In this document: positions 1 to 64,000 of the stretch, one piece after another
Layout of the letters: every line of letters starts with the position of its first letter
Numbering within the stretch: the first letter of the stretch is position 1
Origin: an uncultured Paracoccaceae bacterium
GTDB lineage: Bacteria > Pseudomonadota > Alphaproteobacteria > Rhodobacterales > Rhodobacteraceae
Reading direction: 5' to 3'
DNA length: 64,000 nucleotides
NCBI GenBank assembly: GCA_947500825.1
Contig: CANMTR010000003.1
Location: forward strand, 62,001-126,000
The notes under the pieces: generated by a model
The model's input: the letters and a program-made list of their open reading frames with translations, nothing else
Told to the model about the DNA's origin: nothing
The model's database searches: none
Position numbers and translations under genes: made by a program

Positions 1-846
1 ATGTTCGGCCTGTCCGCGCCCCGCATCCTCGATGGCGAAGGTCAGGCCGTGGGCCGGATTGCGCGTCAGTTCCTCCTCCGACAGGCCCACGGCGGCGGTG
101 GTGCAGAACAGCGTCGTCAGGTCCGGGCCGCCGAAGACCGGGCAGGTGGCCTGGGTGGCCGGAAGCGAGACCTCCCGCTGCCATCCGCCCTCCGCGTCGT
201 AGACGGCAACCCGGCTCGATCCCCAATGCGAGACCCATAGCTGTCCCTCCATGTCGCAGACGGCCCCGTCGGGCCTGTGCCCCTCCGCCGTCTCGTCGAC
301 GAAGGGTTCGGGCTCGCCCCGCGGCCAGCCGTCCGCGTCCAGCTCCCAGCGCATGATGACCTGCGTCGGCGTGTCCGTGAAGAAGGCGAAGCGCCGGTCG
401 GGGGTGAAGCATATGGCGTTCGGGATCGACAGGCCGCCGCGCAGGCGGGTCAGTTCGCCGTTGTGGAAGCGATAGATCGCGCCCGCGCCCCGCTCCTTGT
501 CGATCCCCATCGTCCCGATCCAGAACCCGCCCCAGGGGTCGGCGCGCCCGTCGTTGGAGCGGGTGGTGGGGTCGTCGGCCTCCAGCGCGCACAGGCTTTC
601 AGTCGCGCCGGTGTCGAGCGACAGGATCGTCAGGTCGGTCTCAGTCGCGACGATCACGTGCTCGCGGTCGACCCATCCCATGCACGAGACGAACCGGTCG
701 AAGCTCCAGTCGCGCAAGGCACCGTCCTCGCGCGACAGGATGCGCCGCGAGAGGATGTCGCACCACAGGAAGGACTGGCGCTCGGGGTGCCACAGGGGGC
801 CCTCTCCGAGCAGGCAGCGGCCGGTGTCGTGCACGGTGACCTTCAT
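1..846 (-). CDS. SMP-30/gluconolactonase/LRE family protein (3' end outside window)
   Basis: The gene reads leftward and runs off the window, so only the first 282 residues are visible. The start [20 protein letters not shown] and the segments [18 protein letters not shown] and [12 protein letters not shown] are characteristic of the SMP-30/gluconolactonase beta-propeller family, which hydrolyses sugar lactones with a bound divalent metal. The glutamate in the GEGP motif and the Asn/Asp of SNDGRAD are the usual metal ligands. Its ATG overlaps the dgoA stop by 4 bases (ATGA), so it is the last visible gene of a dgoK-dgoA-lactonase operon. That context suggests an aldonolactone such as galactono- or arabinono-lactone as substrate; the exact sugar is inference. 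Confidence 0.87.
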
Positions 847-1445
847 GACCGAGCCGCGTCCCAGGCCTCGACCATCGACGCTGCGCGCGCGCCCACGTCG
901 CCCGCTTCGTCGCCGGGGCGATAGAGGCCGGTGCCGATCCCGAAACCGGCCGCGCCGGCGGCGAGCCAGTCGCGGAAATCTCCCGGCCCGACGCCGCCCA
1001 CCATGTAGACCCTGGTCTCCACCGGCAGGACCGCGCGCAGGGCCTTCAGGCCGTCGATCCCCATCTGGAACGCGGGAAAGACCTTCAACGCCGTGGCCCC
1101 GGCCCTCAACGCGGAGAAGCACTCCGAGGGCGTCAGGACCCCGGGATAGCTGTCGAGCCCGGCGGCGCGGGTGGCGGCGATCACCTCCGGGTCGCAATTC
1201 GGCGAGACGACCATTCGCCCTCCCGCATCGCGGACCCGGGCCACGTCCTCCGTCGACAGGACGGTTCCGGCACCGATCTGCGCGTGGGCCCCGTGGGCCT
1301 TCGCCATCGCCTCGATGGACGCGAACGGGGAGGGGGAGTTGAGCGGCACCTCCAACCGCGTGATGCCCGCCGCGATCAGCGCCTCCGCGACGGGGGCGGC
1401 CTCGATCGGCTCGATGCCGCGCAGGATCGCGATGATCTCTCTCAT
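843..1445 (-). CDS. dgoA: 2-dehydro-3-deoxy-6-phosphogalactonate aldolase
   Basis: A 200-residue class I aldolase of the KDPG/KDPGal family that cleaves 2-keto-3-deoxy-6-phosphogalactonate to pyruvate and D-glyceraldehyde 3-phosphate in the cytoplasm. The start [11 protein letters not shown], Glu32 in RLEVPLNSP (general acid/base), GAGTVL around residues 58-63, and the Schiff-base lysine Lys121 in ATALKVFPA all match the family. VGGVGP and [10 protein letters not shown] form the phosphate-binding end of the barrel. Length is normal. It overlaps dgoK upstream and the lactonase downstream by 4 bases each, giving a translationally coupled De Ley-Doudoroff galactonate operon. The preference for KDPGal over KDPG is inferred from the neighbouring dgoK. 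Confidence 0.93.
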
Positions 1446-2326
1446 GACGCCTCCTTGAGAATCTTTCGGGCGGCCCCGAGCCCGGCCAGGGTGCAGGCAT
1501 CGGCGCGCGTCACCATCGGCGCCGCGCCCTGGGCGCGCAGGGCCGCGGCATAGCGCGCGGCGAGCCCGCGCTCGCCGACCACCGCCACCGGCATGCCCAG
1601 CCAGTAGGGCCGCGCATGGGCCAGTTCCGCCCCGATCAGAAGGCCCGAGGCCCGCGCGCCGGAGCCCGCGGCCGTGCCCTCCAGCAGGTGCCGGGCGCGC
1701 AGGGCGAACAATCTCTGGGCCAGCGCCTCGGGCCGGCTCATCCCGTCCGACACCGCCTCGGCGAAGGCCGCCTCGTCGTCCGCGTCGTCGAGCGTGTGGG
1801 ACAGGACCGTGTGGTCGCGAAGCGCCCCGAACAGCTCGCCCGTCATCGCGGTCTGGAACGATACGACCTCCCCGGCCGAAATCTGGGCCCATTTCGTATG
1901 GGTTCCCGGCAGGCAGATCGTCCCGTCGAAGCCTGGATTGAGGCCGAGGAACCCCGCGATCTGGGTTTCTTCGCCGCGCATCACGTCCGCCGCCGGCCGG
2001 TCCTGCCGCAGCCCCGGAACGATATGGACGGACCCGCCGTCGCCCGCCCGCGTCAGGGGCCCGCCCACGGGAGTGCAGGGCACCTGGCGATAGGGTGCCT
2101 CCACCCAGCCCTGGCGCGCGCCGACCATGCCGCAGGCGATCACGGGAACCGACGTGCCGGGCGCGAGCGCCTCGAGGAGGCCGTGGAGGGCGGGGGCGAA
2201 CCCGTCGCGCGTCAGGCGGCCCATCCCGTCCTCCGACGCGGCCTCGGCCACGGGGCTGCGCCCGTCCATCGCCCAGGCCCGTAGGCGGGTCGTGCCCCAA
2301 TCCACCGCGATCCAGTCCGGGTTCAT
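1442..2326 (-). CDS. dgoK: 2-dehydro-3-deoxygalactonokinase
   Basis: This 294-residue kinase phosphorylates 2-keto-3-deoxygalactonate at C6, making the substrate of DgoA. The N-terminal [14 protein letters not shown] is the phosphate-1 motif of the DgoK fold, and [12 protein letters not shown] and GLLIGAEL are also typical. I start at MNPDWIAV rather than at an in-frame ATG 45 bases upstream, because a GGAGG ribosome site lies just before this ATG and the conserved fold begins here. The stop overlaps the dgoA start (ATGA). No transcriptional regulator is visible beside the operon in this window. Confidence 0.92.
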
Positions 2327-2455
2327 CTCGCCTCCGTCCGTTTTACCGGCAGATGGGGCGAAACAGCGCACCGTCCAGCATCCGGGCGATTTGCGTCCCG
2401 CCGCCGGGCACCGCCGAACGGCCCCGGTGGCGGGTGCGGCGCATGGCGCCGGGGC

Positions 2456-2848
2456 TCAGATCTCGGGGTCGAAATCGAGCGCGACGCCGTTAATGCAGTA
2501 GCGCAGGCCGGTCGGGTCCGGGCCGTCCGGGAAGACGTGGCCCAGATGCGCCTCGCAGCGCGCGCAATGGACCTCGGTGCGCTTCATGAACAGCTTGCGG
2601 TCCTCCGACGTTTCCACGTTCTCGTCGTCGGCGGGCTTGTAGAAGGACGGCCAGCCGGTGCCGGACTCGAACTTGTGCGCCTGGTCGAAGACCGGCAGCC
2701 CGCAGCACACGCAGTTGTACGTGCCCGCTTCCTTGGGAAAGTCCTCGTATGTGCCGGCCCGTTCGGTGCCGTGCTTGCGGGTGACCTTGTAGGCCATGTC
2801 GGAAAGCTGCTCGCGCCATTCCGCATCGGTCTTCGTTATCTTTTCCAT
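2456..2848 (-). CDS. msrB: Peptide-methionine (R)-S-oxide reductase MsrB
   Basis: A 130-residue stand-alone MsrB that reduces methionine-R-sulfoxide in oxidised proteins. Zinc ligands are Cys46/Cys49 (NCVCCGLP) and Cys95/Cys98 (HCARCEAHLGH). The catalytic cysteine is Cys118 in the RYCIN motif, and GTGWPSF is the substrate-binding loop. Length and start MEKITKTDAEWREQL are normal for cytoplasmic bacterial MsrB, and no signal peptide is present. It is transcribed divergently from the OlsB-like gene across an 87-base gap and is separated from dgoK by about 130 bases, so it is probably its own transcription unit. Confidence 0.96.
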   Translation of the reverse strand: MEKITKTDAEWREQLSDMAYKVTRKHGTERAGTYEDFPKEAGTYNCVCCGLPVFDQAHKFESGTGWPSFYKPADDENVETSEDRKLFMKRTEVHCARCEAHLGHVFPDGPDPTGLRYCINGVALDFDPEI

Positions 2849-2935
2849 GTCGTCCTCGGGAATGTCGGGGATGGAACCGCGCCGGGGCGGTTCACTTGCG
2901 TCTCGAACCCGATACATAAGTCTTTCAGGGGACAC

Positions 2936-3673
2936 ATGAAGGCCCGGAGAATGCCGATACCCATCCTGGCCAAGGGCAGGTACCGCGCCGTCGAGGCGCA
3001 GGACGCGGCCGATGTCGCGCGGGCGATGTCCCTGCGCGCCCGGTCGTTTCCCGTCGACCGCGCGGGCGGCGACGCCTGGGACGCGTCCTTCCGCCACGTC
3101 CTCGTGGAGGACGCGGCCACGGGCGAGGCGCTGGCCGCCTTCCGCATGGCGACGCTCGCCCCGCACGAGGCCGCGAGAAGTTGCACGGGCACGACCTACG
3201 ACCTCTCGGGCCTGTCCCGGCGCCCGGGCCCGTTCGTGGAGGTCGGGCGGTTCTGCCTTCACCCCGAGCGGCGCGATGCCGACGCGCTGCGCCTCGCCCT
3301 GGCGGCGCTGACGCGGATCGTCGACGCGGCCGGCGCCGAGATGCTGTTCGGCTGCGCCTCGTTTCGCGGAACCGACTGGCGCGCCCACGCCCCCGCGCTC
3401 GCGCGCCTTCACGACCGCCACCTCGCCCCGCCGGCCTGGCGGCCCCGCGCGACGGCGCCGCGCACCGTCCCGCTCGCCCGAGCCACGGAGAGCGGCGCGC
3501 CGGGGCCTGCGGCGATGCCGCCGCTCCTGCGCTCCTATCTGGGGATGGGCGGCCGCGTCTCCGACCATGCCGTGATCGACGAGGCCATGGACACGCTCCA
3601 CGTCTTCACCGGGATCGATGTCGGGGCGATCCCGGCCGCCCGCCGGCGCCTGCTGCGCGCCACCGCCGGATAG
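2936..3673 (+). CDS. OlsB-like N-acyltransferase (ornithine or glutamine lipid synthesis)
   Basis: A 245-residue protein of the GNAT/hemolysin-like OlsB family, which transfers a 3-hydroxyacyl group from acyl-ACP to the alpha-amine of an amino acid to make a lyso-aminolipid. Family features seen are SLRARSF near the N-terminus, the core segment FVEVGRFCLHPE, and FGCASFRGTD. I chose the first ATG because AGGGG stands just upstream; a second ATG lies 15 bases in. The usual partner OlsA is not adjacent. The stand-alone setting leaves open the roseobacter paralogue GlsB, which makes glutamine lipid. The substrate is therefore not assigned. Confidence 0.72.
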   Translation: MKARRMPIPILAKGRYRAVEAQDAADVARAMSLRARSFPVDRAGGDAWDASFRHVLVEDAATGEALAAFRMATLAPHEAARSCTGTTYDLSGLSRRPGPFVEVGRFCLHPERRDADALRLALAALTRIVDAAGAEMLFGCASFRGTDWRAHAPALARLHDRHLAPPAWRPRATAPRTVPLARATESGAPGPAAMPPLLRSYLGMGGRVSDHAVIDEAMDTLHVFTGIDVGAIPAARRRLLRATAG

Positions 3674-3719
3674 GCGGGAGGCGCTTGATGCGGGCCGGCC
3701 GCCCGTCTACGTCGCGGCC

Positions 3720-5531
<1,812 letters not shown>

Positions 5532-5666
5532 TCACATCCATGTGTGTTGAGACCCTGCGCGGGACGTGGTCCGAGAGCGTCGCCGAGGGTGGAAGTGCCG
5601 GTTTTGCGGTCGCGGACAAACTCGGACTTGAATGGAACCTCGGCAGCGATCGCGCGTCGTTCGGCC

Positions 5667-5681
5667 ACTGTCCGGGACAGT
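5667..5681. promoter_or_regulatory. 15-bp inverted repeat upstream of the outer-membrane barrel gene
   Basis: ACTGTCC-G-GGACAGT is a perfect 7-bp inverted repeat with a one-base centre. It lies about 60 bases upstream of the barrel ATG, inside the 209-base gap after uup. Size and position suit a dimeric repressor or activator site, but no regulator can be named from the window. Confidence 0.3.
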
Positions 5682-5740
5682 CGGAAGCGGCCAGAGCGCC
5701 GCGACGCAGAAACACGATCTGTGACAAAGGAGCAGAAACA

Positions 5741-6451
5741 ATGAAATTCATCACAATGACCGCCGTCGGCGCCCTGATCGCCGGTGCCGCTCATGCCGGT
5801 GGCATCGCCCCGGCCCCGTCCGAGCCGCTCGTGATGGCGCCCGCCACGCCGGTCGCCGCCACCAACTGGACCGGCGGCTATGCCGGTGCCTCGCTGGGCT
5901 ACGGCGCGGTTGACGCCGACGGCGCGCCCGGCCTCGAAGACAACGACTTCGGCTTCGACGGCGACGACAACTTCGACGACGACGAGTTCGACATCGACAT
6001 CGATGGCGACGGCGCTATCGGCGGTGTCTACGGCGGCTACCAGTACGACTTCGGCTCGTTCGTGGTCGGTGGTGAAGCGGACCTGAACGCCGCCAACCTC
6101 GACTTCGACGACGACGGCATCGGCGACTTCATCGAAGGCGGCACCGACTCCTTCGACAACGACGGCGGCGCCTCGATCGACCAGATCCACCGCCTGAAGC
6201 TGCGTGCCGGCTACGACGCCGGTAGCGCCCTGATCTACGGTGTCGTGGGTGCCGCCTACGCCGAGGCCGAGATCTTCGAAGAAGATTTCTCCGACACCGG
6301 CTACGTCGTGGGTGCGGGCGTGGACTACCAGTTCCGCTCCAACATCACCCTGGGCGGCGAAGTTCTGTACCACCAGTGGGACGACTTCGACGACACCGGC
6401 ATCGACTTCGAAGCCACCACCGCGCAGGTGCGCGTGGGCTACCAGTTCTGA
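5741..6451 (+). CDS. Acidic outer-membrane beta-barrel protein (OmpA-like/porin-family small barrel)
   Basis: A 236-residue exported protein. Residues 1-19 form a signal peptide (MKFITMTAVGALIAGAAHA). The segments WTGGYAGASLGYG, GGVYGGYQYDFGSFVVGGE, LKLRAGYDAGSALIYGVVG and the terminal VRVGYQF are alternating beta-strands ending in Phe, the usual BAM signal. This matches the small 8-stranded outer-membrane barrels of alphaproteobacteria. Unusual are Asp-rich loops at about residues 67-90, 121-141, 178-185 and 214-223. Two of them read like EF-hand loops (DIDGDGAIGG, DFDDDGIGDFIE). The AAAGGAG ribosome site is strong and a rho-independent terminator follows, so this looks like a monocistronic, well-expressed gene. 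Ligand and function are unknown. Confidence 0.85.
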   Translation: MKFITMTAVGALIAGAAHAGGIAPAPSEPLVMAPATPVAATNWTGGYAGASLGYGAVDADGAPGLEDNDFGFDGDDNFDDDEFDIDIDGDGAIGGVYGGYQYDFGSFVVGGEADLNAANLDFDDDGIGDFIEGGTDSFDNDGGASIDQIHRLKLRAGYDAGSALIYGVVGAAYAEAEIFEEDFSDTGYVVGAGVDYQFRSNITLGGEVLYHQWDDFDDTGIDFEATTAQVRVGYQF

Positions 6452-6476
6452 TCCATACTGGATCGGACACGGGATC

Positions 6477-6506
6477 AAGGGCCGGCTCTGCCGGCCCTTT
6501 TTCTTT
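6477..6506 (+). terminator. Rho-independent terminator of the barrel gene
   Basis: GGGCCGGC (6479-6486), loop TCT, GCCGGCCC (6490-6497), then a run of five T. The perfect 8-bp GC stem begins 28 bases after the barrel stop codon and ends before cysS. Confidence 0.88.
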
Positions 6507-6568
6507 GCCCGCTTGCCAGTCGCGGCCGATCTTGCGACACGCGGAGCCGCGACCGGCAGGGGCCCCAG

Positions 6569-7945
<1,377 letters not shown>

Positions 7946-8018
7946 CGCCCTTGCGGGAGGCGGGGGGAAGCGCGTATATGCCGCCCGATCCGCACGACAT
8001 TTCCGGGGAGAGAGACCC

Positions 8019-8759
8019 ATGGCCGGCCATTCCAAGTGGGCGAACATCCAGCATCGCAAGGGGCGCCAGGACGCCGCGCGGTCGAAGCTGTTTTCCAAGC
8101 TGGCGAAGGAGATCACCGTCGCCGCCAAGATGGGCGATCCCGATCCCGACAAGAACCCGCGCCTGCGCCTCGCGGTGAAGGAGGCCAAGACGCAGTCGGT
8201 CCCCAAGGACGTGATCGACCGCGCGATCAAGAAGTCCCAGGGCGGCGATTCCGAGAACTACGAGGAGATCCGCTACGAGGGCTACGGGCCGAACGGCGTC
8301 GCGCTCATCGTCGAGGCCATGACCGACAACCGCAACCGCACCGCCTCCACCGTGCGTTCGACCTTCTCCAAGAACGGCGGCAACCTGGGCGAGACGGGCA
8401 GCGTGTCGTTCATGTTCGACCGCAAGGGCCAGATCGTCTATCCGCCCGAGGCGGGCAGCTACGACGACGTGATGATGGCCGCGATCGAGGCAGGCGCCGA
8501 GGACGTGGAAAGCTCCGAGGACGGCCACGCCGTCTGGTGCGCCGACACCGACCTGAACGACGTCTCGACCGCGCTGGAGGAGACACTGGGCGAATCGCAG
8601 TCGACCAAGCTCGTCTGGCGCCCCCAGACCACCACCGAGCTCGACCTCGAGGGCATGCAGAAGCTCATGAAGCTGATGGACGCCCTCGATGACGACGACG
8701 ACGTGCAGAACGTCACCGCCAACTTCGACGCCTCCGACGAGGTCATGGCGCAGCTCTAG
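8019..8759 (+). CDS. YebC/PmpR family protein (transcriptional regulator or translation factor)
   Basis: A 246-residue protein beginning [18 protein letters not shown], the hallmark start of the YebC/TACO1 family. The segments [27 protein letters not shown] and [15 protein letters not shown] are conserved. YebC members were first described as DNA-binding regulators; TACO1 and some bacterial members help translate difficult sequences such as proline runs. The local role is not determined by sequence. A GGGGAGAG ribosome site precedes the ATG. In many proteobacteria yebC lies beside ruvC, which is not seen here. Confidence 0.93.
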
Positions 8760-9089
8760 ACGTGATGGCGGAAGTCCCCATAGCGCCGGGAAGAGAAAGC
8801 CCGCCTGAGGGAGGCGACCACTCGGCGGCGCATTGACAGGGTGCGGCGGCGCGAGTCCCGCATCGAGGCATGTGAGTTCCGGGCACAACACGACGTCGAT
8901 CTCGGCGTTCTGGCCGTGACCTGGGGCGTCGTGTTCCCGACGGTCACCTACGTTCCCGAGAGCGACACGACGGCCACGCGGCTCAAGGCCCTGAACCTGT
9001 TCGTATGGATCATCCCCTTGCTGGTGCCCGTGCCGGTCGCCTGGGTCTGGAAGAGGACGTGGCCGCGTCGTTGAGCCGGCCCACTGTGC
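8760..9089. other. 330-base gap with one doubtful small membrane ORF
   Basis: Between the convergent YebC and DksA-like genes there is no confident gene. One plus-strand frame, 8841-9074, could encode 77 residues. Its last 30 (ALNLFVWIIPLLVPVPVAWV, then basic residues) look like a membrane helix with a positive end, but there is no ribosome site, and the N-terminal part is Arg-rich like an out-of-frame GC-rich read. It may be the decayed end of a membrane protein gene. No terminator with a T-run is obvious. Confidence 0.3.
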
Positions 9090-9362
9090 CTACTTGAGCT
9101 GGCTGTCCTTCGATCCGCGGCGGTTGATGCCGCCCGCGGGCCGGCGCGCCCCGTCGCGCTCGGACTGGCACTCCACGCAGAGCTGCACGCCCGGGATCGC
9201 CTCCCGCCGCCGCTCGGGGATCGGCTCGTCGCATTCCGCGCACCTCTCCCGCGAGGGCTTCTCTCCAGGGCCGCGCTTTGCCTTCATCCGCGCCAGCTCG
9301 TCCGCGACCGAGGCCTCGATCTGTTCGTTCACCGCGCCGTCGCGGCTCCATCCGCCCGCCAT
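9090..9362 (-). CDS. DksA/TraR family C4 zinc-finger protein
   Basis: A 90-residue protein starting MAGGWSRDGAVNEQI with a C4 zinc finger, CAECDEPIPE then CVECQ (Cys-X2-Cys ... Cys-X2-Cys), as in short DksA/TraR (YbiI-like) proteins. These proteins bind the RNA polymerase secondary channel or are of unknown function. This one lacks most of the long coiled coil of full-size DksA. The chosen ATG is preceded by GGAGG at good spacing; an in-frame ATG 15 bases upstream has no such site. It converges on the YebC gene and is divergent from the LysE gene. Confidence 0.85.
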   Translation of the reverse strand: MAGGWSRDGAVNEQIEASVADELARMKAKRGPGEKPSRERCAECDEPIPERRREAIPGVQLCVECQSERDGARRPAGGINRRGSKDSQLK

Positions 9363-9452
9363 GACAGGTCCCTCCATGCTGGGGCGTCATGTAGGTGCCC
9401 GCGCCGCGGCGGGCAAACCCGGGCCCGCTGGACGCCCGGCGATCCCGGCGCT

Positions 9453-10061
9453 ATGCCCGCCGCCATGACGTCCCTGATGCCGGGTTTCGCGCTCGGTCTC
9501 TCCCTCATCCTCGCCATCGGCGCGCAGAACGCCTTCGTCCTGCGCCAGGGGCTCCGCCGCGCCCATGTGGGCGCCGTGGTCCTGACATGCGCGGCGTCCG
9601 ACGCCGTGCTGATCGCGGCCGGCGTCGCGGGCTTCGGCTGGCTGGTGGAGGCCGCGCCCTGGATCGCCCCGGTCATGACCTGGGGCGGCGCCGCGTTCCT
9701 CGTCGTCTATGGCGCCCTTTCCTTCCGCAACGCGGCCCGCGGCGGCGAGACGCTGGAGGGCGCGGGGCAGGGCGCCGGCACGCGCCGCGCGGCCGTGGCG
9801 ACCTGCCTCGTCCTGACCTGGGCCAATCCCCACGTCTATCTCGACACCGTGGTCCTGCTGGGATCTGTCGCCAGCACCTATCCCGATCCGGCCCTCTTCG
9901 GCGCGGGCGCGGTGGCGGCCTCCTTCACCTTCTTCGCGGCATTGGGATACGGCGCGCGTGCCCTCTCCCCACTCTTCGCCCGCGCGCGCGCCTGGCGCGT
10001 GCTCGACGCGGTGGTGGGCGCGACCATGTGGGCGCTGGCGCTGATGCTGGTGCTCACGTGA
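9453..10061 (+). CDS. LysE/ArgO family amino-acid exporter
   Basis: A 202-residue inner-membrane protein with about six hydrophobic segments. The N-terminal PGFALGLSLILAIGAQNAF and the later WANPHVYLDTVVLLG are diagnostic of the LysE/ArgO subgroup, which exports basic amino acids such as arginine or lysine by exchange with protons. A second ATG lies 12 bases downstream and neither has a clear ribosome site, so the first few residues are uncertain. Its stop overlaps the GTG start of the DMT transporter (GTGA), so the two exporters are coupled. Confidence 0.9.
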   Translation: MPAAMTSLMPGFALGLSLILAIGAQNAFVLRQGLRRAHVGAVVLTCAASDAVLIAAGVAGFGWLVEAAPWIAPVMTWGGAAFLVVYGALSFRNAARGGETLEGAGQGAGTRRAAVATCLVLTWANPHVYLDTVVLLGSVASTYPDPALFGAGAVAASFTFFAALGYGARALSPLFARARAWRVLDAVVGATMWALALMLVLT

Positions 10062-10942
10062 GCCGCCCCGCGCGCCCCCTGGCCGGCGTCGGCTGGATGC
10101 TCGTCACGGGCGTGTTGTTCGTCTGCGTCACCGCGTCCGTGAAGCATCTCGGCGATCGGGTCCCGGCCGCCGAGGCGGCGTTCCTGCGCTACTTTTTGGG
10201 GCTGGTCTTCCTGATCCCCCTCGCGCGTCCCGTCCTCGCGGCCTTCGGCGACCGGCGGCGGGTCAGGCTCTTCGCGCTCAGGGGGGCGTTCCACGGCATC
10301 GGCGTCATCCTGTGGTTCTTCGCCATGACGCAGATCCCCATCGCCGAGGTTACGGCGCTCAACTATCTCTCGCCCGTCTATGTCAGCCTCGGTGCCGCCC
10401 TTGTCCTGGGCGAGCGGATTTCCTGGCCACGGATCACGGCGATCTGCGCGGCCCTTCTGGGCGTCCTCATCATCCTGAGGCCCGGGTTCCGGGAGGTCTC
10501 GCCGGGTCATCTCGCCATGATGGGCACGGCGATCCTTTTCGCGGCATCCTACCTCATCGCCAAGGTGATGTCCGACGAGGTCGCGCCGTCCGTCGTGGTG
10601 GCGATGCTGTCGATCTGGGTCACGCTGGCCCTCGCGCCCTTCGCCGCGGCCGTCTGGGTCTGGCCGAGCCGGGACGAGGTGGCCTGGCTCTTTCTCGTCG
10701 CCACCCTCGCCACGACGGGGCATTTCACCATGACGCTCGCGTTCAAGTGCGCGCCGATCACGGTGACCCAGCCGGTGACCTTCCTGCAGCTCGTCTGGGC
10801 CACGCTGCTGGGATGGGTCCTGTTCGGCGAGGGGGTCGACGCCTTCGTGCTCACGGGCGGGGCGATCATCATCGGCGCCGTGGTGATCATCTCCATCCGG
10901 GAGGCCCGACAGGCGGCGCGGACGCCCCCGGTCGCGCCGTGA
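10058..10942 (+). CDS. DMT superfamily (EamA) transporter
   Basis: A 294-residue integral membrane protein with about ten helices arranged as two EamA repeats. Conserved features are RYFLGLVFLIPLA, LNYLSPVYVSLGAALVLGER (end of repeat one) and TFLQLVWATLLGWVLFGE (end of repeat two). The GTG start overlaps the LysE stop by 4 bases, and no better start lies downstream. EamA transporters export metabolites or amino acids; the substrate cannot be read from sequence. Pairing with a LysE exporter suggests a shared role in efflux of small metabolites. Confidence 0.88.
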   Translation: MSRPARPLAGVGWMLVTGVLFVCVTASVKHLGDRVPAAEAAFLRYFLGLVFLIPLARPVLAAFGDRRRVRLFALRGAFHGIGVILWFFAMTQIPIAEVTALNYLSPVYVSLGAALVLGERISWPRITAICAALLGVLIILRPGFREVSPGHLAMMGTAILFAASYLIAKVMSDEVAPSVVVAMLSIWVTLALAPFAAAVWVWPSRDEVAWLFLVATLATTGHFTMTLAFKCAPITVTQPVTFLQLVWATLLGWVLFGEGVDAFVLTGGAIIIGAVVIISIREARQAARTPPVAP

Positions 10943-11117
10943 ACGTCGCGTTCCGCATGAGGACCGCGACGTAATATCCCGGATTGAATTATCTTTCTTG
11001 CCGATTTTACCAGGCGGATGATGTGATCCCGCCCTCGGGAAATCTACCAAGCTCCGGTCGCCATCCCCGCCTCGAAAACTTCCCGGGGCGGCATCGGGAT
11101 TTTCGCGCGCCTGGGTC

Positions 11118-11145
11118 TTGCGGAACCCGCCCGGCGCCGTTAGAG
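11118..11145 (+). promoter_or_regulatory. Probable promoter of tRNA-Val
   Basis: TTGCGG (11118-11123) and TTAGAG (11140-11145) are separated by 16 bases. The predicted transcription start falls a few bases before the tRNA 5' end at 11157. The rest of the gap from 10943 shows no other feature. Confidence 0.45.
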
Positions 11146-11156
11146 CAGCCGTCACC

Positions 11157-11231
11157 GGGCGGTTAGCTCAGCGGTAGAGCACTTCGTTCACACCGAAGGG
11201 GTCACTGGTTCGATCCCAGTACCGCCCACCA
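11157..11231 (+). tRNA. tRNA-Val (anticodon CAC)
   Basis: The sequence folds as a complete cloverleaf. The acceptor GGGCGGT pairs with ACCGCCC, the D-arm is AGCTCAGCGGTAGAGC, and the anticodon stem CTTCG/CGAAG holds the loop TTCACAC (anticodon CAC, reading GUG). The T-arm contains GGTTCGATCC. The 3' CCA is encoded in the DNA at 11229-11231. No attachment-site repeat or integrase is seen beside it. Confidence 0.97.
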
Positions 11232-11288
11232 TGTTCCCTCTCGCGCGATACTCGTTGGGTCGCCGCCCCCTCGCGGAGGCGGCGCGCC

Positions 11289-13058
11289 TCAGTGGTTGTC
11301 GCGCGGCAGCGTGGTCGTGGTCCGGCGATAAGCCGTCGCCAGTTCCAGGCAGCCGCCCGTTCCGAGCTGTCCCACATGGGCGCGGTAGATTTCCTGCCAT
11401 GGCGTCTCGTTGACGACGCCGGGCGGGGTCCAGGCTTCCTTGCGGGCCTCCCATTCTTCCGCGTCCACCACCGCGTCCATGCGCGAGGCGTCGAGGTCCA
11501 GCCGCACCCGGTCCCCGGTCTGCAGGAACGCGAGGCCGCCGCCCACCACCGCCTCGGGGGAGGCGTTCAGGATCGACGGGCTTTCGGACGTGCCGGACTG
11601 GCGTCCGTCGCCCACCGTGGGCAGGTGCGTGACGCCCGCGCGCAGCATCTCGTCGGGGGGCTGCATGTTCACCACCTCGGCCGAGCCGGGATAGCCCACG
11701 CAGCCCACGCCGCGGATGAACAGGACCGAGCGCTCGTCGATCTCGAGCGCGGGGTCGTTGATCCGGTCGTGGTAGTCCTCCGGCCCCTCGAACACGACGG
11801 CCCGGCCCTCGAACACCTCGCCCTCCAGGAACCGCTCGCGGAAATCCTCCGAAATGACCGACGACTTCATCAGCGCCGAGTCGAACAAGTTGCCCGAGAT
11901 CACCTTGAATCCCGCCGCGTGCCGCAGGGGCGCGTCGTGGGTGGTGATCACCTGCGTATCCAGGCTTTCCCAGCCGTCGAGGTTCTCGCCCATGCTGCGG
12001 CCCGTGGCCGTCATCGGCGCGTCGTGAAGCCGGCCGGCCTTGCGCAGCTCGCCCATGACGGCCGGCACGCCGCCCGCGCGGAAGAAGCTCTCGCCCAGAT
12101 ACTCCCCCGCGGGCTGCATGTTGACCATCAGCGGCACGTCGTGGCCGATCGTCTCCCATTCGTGGATGTCCAGATCGACGCCCACATGCCGCGCCACGGC
12201 CGCCAGGTGCGGTGGCGCGTTGGTCGACCCCCCGATGGCGGAGTTGACTACAATGGCATTCTCGAACGCCGCCCGCGTCATGATCGCGCTGGGGCGCAGG
12301 TCGTCGAGCACCATGCCGACGATCCGCTTGCCGGTCTCGAAGGCCATGGCCATGCGCTCGCGGAACGGCGCGGGGATCGCCGAGGCGCCCGTCAGTGTCA
12401 TCCCCAGCGCCTCGGCCAGGGCGTTCATGGTCGAGGCCGTGCCCATCGTGTTGCAGTGGCCGAGCGACGGGGCCGAGTGGCAGGCCCGCTCCATGAACTC
12501 GTCGTAGTCGATCTTGCCCTCGGCCAGCAGGCGGCGCCCCTCCCAGATCACCGTGCCGGAGCCTGCGCGCTTGCCCTTCCACCAGCCGTCGGTCATCGGT
12601 CCGCCGTTCAGCGCGATGGCGGGCAGGTCGGTCGTCGCCGCCCCCATCAGGAGCGCGGGCGTGGTCTTGTCGCAGCCCGTGGTCAGGACCACCCCGTCGA
12701 TCGGGTAGCCGTGCAGGACCTCCACCAGCCCCAGATAAGTCAGGTTGCGGTCGAGCGCGGCGGTGGGCCGCTTGCCCGTCTCCTGGATCGGGTGGACGGG
12801 GAACTCCATGGGGATGCCCCCGGCCTCGCGGATGCCGGCCTTGATCCGGTCCATGAGAAAGACGTGGATCTTGTTGCACGGCGCCAGGTCCGAGCCGGTC
12901 TGGGCGATGCCGATCACGGGCCGCTCGCTCTGCAGCTCGGCCCGGGTGAAGCCCTGGTTCTGGTAGCGCTCCAGGTAGAGGGCCGTCATCCCCGGGTTGT
13001 TGGGGTTGTCGAACCATTCCTGCGAGCGGAACCGACGATTGGCGCGGGTGTCGCTCAT
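11289..13058 (-). CDS. IlvD/Edd family sugar-acid dehydratase
   Basis: A 589-residue member of the dihydroxyacid/6-phosphogluconate dehydratase family. Cluster ligands are Cys61 (DLAPCNKIH), Cys129 (TTGCDKTTPA, with Lys131 as the likely carbamylated Mg ligand) and Cys202 (LGHCNTMGTAS). The length and these spacings fit the pentonate/hexonate branch (L-arabinonate, D-xylonate or D-galactonate dehydratase) with a [2Fe-2S] cluster, rather than IlvD itself. It is the last gene of the minus-strand ABC transporter operon, 61 bases after the second ATPase. It may feed 2-keto-3-deoxy sugar acids to pathways like the DgoKA pair at the window start. The exact substrate is unassigned. Confidence 0.85.
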   Translation of the reverse strand: MSDTRANRRFRSQEWFDNPNNPGMTALYLERYQNQGFTRAELQSERPVIGIAQTGSDLAPCNKIHVFLMDRIKAGIREAGGIPMEFPVHPIQETGKRPTAALDRNLTYLGLVEVLHGYPIDGVVLTTGCDKTTPALLMGAATTDLPAIALNGGPMTDGWWKGKRAGSGTVIWEGRRLLAEGKIDYDEFMERACHSAPSLGHCNTMGTASTMNALAEALGMTLTGASAIPAPFRERMAMAFETGKRIVGMVLDDLRPSAIMTRAAFENAIVVNSAIGGSTNAPPHLAAVARHVGVDLDIHEWETIGHDVPLMVNMQPAGEYLGESFFRAGGVPAVMGELRKAGRLHDAPMTATGRSMGENLDGWESLDTQVITTHDAPLRHAAGFKVISGNLFDSALMKSSVISEDFRERFLEGEVFEGRAVVFEGPEDYHDRINDPALEIDERSVLFIRGVGCVGYPGSAEVVNMQPPDEMLRAGVTHLPTVGDGRQSGTSESPSILNASPEAVVGGGLAFLQTGDRVRLDLDASRMDAVVDAEEWEARKEAWTPPGVVNETPWQEIYRAHVGQLGTGGCLELATAYRRTTTTLPRDNH

Positions 13059-13119
13059 GTTGCGATCCTTTCGTCCTGTGAAGCCGGAGAGTGCCGCCCG
13101 GCGGCGGCGCGTGACACGT

Positions 13120-14073
13120 TCAGTTCTCGGGAAAGAAGCACGCCGCCGGATGGGGACGGCCTTCCATCGGGGGCCGCTCGGCGCGGCATTTCTCCTGCGC
13201 CTTCCAGCAGCGCGGCGCGAAGGGGCATCCGGGCGGCACCGCCAGCGGCGAGGGGATCTCGCCCGAGAGCTTGATGCGGGTGCGGCGGTTGTCGGGGTTG
13301 GCCGAGGGCGTGGCCGAGATCAGCGCCTTGGTGTAGGGATGGCGCGGCGCGTCGAAGATCTCGTCGCGGGGGCCGAACTCCACCGGCCGGCCCAAATACA
13401 TCACCAGGATGTCGTCGGCCACGTGCCGCACCACGCTCAGGTCGTGGCTGATGAAGAGGTAGGCGAGCCCCATCCGCTCCTGCAGGTCGTTGAGCAGGTT
13501 CAGGATCTGGCTCTGGATCGACAGGTCGAGCGCCGAGACGGGCTCGTCCAGGACCAGGAGCTTGGGTTCGAGCATCAGCGCGCGGGCGACCGCGACCCGC
13601 TGGCGCTGCCCGCCCGAGAACATGTGGGGGTAGCGGTCGTAATGCTCCTCGCGCAGGTTGACGAGGCGCATCATCTCGAGCCCGCGCGCGCGGCGCTCCT
13701 TCGCCGACAGGTCGCGGCGGTTGATCTTCAGCGGTTCCTCCAGGATCTGGCCAACCCGCTGGCGCAGGTTGAGCGACCCGTAGGGGTCCTGGAACACGAT
13801 CTGGACATCGGTCCTGAGCTTGGACCAGCGGGCGGGCGTGACCTCTTGCCCGCCGATGGAGAAGCTGCCCGAGGTCGGCTCCTCGATCATGGTCACCAGC
13901 CTGGCCAGGGTGGACTTGCCGCAGCCCGACTCACCCACCACCGCCAGCGTGCGGCCCGGCTCCACCGCGAAGGAGGTGTTCGCCACCGCGCGCACGATGC
14001 CGGGCTTCGAGAACAGGCCGCCGCCCACCTCGTAGTCGCGCCCGAGGTCGCGCGCCTCGATCACCGGGCTCAT
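13120..14073 (-). CDS. ABC transporter ATPase, oligopeptide/dipeptide family (DppF/OppF-like)
   Basis: A 317-residue ATPase. Walker A is GESGCGKST, the signature MFSGGQRQRVAVARAL, and Walker B LLVLDEPVSALD. The C-terminal extension GCPFAPRCWKAQEKC is the oligopeptide/dipeptide ABC domain, whose cysteines often hold an Fe-S cluster. It energises import by the two permeases encoded upstream together with its partner ATPase. It starts 76 bases after the partner gene; that spacer contains a GC-rich hairpin. The dehydratase follows. The transported compound may not be a peptide (see the dehydratase). Confidence 0.92.
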   Translation of the reverse strand: MSPVIEARDLGRDYEVGGGLFSKPGIVRAVANTSFAVEPGRTLAVVGESGCGKSTLARLVTMIEEPTSGSFSIGGQEVTPARWSKLRTDVQIVFQDPYGSLNLRQRVGQILEEPLKINRRDLSAKERRARGLEMMRLVNLREEHYDRYPHMFSGGQRQRVAVARALMLEPKLLVLDEPVSALDLSIQSQILNLLNDLQERMGLAYLFISHDLSVVRHVADDILVMYLGRPVEFGPRDEIFDAPRHPYTKALISATPSANPDNRRTRIKLSGEIPSPLAVPPGCPFAPRCWKAQEKCRAERPPMEGRPHPAACFFPEN

Positions 14074-14083
14074 GGCGCGACCT

Positions 14084-14100
14084 CCCGGCGCGGCGCCGGG
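14084..14100 (-). other. GC-rich intercistronic stem-loop between the two ATPase genes
   Basis: CCCGGCG-CGG-CGCCGGG is a 7-bp perfect stem with a 3-base loop, 11 bases upstream of the downstream ATPase ATG. There is no T-run, so it is not a classic terminator. It may stabilise or tune the mRNA, or be chance in GC-rich DNA. Confidence 0.35.
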
Positions 14101-14149
14101 TGGCGGATATCCGGGCGGCGTATGTCGGGGCGTAGGGAAACGGCGTGGG

Positions 14150-15127
14150 TCATGCCCGGGCCTCCGCGGGGGCGTTGAGGGGATAGTGGCAGCGCGCCCG
14201 GCCCAGCGCGTCGGGCTGGACGGGGGGCTCGACCCCCCGGCAGCGATCGTCGGCGTAGGCGCAGCGCGGCGAGAACAGGCACCCCGCGGGCCGGTCATGC
14301 TGGCCGGGCACGACGCCGGGGATCGTGGGAAGGTGCGCCTCGGTCGCGCGCTCGGGCAGGGCCGCCAGGAGCGCCGAGGTGTAGGGATGGTGGGGCGTGG
14401 CGAAGAGATCGCGGACGGGCTGGTCCTCGACCTTCTGGCCCGCGTACTGCACCGCCACGCGCTCGGCCGTCTCGGCGACCACGCCCATGTCGTGGGTGAT
14501 CAGGATTAGGCCCATGCCCGTCTCGCGCTGCAGGTCCACGAGAAGGTCGAGGATCTGCGCCTGGATCGTCACGTCGAGCGCGGTGGTGGGCTCGTCGGCG
14601 ATCAGGAGGCGCGGGCGGCAGGCGATGGCCATGGCGATCATCACGCGCTGGTTCATCCCCCCCGAGAGCTGGTGGGGGAAGGCGGCGAGCCGGCGTTCGG
14701 GGTCGGGGATGCCCACCATCTCGAACAGCTCCACGCAGCGCGCGTGGCGCGCGCGGCGGTCGAGGTCGGTGTGCTTGCGCAGCGCCTCGCGGATCTGGAA
14801 ACCGGCGGTGAAGCACGGGTTGAGCGACGACATCGGCTCCTGGAAGATCATCGACAACTCGTTGCCGATCAGGCGCCGTCGCGCGCGCCCCGTGAGACTG
14901 CGCAGGTCCCGGCCGTCGAAGCTCATCTCGTCGGCGGTGACCGTGGCGGTCCAGGGCAGCAGGCCCATGGCCGCCAGCATCGATACGGACTTGCCCGACC
15001 CCGATTCGCCCACGATCGCCAGGATCTCGCCGCCGCCCACGTCCACGTCGACCTTGTCCACGGCGCGGAAATCGCCGCCGGCGGTGGCGAAGGTCACCGA
15101 CAGGTTGCGGATCTTGAGAAGGCTCAT
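14150..15127 (-). CDS. ABC transporter ATPase, oligopeptide/dipeptide family (DppD/OppD-like)
   Basis: A 325-residue ATPase and partner of the following gene. Walker A GESGSGKS, the signature HQLSGGMNQRVMIAMA, Walker B LLIADEPTTALD and the C-terminal GCLFSPRCAYADDRC oligopeptide/dipeptide domain are all present. Its ATG overlaps the stop of the AtoE-like permease gene (ATGA), which ties that permease firmly into this operon. FQEPMSSLNP is the family-typical Q-loop. Confidence 0.92.
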   Translation of the reverse strand: MSLLKIRNLSVTFATAGGDFRAVDKVDVDVGGGEILAIVGESGSGKSVSMLAAMGLLPWTATVTADEMSFDGRDLRSLTGRARRRLIGNELSMIFQEPMSSLNPCFTAGFQIREALRKHTDLDRRARHARCVELFEMVGIPDPERRLAAFPHQLSGGMNQRVMIAMAIACRPRLLIADEPTTALDVTIQAQILDLLVDLQRETGMGLILITHDMGVVAETAERVAVQYAGQKVEDQPVRDLFATPHHPYTSALLAALPERATEAHLPTIPGVVPGQHDRPAGCLFSPRCAYADDRCRGVEPPVQPDALGRARCHYPLNAPAEARA

Positions 15128-16431
15128 AGCAGTGTCAGCCCCAGGGTGATTATCAGCCCCCCGATCAGGAGGTGGACGACGCAGAAGCCCATCATGTCGC
15201 GCGCCCTGAGGCCGGCGATCCCGAGAAGCGGCAGCGCCCAGAACGGCTGGATCATGTTGGTCCAGGCGTCGCCCCAGGCCACTGCCATGGCGGCGCGGGC
15301 CTGGTCGATCCCCAGGGCCTCGGCCGCGGGCATGACCACGGGGGCCTGCACCGCCCATTGCCCGCCGCCCGAGGGGACGAAGAAGTTGACGATGCCCGCC
15401 GACAGGAATGCCCAGAACGGGAAGGTGAACCCGTTGGACAGGCTGACCAGCCCCTCGGACATGGCCGCGGCCAGTCCGCTCGCGGTCATGATCCCCATGA
15501 TGCCGGCGTAGAAGGGGAACTGGATGACGATGCCCGCACCGCCCTTGATCCCTTCGTCGAGGCTAGCGAGCAGGCGCCGCGGCGTGCCGTGGAGCAGGAT
15601 CGCGAGAGTGAGGAAGGTGAAGTTGACGATGTCGAGGGACAGCCCGCCGCCGCCCGCGAAATGCACCACGAGGAACGCGGCTCCGGCGAGCCCGATGATC
15701 CACGACAGGATCGGCGAGGTCTCCAGCCAGTCGGCGGGGGTGCGCTCGCCCGTCTCCTCGACCTCCTCCTCGCGCAGGAGCTCCGGGTCGACGATCACCG
15801 CGCGGTCGGCGGGGGGCATCATGGCGCGGTTCACCAGCGGGATGACCACGACCAGCGCCGCGACGATGGCGAGGTTGTAGAACGAGAAGATCGTCTCGCT
15901 CGTGGGGATGATCCCGATCTGGTCCGCGAACGGGTGCCCCTCGGTGGCGATGGACAGCGGGATCGAGCCCGACACGCCGCCGTGCCAGATCAGGAACCCC
16001 GAATACGCCGAGGCGATCAGAAGGCGGTAATCGGCCTCGATCTGGCGCGCGACCTCCTTGGCGAAGAGCGCGCCCACCACGAGCCCGAAGCCCCAGTTGA
16101 GCCAGCTCGCCGCGAGGCTGACGAGGCTGACCATCACGATCGCGCTCCCCGCCGATCCCGCGCGGGAGGCGAGCCAGGACAGGAGCTTCCGCACCGGTGG
16201 CGTCGAGGCCATCATGAAGCCCGACACCAGCACGAACAGCATCTGCATGGAGAACGACAGGAGCGACCAGAACCCGTCGCCCCACATCCGAAGCACGTCC
16301 ACCGGGGCGCTGCCCTGGAACGCCATCGCCGAGCCCATGGTGATCAGCGTCAGGACGATGACGAGGACGAACGGGTCGGGGAGGTACTTCTCGACGAGGC
16401 CGGTCAGCGGGCGGGAGAGGGCGCGCAGCAT
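15124..16431 (-). CDS. AtoE-like short-chain fatty acid transporter (TIGR00366 family)
   Basis: A 435-residue membrane protein with many hydrophobic segments. Features of the AtoE/short-chain fatty acid transporter family are EKYLPDPFVLVIVLTLITM at the start, SWLNWGFGLVVGALFAKE, and FFVPSGGGQWAVQAPVVMPAA. AtoE in E. coli takes up acetoacetate and short-chain acids. Here the gene sits inside the ABC operon: it starts 4 bases after the second permease stop, and its own stop overlaps the DppD-like start. That position is odd because the two transporters use different energy sources. A shared substrate class, such as organic or sugar acids, is inference. Confidence 0.88.
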   Translation of the reverse strand: MLRALSRPLTGLVEKYLPDPFVLVIVLTLITMGSAMAFQGSAPVDVLRMWGDGFWSLLSFSMQMLFVLVSGFMMASTPPVRKLLSWLASRAGSAGSAIVMVSLVSLAASWLNWGFGLVVGALFAKEVARQIEADYRLLIASAYSGFLIWHGGVSGSIPLSIATEGHPFADQIGIIPTSETIFSFYNLAIVAALVVVIPLVNRAMMPPADRAVIVDPELLREEEVEETGERTPADWLETSPILSWIIGLAGAAFLVVHFAGGGGLSLDIVNFTFLTLAILLHGTPRRLLASLDEGIKGGAGIVIQFPFYAGIMGIMTASGLAAAMSEGLVSLSNGFTFPFWAFLSAGIVNFFVPSGGGQWAVQAPVVMPAAEALGIDQARAAMAVAWGDAWTNMIQPFWALPLLGIAGLRARDMMGFCVVHLLIGGLIITLGLTLL

Positions 16432-16435
16432 GTCG

Positions 16436-17350
16436 TCAGCTCCTTTTAAGCTTCGGGTCGAGGGCGTCTCGCAGCCCGTCGCCCATCAGGTTGATGGCGA
16501 GCACCGTGACGAGGATCGCCAGACCCGGGAAGGTCACGACCCACCAGGCGCGCAGCACGAACTCCCGCGCGTCGGCAAGCATCGTGCCCCATTCGGGCGT
16601 GGGCGGCTGCGCGCCCATCCCCAGAAAGCCCAGCGCCGCCGCGTCGAGGATCGCGGTGGAGAAGGACAGCGCCGCCTGCACGATGATCGGCGCCAGGCAG
16701 TTGGGCAGGACGGTGATGAACATCAGCCGCTCGCGGCCCGCACCCGCCACGCGGCTGGCGGTGACGTAATCCTTGGATCGTTCCGACAGGACCGAGGCGC
16801 GCGTCAGGCGCACGTAATGGGGCTGCAGCACCAGCGCGATGGCGATCATCGCGTTCAGGAGCGTCGGGCCCAGCACCGCCACCAGCACCAGCGCCAGGAG
16901 CAGCGAGGGGAACGCCAGGATGATGTCCATGAGCCGCATGATCAGCGTGTCGAGCCATTTCGGCGCGAACCCTGCCACCAGCCCCACGATGATGCCCCCC
17001 GAGGCGGCCACGACCACCACGACGATGCCCACGAAGAACGAGAATCGCGCCCCGTGGATCAAGCGCGAGAGCATGTCGCGCCCCACCGCGTCGGTGCCCA
17101 GGGGGAACTCCCAGCTTCCGCCGGCCTGCCAGACCGGGGGCTGGAGCGTGTGGTCGCGGAACTGCGCGGAGGGGTCGTAGGGCGCCAGGAGCGGCGCCAG
17201 GATCGCCACGAGCAGGAACGCGGCGAAGACGTAGAGACCGAAGACCGCGCCGCGGTTCTCGGAGAAGTAGGACCAGAACTCCTTCAGGCGTCCGGGGCGG
17301 CGGTCCGCTCCGACCATGGTCTTGCCCGTCTGTGCGGAGGCGTCTGCCAT
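16436..17350 (-). CDS. ABC transporter permease (DppC/OppC-like)
   Basis: A 304-residue inner-membrane permease with an N-terminal OppC_N-type segment (SENRGAVFGLYVFAAFLLV). HPLGTD-type features appear as FPLGTDAVGRDMLSRLIHGAR. The EAA loop RVAGAGRERLMFITVLPN contacts the ATPases, and LGMGAQPPTPEWGTML is a typical C-terminal motif. About six helices are seen. It starts one base after the DppB-like stop. Confidence 0.93.
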   Translation of the reverse strand: MADASAQTGKTMVGADRRPGRLKEFWSYFSENRGAVFGLYVFAAFLLVAILAPLLAPYDPSAQFRDHTLQPPVWQAGGSWEFPLGTDAVGRDMLSRLIHGARFSFFVGIVVVVVAASGGIIVGLVAGFAPKWLDTLIMRLMDIILAFPSLLLALVLVAVLGPTLLNAMIAIALVLQPHYVRLTRASVLSERSKDYVTASRVAGAGRERLMFITVLPNCLAPIIVQAALSFSTAILDAAALGFLGMGAQPPTPEWGTMLADAREFVLRAWWVVTFPGLAILVTVLAINLMGDGLRDALDPKLKRS

Positions 17351-17351
17351 T

Positions 17352-18359
17352 TCAGCGGTTCCGGATCTTGGGGTTGATGAGACCGTACATCAGGTCGACG
17401 ACGAGGTTAACGACCATCACGATGACGGCGATCATCACCAGGCCCCCCTGCACGACCGGGTAGTCGCGGCGGAAGATCGAATCGACCATCCACTTGCCGA
17501 TGCCGGGCCAGGAGAAGATCGTCTCGGTCAGGATCGCGCCGGCCATGAGCGTGCCCACCGACAGCCCGATCACCGTGATCACCGGGATCATGGCGTTCCT
17601 GAGCGCGTGGAGCCCGTTGACGCGGCTGGGCGACAGCCCCTTGGCCCGCGCCGTGCGGATATAGTCCTCGGACAGGACCTCCAGCATCGCCGAGCGGGTC
17701 TGCCGCGCGATCACCGCGAGCGGGATCGTCGACAGGGCGATCGAGGGCAGGATCAGGTGGCTGACCGCGCTGCCGAAGGCCCCGTCCGCCCCCGACAGCA
17801 GGCTGTCGATCAGCATGAATCCGGTCACGTCGTCGAAGTAGTAGAGGAGCCCGATCCGCCCCGACACGGGCGTCCACCCGAGGTTGCCGGAGAACACGAT
17901 GATCAGCAGCAGCGCCCACCAGAAGATGGGCATCGAGTATCCCACCAGCGCCGTGGACATCAGCGCCCGGTCGTAGAACTTGCCCCGGTTCACCGCCGCG
18001 ATCACGCCCGCGGGGATGCCCAGCACGATGGCGATCACGATGGCGCAGAGCGACAGCTCCACCGTGGCCGGGAACAGCGCGAAGAACTCGTCCCAGACGG
18101 GGCGGTTGGTGACGAAGGAGGTGCCCAGGTCGCCCTGCAGGATGCCCGTCAGGTAGTCCCAGAACTGCACCCAGATCGGGTCGTCGAACCCGTACTGGGC
18201 GCGCAGGGCCTCGTATCTCTCTTCGCTCAGGCCGCGCTCGCCGGCCATGACGATGATCGGGTCGCCGGGCAGGACCCGGATGAACGCGAACGAGATGAGC
18301 GTGACGCCGAGGAACGTGGGAACGAAGGTTCCCAGACGCGACAGCGCGAACTTGAGCAT
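17352..18359 (-). CDS. ABC transporter permease (DppB/OppB-like)
   Basis: A 335-residue inner-membrane permease. The N-terminal TFLGVTLISFAFIRVLPGDP is the hallmark of DppB/OppB proteins. The EAA loop is TARAKGLSPSRVNGLHALRN, and the C-terminal FSWPGIGKWMVDSIFRRDYP is conserved. It forms the channel with the DppC-like protein. The gene is separated from the substrate-binding protein gene by 127 bases holding a strong stem-loop, the usual arrangement for making more binding protein than permease. Confidence 0.94.
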   Translation of the reverse strand: MLKFALSRLGTFVPTFLGVTLISFAFIRVLPGDPIIVMAGERGLSEERYEALRAQYGFDDPIWVQFWDYLTGILQGDLGTSFVTNRPVWDEFFALFPATVELSLCAIVIAIVLGIPAGVIAAVNRGKFYDRALMSTALVGYSMPIFWWALLLIIVFSGNLGWTPVSGRIGLLYYFDDVTGFMLIDSLLSGADGAFGSAVSHLILPSIALSTIPLAVIARQTRSAMLEVLSEDYIRTARAKGLSPSRVNGLHALRNAMIPVITVIGLSVGTLMAGAILTETIFSWPGIGKWMVDSIFRRDYPVVQGGLVMIAVIVMVVNLVVDLMYGLINPKIRNR

Positions 18360-18455
18360 CGGATCACCCTTGGCTCGGAAATCTGGCGGGGAGCGGTCTG
18401 GTCGTTCCGGTTAGGCCGGCCGCGCGTCGGGCGCAAGACTCGGCCGGCCCGGTGC

Positions 18456-18480
18456 CGGGGGGCGGCCGGGCCGCCCCCCG
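18456..18480 (-). other. Strong stem-loop between binding-protein and permease genes
   Basis: CGGGGGGCGGC-CGG-GCCGCCCCCCG is a perfect 11-bp GC stem with a 3-base loop, six bases beyond the stop codon of the solute-binding protein. There is no T-run. Such structures after binding-protein genes protect the upstream mRNA from 3' decay or partly end transcription. Confidence 0.65.
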
Positions 18481-18486
18481 GGCGTG

Positions 18487-20058
18487 TCACTCCTGGCTCA
18501 GCGACACGGTGTCGAAGAGGTGCCCGCCCAGCGGGTGGATGATGTATCCCTCCACCTCGGACCGGACCGGCATGAACACCGCCGAGTGGGCGATGGTGGC
18601 CCAGGGCGCCTCCTCCTTGAAGATGACCTGCGCCTCCTCGTAAAGCTGGGCGCGCTCCGACTGGTCGGGGATCGTCTTGGCCTCCTGGATCAGGCTGTCG
18701 AACTCCTCGTTGCACCATTGGGCGCGGTTGGCGTTGCTCACCGCGTCGCATCCCAGCAGCACGGCGAGGAAGTTGTCCGGGTCGCCGTTGTCGCCCGTCC
18801 AGCCCAGCAGCACGGCGCCGTCGCGATCCACGGCGCTCGACCGCTCCAGGTACTCCCCCCACTCGTAGGAGACGATCTCCACGTCCACGCCGACCTCGGA
18901 GAAGTCCTCCTGCATCAGCTCGGCCATGCGCCGCGCGTTGGGGTTGTAGGGACGCTGCACCGGCATCGCCCAGATCCGCATCGACAGGTCCTCGACGCCC
19001 GCATCCTCCAGCATCTGGCGCGCCTGCTCGGGGTCGTAGGGGTCGTCCTCGATGGAATCGTTGTAGCCCCAGATCGACGGCGGCAGCGGGTTCTTGGCCA
19101 CCTCGCCGTAGCCCTGGAAGATCACGTCGATGATCGCCTGCTTGTCGATGGCCATGTTCAGCGCCCGGCGCACCTGGGGGTCGTCGAACGGTTCCTGCTG
19201 GGTGTTGTAGGCGAAGTAGCCCACGTTGAATCCCGGCTCGCGCAGCAGCTCGAGGTCGGTGTTGGACTGGATCGCGTCGATGTCGGCGGGGTTGGGGTAG
19301 GGCATGACGTGGCACTCGCCCGCCTGCAGACGCTGCAGGCGCACGCTCGCGTCGGGCGTGATAGCGAAGACCAGGTTGTCCACCTGGGGCTCGTTGTCCT
19401 TCCAGTAATTCTCGTTGCGCGCGTAGCGGATCACCGCGTCGGTCTGGTAGTCCACGAAGGTGAACGGCCCGGTGCCGATGGGGCGCTGGTTGAGCGCCTC
19501 GGGCGTGCCCGCCTCCTCCATCTGGTCGGCGTATTCCTTCGACACGATGGAGGCGAAATCCATCGCCAAGTTGGCGATGAAGGGCGCCTCGGGCCGGGCC
19601 AGGTTGAAGCGCACCGTCCTGTCGTCGACCTTTTCGATCGACTCGATGAGGTCGGGCATCGACATGGAATTGAAGTATTCCCACGACCCGTCGCCGCGCT
19701 GGCGCTCGAAGGAGTAGATCACGTCGTCGGCGTTCATCGGCCGCGAGGGCTGGAACTGGTCGTTGGAGTGGAACTCCACCCCCTCCCGCAGGGTGAAGGT
19801 GTAGCTCTGCCCGTCGTCCGAGATCTCCCACTCTTCCGCCAGGCCAGGGACCACGTTGGTCGTCCCGGTCTCGAACTCCACGAGCTGGTTGTACATCGTG
19901 TGGCTCGACGCGTCGAAAGTCGTCCCCGTGGTAAAGAGCGCCGGGTCGAAGCCCTCGGGGCTTCCTTCGGAGCAGTAGACGAGGGTCTGCTGGGCCTGGG
20001 CGGCGCCGGCAAGGCCCAGCGCGAGCGCCGAGGCCGCGAGCGTATATCGGTGGATCAT
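18487..20058 (-). CDS. ABC transporter solute-binding protein, peptide/nickel family 5 (DppA-like)
   Basis: A 523-residue periplasmic protein. Residues 1-22 form a signal peptide ([22 protein letters not shown], then QQ). [20 protein letters not shown] is the typical start of the mature DppA family. The segments [40 protein letters not shown] and [13 protein letters not shown] define family 5, and [15 protein letters not shown] near the end is DppA-like. It is the first gene of the operon, with GGGAG before its ATG. Family 5 proteins bind di- and oligopeptides, haem precursors, nickel, or sugars; co-transcription with a sugar-acid dehydratase warns against assuming a dipeptide. Confidence 0.93.
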
Positions 20059-20193
20059 CTGAAGCTCCCTGTCGCCGATTTCGCCGGATTGAACGATTCC
20101 GGCTGTCATGGCGCGAAACATTGCAGCAGCCGCAGGGATGGTCCAGCCCCTTGCCGCCTTGACCGGGCGGGCGGCTTCGGCAACACGGGCCCC

Positions 20194-21243
20194 ATGGTAC
20201 CTCGTGAGCGACTGGATCAGATCGTCGCGCGTTTCGAGTATCTCGAGGCGGCGATGTCGGAGGGCGGGGGCGACCTCGCCGCGCAGGGGCGCGAATACGC
20301 CGAGCTGCGCCCCGTGGTCGAGGCCGCGCGCGATTGGCGCGCCCTGGGGGCCGAGATCGACGAGGCCCGCGCCATGCTCGACGACCCCGAGATGCGCGCC
20401 CTCGCCGAAGAGGAGCTGCCGCGCCTGGAGGAGCGCCGCGCGGGGCTCGAGGAGCACCTGCGCCTCGCCCTCCTGCCGAAGGACGCCGCCGACGCCCGCC
20501 CCGCCATCCTGGAGATCCGCCCCGGCACGGGCGGCGAGGAGGCCGCGCTCTTCGCCGCCGACCTGATGCGGATGTACGAGCGGTTCGCGGCCGCCCAGGG
20601 CTGGCGCTTCGACGTGGTCGAGCGGCAGGAAACCGAGCTCGGCGGTCTCAAGGAGCTGGTGGCCAACGTCGCCGGCGACGGCGTTTTCGCCCGTCTCAAG
20701 TTCGAATCGGGCGTCCACCGGGTGCAGCGGGTGCCGGCGACGGAATCGGGCGGCCGCATCCATACCTCGGCGGCCACCGTCGCCGTCCTGCCCGAGGCCG
20801 CCGAGGTGGACGTGGCCATCGACCAGGCCGACCTTCGCATCGACACGATGCGCGCCTCCGGGGCAGGGGGCCAGCACGTCAACACCACGGATTCGGCCGT
20901 CAGGATCACCCATGTCCCCACCGGTCTCGTCGTCACCTCCTCCGAGAAGTCCCAGCACCGCAACCGCGAGATCGCGATGCAGGTGCTGCGCTCGCGCCTC
21001 TACGACATGGAGCGCCAGCGCGCCGCGACCGAGCGGGCCGACGCGCGCAAGGCGCAGGTGGGCACCGGCGACCGCTCCGAGCGCATCCGCACCTACAACT
21101 TTCCCCAGGGGCGGCTGACGGACCACCGCATCAACCTCACCCTCTACAAGCTCGACCAGGTGATGCAGGGCGACCTCGGGGACGTGATCGACGCCCTCGT
21201 CTCCGAGGACCAGGCCGCCCGCCTGGCCGAGATGGACGGGTGA
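20194..21243 (+). CDS. prfA: Peptide chain release factor 1
   Basis: A 349-residue class I release factor. The GGQ peptidyl-hydrolysis motif is at residues 225-227 (GAGGQHVN), and the stop-codon recognition PxT element is in [14 protein letters not shown], typical of RF1 (reads UAG and UAA). [15 protein letters not shown] is also conserved. It is divergent from the ABC operon with a 135-base gap. Its stop overlaps the GTG of prmC, the methyltransferase that modifies the GGQ glutamine. Confidence 0.97.
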
Positions 21244-22085
21244 GCGACCCGCTCGACGACCTGCTGGCCGAGGGGCGCGCGCGCCTCGGCGCGGTGCCCG
21301 ACCCCGGGCGCGAGGCGCGGATACTGCTCGCCCACGCCGCCGGGCTGCCCCGCGAATCCCTGCACCGGCTCTCCGACGGGACTCCGCCGGAAAACCTGCG
21401 GGACGCCTATATCGGTCTTCTGGACCGCCGGGCGGCCGGCGAGCCCGTTTCCCGCATCCTGGGCCGCCGCGACTTCTGGCGCCATGCCTTCCGCATCACC
21501 CCCGACGTGCTCGATCCCCGCCCCGAGACCGAGACGCTGGTGGCCGAGGGCCTCGCCGCGCCCTTCTCCCGCCTTCTCGACCTCGGCACCGGGTCGGGCT
21601 GCATCCTCCTCAGCCTCCTGGCCGAGCGCCCCGCCGCCACCGGCCTGGGCACCGACGCCTCCGCCGCCGCGCTCGACGTGGCGCGCGCCAACGCCCGCGA
21701 CCTGGGGCTGGAGGACCGCGCCGCCTTCGCTCGCGCCGACTGGTTCGCGGGCCTCGACGGGACCTTCGACCTGATCGTGTCGAACCCCCCCTACATCGCC
21801 GAAGCCGAGATGGCCGGGCTCGCCCCGGAGGTGGTCCGGCACGATCCCCCGGGCGCCCTCAGTCCCGGCGGCGACGGACTGGGCGCGGTGCGCCGCATCG
21901 CCGCCGGGGCCGCGGCGCGTCTCGCTCCCGGCGGACGCCTGCTGGTGGAGATCGGCTGGCGGCAGGGCCGGGCCGCCGCGGACCTGCTGTCCGGGGCCGG
22001 CCTGGACGACGTCCGCATCCTGCCCGATCTCGACGGCCGCGACCGCGTGGTGGCCGCCCGCGCGCCCGGCACCCGGCAATTCTAG
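21240..22085 (+). CDS. prmC: Release factor glutamine methyltransferase
   Basis: A 281-residue SAM-dependent methyltransferase that methylates Gln227-type residues in RF1 and RF2. [16 protein letters not shown] is the SAM-binding motif and VSNPPYI the catalytic NPPY motif. [22 protein letters not shown] is the conserved PrmC linker. The GTG start overlaps the prfA stop by 4 bases (GTGA), the standard prfA-prmC coupling. A weak inverted repeat GGGTT-TCG-AACCC follows the stop. Confidence 0.96.
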
Positions 22086-22220
22086 GGGTTTCGAACCCGG
22101 AATCGGCCATTCGGGGTCAGAAACGGGTTGCCAAACGGGGCAGGGCGTGTTCTGTCGGGATCACAGACGGCGTGACGCGCCCAAGTGCGTTTGCCGCTGG
22201 CACTGCCAGACCATGCCGCC

Positions 22221-22246
22221 GTGCCGCCCGCTGTTTTCAGCGGCAC
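22221..22246 (+). other. Hairpin element upstream of the DUF4167 gene
   Basis: Two mutually exclusive stems can form. GTGCCGC (22221-22227) pairs with GCGGCAC (22240-22246), or CCGCTG-TTTT-CAGCGG forms at 22228-22243. It lies 62 bases before the DUF4167 ATG in a 222-base gap after prmC. It could be a weak terminator of prmC or a leader structure; no T-run follows. Confidence 0.3.
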
Positions 22247-22307
22247 TTTGGCTGTAAACGGCGATCATACGCCCGATCTTACATCAAAAGCCGGAACATA
22301 CTCCGAC

Positions 22308-23084
22308 ATGCGATCCTCGAACAAACGCTCGCGGTCCAAGAATAACCGCAACCGTCCCTCCGGTGGCAACATCGTCAACCGGGTCTTCGACAGTTCCGGT
22401 CCCGAGGGCAAGGTCCGCGGTACACCGCAGCAGATCATCGACAAGTACAACCAGCTGACCCGCGACGCGCAGCTCTCCAACGACCGCGTCGCGGCGGAGA
22501 ACTTCGCCCAGCACGCCGAGCATTACACCCGCATGCTCGCCGAGGCACAGCGGGAGGTCGACCAGCGCCGCGATCAGGCCGACCAGCAGAACCGCGATCG
22601 TCAGCAGAACAACAACCAGCAGGACGGGTCGGGCCAGAACAATTCCGGCTCCGGCAACGGTCCCGGCAATTCCGGTGACGATCGCGGCCAGCAGGGCGGC
22701 GACGGGAACGCGCGGGACGATCGCCAGTCCGACGGCGGCGGTCGCCGGCAGGAGGACCGCTCCGACGAGCGCCCCCGCCGCGAGGACGCCCAGCCGCAGC
22801 CCGAGGCCGGCCAACCGGCCGAGACCCCGGCCCAGGACGGGGGCGGCGAGCAGCCCAAGGCCGACAAGCCCAAGCGCCGCACCCGCAAGCCGCGCGAGGA
22901 CAAGACCCCTCGCGAGGACGGCGTCGTGGATCCCGAGGCCCCCCAGGACAGCGGCCTCGTGGAAACGCCCGAGGACAAGCCCAAGCGGCGGACCCGCAAG
23001 CCCAAGGTCGACAAGTCCGACTCCAATGGCGGCGAGAACGGCGGAGGCTCCGAGAACGGCGGCGAGACCCAGGCCGCGGAGTGA
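22308..23084 (+). CDS. DUF4167 domain protein, low-complexity basic/acidic tail
   Basis: A 258-residue protein. Residues 1 to about 80 match the alphaproteobacterial DUF4167 domain. They begin with a basic stretch (MRSSNKRSRSKNNRNR), then NRVFDSSGPEGKVRGTPQQI and an AAENFAQHAEHYTRML helix. The remainder is disordered, rich in Gln, Asn, Gly, Asp and Glu, and carries the basic motif KPKRRTRKP twice (about residues 190 and 230). No function is established for DUF4167. The basic head and RTRKP repeats suggest nucleic-acid binding, which is inference. It stands alone and converges on rsmA. Confidence 0.85.
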   Translation: MRSSNKRSRSKNNRNRPSGGNIVNRVFDSSGPEGKVRGTPQQIIDKYNQLTRDAQLSNDRVAAENFAQHAEHYTRMLAEAQREVDQRRDQADQQNRDRQQNNNQQDGSGQNNSGSGNGPGNSGDDRGQQGGDGNARDDRQSDGGGRRQEDRSDERPRREDAQPQPEAGQPAETPAQDGGGEQPKADKPKRRTRKPREDKTPREDGVVDPEAPQDSGLVETPEDKPKRRTRKPKVDKSDSNGGENGGGSENGGETQAAE

Positions 23085-23094
23085 TCCGCGCCCT

Positions 23095-23937
23095 TCAGGG
23101 CCTCGCAACCTCTCTCGCCAAGGCGCAGAACGCCTCCAGGGACAGCCGTTCGGCCCGGTCCGTGGGGGCGATCCCGGCCGCGACCAGCCGGTCCTCGATG
23201 TCGGGGGCCACGCCCTTCAGGCTCGCGCGGAGCATCTTGCGCCTCTGCCCGAAGGCGGCCTTCGTCACCCGGAACAGCGTCTTCGCCTCGGCGGGAAACT
23301 TCGGCGCCTCCCGCGCCACCACGTGCACGACCGACGAACGGACCTTGGGCGGCGGCGTGAACGCCTCCGGCGGCAGGTCCATGACGATCCGCGCGTCCGC
23401 GCGCCATTGCGACAGCACCGCAAGCCGCCCATAGGCCTTGGAGCCCGGCGCGGCCACGATCCGCTCGGCCACCTCGCGCTGGAACATGAGCGTCAGCGAG
23501 GTCCAGGCCGGCGGCCACGCGGGGGGCTCCAGCCACCGGGTCAGCAGCTCGGTGCCCACGTTGTAGGGCAGGTTCGACACGATCCTCAGCGGCGGGGCGA
23601 GGTGGTCCATCGGGTCCACCGCCAGCGCGTCCCCGTGCACGATCTCCAGCCGCCCGGGATAGGCCGTGCGGATCTCTTCCAGCACGGGAAGGCAGCGCGC
23701 GTCCTTCTCCACCGCCAGGACCCGTCGCGCGCCCTCGGCCAGGAGCCCGCGCGTCAGCCCGCCCGGCCCCGGGCCGACCTCGAGCACATCGCAGGCCGAC
23801 AGATCGCCCGCCTGCCGCGCGATCTTGGCCGTCAGGTTCAGGTCCAGCAGGAAGTTCTGGCCCAGCGCCTTGCGGGCCGACAGGCCGTGCTCGGCGATCA
23901 CCGCCCGCAGCGGCGGCAGCCCGTCGGTCGGGGCCAT
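23095..23937 (-). CDS. rsmA: 16S rRNA (adenine(1518)-N6/adenine(1519)-N6)-dimethyltransferase
   Basis: A 280-residue KsgA/RsmA enzyme that dimethylates two adenines near the 3' end of 16S rRNA during small-subunit assembly. [12 protein letters not shown] and [16 protein letters not shown] are the N-terminal and SAM motifs. [11 protein letters not shown] is the catalytic NLPY motif. The C-terminal [12 protein letters not shown] and [11 protein letters not shown] are conserved. The start overlaps the pdxA stop by one base (TGATG). It is the last gene of the lptF-lptG-lptD-surA-pdxA-rsmA operon. Confidence 0.97.
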
Positions 23938-24911
23938 CACGCCATGCCCCGCGCATGGGCCATCCGCATCCCCAGCCGCAGCGCCGCGATGGTGGAGGTC
24001 GGGTCGGCCCGCCCGGTCCCGGCGATGTCGAACGCCGTGCCGTGGTCGGGCGAGGTCCGCACGAAGGGCAGGCCCAGCGTCACGTTCACGCCGCCCGCGA
24101 AGTCTATGGTCTTGATCGGGATCAGGGCCTGGTCGTGGTACATGGCCACCGCCGCGTCGTAGGTCGCCCGGGCGCCCGCGTGGAACATCGTGTCGGCAGA
24201 GGCCGGTCCGCGCAGGTCCAGCCCCTCGGCGCGGAGCCGCTCCACCATGGGGGCGATCCAGTCCACCTCCGCCCGGCCTATGGCGCCTCCCTCCCCGGCA
24301 TGGGGGTTCAGGCCCGCGACGGCGATCCGGGGCGCCTCCAGCCCGAAATCGCGCCGGAGCGACGCGTGGGTGATGCGGATGGTCTGCTCCAGCCCTTCGG
24401 GCGTCAGGGCCCGCGGCACCTCCGCCAGCGGGATGTGGATCGTGGCGGGCACCACCCGCAGGGCGTCGCAGGCCAGCATCATCACCACCCTCTCCACGCC
24501 CGCCAGCGCGGCCAGGTATTCCGTGTGGCCCGGATAGGCGAAGTTCGCCCCGTCGATCAGGGCCTTCTTGTGGATGGGCAGGGTGCAGATCCCCGCGATC
24601 CTGCCTCCCTGGGCCATCTCCACCGCGCGGGCGATGATCTCCACCACGGCCGGAGCCTGGGCGGGATCGGGGCGTCCAGGGACCGCCGGGCCGGGCATCT
24701 CGTGGGGCAGGACGGGCACGCCATGGACGACCGCCGCGGCGGCCTCGTCCGGCGCGGCGATCTCCACCACGGGCGTCCCCTCCGGCAGGTGCGCCGCCGA
24801 GCCCATGTAGAAGAACGGGACGGCCGGGCCCAGGGCCCGCCACGCCTTCGCCGCGATCTCGGGGCCGACCCCGGCGGGCTCGCCGCAGGTCAGCGCCAGG
24901 GGCAGGCTCAT
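23937..24911 (-). CDS. pdxA: 4-hydroxythreonine-4-phosphate dehydrogenase
   Basis: A 324-residue PdxA that oxidises 4-phosphohydroxy-L-threonine in the DXP-dependent route to pyridoxal 5'-phosphate. [13 protein letters not shown] at the start, the metal-binding [18 protein letters not shown] and [11 protein letters not shown] match the family. [16 protein letters not shown] is the C-terminal signature. It is coupled to surA by a 4-base ATGA overlap and to rsmA by a 1-base overlap. Confidence 0.97.
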
Positions 24912-26104
24912 TCGGTGTCGATCGCCGCGTTGGCGCGCAATTCGGCGAGCAGGTTCGCGGCCCTCCGCTCCACCCGCTCGTTGACGAGCGCACCGCGCAC
25001 CGCCGACAGGTCCGGCTCCTCGGCGCCCGCAGCGCGGTAGGACCTGGCGCACAGCATCACCATGTTCGCGCCGCCCGCGATCACCGCGACCTCGCCGGGG
25101 TCGAGCCGCGCAAGCTCCAGGCGAAGGTCCGACGGGATCTGGCCGATGGGTTGCGTCTCGCGCTCCAGCCCGCCGCCGGCCGCGCCGACCACGCCTTCGA
25201 GCGCGTCGCAGGTCGCCGCGCTCGCGGCGATCCGTCCCGCCTCGGCCCGGGGCGATCCCGCAGGCAGGGCCACGACGGCATATTCCAGCTCCGTGGGCGT
25301 ATCGCCGCCGGGAACCTCGCCCAGCTCGCGCAGCTGAAAGAACGCCACCGCGTTGGGAAGCTGGATGGGCTGCGACACTTCCCCCGGAGACAGCTCCTGC
25401 AGGACCTGGCCGATCTGCGGCGGCAGCTCGGACAGGCGCAGCCAGTCGATCGCGCCGCCCCGCTCGCGCGACGGCGTGGCGGAATACTCCCGCGCCGCGG
25501 CGGCGAAGCTGCCGAAATCCCCGATCGCGGCGATCTGCGGGGCCAGCGCTTCGGCCCGGCGCGCCCGCTCGGGCGTGTCGGCGGGCAGGATGATCTCGTT
25601 GAGCAGGACCCGCAGCTCGGGCGCGGCCGGCGCGTCGGCGGCGCGCTCGACCACGTCGGGCTCCACCTGGGTCTGCCCGCCGCCGAAGCGTTGCGAGACG
25701 ACCTCGCGCCAGGCGATGCCCGCCCGCACGAAGTCCTCGAACGCCTCGACCGATACGCCGGCCTCGTTCAGCCGGCCCACGAACTCCTCGGTGCCCAGGT
25801 TCGCCCGGCCGGCGAACTCGGACTTGCCCTCCTCCAGCTGCTCGGCGGTGACGTCGATGCCCAGCCGCCGCGCCTCGGCGAGCTGCAGCCGTTCGTCCAC
25901 CAGATCGTCCAGCGCGGACTCGGCGCTGGGATCGGGCGCGCCGAACACCTGCAGCATCCGCTGTCTCTGGCCCACCTCGTACTCGGTCACCACCGCACCG
26001 TCGACACGCGCGGCGGGGGCGAACAGCGACTGGGCCGCGCTGCCCCCGGGGGTCAGGGCAAGGCACAGCGCGGCGGACAGGGCGAGGGCGGTCTGGCGCA
26101 TCAT
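24908..26104 (-). CDS. SurA-like periplasmic peptidylprolyl isomerase/chaperone
   Basis: A 398-residue exported protein. The signal peptide is about residues 1-24 (hydrophobic core [14 protein letters not shown], then GSAAQ). An N-terminal SurA helical domain follows ([37 protein letters not shown]). A single parvulin-type PPIase domain lies at about 165-265, with [20 protein letters not shown] and PGEVSQPIQ. SurA carries unfolded outer-membrane proteins to the BAM complex. Position immediately after lptD in the operon is the usual surA setting. Only one parvulin domain is seen, as in many alphaproteobacteria, against two in E. coli. Confidence 0.88.
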
Positions 26105-26148
26105 CGGGGTCTCACTGAGGGGCGAGGGACGGGTTCGGTCTGCTCCTA

Positions 26149-28254
26149 TCATCCCCGGCAGGTCCGGCGATAGGTCTCGTTGGTGGCTTCGGCGCCGAAA
26201 CCCACGAGCTCCACGCCGAAGTTGAACGTGGTCGAGGGCCGGATCCGCTCGGTGTCGGTGAATATGCGCTCGAGCTGCAGGGCCACGCGCAGGCATTCGG
26301 TCGCGTAATCGAGCGCCAGATTGGCCTCCGCCGCGTCGCTGCCGGTCAGGTCGTAGCGCCCGTTCAGCCCGACGCGCCAGTGGCGTCCGACCCTGAGCCG
26401 GGTGCTCAGCTCCACCTCCTCGATGTCGTCGGGGCGGTTCTCCAGCGGCTCGGCGGTGAGCCAGTTGTAGGACCCCGTCACCCCGAGCGGCCCCGCTCGG
26501 AAGGTGGCGCGCGTCTCCGAGCGTCGCGCCCCGAGGTCGTCGTCGAGCAGAAGCCGGCTCGTCACGCCGAATGCCCCCCCCAGGTCGACCTGTCCCGCGG
26601 CCAGCCAGTCGGAGCGCCGCCCGGCCAGCCCGGTGCCGGGGGCAAACTCGTCCGAGGCCTCGGCGCGCAGCACCCGGCCAAGGGTCAGGCCCAGCGCCTT
26701 GCCGTCGGCGAAGCGCCCGGTATAGCGCAGCGCGAGATCGGCCCGCAGGCCGGTCTCGATCGTGTCGTTGCCCGGAAAGCGGCTCAGGGCGAAGAGGTTG
26801 CCCTCGTCGAACTCGACGATCACGCTGTCCTCGTTGGGCACCTCCGCCGCGCTCTGCTCGGCCCAGGTCAGCGCGCCCACCGGCTCGATCAGGTGGTGGG
26901 CGCCGCCCGGCCCGGTGCGCGACAGCGGCCAGCTCACCTGCGTCGAGACCGCCGCCGCGATCCGCGCCGTCTCGGTGGCGAAGGCGGGGTCCTGCTCGGT
27001 GCGGTAGAACTGGCCCGAGACCCGCGCGCGGTTGTTCCACACCAGCCCGGGGCCCAGGACCCGCCGGTCCAGATACTCGGCCCGCCCGCCGACGGTCACC
27101 ACGTCGCGCCCCGCTCCCGGCTCGTCCGAGGACCGCCCCAGCATGCTGGCGTCGAATCCCAGCCGTATCTCTCCCGGCCCCACGGGGATGCGGCGCTCGC
27201 CCACCACGTCCGTCACGAGGGAGGGAAGCTCGTCTTCGATGCGCTTCTCCGCCGAGCGCAGGGTCTCGTACTGCGTCACCCGCCCGCGCAGCAGGGTGTC
27301 CCTGTCTGCCCGGATCAGGCGCACCTCGCTCGTCAGCGTGTTCTGGAAGTCGTAGTCGTAGTCGAAGATGTAGGAGTCGTCGGACGCCGCCTGGATGTCG
27401 AACTCCAGCCGGAAGTCGCGCGGGACCTGGAAGGCGCCGCGCGCCAACACGTACCAGCGGTCGGTGTCGGGCTGCAGCTCGTCGCGGGAGAGGGCGGCGT
27501 TGACGTTGATCGCGCCGGTCGCGAAGGTCTGTCTGTAGCGGGCCTCCAGCGTGCGCGTCATCGACGAGACATAGCCCGTCAGCGTCAGGTCGGCGTGCTC
27601 TCCCAGGGGCTGGAAATAGGGCTGCTTCACCCCGAAGGACAGGCGCGAGTTGAAGGCCAGCCGCGGGATCAGGAAGCCCGCCTTGCGGCGCCGCTCGGGG
27701 TCGGGAAGCGTCAGGCGCGGGAAATACGCCACCGGCAGGCCGAAGATGCGGAAGGTCGCCCGGTCGAAGTAGATCAGCCGTTCCTGGCGGTCGTGGATCA
27801 CCTTGCGGGCGCGGATCTCCCAGGTGGGCGTGCCGCCCGCGGCGCAGATCTCGCACGACGAGGTGACCGTGTTCGACAACTGGGTGTAGCGGTCTCCGAC
27901 CCGCGCCACCTGGGTCGCGGCCAGTTGCAGCTGGCGGTTCAGCACCAGCCGGGCCGAGCGCAGGATGCCGTTCCGAAGGTCCCGGTCCAGCTCGGCCTCG
28001 TTGGCCAGGATGATCGTGCCCGGACCTTCGGTGAAGGTGATCGGCCCGTCGATGTCGATCCGTTCGGTCTGCCGGTCGTAGGTCAGCCGGGGCGCGTTCA
28101 GGACCTGCCCGTCATAGGCGACCTGGACGTCCCCCTCGGCCACGAGAAGGCGGTCGTTCTCGATGCGGACGCTGTCGGCGACCAGCGTGGCCTGCTGCGC
28201 GGCCAGGGCGGAGGGCGCCAGCCCCAGCACGATTGCGGTCAGGAGTGCGCGCAT
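26149..28254 (-). CDS. lptD: LPS-assembly protein LptD
   Basis: A 701-residue outer-membrane protein that inserts lipopolysaccharide into the outer leaflet. Residues 1-19 are a signal peptide (MRALLTAIVLGLAPSALAA). The N-terminal LptA/OstA-like jellyroll shows VRIENDRLLVAEGDVQVAYD, and the rest is a large beta-barrel (DUF/OstA C-terminal). Cys134 and Cys137 (SSCEIC) and C-terminal cysteines near residue 650 (ATECLRV) and 699 (RRTCRG) are candidates for the inter-domain disulfides LptD needs. Its ATG overlaps the lptG stop by one base. Followed by surA after 44 bases. Confidence 0.95.
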   Translation of the reverse strand: MRALLTAIVLGLAPSALAAQQATLVADSVRIENDRLLVAEGDVQVAYDGQVLNAPRLTYDRQTERIDIDGPITFTEGPGTIILANEAELDRDLRNGILRSARLVLNRQLQLAATQVARVGDRYTQLSNTVTSSCEICAAGGTPTWEIRARKVIHDRQERLIYFDRATFRIFGLPVAYFPRLTLPDPERRRKAGFLIPRLAFNSRLSFGVKQPYFQPLGEHADLTLTGYVSSMTRTLEARYRQTFATGAINVNAALSRDELQPDTDRWYVLARGAFQVPRDFRLEFDIQAASDDSYIFDYDYDFQNTLTSEVRLIRADRDTLLRGRVTQYETLRSAEKRIEDELPSLVTDVVGERRIPVGPGEIRLGFDASMLGRSSDEPGAGRDVVTVGGRAEYLDRRVLGPGLVWNNRARVSGQFYRTEQDPAFATETARIAAAVSTQVSWPLSRTGPGGAHHLIEPVGALTWAEQSAAEVPNEDSVIVEFDEGNLFALSRFPGNDTIETGLRADLALRYTGRFADGKALGLTLGRVLRAEASDEFAPGTGLAGRRSDWLAAGQVDLGGAFGVTSRLLLDDDLGARRSETRATFRAGPLGVTGSYNWLTAEPLENRPDDIEEVELSTRLRVGRHWRVGLNGRYDLTGSDAAEANLALDYATECLRVALQLERIFTDTERIRPSTTFNFGVELVGFGAEATNETYRRTCRG

Positions 28255-29348
28255 CAGCCGTCTTCCCAGTGCAACAACAACCCGGCCGGCAGTAGCACCG
28301 CCGCGACGGGCGGTCCCCAGGCGGCCAGCAGGACGGGGATCTGCCCCTCCTCCCCGAGGATCTGCGCGAAATTGCGGATGAAGAAAAGGGTGAAGCCCAT
28401 TGTCAGCGCGAGCATCACCATCAGGCCGGTGCGACTGACGCGGGAATGCCGCATGGTGAAGGCCGATCCCACCAGCATCATCGCCACCAGCAGGACCGGC
28501 AGGGCGAGCTGCATCTGCAGGTGGACGACGTGCCGCCGGGCGGAGAACCCGGCCGCGCGCAGGTCCTCCACGAAGCCCGGCAGGTCCCAGATGGCGAGCG
28601 TGGCCGGATCGCCGAACCCGTCGAGGATGCGCTCCGCGGTGAGCTGCGTGGGCACCGTCAGGCGCTCGGACCGCGTCGCCGTGCGCTCCGGGTTGGGGTC
28701 GGCGAAGCTCCAGACCTTGGCGTCGCGCAGCACCCATTGCCCCGGCTCCAGCGTGGCGGTGCGCGCCTCGATCCGCGTCGCCGGCGCGCCCGGCCCGTCG
28801 AAGCCGAAGAAGCTCACCTCGCGCAGGACGGTGCCGTTCGCCTCGGCCCGCTCCGCGTTGATCACGATCTGCCCGGCTCCCCCCCTCTGGCGCAGCCAGA
28901 TCCCCTCGGATCCCACCGACAGCGCCGACCCGCCCCCGCCGCTCAGGCGATCGGCCAGGCGCTCGTATTGCCGCGCGGAGGCCGCGGCGATGGGGTTCAG
29001 CGCCGCCACCGCCAGCGCCCCGATCAGCAGCGTCACCACCGCCGGGCCGATCAGGCTGCGGAACGCGGAGCGCCCCGAGGCACGCGTCACCACCAGCTCC
29101 GATGTCCGCGCGAGCGTCAGGAACAGCGCCAGGGTCGAGACGATCACCAGGAGCGGCAGGATCGTGTAGATCGTCTGCGGCACCGACAGCAGCGTCAGCC
29201 CGACGATGGCGGGAAACGAGATCCCCGACCCCTCGAACCGGCGCACCTGGTCCACCAGGTCCACCAGCAGGATGATCCCGAAGAACACCGCCGTGATGAA
29301 GAGGAAGGTCAGCGCGAAGCGCCGCGCGAAGTAGAGGTGCAGGATCAC
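28254..29348 (-). CDS. lptG: LPS export ABC transporter permease LptG
   Basis: A 364-residue YjgP/YjgQ family permease. It has three N-terminal helices (ALTFLFITAVFFGIILLVDLV and following), a periplasmic jellyroll domain in the middle, and three C-terminal helices. With LptF and the LptB ATPase (not in this window) it extracts LPS from the inner membrane. I start at GTG 29348, which overlaps the lptF stop as GTGA; no ATG fits, and the protein then begins (M)ILHLYFARRFALT, matching LptG. Coupling to lptF and lptD is tight on both sides. Confidence 0.93.
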   Translation of the reverse strand: MILHLYFARRFALTFLFITAVFFGIILLVDLVDQVRRFEGSGISFPAIVGLTLLSVPQTIYTILPLLVIVSTLALFLTLARTSELVVTRASGRSAFRSLIGPAVVTLLIGALAVAALNPIAAASARQYERLADRLSGGGGSALSVGSEGIWLRQRGGAGQIVINAERAEANGTVLREVSFFGFDGPGAPATRIEARTATLEPGQWVLRDAKVWSFADPNPERTATRSERLTVPTQLTAERILDGFGDPATLAIWDLPGFVEDLRAAGFSARRHVVHLQMQLALPVLLVAMMLVGSAFTMRHSRVSRTGLMVMLALTMGFTLFFIRNFAQILGEEGQIPVLLAAWGPPVAAVLLPAGLLLHWEDG

Positions 29349-30487
29349 GTCGCCGCTCCCGCCGTGGGGGAGGCCTGCGCCCGTCGCCACCCCGGCCGCG
29401 CGGCGCGCAGCAGAAGGGCGAGCGACACGGCAAGCGTGGCCAGGGTGGGCAGGGCGATCGCCGCCACCGGCAGGTCCCCGGAGACGGTCGCGTCCAGAAC
29501 CACGTTGTCGCCCAGGTCGTAGAGGATCAGCGCCACGCTCGCGCCCAGGATCTGCCGCCACGCCGAGAAGCGCGAGAACGCGCCCAGCATCATCACCGCA
29601 TAGGCGAGGATCGGGGCGACGACCGCCTGCGCCGCCTGGGTCGTCCGCTCGCCCAGCTCCAGCGCCACGCGGCGCACGTCCTCTCCCGCCTCCCGCGCGG
29701 TGGCCTCCGGCGCGGCCCACAGTTCCGTGGAGGGGATGTTGCCCAGCTCGCGCGCGTCGCCGCTCGCGCCGCCACCGCCGCGCTCCAGGCTCGAGATGCC
29801 GAAGCTGAAATCCTCGAACCGGGTCGTCCCCAGCCGCCCCGCTGAATCGAGCGTCTGCGCGATGCCGTCGTACATCACCATTTGCGGGCCCTGCGGCCCC
29901 GGCACCAGGGTGGCGGTGCGCGCCGCGTAGGTGGTCGAGCCGTCCTCGGCGCGCCGGTCCGACAGGAAGATGCCCCCCAGTTCCCCGTCCGACCCGATCT
30001 CTCCGATGAACAGGGTGACCCCGTCGGTGGGGTGCAGGAACCGCCCCTCGGCCAGCAGGCTCGCGGTCACGTCGCCGGCAAGCTGGTCGGAGCGCGCCGC
30101 CAGCCGCTCCTTGGCCAGGGGGCCCAGGACATGGGCCAGCGCGAAGCACAGCGCGCCCGCGCAGAGCCCGAAGACCAGGACCGGGCGCAGCCCCCGCAAG
30201 GGCGACAGCCCGGCCGCCTGCAACACCGCGATCTCCGACTCGCCGCGCATCCGGTTGGTGACGTAGATCGCCGCGGCGAAGGCCGCGACCGGGATCACCA
30301 GCCGGATCACCGTGGGCAGCGTCAGGAGCGAGAACTCGACGAAGACCAGAGCCGACTGCCCGTCCGAGATCAGCGTCTCGAACAGGTCCACCGCCCGGTT
30401 GATCCAGTAGATCCCCGCCAGGACCAGTGCGAAGAAGCCGAACAGCGTCAGCATCTGCGACAGAACGTACCTGTCCAGCGTTCGCAA
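29345..30487 (-). CDS. lptF: LPS export ABC transporter permease LptF
   Basis: A 380-residue YjgP/YjgQ permease. It begins MRTLDRYVLSQMLTLFGFFALV, has EIAVLQAAGLSP between helices 2 and 3 (the ATPase-coupling loop), a periplasmic jellyroll region, and C-terminal helices. It is the first gene of the lptF-lptG-lptD-surA-pdxA-rsmA operon. The promoter must lie in the 126-base gap it shares with the divergent pepA gene, which contains two inverted repeats. Confidence 0.94.
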   Translation of the reverse strand: MRTLDRYVLSQMLTLFGFFALVLAGIYWINRAVDLFETLISDGQSALVFVEFSLLTLPTVIRLVIPVAAFAAAIYVTNRMRGESEIAVLQAAGLSPLRGLRPVLVFGLCAGALCFALAHVLGPLAKERLAARSDQLAGDVTASLLAEGRFLHPTDGVTLFIGEIGSDGELGGIFLSDRRAEDGSTTYAARTATLVPGPQGPQMVMYDGIAQTLDSAGRLGTTRFEDFSFGISSLERGGGGASGDARELGNIPSTELWAAPEATAREAGEDVRRVALELGERTTQAAQAVVAPILAYAVMMLGAFSRFSAWRQILGASVALILYDLGDNVVLDATVSGDLPVAAIALPTLATLAVSLALLLRAARPGWRRAQASPTAGAAT

Positions 30488-30501
30488 TGTCGATCTCCAG
30501 C

Positions 30502-30536
30502 CTCGCCTTGCGGATCGGAGACTACCTCAAGGCGAG
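30502..30536. promoter_or_regulatory. 9-bp inverted repeat in the lptF/pepA divergent promoter region
   Basis: CTCGCCTTG (30502-30510) and CAAGGCGAG (30528-30536) are perfect inverted copies separated by 17 bases. Spacing of about 2.5 helical turns between arm centres and placement between two divergent genes suit a regulator binding as a dimer. The regulator is unknown. Confidence 0.35.
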
Positions 30537-30581
30537 ACGGGGGAAAACGCCCTTCTGGCCAAGCGGCGCCACCTCCCCTAG

Positions 30582-30601
30582 GTATCGGGCGACCCCGATA
30601 C
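30582..30601 (+). promoter_or_regulatory. Hairpin just upstream of the pepA ribosome site
   Basis: GTATCGGG-CGAC-CCCGATAC forms a perfect 8-bp stem with a 4-base loop. It ends 12 bases before the pepA ATG and abuts the GAGG ribosome site, so it could affect pepA translation or mRNA stability. No tested analogue is known to me. Confidence 0.4.
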
Positions 30602-30613
30602 GAGGACCCGACA

Positions 30614-32083
30614 ATGACCGATCCCGCCCGTTTCCGCATCGTCGAGAACGACCCCGCCGCCCTGGCCGAGGCCGAGGGGATCGTGGCGATCTTCGTCGAC
30701 GAGGAGGGGACGCTCGATCCGCTCGCGCGGCGGGTCAACAAGCTCGCCCGCGGCGCGGTGGAGCGTCTCGCGGCCTCCGAAGGCTGGTCCAAGGCCTCCG
30801 AGGGCGACGTGGTGCGGCTCGGGTTTCCCGCCGGGATGGCGGCCGACGCCGTGCTCGTGGCCCGGCTTTCTCGCAAGCCCGAGGCCCGCGCCGCGCGCAA
30901 GGCCGGCGTCGCCATCGCGCGCGAGGCGGGCGGCAAGGCCGCGACCCTCGCCCTCGGCGCGCGCAAGGGCGCCGAGGAGGTGCTGATGGGCGCGCTCCTG
31001 CGCGGCTACGACTATACCGAGCAGAAATCCAAGTCCGACGACACCTCCCGCGGCGAGGTCACGGCGATGGTGACCAAGCCCGACGCGCTGGAGGCCGCCA
31101 CCGCCGACTTCGCCGCCCAGGCCGCCGGGGTGTTCTTCGCCCGCGACCTGGTGAACGCGCCCGCCAACGTCCTGACCACGGTCACCTACGCCGAGCGGCT
31201 CCAGGCCCTCTCCGAGCACGGGCTCGAGGTCGAGGTGGTGGACGAGGACCGCCTGGCCGAGCTCGGGATGGGCGCCTTCCTGGCCGTGGGGCAGGGCTCC
31301 GAGACGCCCACCCGGATGGTGGTGATGAAATGGATGGGCGGCGGCGACGAGGCGCCGCTGGCCCTCGTCGGCAAGGGCGTCGTGTTCGACACCGGCGGCA
31401 TCTCCCTCAAGCCCGGATCGGGCATGGAGGACATGACCATGGACATGGGCGGCTCCGCGGTCGTCGCCGGCGTGATGAAGACGCTCGCCATGCGCAAGGC
31501 CAGGGCCAACGTGGTGGGCCTCGTCGGGCTGGTGGAGAACATGCCGGACGGCCGCGCCTACCGCCCCGGCGACGTGGTCACCTCCATGAAGGGCGACACG
31601 ATCGAGGTCATCAACACCGACGCCGAGGGGCGCCTCGTCCTGGCCGACGTGCTCTGGTACGCGCAGGAGACGTTCTCGCCCTCCGGCGTGATCGACCTGG
31701 CCACACTCACCGGCGCGGCGATCATCGGTCTGGGCCACCACAACGCCGCCGCCCTGTCCAACGACGACGGCTTCTGCGACGACGTGCTCGCGGCCGCGAA
31801 GGCCGAGGGCGAGGGGCTGTGGCGCCTGCCGCTGGGCCGCGAATACGCCGACCAGCTCAAGTCCCGCATCGCCGACGTCAAGAACACCGGCGGCCGCGCC
31901 GCGGGCACGATCACGGCCGCCGAGTTCCTGCACCGCTTCGTCAAGGACGACACCAAGTGGTGCCACCTCGACATCGCCGGCGTCGCCTCGACCTCCTTCG
32001 ACAGCCCTTACGCCCCCAAGGGCGCGTCGGGCTGGGGCGTGCGTGCGCTCGACCGGCTCGTGCGCGACCGCTTCGAGGGATGA
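30614..32083 (+). CDS. pepA: Leucyl aminopeptidase (M17 family)
   Basis: A 489-residue cytosolic metallo-aminopeptidase. The M17 signature NTDAEGRL is present (IEVINTDAEGRLVLAD). VGKGVVFDTGGISLKP carries the metal-binding Lys/Asp, and MDMGGSAVVAGVMK is also conserved. The N-terminal third is the less conserved macro-like domain. It hydrolyses N-terminal residues with two divalent metals; some PepA proteins also bind DNA. It is transcribed divergently from lptF, and the next gene, holC, starts 1 base after its stop, the usual pepA-holC arrangement. Confidence 0.96.
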   Translation: MTDPARFRIVENDPAALAEAEGIVAIFVDEEGTLDPLARRVNKLARGAVERLAASEGWSKASEGDVVRLGFPAGMAADAVLVARLSRKPEARAARKAGVAIAREAGGKAATLALGARKGAEEVLMGALLRGYDYTEQKSKSDDTSRGEVTAMVTKPDALEAATADFAAQAAGVFFARDLVNAPANVLTTVTYAERLQALSEHGLEVEVVDEDRLAELGMGAFLAVGQGSETPTRMVVMKWMGGGDEAPLALVGKGVVFDTGGISLKPGSGMEDMTMDMGGSAVVAGVMKTLAMRKARANVVGLVGLVENMPDGRAYRPGDVVTSMKGDTIEVINTDAEGRLVLADVLWYAQETFSPSGVIDLATLTGAAIIGLGHHNAAALSNDDGFCDDVLAAAKAEGEGLWRLPLGREYADQLKSRIADVKNTGGRAAGTITAAEFLHRFVKDDTKWCHLDIAGVASTSFDSPYAPKGASGWGVRALDRLVRDRFEG

Positions 32084-32084
32084 G

Positions 32085-32546
32085 GTGGGCGCGGCCTACT
32101 TCTACCACCTGACCCGGCGCCCGCTCGAGGTCGTGTTGCCCCAGCTCCTCGAACGGGCGCTGGGGCAGGGCTGGCGCGTCCTCGTGCGGGGGCGCGACGC
32201 CGACCGCCTCGCGGCGCTCGACACCGCCATCTGGACGGCGGCGGAGGACTCGTTTCTCCCCCACGGGATCGCGGGCGGGGACGACGACGCCCGCCAGCCG
32301 ATCCTGCTCACCGTCTCCGACGCGGCCCCGGGCGACCGGGCCTGCCTCATGGCGATCGAGGGCGCGGCCGTCTCGGCTGAGGAGGTCGGCGCCGTCGAGC
32401 GGGTCTGCGTCCTCTTCGACGGCGCCGACCCGGCCGCGCTCGACCGCGCCCGCGCCCAGTGGCGCGAGCTGACCCGGGCAGGGGCCTCCGCCCAGTACTG
32501 GTCCGAGGAATCGGGCAAGTGGGAGAAGAAGGCGGAGAGCGGATAG
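32085..32546 (+). CDS. holC: DNA polymerase III subunit chi
   Basis: A 153-residue HolC. The start (M)GAAYFYHLTRRPLEVVLPQLLERAL is typical of alphaproteobacterial chi subunits. ILLTVSDAAP and VCVLFDGADPAALDRARAQW are conserved C-terminal parts. Chi links the clamp loader to single-strand binding protein. The GTG start at 32085 is one base past the pepA stop; an earlier in-frame ATG inside pepA gives an unrelated N-terminus and is rejected. Confidence 0.93.
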   Translation: MGAAYFYHLTRRPLEVVLPQLLERALGQGWRVLVRGRDADRLAALDTAIWTAAEDSFLPHGIAGGDDDARQPILLTVSDAAPGDRACLMAIEGAAVSAEEVGAVERVCVLFDGADPAALDRARAQWRELTRAGASAQYWSEESGKWEKKAESG

Positions 32547-33164
32547 ATGACCCCCCAGATCACCCTCTATGGCCACCCGGAGTCCGGCCATGCCTGCAAG
32601 GTGGCCCTGGCCCTGTCGCTCTTCGGGATCGGGCATCATGTCCACCGGATCGACATCGGGGCCCCGCGCGGCTCCCGCCCGGCCGGGTTCCTCGACCTGT
32701 CCCCAAGCGGCGAGGTGCCGGTCCTGACCATCGACGACCGGCCCATCCGGCAATCCGGCGCGATCCTGATCGAGCTCGCCACGAGGTTCCAGCATCTTTT
32801 CAGGGCCTTGCCCGAGGATATCAGTCGCGGCCGCGAGATCATCCTGAGGGAGGCGAACCGGATCGGCATGTGCCTGCCGCAGCTCAAGGCATCCCGGGCC
32901 CCCGGCGGCACGCCTCTGCCCCCCGACGTGGTCGCCTGGCTCGAGGACCGCTTCGCCACCGACCGCGACCGCTTCGACATGCTGCTGGGGGCCGAGCCGT
33001 TCCTGCATGGCCGCACGCCCGGCATCGGCGATTGCGCCGTCTGGGGCTACGTCCAGTGGCTCGACGCGGCCGGGCTCGCGCCCAGCCCCGCCATGGCGGG
33101 ATGGCGGCGGCGGATGCGCGCCCTGCCGGGCATGGTCACGCCCGAGCAGGCCTTCCCGGCCTAG
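32547..33164 (+). CDS. Glutathione S-transferase family protein
   Basis: A 205-residue GST-fold protein. It has an N-terminal thioredoxin-like domain (MTPQITLYGHPESGHACKV, SPSGEVPVL, the SGAILIEL turn that binds glutathione) and an all-helical C-terminal domain with HGRTPGIGDCAVWGYVQWLD. It starts immediately after the holC stop. Its stop overlaps the stop of the convergent protease gene through a shared CTAG. The substrate is unknown; there are two other GST genes in the window and they are not close copies. Confidence 0.87.
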   Translation: MTPQITLYGHPESGHACKVALALSLFGIGHHVHRIDIGAPRGSRPAGFLDLSPSGEVPVLTIDDRPIRQSGAILIELATRFQHLFRALPEDISRGREIILREANRIGMCLPQLKASRAPGGTPLPPDVVAWLEDRFATDRDRFDMLLGAEPFLHGRTPGIGDCAVWGYVQWLDAAGLAPSPAMAGWRRRMRALPGMVTPEQAFPA

Positions 33165-33751
33165 CGTTCCAGCTCCAGCCGCCCGTCCTCGATGCCGATG
33201 CGCCCGAACCGCGACAGGTAGCTCATCCCGAGGAGCGACACGTCCATGTCGCCGCCGTTCACGCTCGCGCCCACATCCCTGTCCTCGATACCGCCCAGCG
33301 ACACCTCGTCGAGCCGGACGCGGGCCATGGGAACGGTGCCGTTCGCCGTCTGCGCGCGGCCCAGATAGGCCAGCCCGTCGGGGTCGATCCCCACGCGCCG
33401 CGCGTCCCGCTCGCTCAGCACCAGGTCCGAGGCGCCGGTATCCACGATGAAGTCCACCGGAACGCCGTTCACCGCCATCCGCACCCGGTAATGTCCGTCC
33501 ACCCCCTGCGGCACGCTCAGCGAGCCGCCGCTCCCGTCGCTGGCGGTGAAGGTCTGGCGGGGCGCGATCCGCTCGCGCAGGTCGGGCCACATGGCGGCCA
33601 CCGCCGCCACGCCGACGAAGATCAGCCCCCACAGGACGAGCTGGCGCAGGGTCTTGCCCATCCGCTGGCGCCCCGAGGCGATGAAATATCCCAGGATCGC
33701 CACGCCCAGGAGCGACAGGTAGAGGAAAGATGCGGTATCGTCGCCGGTCAT
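33161..33751 (-). CDS. Retropepsin-like aspartic protease, membrane-anchored (TIGR02281 family)
   Basis: A 196-residue protein with two N-terminal membrane helices (about residues 8-26 and 38-55) followed by a retropepsin-like domain. The catalytic motif FIVDTGASDLVLSE places the active Asp at residue 104, and the flap-side segment VSLLGMSYLSRF is family-typical. Such proteins are clan AA aspartic proteases that work as homodimers, facing the periplasm in this topology. I chose the internal ATG at 33751 because the first helix follows directly. Targets are unknown. Confidence 0.86.
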   Translation of the reverse strand: MTGDDTASFLYLSLLGVAILGYFIASGRQRMGKTLRQLVLWGLIFVGVAAVAAMWPDLRERIAPRQTFTASDGSGGSLSVPQGVDGHYRVRMAVNGVPVDFIVDTGASDLVLSERDARRVGIDPDGLAYLGRAQTANGTVPMARVRLDEVSLGGIEDRDVGASVNGGDMDVSLLGMSYLSRFGRIGIEDGRLELER

Positions 33752-33788
33752 GGCCCACCAGATAAGCACGCCCGTGCCCGACGGCCAG

Positions 33789-34415
33789 TCAGCCCACCAT
33801 CCCGGTGTTGCGAATGCCATCGAGGACGAACTGCACCGACAGGGCGGCCAGCAACATCCCCAGAAGGCGCGTGACCACCAGGATGCCGGTGGGCCCCAGC
33901 GCCCGCTCGATCGCCTCCGACGACAGGAACAGCATCAGCACGATGGCGAAGATCGCCATCATCACCGCGAAGATCCCCGCGAAGGCCCACAGGTCGCCGC
34001 TGGCCTGGTTGGTCAGCAGGATCATCGACGCGATCCCCCCCGGCCCGGACAGGAGCGGGATCGCGAGGGGAAAGACCGACGGGTCGTCGCCCGGGTCGGG
34101 ATCGTCGGGCGCCTGGTCCTGGCGGCGCTGGGTGCGCTTGCCGAACAGCATCTCCAGCGCGGTCAGGAACAGCAGGAGCCCCCCCGCGATGCGGAACGCG
34201 GGCATGGAGATGCCGATGAAGCCCAGCACCTGCTCGCCCAGGAGGCCGAACAGCGTCAGGACCAGCAGCCCGATCAGGCAGGCCCGTATCGCGATCGCCC
34301 GCCGACGGGTCCGCGCCATGCCTTGCGTCAGCGCGACGAAGACGGGCGTGGTCCCGATCGGGTCGATCACCACGAACAGCGTCACGAAGCTCGTGATGTA
34401 GAAGTCGCCGTCCAT
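33789..34415 (-). CDS. MarC family integral membrane protein
   Basis: A 208-residue membrane protein with six helices in the MarC/UPF0056 pattern. FVTLFVVIDPIGTTPVFVALTQGM at the start, FPLAIPLLSGPGGIASMILL in the middle and VTRLLGMLLAALSVQFVLDGI at the end are family hallmarks. The function of MarC is not established. A charged loop, QRRQDQAPDDPDPGDDP, sits between the halves. The start overlaps the stop of the ABC-F gene by one base (TGATG). Confidence 0.92.
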   Translation of the reverse strand: MDGDFYITSFVTLFVVIDPIGTTPVFVALTQGMARTRRRAIAIRACLIGLLVLTLFGLLGEQVLGFIGISMPAFRIAGGLLLFLTALEMLFGKRTQRRQDQAPDDPDPGDDPSVFPLAIPLLSGPGGIASMILLTNQASGDLWAFAGIFAVMMAIFAIVLMLFLSSEAIERALGPTGILVVTRLLGMLLAALSVQFVLDGIRNTGMVG

Positions 34416-36268
34416 CAGGCCTCCGCCCGCTCCAGCCGCTCCTGCGCGGCCATCCACAAGGCCTCGGCGCGCTCCAACGCCTCCATGACTTCGGCGTATT
34501 TGCGGTTCCAGACCTCAAGCTCGCCCGCCCGCTTGTCCTCGTAGAGCGCGGGGTCGGCGAGCTTCTTGGCCAGCTTGTCGCGCATCTCGGCGATCTTGCT
34601 CACCCGCGCCTCGGACTTCTTCACCTCCGAGCGCAGCCCCTGCATGGCCTCGCGCGTGGGGCGCTTGGCCTTGGGCGCGGGCTTCGCGGCCTCCTCCTTG
34701 GGCTTGTCCTCCCGGCCGAGCAGCATCCGGCGGTACTCGTCGAGGTCGCCTTCGTAGGGGGCCACGCGGCCGCCCTTCACCAGCCACAGCCGGTCGGCCA
34801 CGAGGCTCAGGAGGTGCATGTCGTGGCTCACCAGGATCACCGCCCCGGTATAGGCCGTCAGCGCCTCCACCAGCGATTCGCGGCTTTCGATGTCCAGGTG
34901 GTTGGTGGGCTCGTCGAGGATCAGCAGGTGCGGCGCGTCGAGCGTCGCGATCAGCAGCGACAGCCGCGCCTTCTGCCCGCCCGAGAGCGCGCCCACCAGC
35001 ATGTCCGCCTGCTCGGCGCCCAGGCCGAACCCTGCGAGCCGCGCCCGCGCCCGGCCCGGCGCCTCGGCCGGGCGCATCCGGCGCAGGTGGTCGATGGGCG
35101 TCTCGTCCACGCGCAGCTCGTCCACCTGGTGCTGGGCGAAATACCCCACCCTCAGCTTCGAGGCGGTGGTGATCCGCCCCCCCATGGTTGACAGCCGCCC
35201 GGCCAGGAGCTTCGACAGCGTCGACTTGCCCTCGCCGTTGCGCCCCAGAAGCGCGATCCGGTCGTCCTGGTCGATCCTGAGGTCGAGCCTGGCCAGCACT
35301 GCCCGATCGCCGTAGCCCACGCTCGCGCTCTCGCTCGTCACGATGGGCGGCGACAGCTCCTCGGGCTCGGGGAAGGTGAACCGCCTCAGCGCCGCCTCCT
35401 GGGGCGTGGTGATCGTCTCCATCCGCTCGATCATCTTGATCCGGCTCTGGGCCTGCTTGGCCTTGGTCGCCTGGGCGCGGAACCGGTCGACGAAGCTCTG
35501 CAGGTGGGCGCGCCGGTCGTCCTGCTTCTTGATCTCGGCCTCCTTGGCCGCGATCCGGGCCGCGCGCACCTTCGCGAACGTGTCGTAGGGTCCCTGGTAG
35601 AGGGTCAGGTCCCTGTCCTCCAGGTGCAGGATCGCGCCGACCGAGCGGTTCAGCAGGCCGCGGTCGTGGCTGATCACGATCACCGTGTGGGGATAGCGCG
35701 TCAGGTAGTCCTCCAGCCACAGCGCCCCCTCGAGGTCGAGGTAGTTCGTGGGCTCGTCGAGGAGCAGCACGTCCGGCGCGGCGAAGAGCACGCCGGCCAG
35801 CGCGACCCGCATCCGCCAGCCGCCCGAGAAGGCCGAGCAGGGCTGGGCGATCTCCTCCTGGGTGAAGCCCAGGCCGCGCAGGATCTGCGTCGCGCGCGCC
35901 TCCGCCGACCAGGCGTCGATATCCGCGAGCCGGGTCTGCACCTCGGCGATGCGGTTGGGGTCGGTCGCCGTCTCGGCCTCCGTCAGAAGCGCCTCGCGCT
36001 CGGCGTCGGCGGCCATCACCGTGTCCAGCAGCGAGGTCTCCGACGAGGGCACCTCCTGGCGCACGCCGCCGATCCGGGCCAGCTTGGGCACCTCGATGGC
36101 GCCCCCCTCGAGCGCCAGCTCGCCCCGGATGAGGCGGAACAGGGTGGTCTTGCCGGTGCCGTTGCGGCCGACGACGCCGACCTTGTGGCCCGCGGGAATG
36201 TCGGCCGACGCGCTCTCGAAGAGCGGCCGCCCGGCGACGGAGTAGGAGATGTCTCGGATGCGCAGCAT
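34415..36268 (-). CDS. ABC-F family ATPase, YheS/Abc-F3 type
   Basis: A 617-residue soluble protein with two ABC domains. Walker A motifs are GRNGTGKTT and GRNGEGKST; the signatures are FSGGWRMRVALA and LSGGQKARLSLL, each before LDEPTN. The linker with RAQATKAKQAQSRIKMIERM is the ABC-F P-site tRNA interaction motif region. A long charged tail (about residues 530-617) is a predicted coiled coil. The GGW signature and start MLRIRDISYSVAGRPLF point to the YheS subgroup. I chose the ATG at 36268; extensions upstream lack the domain. It is distinct from the Uup-type protein at 3720-5531. Confidence 0.9.
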   Translation of the reverse strand: MLRIRDISYSVAGRPLFESASADIPAGHKVGVVGRNGTGKTTLFRLIRGELALEGGAIEVPKLARIGGVRQEVPSSETSLLDTVMAADAEREALLTEAETATDPNRIAEVQTRLADIDAWSAEARATQILRGLGFTQEEIAQPCSAFSGGWRMRVALAGVLFAAPDVLLLDEPTNYLDLEGALWLEDYLTRYPHTVIVISHDRGLLNRSVGAILHLEDRDLTLYQGPYDTFAKVRAARIAAKEAEIKKQDDRRAHLQSFVDRFRAQATKAKQAQSRIKMIERMETITTPQEAALRRFTFPEPEELSPPIVTSESASVGYGDRAVLARLDLRIDQDDRIALLGRNGEGKSTLSKLLAGRLSTMGGRITTASKLRVGYFAQHQVDELRVDETPIDHLRRMRPAEAPGRARARLAGFGLGAEQADMLVGALSGGQKARLSLLIATLDAPHLLILDEPTNHLDIESRESLVEALTAYTGAVILVSHDMHLLSLVADRLWLVKGGRVAPYEGDLDEYRRMLLGREDKPKEEAAKPAPKAKRPTREAMQGLRSEVKKSEARVSKIAEMRDKLAKKLADPALYEDKRAGELEVWNRKYAEVMEALERAEALWMAAQERLERAEA

Positions 36269-36366
36269 GAGGGGGCAGGTAACACCGCGCGCGCCGATCG
36301 GAAAGCCTCTGGCCGCCATGCGCTGAGGGACTATCTCGGGCGGCGGCACCGACGACAGGAGCGGCC

Positions 36367-36981
36367 ATGATCACCGTCCATTCCCTCGCCTATTCCCGCG
36401 CCTCGCGCATCGTGTGGCTGCTGGAGGACCTGCGCCTTCCCCACGAGGTCGTGCGCTACGAGCGCACCGAGGCCTGGCGCGCCCCCGAGACGCTTGCGCG
36501 CGTCCACCCCTTGGGCAAGTCGCCGGTGCTGGTGGACGGCGACCTGACCCTGGTCGAATCGTCCGCGATCCTGCGATATCTCCATTCCCGCCACGGGCAG
36601 GGGACGCATGCGCCCGCACCCGGCACGGTGGCGGCCGCGCGCCACGACGCGTGGCTCGACTATGCCGAGGGCACCTTCGCCCGCGCGGTCGTGCCCGCCT
36701 TCTGGTCGCGCAAGGTCGGCGCGGCCTTCGACGACGCGGCGCGCGCGCTCCTCGACCGGCATCTCGACTTCGTCGCCTCGGGCCTCGAAGGGCGCGACTT
36801 CCTCACCGGCGACGCGGTCTCGCTCGCCGATATCCAGATGTCCTACCTGATCGCGATGACGGGGTACGGCCGGGGCTTGGACGACAGGCCCGAACTCTCG
36901 GCCTATCTCGACCGCCTGATGGCGCAGCCCGGCATGGTCCGCGCCATCGAAACGACGGGCCCGGTCATGCCCGCCGCGTGA
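36367..36981 (+). CDS. Glutathione S-transferase family protein
   Basis: A 204-residue GST. The thioredoxin-like half has MITVHSLAYSRASRIVWLLE with a serine at the usual activating position, NPLGKSP-type VHPLGKSPVLVDGD, and the glutathione-binding VESSAILRYL. The helical half has FLTGDAVSLADIQMSYLIAM, with the conserved N-cap Asp. It is flanked by a divergent ABC-F gene and a convergent AGCS gene. Substrate unknown. Confidence 0.9.
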   Translation: MITVHSLAYSRASRIVWLLEDLRLPHEVVRYERTEAWRAPETLARVHPLGKSPVLVDGDLTLVESSAILRYLHSRHGQGTHAPAPGTVAAARHDAWLDYAEGTFARAVVPAFWSRKVGAAFDDAARALLDRHLDFVASGLEGRDFLTGDAVSLADIQMSYLIAMTGYGRGLDDRPELSAYLDRLMAQPGMVRAIETTGPVMPAA

Positions 36982-37022
36982 GGGTCGCGGGCGCCCCGTC
37001 CAAGGGGGCGCCCGAAGGGGCC

Positions 37023-38465
37023 TCAGGCCCGCCGCTCGGCCTCGACGTCGCGGTTCCAGATCGACTGGTCGATCCCCTTGCTCAGACCCTCGTGCTGCGA
37101 GATCCGGAACAGCGGCTCCTCGCCCGCGAGCCGCTGGGCGAAGTAGTCCTTCGTCAACCGGATCACCGTTCCCGACAGGAAGATCAGCGCGACGAGGTTG
37201 ATCGTCGCCATCACCGCCATCGATGCGTCGGCGAAGTTGAACACCCGCGTCACCGGCTGCACCGCGCCCCAGACCACCATGGCGAGCTGCATGCACTTGA
37301 AGATCGTCAGCGGCGTCTTGCCCGACAGCCCGAGGAACTCCAGCACGTTCTCGGAATAGGCGTAGTTCCCCAGGATCGAGGTATAGGCGAAGAACAGGAT
37401 CGCCACCGCGATGAAGTACGGACCCGTGACGCCGATATGGGCCTCGAGCGCGTTCTGCGTCAGTTCCATCCCCGTGACACCGTCCGGGCCGTAATCGACC
37501 ACGCCCGACAGCAGGATCATCAGCGCCGTCGCGGTGCAGATGAGCAGCGTGTCGATGAACACGCCCAGGCCCTGCACCAGCCCCTGGCTCGACGGGTGGT
37601 GCGGTTCGGGCACCGCCACGGCGGCGATATGGGGCGCCGAGCCCATCCCGGCCTCGTTCGAGAACAGGCCCCGTTTCACCCCGTTGAGGAGCGCCACCAT
37701 GAAGCCGCCGGCGAAACCGCCCGCCGCCTGCTCGAGGCCGAAGGCGGACTTCACGATCAGCGCCAGCGTTCCCGGCACCTCGGTGATGTTGAGCACGATG
37801 ATGACCAGCGCCACCAGCAGGTAGAGGCCGGCCATGAACGGCACCACCTTGTCGGCGACGTTGGCGATCGACTTGATGCCGCCGAAGATCACCACCGCTG
37901 TCAGGATCGCGATCACGATCCCCGTGGCGATGTGGGGGATGCCCATCGCGCCGTTCATCGCGTCGGCGATGGAATTGGACTGCACCGCGACGAAGATCAG
38001 GCCGAAGGAGCACAGGAAGAAGAAGCAGAATACGTAGCCCAGCCACTTGGCGTTCATTCCGTGCCACATGTAGTAGGCCGGCCCGCCGCGATACTGGTCC
38101 TCGGAGTTGCGCGTCTTGTAAAGTTGCGCCAGCGTCGATTCGGAATAGGCCGTCGCCATGCCGACGAGCGCCACCATCCACATCCAGAAGATCGCGCCCG
38201 GCCCGCCCAGGTACAGCGCCACCGCGACCCCGGCCAAGTTGCCCGTTCCCACCCGGCTGGCGAGCGAGATGGTCAGCGCCTGCAGCGGCGTGATCCCGTT
38301 GGTCGCCGTCGCCGAGGACTGGAAGATCACCCGGAAGAACTCGCCGAAATGGCGGAATTGGATGAATTTCGTCTGCCATGTCAGGTAAAGCCCCACCGCG
38401 AGGAGCCCCCAGACGAGGACATATCCCCACAAGACGGTGTTCAGTAGGTCCACGATAGCGTTCAT
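37023..38465 (-). CDS. Sodium:alanine/glycine symporter (AGCS family)
   Basis: A 480-residue inner-membrane protein with about eleven helices. The AGCS signature [22 protein letters not shown] (read as overlapping parts), the [11 protein letters not shown] motif and [17 protein letters not shown] are diagnostic of Na+-coupled alanine or glycine uptake. The start at 38465 follows a G-rich ribosome site. It is divergent from ndk (165-base gap). Length fits the family. Confidence 0.95.
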
Positions 38466-38586
38466 TCTGCCCCCCGGGTTCTGGTTAACGTGACGAGTAG
38501 AACGCCAATCCCGCGCGCCACGCAATCGCAAGTCCGCCGGGGCCGGGTTTTCATGCCACGGGCCACATGCTAATCGAACGCCGAAT

Positions 38587-38600
38587 ATGCGGGCCCGCAT
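38587..38600. promoter_or_regulatory. 14-bp perfect palindrome upstream of ndk
   Basis: ATGCGGGCCCGCAT is fully self-complementary and lies 30 bases before the ndk ATG, in the region that should hold the ndk promoter and leader. It could be an operator or chance in GC-rich DNA. Confidence 0.25.
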
Positions 38601-38630
38601 GGGGCGGACCGCACGAGAAAGAGGCGCATC

Positions 38631-39053
38631 ATGGCCACCGAACGTACGCTCTCCATCATCAAGCCCGACGCCACGCGGCGCAACTTGACCGGCAAGATCA
38701 ACGCCAAGTTCGAGGATGCGGGCCTGCGGATCGTCGCGCAGAAGCGCATCCACATGTCCAAGACCCAGGCGGGCGAGTTCTACCGCGTCCACTCGGAGCG
38801 CCCGTTCTACGACGAGCTGTGCGAGTTCATGGCCTCCGAGCCGGTCGTGGTCCAGGTGCTCGAGGGCGAGGGCGCCATCGCCAAGAACCGCGAGGTCATG
38901 GGCGCGACCAACCCCGCCGACGCCGAGGCCGGCACCATCCGCGCCGAGTTCGCCGACAGCGTGGGCGAGAACTCGGTCCACGGCTCCGACGCGCCCGAGA
39001 CCGCGCGCGAGGAGATCGCCTACTTCTTCGCCGGCCGCGAGATCGTCGGCTGA
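38631..39053 (+). CDS. ndk: Nucleoside diphosphate kinase
   Basis: A 140-residue NDK that exchanges the gamma phosphate between nucleoside di- and triphosphates. [15 protein letters not shown] is the N-terminal signature and [12 protein letters not shown] carries the phosphorylated active-site histidine. Length is exactly typical. A GAAAGAGG ribosome site precedes the ATG, and a strong terminator follows, so this is a single-gene unit. Confidence 0.98.
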
Positions 39054-39082
39054 GGCCAGCCGACTTTCCACGGGCACGGATG

Positions 39083-39117
39083 GGGCCGCGACGGATATCC
39101 GCCGCGGCCCTTTTTTT
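39083..39117 (+). terminator. Rho-independent terminator of ndk
   Basis: GGGCCGCG (39083-39090) pairs with CGCGGCCC (39103-39110), with a small inner CGG/CCG stem, then seven T residues. It begins 29 bases after the ndk stop codon. Confidence 0.9.
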
Positions 39118-39132
39118 CGTGCGTCACCGACG

Positions 39133-39157
39133 AAAAAGGGCGCCCCATGGGGCGCCC
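39133..39157 (-). terminator. Rho-independent terminator of glnA (minus strand)
   Basis: GGGCGCCCC-AT-GGGGCGCCC is a perfect palindrome. On the minus strand it is followed by five T (the complement of AAAAA at 39133-39137), 22 bases beyond the glnA stop. It lies back to back with the ndk terminator. Confidence 0.85.
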
Positions 39158-39179
39158 TCTCGCAAGATTTTCCGACGTG

Positions 39180-40586
39180 TCAGCAGCTGTAATACAGCTT
39201 GAACTCCATCGGGTGCGGCGTGTGCTCGTAGGCGTAGATCTCCTCCCACTTGAGATCCATGTAGCCCTTGATCTGGCTGCGGGTGAACACGTCGCCGGCG
39301 AGCAGGAAGTCCTGGTCCTTCTCCAGCTCCTCGAGCGCCTCGCGCAGGGAGTGGCAGACGGTGGGGATGTCCGCGAGCTCCTCGGGCGGCAGGTCGTAGA
39401 GGTCCTTGTCCATGGCCTCGCCGGGATGGATCTTGTTCTTGATCCCGTCCAGGCCCGCCATCAGCAGCGCCGAGAAGCACAGGTAGGGGTTCGCCGCCGG
39501 GTCGGGGAAGCGGGCCTCGACGCGCTTGGCCTTCGGGCTCTCCGCCCACGGGATGCGCACGCAGCCAGAGCGGTTGCGGGCCGAGTAGGCGCGCAGCACC
39601 GGTGCCTCGAAGCCCGGGATCAGCCGCTTGTAGCTGTTCGTCGTGGGGTTCGTGAACGCGTTGAGCGCCTTGGCGTGCTTGAGGATGCCGCCGATGAAGA
39701 ACAGCGCCTCGTCCGACAGGTCGGCGTACTTGTCGCCGGCGAAGAGCGGCTTGCCGTCCTTCCAGATCGACATGTTCACGTGCATGCCGGTGCCGTTGTC
39801 GCCCGCGATGGGCTTGGGCATGAAGGTCGCCGACTTGCCGTAGGCGTGGGCCACGTTCTGCACGACGTACTTGTACTTCTGCAGGTTGTCGGCCTGCTCG
39901 GTCAGGGTGGAGAAGATCAGCCCCAGCTCGTGCTGGCACGAGGCGACCTCGTGGTGGTGCTTGTCCACCTTCATGCCCATCCGCTTCATGGTGGAGAGCA
40001 TCTCCGAGCGCAGGTCCTGCGCGTCGTCGACCGGGTTGACGGGGAAGTAGCCGCCCTTGACCCCGGGCCGGTGGCCCATGTTGCCCATCTCGAACTCGGT
40101 GTCGGTGTTCCACGACGCGTCGACCGCGTCCACCTGGTAGGACACCTTGTTGGTGGTGACCGCGAAGCGCACGTCGTCGAACAGGAAGAACTCGGCCTCG
40201 GGTCCCATGAACGCCGTGTCGCCGATGCCCGACGACTTGAGGTAATCCTCGGCGTTGCGCGCGGTGCCGCGCGGGTCGCGGTCGTAGCGCTCCATCGTGT
40301 CGGGCTCGAAGACGGTGCAATGCACGGCCAGTGTCTTCTCTGCGTAGAACGGGTCCACATAGGCCGAGTCCGGGTCGGGCATCAGCTTCATGTCGGACTG
40401 GTCGATCGACTTCCAGCCGGCGATCGACGAGCCGTCGAACATCATCCCCTCGTCGAGGAAGTCCTCGTCCACCTCGTCGGCGATCACGGTCAGGTGCTGC
40501 AGCTTGCCGCGTGGGTCGGTGAAGCGCAGGTCGACATATTCGATGTCGCCGTCCGCGATGGTCTTCAGCATGTCGCTAGAGCTCAT
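39180..40586 (-). CDS. glnA: Glutamine synthetase type I
   Basis: A 468-residue GSI that makes glutamine from glutamate, ammonia and ATP as a dodecamer. [16 protein letters not shown] is the glycine-rich N-terminal motif, and [16 protein letters not shown] is the ATP-binding motif. Tyr397 in [10 protein letters not shown] is the adenylylation site, so GlnE control is expected. Length matches the beta-type enzyme. It lies 44 bases downstream of glnB, giving the glnBA operon usual in Rhodobacter and relatives, and ends at its own terminator. Confidence 0.98.
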
Positions 40587-40630
40587 GGATCCCTCTCTGT
40601 CTGGGTGTGGTAGTCTGTCCGTCCGACGGA

Positions 40631-40993
<363 letters not shown>

Positions 40994-41078
40994 TCAGTCG
41001 GGACAGACCACGCCCGCGCCGTCGCCTCAATCGGCGAACCGGCGCGCCGCGCGGCCCCGTCCGGGCTTTGATAGAAGC

Positions 41079-41095
41079 TGCCCGGTTTTTGGGCA
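41079..41095. promoter_or_regulatory. TGCCC-N7-GGGCA inverted repeat between glnB and nnr
   Basis: TGCCC (41079-41083) and GGGCA (41091-41095) flank GGTTTTT. The site is between the divergent glnB and nnr genes, about 110 bases upstream of glnB, where an NtrC-type or other activator could bind. The half-sites do not clearly match a consensus I can vouch for. Confidence 0.25.
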
Positions 41096-41133
41096 AGATG
41101 CCTGCCGCACGGGCGGTTTTAGAAAGGATTGTC

Positions 41134-42648
41134 ATGCACGACCTGCCGACTGCCGAAGAGATGCGCGAAATCGAGCGCTCTGCCATGGAAAGCGGCACGG
41201 TCACGGGGCTCGACCTGATGGAGCGCGCCGGCCGCGGCGCCGTCGACGCCATCCTCGCGGCCTGGCCCGGCCAGCCTCGGGGCGAGGCCGCGGTGCTGTG
41301 CGGGCCGGGCAACAACGGCGGCGACGGCTTCGTCGTGGCCCGGCTCCTGCACGCGCGCGGCTGGCGCGTCCGGGTCGGCCTCTGGGGCGCGGCGGACGAG
41401 GTGGGCGGCGACGCGCGCACCAATCTCGAGCGCTGGCGCGCCCTGGGCGAGGTGGCCTCCCTGGCCGAGGTCGCCGACCGCCCCGCAGACCTCGTGGTCG
41501 ACGCGCTCTTCGGCACTGGCCTGTCGCGTCCCATCCCCGAGGCGGCCGCCCGCGCCTGGCACGCGCTCGCGGGGCAGGGCGCGCGCAGCGTCGCGCTGGA
41601 CTGTCCCTCCGGCTTCGATGCCGATACCGGCCGCTGGCGCGCAACCGCGGGGCAGGAGGGTCTCTACCGCCTCCTGCCAGATCTCTGCGTCGCCTTCCAC
41701 GCGCCCAAGCTTGGCCAGCACCTCGCGCCCTGCGCGGTCCGCGCTCCCGTCTCCGTCGATATCGGCCTGGGCCATGCACCTCGCACCGCCGCCCACGCCA
41801 TCGCCCCCGGCGCGGATCGCGCCGGCTGGCTCGCGGACGGGTCCGCGCCGGGGGGCACGGCGCACAAGTACGATCGCGGCCATGCCCTCGTCCTGTCCGG
41901 CGGCCCGGGCCGGGGGGGGGCCGCGCGCATGGCCGCCCGGGCCGCGCTCCGGGCCGGCGCCGGCCTCGTAACGCTGGCCTGCCCGCCCGCTGCCCTCCCC
42001 GAGAACGCGGCCCGCCTCGATGCGGTCATGCTGGCCGAGATGTCGGGTGCCGCCGCGCTGGAGCGGCTCCTCTCCGACGCCCGCCTGTCCTGCCTGTGCC
42101 TGGGCCCCGGGCTCGGCTTGGGCAAGAATACCCGCGATCTTGTCGCCACCGCTCTCTCCGCCGGCCGCCGGACGGTGCTCGACGCCGATGCCCTCACCGC
42201 CTTCGAGGAGGACCCGGACACGCTCTTCGCCCGCCTCCGCCCCGACTGCGTCCTCACCCCCCACGAGGGCGAGTTCGCCCGGCTCTTTCCCGATCTCGGG
42301 CAGGGAGCGCGCACGGTCTCGAAGGCCGATGCCGCGCGCCAGGCTGCTGCCCGCGCGGGCGCGGTCGTGCTGCTCAAGGGCGCCGCGACGGTGGTCGCCA
42401 CCCCGGACGGCGCCGTTGGTGTCCACGCGGCGTTCCACGACCGCGCGGTGCCGCAACTGGCCACCGCCGGGGCCGGCGACGTGCTGGCGGGCATCGTTGC
42501 CGGCCGTCTGGCGGCGGGGGGCGCGGGCATCGCCGCGGCGGCCGAACGCGCCGTCTGGCTCCATGCCGAGGCCGCGCGCCGCTTCGGCCCCGGCCTTATC
42601 GCCGAGGATCTGCCAGACCTGCTGCCGGGCGTCCTCTCGACCCCCTAG
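41134..42648 (+). CDS. nnr: Bifunctional NAD(P)H-hydrate repair enzyme (epimerase plus ADP-dependent dehydratase)
   Basis: A 504-residue fusion. Residues 1 to about 205 are the NAD(P)HX epimerase (YjeF N-domain), with VLCGPGNNGGDGFVVARLL, DALFGTGLSRP and ALDCPSGFDADTG. Residues about 215-504 are the ADP/ATP-dependent NAD(P)H-hydrate dehydratase, a ribokinase-like fold, with GPGLGLGKNTR, VLDADALTAF, LTPHEGEFARLFP and the catalytic GAGDVLAGIVAG. It repairs hydrated nicotinamide cofactors. An AAAGGA ribosome site precedes ATG 41134. A run of nine G lies in the dehydratase part, with the frame intact. Its stop overlaps that of the convergent HAD gene (CTAG). Confidence 0.94.
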   Translation: MHDLPTAEEMREIERSAMESGTVTGLDLMERAGRGAVDAILAAWPGQPRGEAAVLCGPGNNGGDGFVVARLLHARGWRVRVGLWGAADEVGGDARTNLERWRALGEVASLAEVADRPADLVVDALFGTGLSRPIPEAAARAWHALAGQGARSVALDCPSGFDADTGRWRATAGQEGLYRLLPDLCVAFHAPKLGQHLAPCAVRAPVSVDIGLGHAPRTAAHAIAPGADRAGWLADGSAPGGTAHKYDRGHALVLSGGPGRGGAARMAARAALRAGAGLVTLACPPAALPENAARLDAVMLAEMSGAAALERLLSDARLSCLCLGPGLGLGKNTRDLVATALSAGRRTVLDADALTAFEEDPDTLFARLRPDCVLTPHEGEFARLFPDLGQGARTVSKADAARQAAARAGAVVLLKGAATVVATPDGAVGVHAAFHDRAVPQLATAGAGDVLAGIVAGRLAAGGAGIAAAAERAVWLHAEAARRFGPGLIAEDLPDLLPGVLSTP

Positions 42649-43259
42649 ACCGGCTTCGAGATGCCAAGAAGCTCGGGCGACAGGGCCTGGGTCGTCGCCG
42701 ACACCCCGTCGAAGTCGCGGTGCCTGTGGGCGGCGTCCGGATAGGCCGTCACCGGCAGGCCCGCGGCGATCGCCGCCTTCGCGGTCTCTGGGTCGGCGGC
42801 GATCGCCATGCAGTCGGGGGCGCCGTCGCCGAGGTCCTCCAGCGCCTCCGTCCAGTCGCGCACGACGGCATCGAAGGTCCCGGTCTCGAGCCGCTGGAAG
42901 GCGGCGAAGACCGCGTCCCGCGTCCCCGGGTCCAGGTCGCTGACGAGAACGAGGCGGACGCCCTCGGCGCTGGCCGCGTCGATCACCTCGGCCACGCCGG
43001 GCCGCGGCGTCAGGCCGATCTCGGCCAGCCGCTCGCGCAGCCGGTCCTGCTTGGCGGCGAACAGGGTCGCGCCGTCGCCGTCGGTGACCCGCGCCATCCG
43101 GTCCGGTCCGTCGGGCAGCTCCGCGAGCTCGCGGTAGGCGGCGAAGGACAGCGGCCCCTCGCCGCTTTCCTGCAGGGCGGCATCCAGCGCCTGGTGGTCC
43201 AGCGCGTCGATCTCGGCCAGGGCCGAGACCCCGCCGAACAGAAGGGCATGAAGCGGCAT
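42645..43259 (-). CDS. HAD-fold protein lacking the catalytic aspartates (CbbY-like pseudoenzyme candidate)
   Basis: A 204-residue protein with the HAD/CbbY domain order: cap helices (about 18-90), VRLVLVSDLDPGTRD (motif II Ser region), a central FDAVV segment and a C-terminal ADPETAKAAIAAGLPVTAYP. In place of the family motif DxDGTL, the N-terminus reads ALLFGGVSALAEI, so both the nucleophile Asp and the acid/base Asp are missing. The motif IV acidic pair is also reduced. It is therefore unlikely to be an ordinary phosphatase, though fold and length are intact. AAAGGA stands before the ATG. It lies between nnr and glmS. Confidence 0.8.
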   Translation of the reverse strand: MPLHALLFGGVSALAEIDALDHQALDAALQESGEGPLSFAAYRELAELPDGPDRMARVTDGDGATLFAAKQDRLRERLAEIGLTPRPGVAEVIDAASAEGVRLVLVSDLDPGTRDAVFAAFQRLETGTFDAVVRDWTEALEDLGDGAPDCMAIAADPETAKAAIAAGLPVTAYPDAAHRHRDFDGVSATTQALSPELLGISKPV

Positions 43260-43479
43260 GATCGTCCTTTCGATCCGGTATCGCGGGCAAAAGGCTCGCC
43301 TGCCGGGCCGGGTTCCGCCATCCGCCCCCGGGGGGCCGCGGCCGCCTGCCTCACCCTTTCGCAAATACCCCGTCGAAAGCGTCGGCCCCGCGCGTCCGGC
43401 CCGGGGCCAAGACGCAAGGTCCCTCGTCGAAATCCACTGCTCCGGAACTCCGACGGGAGTCCGACGCGATTCCGACAGC

Positions 43480-45291
43480 TCATTCCACGGTCACGGACTT
43501 CGCCAGGTTCCGGGGCTGGTCCACGTCCGTCCCCTTCGCCAGCGCCGTATGATAGGCGATGAGCTGGGCCGGCACGGCATAGAGGATCGGCGCCCAGAGG
43601 TCCGGGCCCTTGGGCATCTCCACGTGCCGCCACGCCTGGCGCTCCTCCGCCAGCCCGACCGCGTCCGAGATCAGGACGACCCGCCCGTTTCGCGCGATCA
43701 CCTCCTGCACGTTCGACCGCGTCTTGCCGAACAGCGCGTCCGAGGGCGCGAAGACGATCACCGGCACGTGCTCGTCCACAAGCGCGATGGGTCCGTGCTT
43801 GAGTTCGCCCGCCGCATGACCTTCGGCATGGATGTAACTGATTTCCTTCAGCTTGAGGGCTCCCTCCATCGCCAGCGGATAGAGCGCCCCGCGCCCCAGG
43901 AACAGGATGTCGTCGGCCTCCGACAGCGACAGCGCGATGTCGGCCAGCCGCTCCTCGCTCAGGAGCGCCTGGCTCAGGAGCGCGGGCATCCGCCTCAGGT
44001 CCGCCACATGTCCCGCGAGCGCCTCCGGCGTCCCCGCGCCCCGGTCCCGCGCCGCCTTCATCGCCAGGCAGCCCAGCACCGCGAGCTGGCAGGTGAAGGC
44101 CTTGGTGGAGGCCACACCGATCTCGGCACCCGCCAGGATCGGCAGCGCCACCTCCGATTCCCGCGCGATCGAGGACATCTCCACGTTCACCACCGACAGG
44201 ATCCGCGCCTTGCCCCGGCAATACCTGAGCGCCGCCAGCGTGTCTGCCGTCTCCCCCGACTGGCTGACGAACACCGCCAGGGTGCGCTCCTCCAGGGGCG
44301 GCTCGCGGTAGCGGAACTCGCTGGCCACGTCGACCTCGACCGGCAGGCGGGCGATCCGCTCGAACCAGTATTTCGCCACCTGGCAGGCGTAGAAGGCGGT
44401 CCCGCAGGCCACCATGACCACCCTGTCTATACTCGAGAAGTCGATGTCGCCCTCCGGCAGGACCACCCGGTCCCCGTCCAGGTAATGGGACAGGCAACGG
44501 TCCACCACGCTCGGCTGCTCGTGCATCTCCTTGGACATCCAGTGCCGGTGGCCTTCCTTGTCCACCCGGCCCGCCTCCGCCGCGATGCGGGACGCGACGC
44601 GCTCGACGGGCCGCCCATCCGCGTCCACTATCCCAAGACCGCTCCGGCGCAGGACCGCCCGATCCCCTTCCTCGAGGTAGATCAGCCGGTCCACCAGCGG
44701 CGCGAGCGCGATGGCGTCCGACCCCACGAAGCCCTCCGTCCCGTTATGGGCGACCGCCAGAGGCGATCCGCGCCGCGCCGCGATCATCAGGTCCTCCTCC
44801 CCGTCGAAGAGGAAGACCAGCGCGAAGGCGCCCTCCAGCCGGTCGAGCGTGCGCTCCACCGCCTCCTCCGGCGTGGCCCCCGCGTCGAGGTAGGACCGGC
44901 ACAGGAGCGCCACCGTCTCGGTGTCCGTCTCGCTCTCGGGATCGTAATCGCGGCGGCCGAGTTCGTCGCGCAAGGCGCCGTAGTTCTCGATGATGCCGTT
45001 ATGAACGACGGCGACCGGCCCGGCACGGTGGGGGTGGGCATTGACTTCGGTGGGCTTGCCGTGGGTGGCCCAGCGCGTGTGACCGATCCCCACGCGCCCG
45101 GGAAGAGGGTCGTGCACCAGGGTGTTGGAGAGGTTCACCAGCTTGCCGACCGAGCGGCGCCGGTCGAGCCGGCCGCCGTCCAGCGTGGCGATCCCGGCGC
45201 TGTCGTAACCGCGGTATTCGAGCCGCCGCAGCGCCTCGAGGATGACCGGGGAGACCTCGTAATCGGCCAGGATTCCGACGATTCCGCACAT
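43480..45291 (-). CDS. glmS: Glutamine--fructose-6-phosphate aminotransferase (isomerizing)
   Basis: A 603-residue enzyme that makes glucosamine 6-phosphate from fructose 6-phosphate and glutamine. The start MCGIVGI gives the Cys1 nucleophile of the class II glutaminase after Met removal, with GHTRWATHGKP and NGIIEN also in that domain. Two SIS sugar-isomerase domains follow (VSQSGETADTLAAL, SYIHAEGHAAGELKHGPIAL), and the C-terminal DQPRNLAKSVTVE is canonical. It overlaps glmU by one base (TGATG), so two consecutive steps of UDP-GlcNAc synthesis are coupled. The 220 bases after its stop (43260-43479) contain no gene and only a weak ACTCC-GACG-GGAGT hairpin. Confidence 0.98.
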   Translation of the reverse strand: MCGIVGILADYEVSPVILEALRRLEYRGYDSAGIATLDGGRLDRRRSVGKLVNLSNTLVHDPLPGRVGIGHTRWATHGKPTEVNAHPHRAGPVAVVHNGIIENYGALRDELGRRDYDPESETDTETVALLCRSYLDAGATPEEAVERTLDRLEGAFALVFLFDGEEDLMIAARRGSPLAVAHNGTEGFVGSDAIALAPLVDRLIYLEEGDRAVLRRSGLGIVDADGRPVERVASRIAAEAGRVDKEGHRHWMSKEMHEQPSVVDRCLSHYLDGDRVVLPEGDIDFSSIDRVVMVACGTAFYACQVAKYWFERIARLPVEVDVASEFRYREPPLEERTLAVFVSQSGETADTLAALRYCRGKARILSVVNVEMSSIARESEVALPILAGAEIGVASTKAFTCQLAVLGCLAMKAARDRGAGTPEALAGHVADLRRMPALLSQALLSEERLADIALSLSEADDILFLGRGALYPLAMEGALKLKEISYIHAEGHAAGELKHGPIALVDEHVPVIVFAPSDALFGKTRSNVQEVIARNGRVVLISDAVGLAEERQAWRHVEMPKGPDLWAPILYAVPAQLIAYHTALAKGTDVDQPRNLAKSVTVE

Positions 45292-46640
45292 CAGTTCGTC
45301 CTCTTCGCCTTGCGGGCCCGAAGGCTCGACATGAGTCGGCGGGCCAGCCCGTCCTTGATCGTCTGCCGCGCACGGCCGATGGCCAGGGCCCCCTCCGGCA
45401 CGTCGCGCGTGATGACCGAGCCCGATCCGGTCATGGCCTCGGCCCCGATCTCGACCGGGGCCACGAGCATGGTCGAAGAGCCGATGAAAGCGTCGGCCCC
45501 GACGCGGGTGGGATGCTTGAAGACCCCATCGTAATTGCAGGTGATCGTCCCCGCGCCAAGGTTCGCCCGCGCACCGATCTCGGCATCCCCGACATAGCTC
45601 AGATGGTTCACCTTGGCGCCCGGCCCGACCTGGGAGGACTTCACCTCGACGAAGTTGCCGATCCGGGCGTCGTCCCCGATCCGGGCGCCGGGCCGCAGGC
45701 GGGCATAGGGGCCGACGATCGCGCCCGCGCCCACATGCGCGCCCTCTAGATGGGAGAATGCGCGGATGGTGGCGCCGGGCTCGATGGCGACGCCGGGGCC
45801 GAAGACGACGTTGGGTTCGACCGAGCAATCGCGCCCGATGACGGTGTCGTGGGAAAAGAATACCGTCTCGGGCGCCGTCAGCGTCACCCCGTCGGCCATG
45901 GCCGATGCCCGGCGGCGGGACTGGAAAACGCTCTCGGCCCGCGCCAGCTCGGCCCGGGTGTTCACGCCCATGGTCTCGGACTCGTCGCAGGCCACGGTGG
46001 CGCATCGCAGCCCGCGCGCCCGGGCGACGGCGACGATGTCGGTGAGGTAGTATTCCCCGGCGGCATTGTCGCACCCGACGGCATCCACGAGGTCGAACAG
46101 CAGCGCGGCATCCGCGCAGATCACCCCGGAATTGCAGAAGTCGATCTCGCGTTCTGCCTCGGTCGCGTCCTTGTACTCGACGATGCGCACCAGTTCGTCG
46201 CCCTCGACCACCAGCCGGCCGTAGCGCCCCGGATCGGCCGCCTCGAAGCCCAGCACCACGACGGCCGCGCCGCCTGCCCGCGCGGCGGCCATCATCGACA
46301 GGGTCTCGGGCCGGATGAAGGGCGTGTCGCCATAGAGTACGAAGGCGTCGCCCTCCGCCCCTGAAAGCGCCTCACGCGCCTGCGCCACGGCATGTGCGGT
46401 GCCGAGCCTTTCCGCCTGCTCGACGACGACGAGATGGGGGTCGCGGGAAAGCGCCGCCGCACGAACCTCCTCGGCGCCGTGCCCGGCGACCAGCACGCGC
46501 CGGCCGGATCCCATGGTCGCACCGGCCGCGAGCGCATGGGCGAAAAGCGGCGCGTGGCCGACCTCGTGCAGCACCTTGGGCCGGGCCGAGTTCATGCGCG
46601 TCCCCTGTCCGGCGGCGAGGACGACGAGATGTGCGGACAT
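45291..46640 (-). CDS. glmU: Bifunctional UDP-N-acetylglucosamine pyrophosphorylase/glucosamine-1-phosphate N-acetyltransferase
   Basis: A 449-residue enzyme. The N-terminal nucleotidyltransferase has VLAAGQGTRMNSARPKVLHE and YGDTPFI. A left-handed beta-helix begins near residue 240 with hexapeptide repeats (VFGPGVAIEPGATIRAFSHLEGAHVG read as short repeats), and FVEVKSSQVGPGAKVNHLSYVGDAEIG is the acetyl-CoA and substrate region. GTITCNYDGVFKHPTRVGADAFIGS is conserved. It performs the last two steps to UDP-GlcNAc for peptidoglycan and lipid A. It is the first gene of the glmU-glmS pair, divergent from the phosphatase gene across 111 bases. Confidence 0.97.
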   Translation of the reverse strand: MSAHLVVLAAGQGTRMNSARPKVLHEVGHAPLFAHALAAGATMGSGRRVLVAGHGAEEVRAAALSRDPHLVVVEQAERLGTAHAVAQAREALSGAEGDAFVLYGDTPFIRPETLSMMAAARAGGAAVVVLGFEAADPGRYGRLVVEGDELVRIVEYKDATEAEREIDFCNSGVICADAALLFDLVDAVGCDNAAGEYYLTDIVAVARARGLRCATVACDESETMGVNTRAELARAESVFQSRRRASAMADGVTLTAPETVFFSHDTVIGRDCSVEPNVVFGPGVAIEPGATIRAFSHLEGAHVGAGAIVGPYARLRPGARIGDDARIGNFVEVKSSQVGPGAKVNHLSYVGDAEIGARANLGAGTITCNYDGVFKHPTRVGADAFIGSSTMLVAPVEIGAEAMTGSGSVITRDVPEGALAIGRARQTIKDGLARRLMSSLRARKAKRTN

Positions 46641-46751
46641 GGCGGATCTTTCCTTTTGCGTGCCGACCTTCTACGCCTCGACCGCGCCCGTGCAAGGCGC
46701 GTGCAAGCCGCGTGCCGGGTGCGGTCGTCACGGAGAGTTTCGGGAGATTTC

Positions 46752-47414
46752 ATGCGCTGCGTCGTCTTCGACCTGGACGGAACATTGATCGACACATCCG
46801 CCGACCTCGTCGCCGCGGCGAACGCGTGCTTCCGGGCCCGGGGCCTGGGCGACGTTCTCGACCCCCGCGCCGACGCGGCCGTCGCCGTGCGCGGCGGTCG
46901 GGCCATGCTGCGCGAGGGCTTCGCCCGGACGGGCGCGGGCGGAGCGGAGGATGTCGAGACCGAGTATCCCCGCCTGCTGGAGGCCTACGGCGCGGCGATC
47001 GCCGTCCATTCCACGCCCTACGAGGGTGCCTGGGCCGCGGTGGAGACCCTGAGGAGCCGCGATATCGCGGTGGCGCTGTGCACCAACAAGCCCGAAGGTC
47101 TGGCGCGGCGCCTGATGGCCGAGATGGGAACCGCCCATTGCCTGCCCTCGCTGGTGGGCGCCGACACGCTGCCGGTCTCCAAGCCCGACCCGGCGCCCTT
47201 CCGCGAGGCGGTGGCGCGGGCGGGGGCCGATCCGGCGCGCGCGATGCTCGTGGGCGATACCGAGACCGACCTGAAGACGGCCCGAGCGGCCGGCGTTCCT
47301 TGCGTCCTCGTCGGTTTCGGCCCGGCGGGGCGGAGCGTGGAGGCCCTCGCCCCCGATGCCGTCCTCGACCGCTTCGCCGACCTGCCGGACCTGGCGGGCC
47401 GGATGCTCGCGTAA
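46752..47414 (+). CDS. HAD family phosphatase, phosphoglycolate phosphatase-like
   Basis: A 220-residue HAD hydrolase. The nucleophile motif is VVFDLDGTLIDTSADL (Asp-X-Asp intact), CTNKPEGLARRL is motif II, SKPDPAPF gives the motif III lysine, and MLVGDTETDLKTARAAG is motif IV. The helical cap and length fit the Gph subgroup that clears 2-phosphoglycolate. Substrate assignment is by family only. A small membrane protein gene follows 13 bases later. It contrasts with the HAD protein at 42645-43259, which lacks these aspartates. Confidence 0.9.
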   Translation: MRCVVFDLDGTLIDTSADLVAAANACFRARGLGDVLDPRADAAVAVRGGRAMLREGFARTGAGGAEDVETEYPRLLEAYGAAIAVHSTPYEGAWAAVETLRSRDIAVALCTNKPEGLARRLMAEMGTAHCLPSLVGADTLPVSKPDPAPFREAVARAGADPARAMLVGDTETDLKTARAAGVPCVLVGFGPAGRSVEALAPDAVLDRFADLPDLAGRMLA

Positions 47415-47427
47415 TGCCGGCGCGCGG

Positions 47428-47703
47428 ATGACGGGCGCCGCCCGGGGCTTCTCCGTCGGTCTGATCGTTGCGGTCGCGGCGGTGTCTGGCCTGGCCTTGG
47501 GGTGGGGAAGGGACGAAAGCGAAAGCGCGGCGATCGCACGCGTTGCCGTCCGTCATGCTCGTGAGGGCGGGGACGGGGAGTGCGCGGGGCGCCCCGGCGC
47601 CGGGGTCTGGCTCGTCGTGACCTGTGGGCAAGGTGCGGAACGGAACATCTACCGGGTGGAGAAAGACGGCCGGATCGCCGAGGCGGCGCGGGGCGGAGCG
47701 TGA
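47428..47703 (+). CDS. Small hypothetical protein with N-terminal membrane anchor or signal
   Basis: A 91-residue protein. Residues 5-26 are hydrophobic (ARGFSVGLIVAVAAVSGLAL), followed by a soluble domain with two cysteines (DGECAGRPGAGVWLVVTCG) and an amphipathic end (RNIYRVEKDGRIAEAA). The cysteines could form a periplasmic disulfide. I do not recognise a family. It starts 13 bases after the phosphatase stop, so it is probably in the same transcript. No clear ribosome site. Confidence 0.65.
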   Translation: MTGAARGFSVGLIVAVAAVSGLALGWGRDESESAAIARVAVRHAREGGDGECAGRPGAGVWLVVTCGQGAERNIYRVEKDGRIAEAARGGA

Positions 47704-48110
47704 CCCGGGACCGGCGAAGCGGGCAAAAGGGGGTGGAAGTAGTCGCCGCGGCACCGCGATACGGAAGAGCAGGACCACGGATGTCCGACAGCGCGGGGGG
47801 ACCCGTCCTGCCTTACGGGAGCGAGATTGCGTCGCGCTGCTATTTTGGAGCGTCAAGAGTTCTCGACCCCAAAGCGGTCACTCGTCCATCTTTACCGTAA
47901 TGGATGAGCTGTGCCCACCAACGCTTTGATAATTATGAAAATCGCTTCGCCACCTCACGAGACTGGTTTCCGCCTTGCGGCCCTCGGGCGCTTCGGGCAT
48001 CGTCGCTGCGATGCCGCATGAGCGGCGTGATACCCGTGGTCGCTACGGTGTGGCGCGAGGGTTTCGCGGCCGAGGGCAGCGGGCCCTATCTCCGAATCCT
48101 AGGAGCGCAC
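47704..48110. other. 407-base gap without a gene
   Basis: No convincing reading frame on either strand. The stretch near 47880-47950 is noticeably AT-richer than its surroundings and may hold the promoter of the downstream GST gene. The plus-strand frame that runs into the GST from 47904 lacks family similarity before the ATG at 48111. No repeat or RNA structure stood out. Confidence 0.5.
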
Positions 48111-48788
48111 ATGATCGTCCTGCACCATTGTCACGAGACCCGCTCGATGCGGACCTTGTGGCTCCTGAACGAACTGGACGTCGAGTATTCCCTCCGTATT
48201 CACCCCTTCGATCGCAGCCTGCGCGAACCGGAATACCTTTCGCTCCATCCGGTGGGGCGGGTGCCCACCCTGCAGATAGACGGCGATTCCCTTTGGGAGA
48301 GCGGCGCGATCACCGAGATCCTCTGCGAGAGGTTTCCCGAACGTGGCCTCGGCCGCCCGCCCGGCGACATCGACCGTCCCGACTACCTCGTCTGGATCCA
48401 TTTCGCGGAAACGGTCAGCCAGCACGCCGCCGCCCTCACCCAGCAGCACATCATCCTGTACGACGATTCCATGCGCTCGCCCACGATCATGAAGCTCGAA
48501 GTGGCGCGGATCAGGAAATGTTATGCCGCCATCGAGGGGCGCCTGTCGACGCCCGTGGAGAATCGGGACTACCTGCTGACCAGCGGGTTCTCGGCCGCCG
48601 ATATCTCGGTGGGGCAGGCCGTCTACATGGCGCGGCACTTCGCGCCGCTCGACGATTTCCCCGAGACGGCGCGGTGGTACGAGGCGATCACGGAGCGCGA
48701 TACGTTCCAGAGCGCGTTGCCGCCAGACGGTGCAGAGCGCCTCTACGAGCGGGATTTCTACCCGGCCTGGAACGAGGCGCCCTCCTAG
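48111..48788 (+). CDS. Glutathione S-transferase family protein
   Basis: A 225-residue GST. The N-terminal domain shows MIVLHHCHETRSMRTLWLL, HPVGRVPTLQIDGD (the cis-proline VPTL motif) and the glutathione-binding WESGAITEIL. The helical domain has LLTSGFSAADISVGQAVYM, with the conserved N-capping Asp. AGGAG precedes the ATG. The stop overlaps the stop of the convergent TadG-like gene by a shared CTAG. The substrate is unknown. It resembles the bacterial GST class with a short linker rather than the other two GSTs here. Confidence 0.9.
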   Translation: MIVLHHCHETRSMRTLWLLNELDVEYSLRIHPFDRSLREPEYLSLHPVGRVPTLQIDGDSLWESGAITEILCERFPERGLGRPPGDIDRPDYLVWIHFAETVSQHAAALTQQHIILYDDSMRSPTIMKLEVARIRKCYAAIEGRLSTPVENRDYLLTSGFSAADISVGQAVYMARHFAPLDDFPETARWYEAITERDTFQSALPPDGAERLYERDFYPAWNEAPS

Positions 48789-49264
48789 AACGGCGAGAGC
48801 GCCACCTCCCGGATCATCTTCGAGCCCGCTTGCAAGGGGGCTTCTTCGCCGTAAACGGTAAGGCTTTGGTCGCCGTTGGCGCTGGCTCCAGAGAATGCGC
48901 GGCGCCGCCCGCCAGCACGTCCAAATTCGGCCAAGGTCGTGGCCGTACCGCTCGAGCCATCGAAACGCACGAGCTCGATGTCACGGACGAGGGAGCGGAA
49001 GACCTCCGACCGGTCCGTCTCGGCGACGTTCTCCACGGCGTTGGCTGCGGCGGCCTCGCGGATGTCCCCGGCCGAGCCACTCCGGGCCAGTTCCACGGCC
49101 CCGGCGTGGGCCGCTGCGCTGGCGGCACGGCCCAGCCGTTCCGCGTGGCGCCAGATATTGGATCTGTGGACGGCAAAGCCCGATAGCATGGCGAGTGAGA
49201 CGAACCACACAGGCGCGAAGGGGTCCGAGCCGTCCTCGTTGCGCAGGAAGCGGACGATTCTCAT
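48785..49264 (-). CDS. TadE/TadG-like pilus assembly protein (small)
   Basis: A 159-residue protein whose start MRIVRFLRNEDGSD resembles the RFLRDEDGS pattern of TadE/TadG minor pilins. A hydrophobic stretch follows (PFAPVWFVSLAMLSGFAV) and then an alanine-rich helix. The C-terminal part (about 85-159) is a variable domain. Unusually, a proline and charged residues interrupt the start of the membrane segment. Its ATG overlaps the stop of the frameshifted tadE-like gene (ATGA). The rest of a tad locus is absent, so it may be a remnant or a scattered pseudopilin pair. Confidence 0.5.
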   Translation of the reverse strand: MRIVRFLRNEDGSDPFAPVWFVSLAMLSGFAVHRSNIWRHAERLGRAASAAAHAGAVELARSGSAGDIREAAAANAVENVAETDRSEVFRSLVRDIELVRFDGSSGTATTLAEFGRAGGRRRAFSGASANGDQSLTVYGEEAPLQAGSKMIREVALSPF

Positions 49265-49664
49265 GACGGCTCCACCGCGCAGACCACGCGGGAGGTGATC
49301 CGCAGGCCCTTCGAGATCCCGGTAGGATCGATGGCCACGAGATCGGAGGCCCCCTTCGACACCGTGACGGCAATGCGATCGCCGAAGACCGCGACCTCTG
49401 TCGCGGGCGCGGCCCGGTGGCGGGCAAACCGGGAGGGACGTAGCAATGTGCCTTCTCGTCGCCGGTCACTCGCCGGGGCACGAGCCGGGCGGTGTCTCGG
49501 GCGACGCTGCCGTATTCGGCCTGGGCGCAGAAGAACCGCGATATCTGGACACCCAAAAGCAATATCCCCACGAGAAGCGGGGTCCGGTTGGCGAACTCGA
49601 CTGAAACTCCCACGTCCTCGTCTCCGGCCCGAGCGCGGAATTTCCGAAAGCACGGAGGCCCCAT
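49261..49664 (-). pseudogene. tadE-like minor pilin gene broken by a frameshift
   Basis: Two frames carry consecutive parts of one TadE-like protein. Frame one, from ATG 49664, gives a basic head then GDEDVGVSVEFANRTPLLVG, LLLGVQISRFFCAQAEYGSV and ARDTARLVPRRVTGDE, a classic pilin-like N-terminus. About residue 70 the similarity moves to another frame with RFARHRAAPATEVAVFGDRI and KGLRITSRVVCAVEPS, which ends at 49261. The switch falls near 49445-49460 and equals a net loss of one base (or gain of two). The end frame is supported by the ATGA overlap with the next gene. Either a real recent mutation or a sequencing error. Confidence 0.6.
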
Positions 49665-49816
49665 GGCATTCGCTGATAGAATGCCGCAAACCCACGTGGT
49701 CCGGCCGGCGTGGACGTGACCTTGCGAGAAGATTCCGGCGGATCCGGGGCGCCGCGGGGCCATCCCTTTGGCGAACGACCCGCCCGCTTCGGGCCGCGGC
49801 ACCCGCGCGCGCCCCG

Positions 49817-49844
49817 TTGACCGTTCGTTCGCCCGTGTCTATCT
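49817..49844 (+). promoter_or_regulatory. Probable sigma-70 promoter of the nuo operon
   Basis: TTGACC (49817-49822) and CTATCT (49839-49844) are 16 bases apart, close to the alphaproteobacterial TTGAC/CTATAT pattern. Transcription would begin near 49851, about 25 bases before the nuoA GTG, leaving a short leader with GGAG. Confidence 0.55.
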
Positions 49845-49875
49845 CGACGACATATCCAGCCGACGGAGTGCGCCC

Positions 49876-50241
49876 GTGGACGACATTCTCAGCGACTACC
49901 TGCCGATCCTGATCCTGCTGGGACTGGCGATCGCCCTCGGGCTCATCCTGATTCTGGCGGCCGCTATTCTCGCCGTGCGCCACCCGGATTCGGAAAAGGT
50001 GTCCGCCTACGAGTGCGGCTTCAACGCGTTTGACGATGCTAGGATGAAATTCGACGTCCGGTTTTACCTCGTGTCGATCCTGTTCATCATCTTCGACTTG
50101 GAGATCGCGTTCCTTTTCCCGTGGGCCACGACCTTCGCGAGCATGACGGATGTGGCGTTTTGGTCGATGATGACCTTCCTGACGGTTCTGACCGTCGGGT
50201 TCGCCTATGAATGGAAGAAAGGAGCCCTCGAATGGGAGTGA
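49876..50241 (+). CDS. nuoA: NADH-quinone oxidoreductase subunit A
   Basis: A 121-residue membrane-arm subunit with three helices. [21 protein letters not shown] carries the conserved quinone-gate cysteine loop, then [30 protein letters not shown] start at 49876 is the only one that fits the domain, with GGAG 6 bases upstream. First gene of the complex I operon; its last bases overlap nuoB by 10. Confidence 0.96.
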
Positions 50242-50798
50242 GCGACACCAAGATGCCGCAGAGCGGCGTGTCGCCCCAAGGGGTGATGAAAGCGGGGCCG
50301 GACCGCGAGAACGCGACCCAGACGCTCAACAAGGAGCTGACCGACAAGGGTTTCCTGCTCACTAAGAGCGACGACATCATCAACTGGGCGCGAACCGGGT
50401 CGCTGCACTGGATGACTTTCGGTCTCGCGTGCTGCGCCATCGAGATGATGCATAGCTCGATGCCGCGGTACGATGCCGAGCGCTTCGGCGTGGCGCCCAG
50501 GGCCTCTCCCCGGCAATCGGACGTGATGATCGTAGCGGGGACGCTGACGAACAAGATGGCGCCGGCGCTGAGGAAAGTCTACGATCAGATGCCCGAGCCG
50601 CGCTACGTGATCTCGATGGGATCGTGCGCCAACGGCGGTGGGTATTACCATTACAGCTATTCGGTGGTGCGGGGCTGCGACCGCGTGGTTCCCGTAGACA
50701 TCTATGTGCCCGGCTGCCCGCCAACGGCAGAGGCGCTGCTCTACGGGATCATGCAGCTGCAGCGCAAGATCCGCAGGACCGGCACGATCAGCAGATAG
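50232..50798 (+). CDS. nuoB: NADH-quinone oxidoreductase subunit B
   Basis: A 188-residue subunit that binds the terminal 4Fe-4S cluster N2. Ligands are the tandem cysteines in [10 protein letters not shown], then [13 protein letters not shown] and [11 protein letters not shown]. It passes electrons to ubiquinone together with NuoD. An N-terminal tail of about 45 residues is typical of alphaproteobacteria. It starts inside the nuoA end with AAAGGAG upstream. Confidence 0.98.
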
Positions 50799-50808
50799 GA
50801 GGCCGACG

Positions 50809-51426
50809 ATGCCGGACACGGCGCTGACCGAACTGGGCGAGCACATCCGATCCGCACGCCCCGACTGCATCCTGAGCTACGAGATCGTGCGGGGCGAACT
50901 CACGCTCCACGTGGCCCTCGCGTCGATCCCGACGCTGGTGGATTTCCTGCGGTCCGACAAGACCTGCAAGTTTTCCACCCTGGTGGATTTGACGGCCGTG
51001 GACTATCCGGCGCGGGAGGCGCGGTTCGATCTCGTCTATCACCTGTTGTCCATGTACCAGAACCATCGCGTCCGCCTGAAGGCGCAGGTGCGCGAGGACG
51101 AGATGGCGCCTTCGATCACCGCGATCCATCCGTGTGCCAACTGGTTCGAACGGGAGGTGTTCGATCTGTTCGGCGTGATCTTCACCGGGCATCCTGACCT
51201 TCGGCGCCTGCTCACCGACTACGGCTTCCGCGGACACCCGTTGCGCAAGGATTTCCCCACGACGGGCTATACCGAGGTCCGTTACGACGAGGAGGCCAAG
51301 CGCGTGGTCTACGAGCCGGTCGACCTCGTGCAGGAATACCGGCAGTTCGACTTCATGAGCCCTTGGGAAGGGGCCGAATACGTGCTGCCGGGAGATGAGA
51401 AATCGAAGGAGAGCGCCGGGTCATGA
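50809..51426 (+). CDS. nuoC: NADH-quinone oxidoreductase subunit C
   Basis: A 205-residue 30-kDa subunit of the connecting arm. [13 protein letters not shown], the signature [21 protein letters not shown] and [21 protein letters not shown] are conserved. It is separate from nuoD, unlike in E. coli where they are fused. TAGGAGG lies at the start. Its stop overlaps the ATG of the following small membrane protein. Confidence 0.97.
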
Positions 51427-51638
51427 TGGGGTATCTGGGCACCGGAAACGTGGTGACCGGTTTCCTCTTCCTCGCCGTTCTCCTAGTGGTGCCGTTCTGG
51501 CGGATCCTGCCGCGTTTCGATATTCCCGCTCCCTTCGCGCTTCTGGCGATCCTGCCGGTGGGGGCTCTGATCCTTCTGTGGGTGATCGCCTTCCGCGACG
51601 GGTTCCGCGACCGGTCCGACAACCGAGAAGAGGTTTGA
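51423..51638 (+). CDS. Small two-helix membrane protein inside the nuo operon
   Basis: A 71-residue protein with two membrane helices (about residues 10-26 and 37-56) and a charged C-terminus ([14 protein letters not shown]). It starts on ATGATG overlapping the nuoC stop, and nuoD starts one base after its stop. This coupling means it is translated with complex I subunits. It is not a core subunit. Unidentified reading frames are known inside the Rhodobacter capsulatus nuo operon, and this may match one. Role unknown: accessory subunit or assembly factor. Confidence 0.82.
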
Positions 51639-51639
51639 G

Positions 51640-52854
51640 ATGATGGACGGAACGAACATTCAGGACGTCGAGACCGAAGAGCAGAAGATCCGCAACTTCA
51701 ACATCAACTTCGGCCCGCAACACCCTGCGGCGCACGGGGTTCTTCGGCTCGTTCTTGAATTGGACGGCGAGATCGTCGAGCGGGTCGACCCCCATATCGG
51801 GCTTCTGCACCGCGGGACCGAAAAGTTGATGGAGAGCCGCACCTACCTCCAGAATCTGCCGTATTTCGACCGGCTCGACTATGTCGGCACCATGAACCAG
51901 GAACATGCTTGGGTCCTCGCGATCGAGAAGATGACGGGTACCGAGATCCCGCGTCGCGCCTCGCTCATCCGCGTCCTCTATTGCGAGATCGGGCGGATCC
52001 TGAACCACCTTCTCAACGTCACCACCCAGGCCATGGACGTCGGTGCCCTCACGCCGCCGCTATGGGGCTTTGAGGAGCGCGAGAAGCTTATGGGTTTCTA
52101 CGAGCGGGCGAGCGGTGCGCGGCTCCATGCCTCGTATTTCCGCCCCGGGGGCGTGCATCAGGACCTGACGCCGGAATTGATCGACGACATCGAGAAATGG
52201 TGCCACGCCTTCCCTGAGCGGCTCGACGACATCGATAGCCTCATCACCGAGAACCGGATCTTCAAGCAGCGCAACGTCGACATCGGCATTGTGACCGAAG
52301 AGGATATCCAGCGCTACGCCTTCTCCGGGCCGATGGTGCGCGGGTCGGGCTTCGCGTGGGATCTGCGCCGCTCCCAACCTTACGAACTCTACGACGAGTT
52401 CGACTTCCAGATCCCGGTGGGCGTCAACGGTGACTGCTACGACCGCTATCTCGTTCGGATGGCCGAGATGCGGGAATCGATCAAGATCATGCTCCAGGCG
52501 ATCGAGAAGATCCGCGAATGCCCGGGCGACGTGCTGGTGCGCGGCAAGCTGACGCCGCCGTCGCGCCGTGACATGAAGACGTCGATGGAAGCACTGATCC
52601 ACCACTTCAAGCTCTACACCGAAGGGTTCCACGTGCCGGAAGGCGAGATCTACGCCTGCGTCGAGGCCCCCAAGGGCGAGTTCGGTGTCTACCTCGTCTC
52701 GGACGGGACCAACAAGCCGTACCGCTCCAAGATCCGGGCGCCGGGCTACCTGCACCTGCAGGCGATGGATCACCTGCTGACCGGGCACCAGTTGGCCGAC
52801 GTGTCCGCCGTGCTGGGCTCGCTCGACATCGTGTTCGGCGAGGTCGACCGCTAG
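51640..52854 (+). CDS. nuoD: NADH-quinone oxidoreductase subunit D
   Basis: A 404-residue 49-kDa subunit that shapes the quinone site. [45 protein letters not shown] and [21 protein letters not shown] are conserved. The C-terminal [13 protein letters not shown] is typical. Two ATG codons in tandem-like order (51640 and 51643) are possible. Gap of about 120 bases follows before nuoE. Confidence 0.98.
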
Positions 52855-52978
52855 GGATTGCCGATGGCCGCGCCCCGCCACCGGGCGGCGGCGCGGTCGA
52901 TTCCCGCCCGTCGGCCGCTTCCGTTCCCGAAGCCGATTGGATAAGGCGGGCGCCGAGACGTTTCGAGAGAGGCATGCC

Positions 52979-54304
52979 ATGCTCCGCCGCCTGCATCACG
53001 ACCAGCCAGAGAGCTTCGAATTCACCGCCGCGAACCGGGAGTGGGCCGAGGCGCAGATGTCGAAGTATCCGGAGGGGCGGCAGGCAAGCGCCGTCATCGC
53101 GCTGCTATGGCGCGCCCAGGAGCAGGAGGGGTGGCTCACGCGCCCGGCGATCGAGCACGTGGCGGGCATGCTCGACATGGCCTATATCCGAGCGCTCGAG
53201 GTCGCGACATTCTATTTCATGTTCCAGCTCCAGCCCGTGGGGTCGGTCGCGCATGTGCAGGTCTGCGGTACCACGTCGTGCATGATCTGCGGCGCCGAGG
53301 ACCTGATCGGTGTCTGCAAGGAGAAGATCTCCGCCAGGCCGCACCAGGTCTCCCATGACGGCAAGTTCAGTTGGGAGGAGGTCGAGTGCCTCGGAGCCTG
53401 CTCCAACGCGCCCATGGCGCAGATCGGCAAAGACTACTACGAGGACCTGACGGCCGAGAGTTTCGCCGGGCTCCTCGACGACATGGCCGCGGGGAAGGTG
53501 CCGCAGCCCGGCTCTCAGACCGGACGGTTCAGTTCTGAGCCATCGGATGGCAAGACCGTGCTGCTGAAGGACCGGGTCAACGATCACAACGCCTCGGTGG
53601 ATCTGGCGCTCGAGCTCGAAGACACCCTGAAGCGCATCGACGGGACCGAGCTTCCCATCCGTGTGCCCTGGAACCCGGTGAAGGATTCGGCCGCGCGCGT
53701 GCCGCCGCCGGTGAACGACGACCTGCTGCCGCCCACGGGCGCCGACGATAGCCCGACGCCCGGAGCCAAGCCCGCCGAGAATACCCCGGTGAGCGAGGGC
53801 GGTGTCACCAAGCAGGAAGCCGAACTCGACGACAAGGGCCGTCCCGACGAGGGCGATGTGGCCTCGACGGAGGCCGACGACCAGTCGACGCCGATGTCCG
53901 ACCGTATGGAGCCGGCGGGCGGCACCCATGCCGCCTCGTCCGGCGAGGGTCGCGAGGGTTCGACCCATGACGGCGACGGACCGCTCGAAGGTTCGGGTGG
54001 AACCGAGCCGGCGGAGGATGCCGGAGCCGACGTGGCCGAAGGCGACGAGCGTCGCCCCGAGACACTGGACGCCCCGCGCGGCGGCGAGGGAGACGACCTG
54101 CAACAGATTCGCGGCATCGGCCCCAAGATCGCCGAGGCCCTTACGGCGATGGGCATCCACCATTTCGACCAGGTCGCTGGCTGGAGCCCGGAGGAAGTGG
54201 CGTGGGTTGATCGCAACCTCGATGGGGTCAGGGGTCGCGTGATCCGCGACGATTGGGTCGGGCAGGCGAAATCCCTGTTAACGGGTGGGAAGACAACCGG
54301 CTGA
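52979..54304 (+). CDS. nuoE: NADH-quinone oxidoreductase subunit E with long linker and C-terminal H3TH domain
   Basis: A 441-residue protein, about twice the length of ordinary NuoE. Residues 1 to about 190 are the 24-kDa subunit with the 2Fe-2S (N1a) ligands in [12 protein letters not shown] and [12 protein letters not shown]. Residues about 215-370 are disordered and acidic (Pro, Ala, Gly, Glu, Asp). Residues 372-434 form a helix-hairpin-helix/H3TH domain ([17 protein letters not shown], then [19 protein letters not shown]). That domain is shared with the next gene, with about 35 of 62 residues identical by eye. Such tails occur on alphaproteobacterial NuoE; their job is unknown, either DNA/RNA binding or protein docking. 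Confidence 0.93.
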
Positions 54305-54341
54305 TCCCGCGCTAGCTTGTCTTCGAGGGGCGAAGGAGAAC

Positions 54342-55424
54342 ATGCCTCGCGGAACAGGGATGGACGCTATGACCAAGCAAACTCCAAGCTCGCTTCTTCT
54401 CGTGGCCACGATCGCCGGGGGCGTCGGCTTCGTGGCGTTCGTCGCGCTGATGGTGGTCGGGGGCTACACGGTGTCGCCCGCGGCATTTCTGGCGGGACTT
54501 GTGGCCCTCGGAGTTGCGATCTTCCTGTTTCAGGGCTTCCACAAGGCCAGCCCGGCGGACGTGCCCAATCTCAAGGCTGCGGACCGTTCTGCCATGGGCG
54601 ATGTGACCCGCGAGGCCGGGTCCCTAGGCCGGGAGCCGGGGACCGCAGGTGTCGAACCCGGATCGGCCGGGATGGGGCCCACGGGGCCCGCCGGCACACC
54701 GACCATCGACCGTCCGATCGGGCCCGACGCCACGGGCAATGCAGCGGGAGGCGCTCCGCGTGCAAGCGAGGGCGGCATGCCCGACCCGGCGGCCGGGAGC
54801 GTGACGGCCAAGGAGCCCGATCAGGGACTGGCAGCTATGCCCGCCGAGTCGAAGACGCGGGACTCGGAAACCGGGAACGAATCCGGCGCGACGGAGGAGA
54901 AGACGTCCAAGGCCGGGGCGTCCGACACTGGCACCGCGGAGACCGAACGGTCCGCTGAAACCGTCCCGGAGACGAAGGCGCCGGACATCGATAGCGCAAA
55001 GACGACTGAGTCGGCCGAGCCGGAAATGGCGGACGCGCCGAAATGGTCCTCGTCCCAGCTCTCCGGGAGCGAGGAGTTGTCGAAACGCACGGGAACCTGG
55101 CGTTACGAGGGCGAAAGAGCGGCGAGTACGTCGGAGCCCAAGGGGGCTTCGGACGGCGCGCAGGTCGAGATCGGGACGGAGCCGGATCTGCTGACCGAGC
55201 CGCGCGAAGGTGGTGGAGACGACTTGAAGCGGATCAGCGGTATCGGCCCGAAGCTCGAATCCCTGCTCCACGGGATCGGGATCTTTCATCTAGACCAGAT
55301 CGCCGGGTGGAGTGACCAGCAGGTGACGTGGGTCGACGAGCGGCTCGAAGGTTTCAAGGGCCGCGTGCGCCGCGACGAGTGGGTGCGCCAGGCCGGCGAG
55401 CTCTCGGCGAGCGACCGGGAATGA
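54342..55424 (+). CDS. Membrane-anchored H3TH-domain protein between nuoE and nuoF
   Basis: A 360-residue protein. Two membrane helices lie near the N-terminus (about 16-40 and 45-65). A disordered, Ala/Gly/Glu/Thr-rich linker covers about 75-285, and an H3TH domain covers 293-354 (DDLKRISGIGPKLESLL, LDQIAGWSDQQVTWVDERL). The domain closely resembles the NuoE tail. ATG 54342 is chosen because GGAG stands before it; MDAMTKQ and MTKQ starts downstream are possible. It is 37 bases after nuoE and not a known complex I subunit. It could tether or recruit complex I components, or bind nucleic acid at the membrane; both are inference. Confidence 0.85.
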   Translation: MPRGTGMDAMTKQTPSSLLLVATIAGGVGFVAFVALMVVGGYTVSPAAFLAGLVALGVAIFLFQGFHKASPADVPNLKAADRSAMGDVTREAGSLGREPGTAGVEPGSAGMGPTGPAGTPTIDRPIGPDATGNAAGGAPRASEGGMPDPAAGSVTAKEPDQGLAAMPAESKTRDSETGNESGATEEKTSKAGASDTGTAETERSAETVPETKAPDIDSAKTTESAEPEMADAPKWSSSQLSGSEELSKRTGTWRYEGERAASTSEPKGASDGAQVEIGTEPDLLTEPREGGGDDLKRISGIGPKLESLLHGIGIFHLDQIAGWSDQQVTWVDERLEGFKGRVRRDEWVRQAGELSASDRE

Positions 55425-55442
55425 GCGGGCCCCATCCGAACC

Positions 55443-55664
55443 ATGTCTGACGACGAGTTCCAGACGGCTCGGCAAGCCCGGACCATCGGTGTCGTAATCG
55501 CGATGACGATGATCCTCTGGATGGGCGCGCAACTCTTCGGAGCATCGCTCGGACTGCCACCCCGGCTCGTTTTCGTTTTCGACGCGGCGGCACTCGTCGT
55601 CTTCGCCTGGGCACTGGTCGCGACATTTCGCATCTGGCAAAAGCGGCGCGATCGGCGCAAGTAA
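55443..55664 (+). CDS. DUF5337-like small membrane protein in the nuo operon
   Basis: A 73-residue protein with two membrane helices ([20 protein letters not shown] and [20 protein letters not shown]) joined by a short loop, and a basic end ([11 protein letters not shown]). It resembles the DUF5337 family found beside nuoE/nuoF in Rhodobacteraceae. Positive C-terminal charges suggest both ends face the cytoplasm. It starts 18 bases after the H3TH gene. Function unknown; co-expression with complex I suggests an accessory or assembly role. Confidence 0.8.
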
Positions 55665-55689
55665 GGCACATCCCGACAGAGGCAGCGAC

Positions 55690-56973
55690 ATGCTCGACGA
55701 CAAGGACCGCATCTTTACGAACCTCTATGGCATGGGCGACCGTAGCCTCGCGGGTGCGAAGGCGCGGGGGCACTGGGACGGCACGGCCGACATCGTGAAG
55801 AAGGGCAAGGACTGGATCGTCCAGGAAATGAAGGATTCCGGGCTGCGCGGACGCGGCGGCGCGGGCTTTCCCACGGGCATGAAATGGTCGTTCATGCCCA
55901 AGGAGTCCGATGGGCGGCCCCATTACCTGATCGTGAACGCCGACGAATCCGAGCCGGGGACCTGCAAGGACCGGGAGATCATGCGCCACGATCCCCATAC
56001 GCTGATCGAGGGGTGCCTAATCGCGTCCTTCGCGATGGGGGCCCATGCAAGCTACATCTATATCCGTGGCGAATATATCCGCGAGCGAGAAGCTCTGCAG
56101 ATGGCGATCAACGAGGCCTATGACGACGGGCTCCTCGGCAAGAACGCCGCCGGGTCGGGCTGGGACTTCGACCTCTATCTCGCGCACGGGGCGGGAGCCT
56201 ATATCTGCGGCGAGGAAACGGCACTCATAGAGAGCCTCGAAGGCAAGAAGGGGATGCCGCGGCTGAAGCCGCCGTTCCCGGCCGGGGCGGGCCTCTATGG
56301 GTGTCCTTCCACGGTCAACAACGTGGAATCCATTGCCGTCGTCCCGACGATCCTGCGCCGGGGTGCTTCGTGGTTCTCGTCCTTCGGCCGGGAGAACAAC
56401 GCTGGGACCAAGATCTTCGCGATCTCGGGGCACGTGAACAAGCCCTGCGTGGTCGAGGAGGCGATGTCGATTTCCTTCGAGGAGCTGATCGAGACCCATT
56501 GCGGCGGCATTCGCGGAGGCTGGGACAACCTGAAGGCCGTGGTGCCCGGAGGGTCGTCGGTTCCGTTGCTGCCCGGATCGACCATGAAGGGTGCGATCAT
56601 GGATTTCGACTGGCTCAAGGAAAACAAGTCCGGTCTCGGCACCGCGGCGGTCATCGTGATGGACCAGTCGGTGGACATCATCAAGGCGATCTGGCGTTTC
56701 TCGGCCTTCTACAAGCACGAGAGCTGCGGCCAGTGCACACCCTGCCGGGAGGGCTCGGGCTGGATGATGCGCGTGATGGAGAGGCTGGTGCGCGGGGAGG
56801 CGGATGTCGAAGAGATCGACATGCTGCTCGACGTCACCAAGCAGGTCGAGGGGCACACGATCTGCGCGCTCGGCGACGCCGCCGCCTGGCCGATCCAGGG
56901 CCTGATCCGGCATTTCCGAGGCGAGATCGAGGATCGCATCCGTCACAAGCGCACGCCCGTCGCTGCGGAGTGA
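55690..56973 (+). CDS. nuoF: NADH-quinone oxidoreductase subunit F
   Basis: A 427-residue subunit that binds NADH, FMN and cluster N3. [19 protein letters not shown] is the NADH/FMN motif, and [20 protein letters not shown] is also conserved. [15 protein letters not shown] plus the later THICALGD-type segment ([12 protein letters not shown]) supply the four cysteines of N3. It pairs with NuoE to take electrons from NADH. The following gap holds a small lipoprotein gene. Confidence 0.98.
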
Positions 56974-57088
56974 CACCAGCCAAGTCGCCGGTTCCACGCA
57001 CGAATTGCGGAGCCGGGCGGTCTTGTGTATCGGATGCAAAGGGCTGGTCTCGTTCCGCGCCCAGTGTCGTCGATTCCGGAGGTGGTCC

Positions 57089-57448
57089 GTGCCACGCCTG
57101 ATCCTGCCGCTTCTTCTCGGTCTGATACTCGCAGGGTGCGAGCGTTTGCCCTCCCTTCCCGGATCGGGCCTGTTCGTCCGCGACCGTCCTGCCCAGGCGC
57201 TGCCATTTCGCGCCTCTCTCGTCTCGCAGGACGGGTCGGACCGGTTTCGCGTGGCGGTGGAGGACAACGGGGCGCCGCTGTCGGCCACGCGCGAATCCGT
57301 CCGCTTTCCGGCGACCCGTTACTGCCTGCGCCACGCCGGATCGAGCCAGGTCGACTGGGAGGCGGCGCCGGGTGCCCCGGATGCCTGGGCTGCCGGACGA
57401 GACCCGGCGGGGCTGTCGGTATATTCGGGTCGGTGCACGGGGCGGTGA
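57089..57448 (+). CDS. Small lipoprotein within the nuo operon
   Basis: A 119-residue protein with a lipoprotein signal: basic start, hydrophobic LILPLLLGLI and the lipobox LAGC (Cys19). The mature part has RDRPAQALPFRASLVSQDG, FRVAVEDNGAPLSATRESVRF and two further cysteines (RYCLRH, SGRCTG) that could form a disulfide. The GTG start at 57089 is set by a GGAGG ribosome site 8 bases upstream. No known family recognised. It is in the nuo transcript between nuoF and nuoG but exported, so it cannot belong to the matrix arm. Confidence 0.75.
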   Translation: MPRLILPLLLGLILAGCERLPSLPGSGLFVRDRPAQALPFRASLVSQDGSDRFRVAVEDNGAPLSATRESVRFPATRYCLRHAGSSQVDWEAAPGAPDAWAAGRDPAGLSVYSGRCTGR

Positions 57449-57593
57449 TGTGTCGGACCGATCGGTCCAATTGTCGGCATTCTTCGCGACCGCGGGACGC
57501 CGTCTGACTTGTCCGGCGGCGGGCAGGGCACATATATCCAGAAGCGGAATTACGCGGGTTGATGCCCTGCACATCGCTGTCCGGAGATCATTC

Positions 57594-58004
57594 ATGAAAC
57601 CGACATTTCTTGGGGCCGTGGTCGCCTTCTCCTTTTTCGGGATCGCCGGAGCCAGTGCCGCCCAGACCCCGCTCCACGAAGACCCGACGGTCCGGCAGGG
57701 TTTCTACGCGATTGGCCTCGCAGACGAGGTACGGCGCAATTGCCCGCAGATTTCGCCGAGGCTCGTACGCGCGTATTCCTTTCTCAAATCCCTCCAGTCC
57801 TATGCCAGGGACGCGGGCTATTCCGAGGCCGACATCGAGGCATTGAGAGAAAACGATTCCGAGAGGGATGCGCTCGAGGCCGAGATCGAGGCGGATCTGC
57901 GTGCTCGGGGTGCCCAGGCGGGCAATGCCGCAGGATACTGCAAGGTGGGCCGCGAGGAAATCGCCCGTGGCACGCAGGCCGGACGACTCCTGAAAGGAAA
58001 CTGA
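57594..58004 (+). CDS. DUF5333-like exported protein within the nuo operon
   Basis: A 136-residue exported protein. Signal peptide is about residues 1-22 (LGAVVAFSFFGIAGASA, then AQ). The mature part is mostly helical, with LADEVRRNCPQISPRLVRAYSFLKSL, a YSEADIEAL helix and NAAGYCKVGREEIARGTQAGRLL; its two cysteines may pair. This pattern matches DUF5333, a Rhodobacteraceae family found in nuo operons. It lies 145 bases after the lipoprotein gene and overlaps the next start by one base. Confidence 0.82.
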   Translation: MKPTFLGAVVAFSFFGIAGASAAQTPLHEDPTVRQGFYAIGLADEVRRNCPQISPRLVRAYSFLKSLQSYARDAGYSEADIEALRENDSERDALEAEIEADLRARGAQAGNAAGYCKVGREEIARGTQAGRLLKGN

Positions 58005-58411
58005 TGCGACCGCTTATCGCCCTTCTGATCGCTTTCGCCCCGACGACGCTCTTTGCTGCCGGGGCGCCAGTATCCTCTCCTCCCGGGTCCCTGTCCTCGG
58101 TCGAGGTGCCTTGCTATCCCGAGGGCGTGTTCCGTCTTTGCCCGGTACCGGACGTGGATGTCCACGCGCCGGGCTACCTGCCGCGGACGACCCCCACCCA
58201 GGCGCGACTCTATCCCACCCGGGAGGGATTCGTGGTGCTCGTCAGCCCGAATGCGGCGCCATACGAGGCGGCGGTGCGCGATGCAGCCCGGGCCGCGGTG
58301 GCCTATTGCGGCACCACCCAGGGCGAGCGGGTCGCGGCACGGATCGACGGACGCGCGCGCTATGCCGAAGAGGATCTCGAAAGCTGGCGCTTCTCGGGCG
58401 AGTGCGAGTAG
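58004..58411 (+). CDS. Exported hypothetical protein within the nuo operon
   Basis: A 135-residue exported protein with a signal peptide (RPLIALLIAFAPTTLFAAG). The mature part contains VEVPCYPEGVFRLCPVPDVD, FVVLVSPNAAPYEAAVRDAAR, ALAYCGTTQG-like AVAYCGTTQGERVAARID and FSGECE; four cysteines could form two disulfides. Its ATG overlaps the stop of the DUF5333-like gene (TGATG), so the two are translationally coupled. No family recognised. Confidence 0.78.
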   Translation: MRPLIALLIAFAPTTLFAAGAPVSSPPGSLSSVEVPCYPEGVFRLCPVPDVDVHAPGYLPRTTPTQARLYPTREGFVVLVSPNAAPYEAAVRDAARAAVAYCGTTQGERVAARIDGRARYAEEDLESWRFSGECE

Positions 58412-58530
58412 AGCGCGACAAATCGGTAAGCCGCCCCAAGTTGCGGTTTTCGCCCGGCACGATCCATATTAAGTGACTGGCGAGCCTCGCGCGGGGGCGC
58501 GCCCGCCACCGACAGCATGGAGACGACGCC

Positions 58531-60540
58531 ATGAGCGATCTGCGTAAGATCATCATCGACGGCAAAGAGGTCGAAGTCGATCCGGCCCTGACCCTGCTTC
58601 AGGCCTGCGAACACGTGGCGGACGTCGAGATTCCGCGCTTTTGCTACCACGAGCGGCTATCGATTGCGGGCAATTGCCGTATGTGCCTCGTTGAGGTCGT
58701 GGGCGGCCCGCCGAAGCCGGCCGCATCCTGCGCCATGCAGGTGCGCGACCTGCGTCCCGGCAAGGACGGTGCGCCGCCCGAGGTGAAGACGACCTCTCCA
58801 ATGGTCAAGAAGGCCCGCGAGGGTGTGATGGAGTTCCTCCTGATCAACCATCCGCTGGACTGCCCGATCTGCGACCAGGGCGGCGAATGCGATCTTCAGG
58901 ACCAGGCCATGGCCTATGGGGTCGACTTCTCCCGTTACCGCGAGCCCAAGCGCGCCGTGTCGAACATGGACTTGGGGCCGCTCGTGGGCACGCATATGAC
59001 GCGCTGCATCTCGTGCACCCGGTGCGTGCGCTTCATCACCGAGGTCGCGGGGATGCCCGAGCTGGGCCAGACAGGGCGTGGCGAGGATGCCGAGATAACC
59101 TCGTATCTGGGCCAGACGCTCGATTCGGAGATGCAGGGCAACATCGTCGACCTGTGCCCGGTGGGCGCGCTGACCTCGAAGCCCTATGCGTTCACGGCAC
59201 GACCCTGGGAGTTGACGAAGACCGAGACCATCGACGTTATGGACGCCCTCGGCTCGAACATCCGCGTCGACACGAAGGGCCGTGAGGTGATGCGGATCCT
59301 GCCGCGTAACAACGACGGCGTGAATGAGGAATGGCTGGCCGACCGCTCTCGCTACGTCTGGGACGGCCTCAAGCGTCAGCGTCTCGACAGACCCTACATT
59401 CGCGAGGACGGCCGGTTGCGGCCGGCGACCTGGCCCGAGGCGCTCAAGGCCGCGGCGCAGGCGATGAAAGGCGCGACGGTGGCGGGTCTCGTGGGCGATC
59501 TCGCCCCGACGGAAGCGGCGTTTGCTCTCAAGGAACTCGTCGAGGGGCAGGGCGGCCGCGTGGAATGCCGCATCGATGACGCGAAGCTGCCTGCGGGGAA
59601 CCGAGGCGCCTACGCGGGCACCACCACGGTCGAGGCGATTGAGGATGCAAAGCGCGTCCTGATCGTTGGCTCGAACCCGCGCCACGAGGCGCCTGTGCTC
59701 AATGCGCGCATCCGCAAGGCATGGCTCAAGGGGGCCGACATCGCCCTGATCGGCGAGAATGTCGACCTGACCTACGATTACGCCCACTTGGGGACGGGCG
59801 CCGACACGCTGGACCAGATCGACTTTCCTGAACTCGACGCCGGCTCGGTGGTGATCGTGGGGCAGGCGGCCCTGCGCCGGGAGGACGGCGCGGCCATTCT
59901 GGCGAAGGTGGCCGAGCACGCCGCACGGCACGATGCCGGCATCCTGATCCTGCACGCGGTGGCGAGCCGCGTGGGGGCGATGGACGTGGGCGCGGTGACG
60001 AAAGGTGGTTTGCCGGCTGCGCTGGACGGGGCGGATGTGATCTACGCGCTCGGCGCAGACGATTGCGACATCCCCGATGGGCCGTTCGTGATCTATCAGG
60101 GCTCTCACGGGGACAGGGGCGCCCACCGCGCAGACCTGATACTGCCCGCCTGCTGCTATACCGAGGAGCACGGCATTTTCGTCAATACCGAGGGACGCCC
60201 GCAACTGGCTCTCCGCGCAAACTTCGCGCCGGGAGAGGCAAAGGAGAACTGGGCGATCCTGAGGGCGCTCTCGGCGGAACTCGGATCCGCGCTGCCCTAC
60301 GATTCGCTGCGTGAACTGCGGAAGCGGATGTGGGAGGCGGTGCCGCATCTCAAGGCCATCGACGAGGTGCCGCTGAACGAGCTGTCACCGCTCGATGGCG
60401 GCACGATCCAGAGCGGCGACCTGGGGCGGGCGGTGGACGACCACTACCTCGTGAACGCGATAACACGCTCGAGCCCGCTCATGGCGGAATTGAGCGCCAA
60501 CGCCAAGAACCGCGATCACGCGCCTCTTGCGGCGGAGTGA
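58531..60540 (+). CDS. nuoG: NADH-quinone oxidoreductase subunit G
   Basis: A 669-residue 75-kDa subunit. The N-terminal ferredoxin fold has [20 protein letters not shown] (N1b), then [18 protein letters not shown] (N5) and [18 protein letters not shown] (N4). The remainder is a molybdopterin oxidoreductase-like domain that has lost its cofactor. Length is typical of alphaproteobacterial and mitochondrial forms rather than the longer E. coli NuoG. Starts 120 bases after the exported protein gene. A 182-base gap without a gene follows. Confidence 0.97.
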
Positions 60541-60722
60541 GCCCGGCGGCACGACGTCGCTCTCGATATTGCCGAAGAGGGTGGCGTTCGGGGCGCGGAT
60601 GCGATTTACACGACCACGTCCGGGCCACCTGCCGGGGGCCGGACACCGGATATCCACTCGGTCGCCTTCGGGCCGACCGAGGCCGGAATCCTCATAGATG
60701 ACGATCCGGGAGCGGTGAATTC

Positions 60723-61760
60723 ATGGAAGGCTTCTTCTCCTCGACGCTCGGGCTCCTGGTTCTGGGGGTTGCCCAGGCGGGGCTGATCCTGAGCTTCGTG
60801 ATGGTGTCGCTGCTGTTTCTGGTCTATGCGGACCGGAAGGTCTGGGCTGCGGTACAGATGCGGCGTGGTCCCAACGTGGTCGGGATCTTCGGTCTGCTGC
60901 AGACGGTCGCCGACGCGCTCAAATACATCCTCAAGGAGATCGTGATCCCGGCGGGATCCGATAGAACCGTGTTTCTGATGGCGCCCCTGGTCTCCTTCGT
61001 TCTCGCGGTGGTGGCCTGGTCGGTGATTCCGTTCGCCGACGGGTGGGTCCTGGCCGATATCAACGTGGCGATCCTTTTCATCTTCGCGGTCTCTTCTCTT
61101 GAGGTCTACGGCGTGATCATGGGGGGGTGGGCGTCGAATTCGAAGTATCCCTTCCTGGGCTCGCTCCGCTCGGCGGCGCAGATGATCTCCTACGAGGTGT
61201 CCCTCGGCCTGATCATCATCGGAGTGATCATCTCCACCGGCTCGCTCAACCTGTCCGATATCGTGCGCGCCCAGGACGGTAATCTGGGGCTCTTGAACTG
61301 GTACTGGCTGCCGCATTTCCCAATGGTGTTCCTGTTCTTCATCTCCTGCCTGGCGGAGACCAACCGTCCGCCCTTCGACCTGCCGGAGGCCGAATCGGAG
61401 CTCGTCGCAGGCTACCAGGTGGAATATTCCTCGACGCCGTTTCTGCTCTTCATGGCGGGCGAGTACATCGCCATGTGGCTTCTGTCGGCGGTCATCGCCA
61501 TCCTGTTCTTCGGCGGCTGGCTGTCGCCCATCCCTGGGCTGCCCGACGGCGCCTTCTGGATGATCCTGAAGATGGCGTTCTTCTTCTTCCTCTTCGCGCT
61601 GGTGAAGGCCGTCGTGCCGCGCTACCGCTACGACCAGTTGATGCGGCTTGGATGGAAGGTGTTCCTTCCGTTCAGCCTGGTCTGGGTGGTTCTGGTGTCG
61701 TTCTTCGCCCATTTCGAACTTTTCGGCGGGTTCTGGGCCCGCTGGGCCGTGGGAGGCTGA
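60723..61760 (+). CDS. nuoH: NADH-quinone oxidoreductase subunit H
   Basis: A 345-residue membrane subunit (ND1) with eight helices that seats the quinone channel. [19 protein letters not shown] and the conserved [21 protein letters not shown] loop (read as overlapping parts) are the signatures, with [16 protein letters not shown] near the end. It starts at ATG 60723, and nuoI begins 4 bases after its stop. Confidence 0.98.
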
Positions 61761-61764
61761 TCCA

Positions 61765-62265
61765 ATGGCGACGACTGGTTTCGATTATGCCCGGGCCGGG
61801 CGCTACTGGCTGCTCTTCGACGTGTGGAAGGGCCTTCGGATGGGCCTCAAGTACTTCTTCGCGCCGAAGGCGACCGTGAACTATCCGCATGAAAAGGGGC
61901 CTATCTCGCCCCGGTTCCGCGGCGAGCATGCGCTCCGGCGCTACCCCAACGGCGAGGAACGCTGCATCGCGTGCAAGCTGTGCGAGGCGGTGTGCCCCGC
62001 CCAGGCGATCACGATCGACGCTGAACCGCGTGCCGACGGATCCCGGCGCACGACGCGCTACGATATCGACATGACGAAGTGCATCTATTGCGGCTTCTGC
62101 GAAGAGGCGTGCCCGGTGGATGCCATCGTGGAGGGGCCGAACTTCGAGTTCTCGACCGAAACGCGCGAGGAGTTGTTCTACGACAAGGCCAAGCTTCTCG
62201 AGAACGGCGAGCGCTGGGAATCCGAGATCGCCCGCAACCTCGAGATCGACGCGCCCTACCGCTGA
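61765..62265 (+). CDS. nuoI: NADH-quinone oxidoreductase subunit I
   Basis: A 166-residue 8Fe ferredoxin-like subunit (TYKY) with clusters N6a and N6b. The two motifs are [13 protein letters not shown] and [16 protein letters not shown]. The N-terminal amphipathic part [20 protein letters not shown] rests on the membrane, and [20 protein letters not shown] is conserved. Length matches mitochondrial-type NuoI. Confidence 0.98.
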
Positions 62266-62292
62266 CCCGGTGCCGAGCAAGGACTGATCCCC

Positions 62293-62910
62293 GTGACCCC
62301 ACCTGATTTCGCATTTTACCTCTTCGCGGTGCTCGTCGTGGCCGCGGGACTGTTCACCGTGATTGCGCGCAACCCGGTCCATTCGGTGCTCTGGTTGATC
62401 TTGGCGTTCCTGTCCTCGGCAGGACTGTTCGTCCTCATGGGCGCGGAGTTCGTGGCAATGCTGCTGATCATCGTCTATGTGGGGGCGGTGGCGGTCCTGT
62501 TCCTGTTCGTGGTGATGATGCTCGACGTGGACTTTACCTCGCTCAAGGCCGAGATGACGAAGTATATGCCGATCGCCCTGTTGATCGGGGTCGTCATCCT
62601 GATGCAGCTCGGCATCGTCTTCGGCGTCTGGCAGACCTCGGACATTGCGGCGGACAACGTGGCCGCGGCGACGGAGCGTTTCGGGGGCGCATCCAACACG
62701 CAGGCGATCGGGCAACTCATCTACGACGACTACCTGCTCCTGTTCCAGCTCGCGGGGCTGATCCTGCTTGTAGCGATGATCGGGGCGATCGTATTGACCT
62801 TGCGCCACCGCACCGATGTCAAGCGCCAGAACGTCGTGTCGCAGATCATGCGCGACCCGAAAGCATCCATGGCTCTGAAGGACGTCAAGTCCGGGCAGGG
62901 CCTGCAATAA
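62293..62910 (+). CDS. nuoJ: NADH-quinone oxidoreductase subunit J
   Basis: A 205-residue membrane subunit (ND6) with five helices. [20 protein letters not shown] and [21 protein letters not shown] (helix 3 with the pi-bulge) are conserved. The start codon is GTG at 62293. The C-terminal tail [18 protein letters not shown] is charged and cytoplasmic. It starts 27 bases after nuoI. Confidence 0.96.
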
Positions 62911-62983
62911 GGCCCCGAGGGGGCATGGACGCGCCCGGCACCAGGGTCTAGGACCGGGCGCGTAACGGATCCAGGGGACGAAG

Positions 62984-63289
62984 ATGATCGGACTTGAGCA
63001 TTACCTGACCGTGGCCGGCGCGCTGTTCGTCATCGGCATCTTCGGCCTGTTCCTGAACCGAAAGAACGTGATCATCATCCTGATGTCGATCGAGCTGATG
63101 CTATTGGCGGTCAACATCAACCTGGTCGCCTTTTCGACCCACATGGGCGATCTCGTCGGGCAGGTTTTCACCCTCTTCGTGCTAACGGTGGCCGCGGCCG
63201 AGGCCGCGATCGGGCTGGCTATCCTGGTCTGCTTCTTCCGCAACCGCGGCACCATCGCCGTCGAAGACATCAACATGATGAAGGGCTGA
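62984..63289 (+). CDS. nuoK: NADH-quinone oxidoreductase subunit K
   Basis: A 101-residue membrane subunit (ND4L) with three helices. [20 protein letters not shown] carries a conserved proton-channel glutamate, and the second Glu lies in [17 protein letters not shown]. Length is exactly typical. It is followed 4 bases later by nuoL. Confidence 0.97.
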
Positions 63290-63293
63290 GGCG

Positions 63294-64000
63294 ATGTCGA
63301 CGATCATCCTCTTCGCGCCGCTCGTCGGAGCGCTCATCTGCGGCTTTGGTCACCGGGTCATCGGCGAGAAGCCGGCCCAGTGGACCGCCACGGGCCTCCT
63401 GTTCCTCGCGGCGTTCCTGAGTTGGATCGTGTTCCTGGGCCACGACGGCGAGACGCACCGCATCCAGATCCTGCGGTGGATACAGTCAGGCACCCTAACG
63501 ACGGACTGGGCGATCCGCCTCGACCGTCTGACCGCGATCATGCTGATCGTGATCACGACCGTCTCCAGCCTCGTGCACCTGTATTCCTTCGGCTACATGG
63601 CCCACGACGCGAACTTTCGCGACGACGAAAGCTACCGGCCACGCTTCTTCGCCTACCTGTCGTTCTTCACCTTCGCGATGCTCATGCTGGTAACGGCCGA
63701 CAACCTCTTGCAGATGTTCTTCGGCTGGGAGGGCGTGGGCCTCGCCTCCTACCTGCTCATCGGGTTCTACTATCGCAAACCGTCGGCGAACGCCGCCGCG
63801 ATCAAGGCATTCGTAGTGAACCGGGTGGGCGATTTCGGCTTCGCCTTGGGAATTTTCGCGCTGTTCTTCCTCGTGGATTCGATCCAGTTCTCCGAGATCT
63901 TCGCCGCGGCGCCCCAGATCGCCGACACGCAACTCAACTTCCTCTGGCGCGACTGGAACGCGGCCGAGGTCGTCGCCGTGCTTCTGTTCATCGGCGCCAT
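63294..64000 (+). CDS. nuoL: NADH-quinone oxidoreductase subunit L (5' part, runs off the window)
   Basis: The visible 235 residues are the start of the large antiporter-like subunit (ND5). [20 protein letters not shown] begins helix 1, [20 protein letters not shown] follows, and [20 protein letters not shown] with [16 protein letters not shown] is the conserved proton-channel region with its Glu and Lys. ATG 63294 lies 4 bases after the nuoK stop (TGAGGCG before it). The remaining nuoM and nuoN would be expected just beyond the window. Confidence 0.96.

Follow-up and report, generated by a model that had tools for sequence, protein, structure and literature searches.

In the nuo operon considered here, two adjacent genes, nuoE and the gene of a two-helix membrane protein, both end in an H3TH/HhH domain carried by a long linker, which raises the question of what such domains hold on to: each other, another protein or nucleic acid. 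The window, i.e., the whole stretch of DNA that was analysed, comprises 64,000 nucleotides from an uncultured bacterium of the Rhodobacteraceae. A preliminary description of this DNA had proposed either a matched docking pair, or a link between complex I and nucleic acid or ribosomes. The features concerned are the following.

52979..54304, + strand: nuoE, 441 aa, a 2Fe-2S thioredoxin-like core with a C-terminal extension
53675..54073, + strand: NuoE linker, acidic and of low complexity, 133 aa, net charge -23
54074..54277, + strand: H3TH/HhH domain of NuoE, 68 aa, delimited by BLASTP and alignment
54334..54338, + strand: AGGAG, likely ribosome-binding site ahead of the ATG at 54342, as judged from the sequence
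54342..55424, + strand: protein-O orthologue, 360 aa, a two-helix membrane hairpin, a linker and an H3TH domain
54384..54542, + strand: predicted transmembrane hairpin of protein-O, from AlphaFold2 helices and a Foldseek match to 8yy9_O
54552..55199, + strand: acidic linker of protein-O, probably disordered, 216 aa, net charge -19
55056..55109, + strand: linear motif LxGxEELxxRxGxWxYE in the protein-O linker, read in the sequence
55200..55403, + strand: H3TH/HhH domain of protein-O, from BLASTP, alignment and AlphaFold2
55443..55664, + strand: small DUF5337 protein, from a profile match, adjoining protein-O and preceding nuoF
55690..56973, + strand: nuoF, from a sequence match, which fixes the operon context

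The core of NuoE matches the Pfam family 2Fe-2S_thioredx, and the translation begun at 52937 exceeds the cut-off of the NCBIfam model PRK12373 (NF009040), with 519.4 bits against 514, residues 15-453 of this translation covering positions 1-389 of the 400 of the profile. Protein-O most likely starts at the ATG 54342, behind the AGGAG, which gives 360 aa. The two H3TH domains lie in frame where the preliminary description had placed them, and its count by eye of 35 identical residues out of 62 was about right: 39 of 68 aligned residues are identical, against a maximum of 16 in 20,000 shuffles. BLASTP of NuoE against protein-O aligns 46 identical residues out of 85 (E 2e-29). The long linkers reported at the same time are acidic in both proteins, and the two-helix nature of the membrane protein agrees with AlphaFold2, which predicts helices at residues 6-29 and 35-58 (numbered from a start at 54369; pLDDT 81-95 over the block, except for its first ten residues), a linker with pLDDT mostly of 42-57, and an H3TH domain with pLDDT of 91-97 within the full protein. 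Predicted alone, as had been proposed, the protein-O domain reaches a mean pLDDT of 84 and a pTM of 0.68.

With respect to known families, the preliminary description had assigned the domain to COG3743. Neither domain of the window reaches the gathering cut-off of the Pfam HhH families searched (HHH_5, Cdd1, HHH), the best scores being 23.1 bits against 25.5 for Cdd1 and 20.5 against 27 for HHH_5 with the NuoE domain, and 14.7 against 27 for HHH_5 with the protein-O domain. A PHROGs search with protein-O returned zero matches, and a Foldseek search with the H3TH domain zero PDB matches at E <=0.001, the weak matches including DNA-bound HhH proteins, but also the protein-binding NusA AR2 and SAM domains. 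Over 101 sequences, picked as near relatives, the mean column identity of the domain amounts to 71%. Many NuoE and protein-O copies continue beyond the domain into a short tail resembling GGETEFSKRVxKGxVY, which the copies of the window do not possess.

Judged from its sequence, the membrane protein is an orthologue of the so-called protein-O of the RC-LH1 of Dinoroseobacter shibae. A phmmer search of solved structures (E <=1) with the window protein found two sequences, 8yy9_O, the 'Reaction center protein O chain' (E 4.4e-31), and 9wqv_a, named 'NADH:ubiquinone oxidoreductase 41 kd complex i subunit' (E 5.7e-29). Because 9wqv also includes a reaction-centre L chain and is absent, among the at most eight entries listed per row, from the 39 NuoF rows (E <=1e-100), it is taken as a second RC-LH1 entry. 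The position of the gene between nuoE and nuoF, the C-terminal H3TH domain recognized by phmmer and, in the AlphaFold2 prediction, the N-terminal two-helix hairpin are all of the protein-O type. Foldseek superposes the predicted hairpin onto 8yy9_O over 45 columns (rmsd 1.1, prob 0.93, TMt 0.76, with an insignificant E of 1.9), and also matches its fold to 9lts_A, a chain of 76 residues from a D. shibae RC-LH1 entry (prob 0.99, E 0.67); a sequence search with the hairpin alone found no RC-LH1 chain, 9lts_A being absent among its matches.

According to the available text of PMC12079452, published in 2025, the hairpin of D. shibae protein-O is inserted between RC and LH1, in a position like that of protein-U, and is followed by a flexible loop and a C-terminal domain resembling the C-terminus of NuoE; the gene sits between nuoE and nuoF, a disulfide links Cys10 to Cys59, and the authors assign no function to the protein, apart from a possible role in assembly, like protein-U. 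Since the likeness to the NuoE C-terminus is part of that account, the pairing of NuoE with the membrane protein is already in print, and the statement that no role had been described here has to be withdrawn as far as the membrane protein is concerned. The D. shibae protein (ABV93056.1; PDB 8YY9, 8YZ2, 9JPB) shares with that of the window the hairpin, the long loop and the NuoE-like domain, together with the nuoE-nuoF gene place and a phototrophic host. It differs by its length, 239 aa instead of 360 aa, and by the Cys pair, which is absent from the window protein and varies in the family, and hence is not a defining character. Binding to RC-LH1 has been seen for D. shibae protein-O; the organism of the window possesses pufL/M-type genes.

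As for NuoE, the chain of 239 aa in 8QBY, which we take to be complex I of Paracoccus denitrificans, is devoid of the H3TH domain, the match stopping at query residue 248, so that the solved complex I maps are silent on this domain. The Paracoccus denitrificans complex I, in the available text of PMC11522691, is the same enzyme as that of the window. Within the paper collection searched, none joins NuoE, H3TH and complex I; COG3743 occurs in one, and protein-O together with RC-LH1 in three, one of which appears to deal with it.

To what extent the two domains belong together was assessed in 100 genomes of the family of the window, one per genus (one genus with two), with a completeness of at least 90%. 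The domain is present in 92 of these genomes (E <=1e-4). The nuoE-nuoF region could be read in 98 of them, G093 (nuoE cut at the contig end) and G028 (nuoE not found) being dropped. NuoE carries the domain in 81 of the 98 nuo loci, a domain-bearing two-helix protein-O follows nuoE in 62, and both domains are present in 55; in at most ten further loci, by our reading, the place of protein-O is taken by a protein with one or two helices but no such domain. The co-occurrence survey suggested beforehand thus finds related domains that often stand together, but the matched pair is not obligatory, the NuoE domain occurring without a domain-bearing protein-O in 26 loci and the reverse in 7. The presence of one is only weakly associated with that of the other (odds 3.0; Fisher p 0.053, uncorrected for phylogeny), and six supported independent pairs on the NuoF tree yield a median p of 1. 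On the same tree, 14 changes are counted for the NuoE domain and 26 for the domain-bearing protein-O. In a class-wide survey the domain was detected in 11 of 114 genomes (E <=1e-6), a figure from which diverged copies may escape.

The sequences of the 55 genomes possessing both domains suggest that these evolve partly in concert. Identity between the NuoE and protein-O domains averages 0.686 within a genome and 0.643 across genomes (the within-genome value being reached in 0 of 5000 permutations), the mean identity being 0.641 among NuoE domains and 0.658 among protein-O domains. To the NuoE domain, the protein-O domain of the same genome is nearer than those of the three nearest genomes (0.654; p 4e-4, n=55), and about as near as the NuoE domains of the three nearest genomes (0.673). 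The two domains of one genome also resemble each other more in codon choice and GC3, and a shared composition may therefore add to the effect on mean identity. The own partner occupies a median rank of 15 of 55 and rank 1 in 12 and 8 of the 55, the partial correlation of the two domain distance matrices given NuoF is only 0.22, and the two domains of the window are only 0.55 identical in the 55-genome alignment. The nine domains of a third H3TH gene found in some nuo operons display no clear likeness to those of their own genome.

Exchange between carriers is apparent in several places. In a tree of 152 domains (71 columns), the NuoE and protein-O domains are not split, the supported branches forcing at least 13 label changes each, and the labels are more clustered than shuffled ones. 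In G094, 14 successive blocks of 20 bases (about 280 bp) show 19-20 identical bases, with a lower identity on both sides. In G117, NuoE and protein-O both carry a domain of the L21 type; these two domains share 56 of 64 residues with each other and up to 52 of 64 with L21 domains from the three other genomes in the comparison, and 54-55% on average with other NuoE or protein-O domains, the L21 of G117 itself having a shorter, divergent domain. Such a double replacement, like the loop-length type, does not support an obligatory matched pair: among the 49 of 55 pairs that could be scored, 34 are long/long, 3 short/short and 12 discordant, the short-loop type thus occurring in 15 pairs and on both proteins in only 3. 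A regex-based count (the short type on neither protein in 42 pairs, on NuoE alone in 9, on protein-O alone in 3 and on both in 1; p 0.56) found no concordance and was set aside, as it misreads at least G044. An exclusive lock between the NuoE and protein-O domains, countered by their co-occurrence, by the domain tree and by the loop-length type, is accordingly less likely.

Besides NuoE and protein-O, the domain forms the C-terminal tail of L21, S2 and single-helix proteins, and, by eye, nearly always follows a stretch that is coiled coil or of low complexity. The genome of the window has a third copy, which constitutes the C-terminus of its ribosomal protein L21. The L21 and S2 fusion ribosomal proteins (NCBIfam PRK12278 and PRK12311, presumably those described as 'unknown domain fusion' proteins) bear the same tail domain as the window proteins, but their host is the ribosome, and the L21-type domain of the family is, by eye, a distinct and slightly shorter sequence type. 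A further relative is PhaH of Caulobacter crescentus (NF045508), with a homologous C-terminal HhH domain: the NuoE domain matches positions 159-231 of the 234 of the PhaH model (E 9.2e-17) and the protein-O domain positions 154-232 (E 4.5e-14). Measured over the whole protein, NuoE (62.0 bits) and protein-O (53.2 bits) stay below the cut-off of 250 bits, so that neither is filed as PhaH, and the 100 family genomes contain zero matches above this cut-off. In PhaH, according to the available text of a review (PMC13052382) rather than to primary data, the N-terminus binds PHB granules and the HhH domain binds DNA non-specifically; the matches of the window proteins span only the HhH end of the model. 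By analogy, this offers a precedent for the link to nucleic acid that had been envisaged at the outset. Around the HhH hairpin, K10, K13 and K18 are conserved at 90% or more in the 101 domains, which speaks for DNA as the ligand; in the window K18 occurs in both copies, but position 10 is Q in NuoE and position 13 is S in protein-O. The net charge of the domain, about -1 (medians), would be unusual in a non-specific DNA binder and speaks against it.

From these other carriers, the match to the PhaH model and the DNA binding reported for PhaH in the review, it follows as our tentative preference, at somewhat less than even probability, that the H3TH domain serves as an exchangeable tether to a ligand common to its carriers, most likely nucleic acid, i.e., the nucleoid. 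That one ligand serves both the NuoE and the protein-O copy, and that it is nucleic acid, is our inference, as is the role in the cell. At the complex I tip, NuoE would bear its domain at the end of a long disordered cord, and a comparable cord would connect that of protein-O to a membrane hairpin able to fit into large membrane complexes, RC-LH1 in phototrophs and another membrane complex in non-phototrophs. Both cords may hold bioenergetic complexes loosely to a common anchor, and only indirectly to each other, much as PhaH would hold PHB granules to the nucleoid.

A related but rather doubtful possibility is that all H3TH tails bind one protein hub, such as a chaperone, a protease adaptor, or an assembly or localisation factor, which would gather ribosomes, complex I, protein-O complexes and granules. 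The diversity of the hosts, the exchange of the cassette, the near-neutral charge of the domain and its weak fold match to NusA AR2 in complex with SuhB are consistent with such a hub, against which stands the DNA binding reported for the PhaH domain in PMC13052382.

It is unlikely that the NuoE and protein-O domains dock on each other, in a homotypic or mutual, SAM-like manner, and thereby link complex I to the complex of the hairpin, which in phototrophs would be RC-LH1 and would result in a loose complex I/photosystem supercomplex. Adjoining genes, partly concerted evolution that is absent for the third copy of the nuo operon, weak fold matches to SAM domains, and the occurrence of protein-O in the RC-LH1 structures of D. 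shibae and in 9wqv with its reaction centre would all agree with docking, as would a linear motif almost exclusive to the two proteins. This motif, of about 24 aa (consensus VKPSxxLAGQxELAxRKGxWxYE), occurs in the linkers of 18 of the 62 protein-O (1-3 copies each) and of 6 of the 81 domain-bearing NuoE. Six protein-O-like ORFs without the domain also have it, close to their C-terminus, which suggests that motif and domain have separable functions. Searched in the 100 genomes, it gave matches in 26, all located by frame and place in NuoE or protein-O forms save in G030, with one strong extra copy, and G084, with a sole and weak match (E 0.008); its absence from L21 in this search hints at something private to the nuo pair. 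Docking has to face, however, the 33 of 98 loci with one domain but not the other, the short-loop type shared in only 3 of 15 pairs, the low partial correlation given NuoF, the presence of the domain on L21, S2 and PhaH, and the absence of 9wqv from the NuoF rows among the entries listed. Moreover, the NuoE domain is rarer in phototrophs (25 of 36) than in non-phototrophs (56 of 62; Fisher p 0.012), pairs on the NuoF tree showing the same tendency (median p 0.25), which argues against any special complex I-photosystem link.

The proposal put forward in print, namely that protein-O serves mainly in the assembly of RC-LH1, as a subunit comparable to protein-U, its likeness to NuoE being incidental, relies on the position of the hairpin between RC and LH1 (PMC12079452) and would be in line with 9wqv as a second entry containing a reaction centre. 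The spread of protein-O in nuo operons beyond phototrophs, which is, on the sequences compared, new here, makes this very improbable. While pufL/M-type genes occur in 37 of the 100 family genomes, that of the window among them, protein-O follows nuoE in 35 of 62 non-phototrophs versus 27 of 36 phototrophs (Fisher p 0.083), which argues that its basic role is not photosynthetic, and 9 of the 36 phototrophs have no domain-bearing form at the nuo locus. On the NuoF tree, seven independent pairs on supported branches display no association with phototrophy (median p 1, at low power); a photosynthesis-specific role of protein-O, for which the association with phototrophy thus finds no support at this low power, was rejected. 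By position, both cysteines of the D. shibae pair occur in 40 of the 62 protein-O, the second only in 4 and neither in 18, and the pair is found in 24 of the 35 protein-O from non-phototrophs too. Protein-O therefore looks like a nuo-operon protein first, for which RC-LH1 is one of its places.

That the domain is a mobile C-terminal coding cassette that does little on NuoE and owes both its spread and its uniformity to recombination would suit its patchy presence on the NuoF tree, the conversion-like tract of G094 and the short protein-O forms without the domain, but is highly improbable in view of its strong conservation among the near relatives aligned and its presence on NuoE in most of the loci read.

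If the tether to a common ligand is retained, a wider and more speculative reading, which we consider possible but doubtful, is that one recombining HhH cassette on disordered cords serves in some alphaproteobacteria as a general anchor for the largest machines: the ribosome through L21 and S2, complex I through NuoE, the photosystem or other membrane complexes through protein-O, and PHB granules through PhaH-type proteins. The nucleoid would then hold respiratory as well as photosynthetic complexes, and in phototrophs complex I and RC-LH1 would share a neighbourhood, favouring quinone exchange and reverse electron flow. Should the common domain bind nucleic acid, it would attach both complex I and RC-LH1 to the chromosome, a connection of which no description was found in the literature examined, as far as its available text goes. 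Protein-O was published as a photosystem subunit without an assigned function; its presence in the nuo operons of many non-phototrophs shifts the question from photosynthesis to the placement of respiratory complexes in the membrane. Of the preliminary description, the related, co-occurring domains are upheld and the possible nucleic-acid link has a precedent; an obligatory pair is not supported, and the lack of a described role is given up.

Other arrangements of the domain were encountered. A third H3TH gene occurs in 9 of the 98 nuo loci, behind protein-O (L048 2684-3475 (-), L072 3336-4166 (+), L050 3351-4214 (+) and six more), in most cases no helix is predicted in its product, and most of the starts appear phasin-like by eye. 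A membrane protein of G157 (L140 177-1697 (+)) contains two tandem H3TH domains in one chain, and in two genomes (L057 3145-3780 and L134 3441-4031) a single-helix H3TH protein is encoded directly downstream of a protein that by eye is OmpA/BON-like. The extra motif copy of G030, a genome in which the D. shibae protein-O sequence is found in the stretches compared, lies at the N-terminus of the product of L185 2220-3221, presumably an ABC-transporter ATPase adjoining a dihydropyrimidinase-like gene.

Finally, the operon contains other small proteins. The DUF5337 protein adjoining protein-O, matched in 90 of the 100 stretches searched in the family genomes, window included, was considered as a subunit already known from the PDB and discarded as such, with zero matches in solved structures at E <=10; it is a candidate further small subunit. 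A DUF5333 protein is encoded at 57594-58004, downstream of nuoF, and the gene beyond it is presumably nuoG, which would place DUF5333 between nuoF and nuoG.
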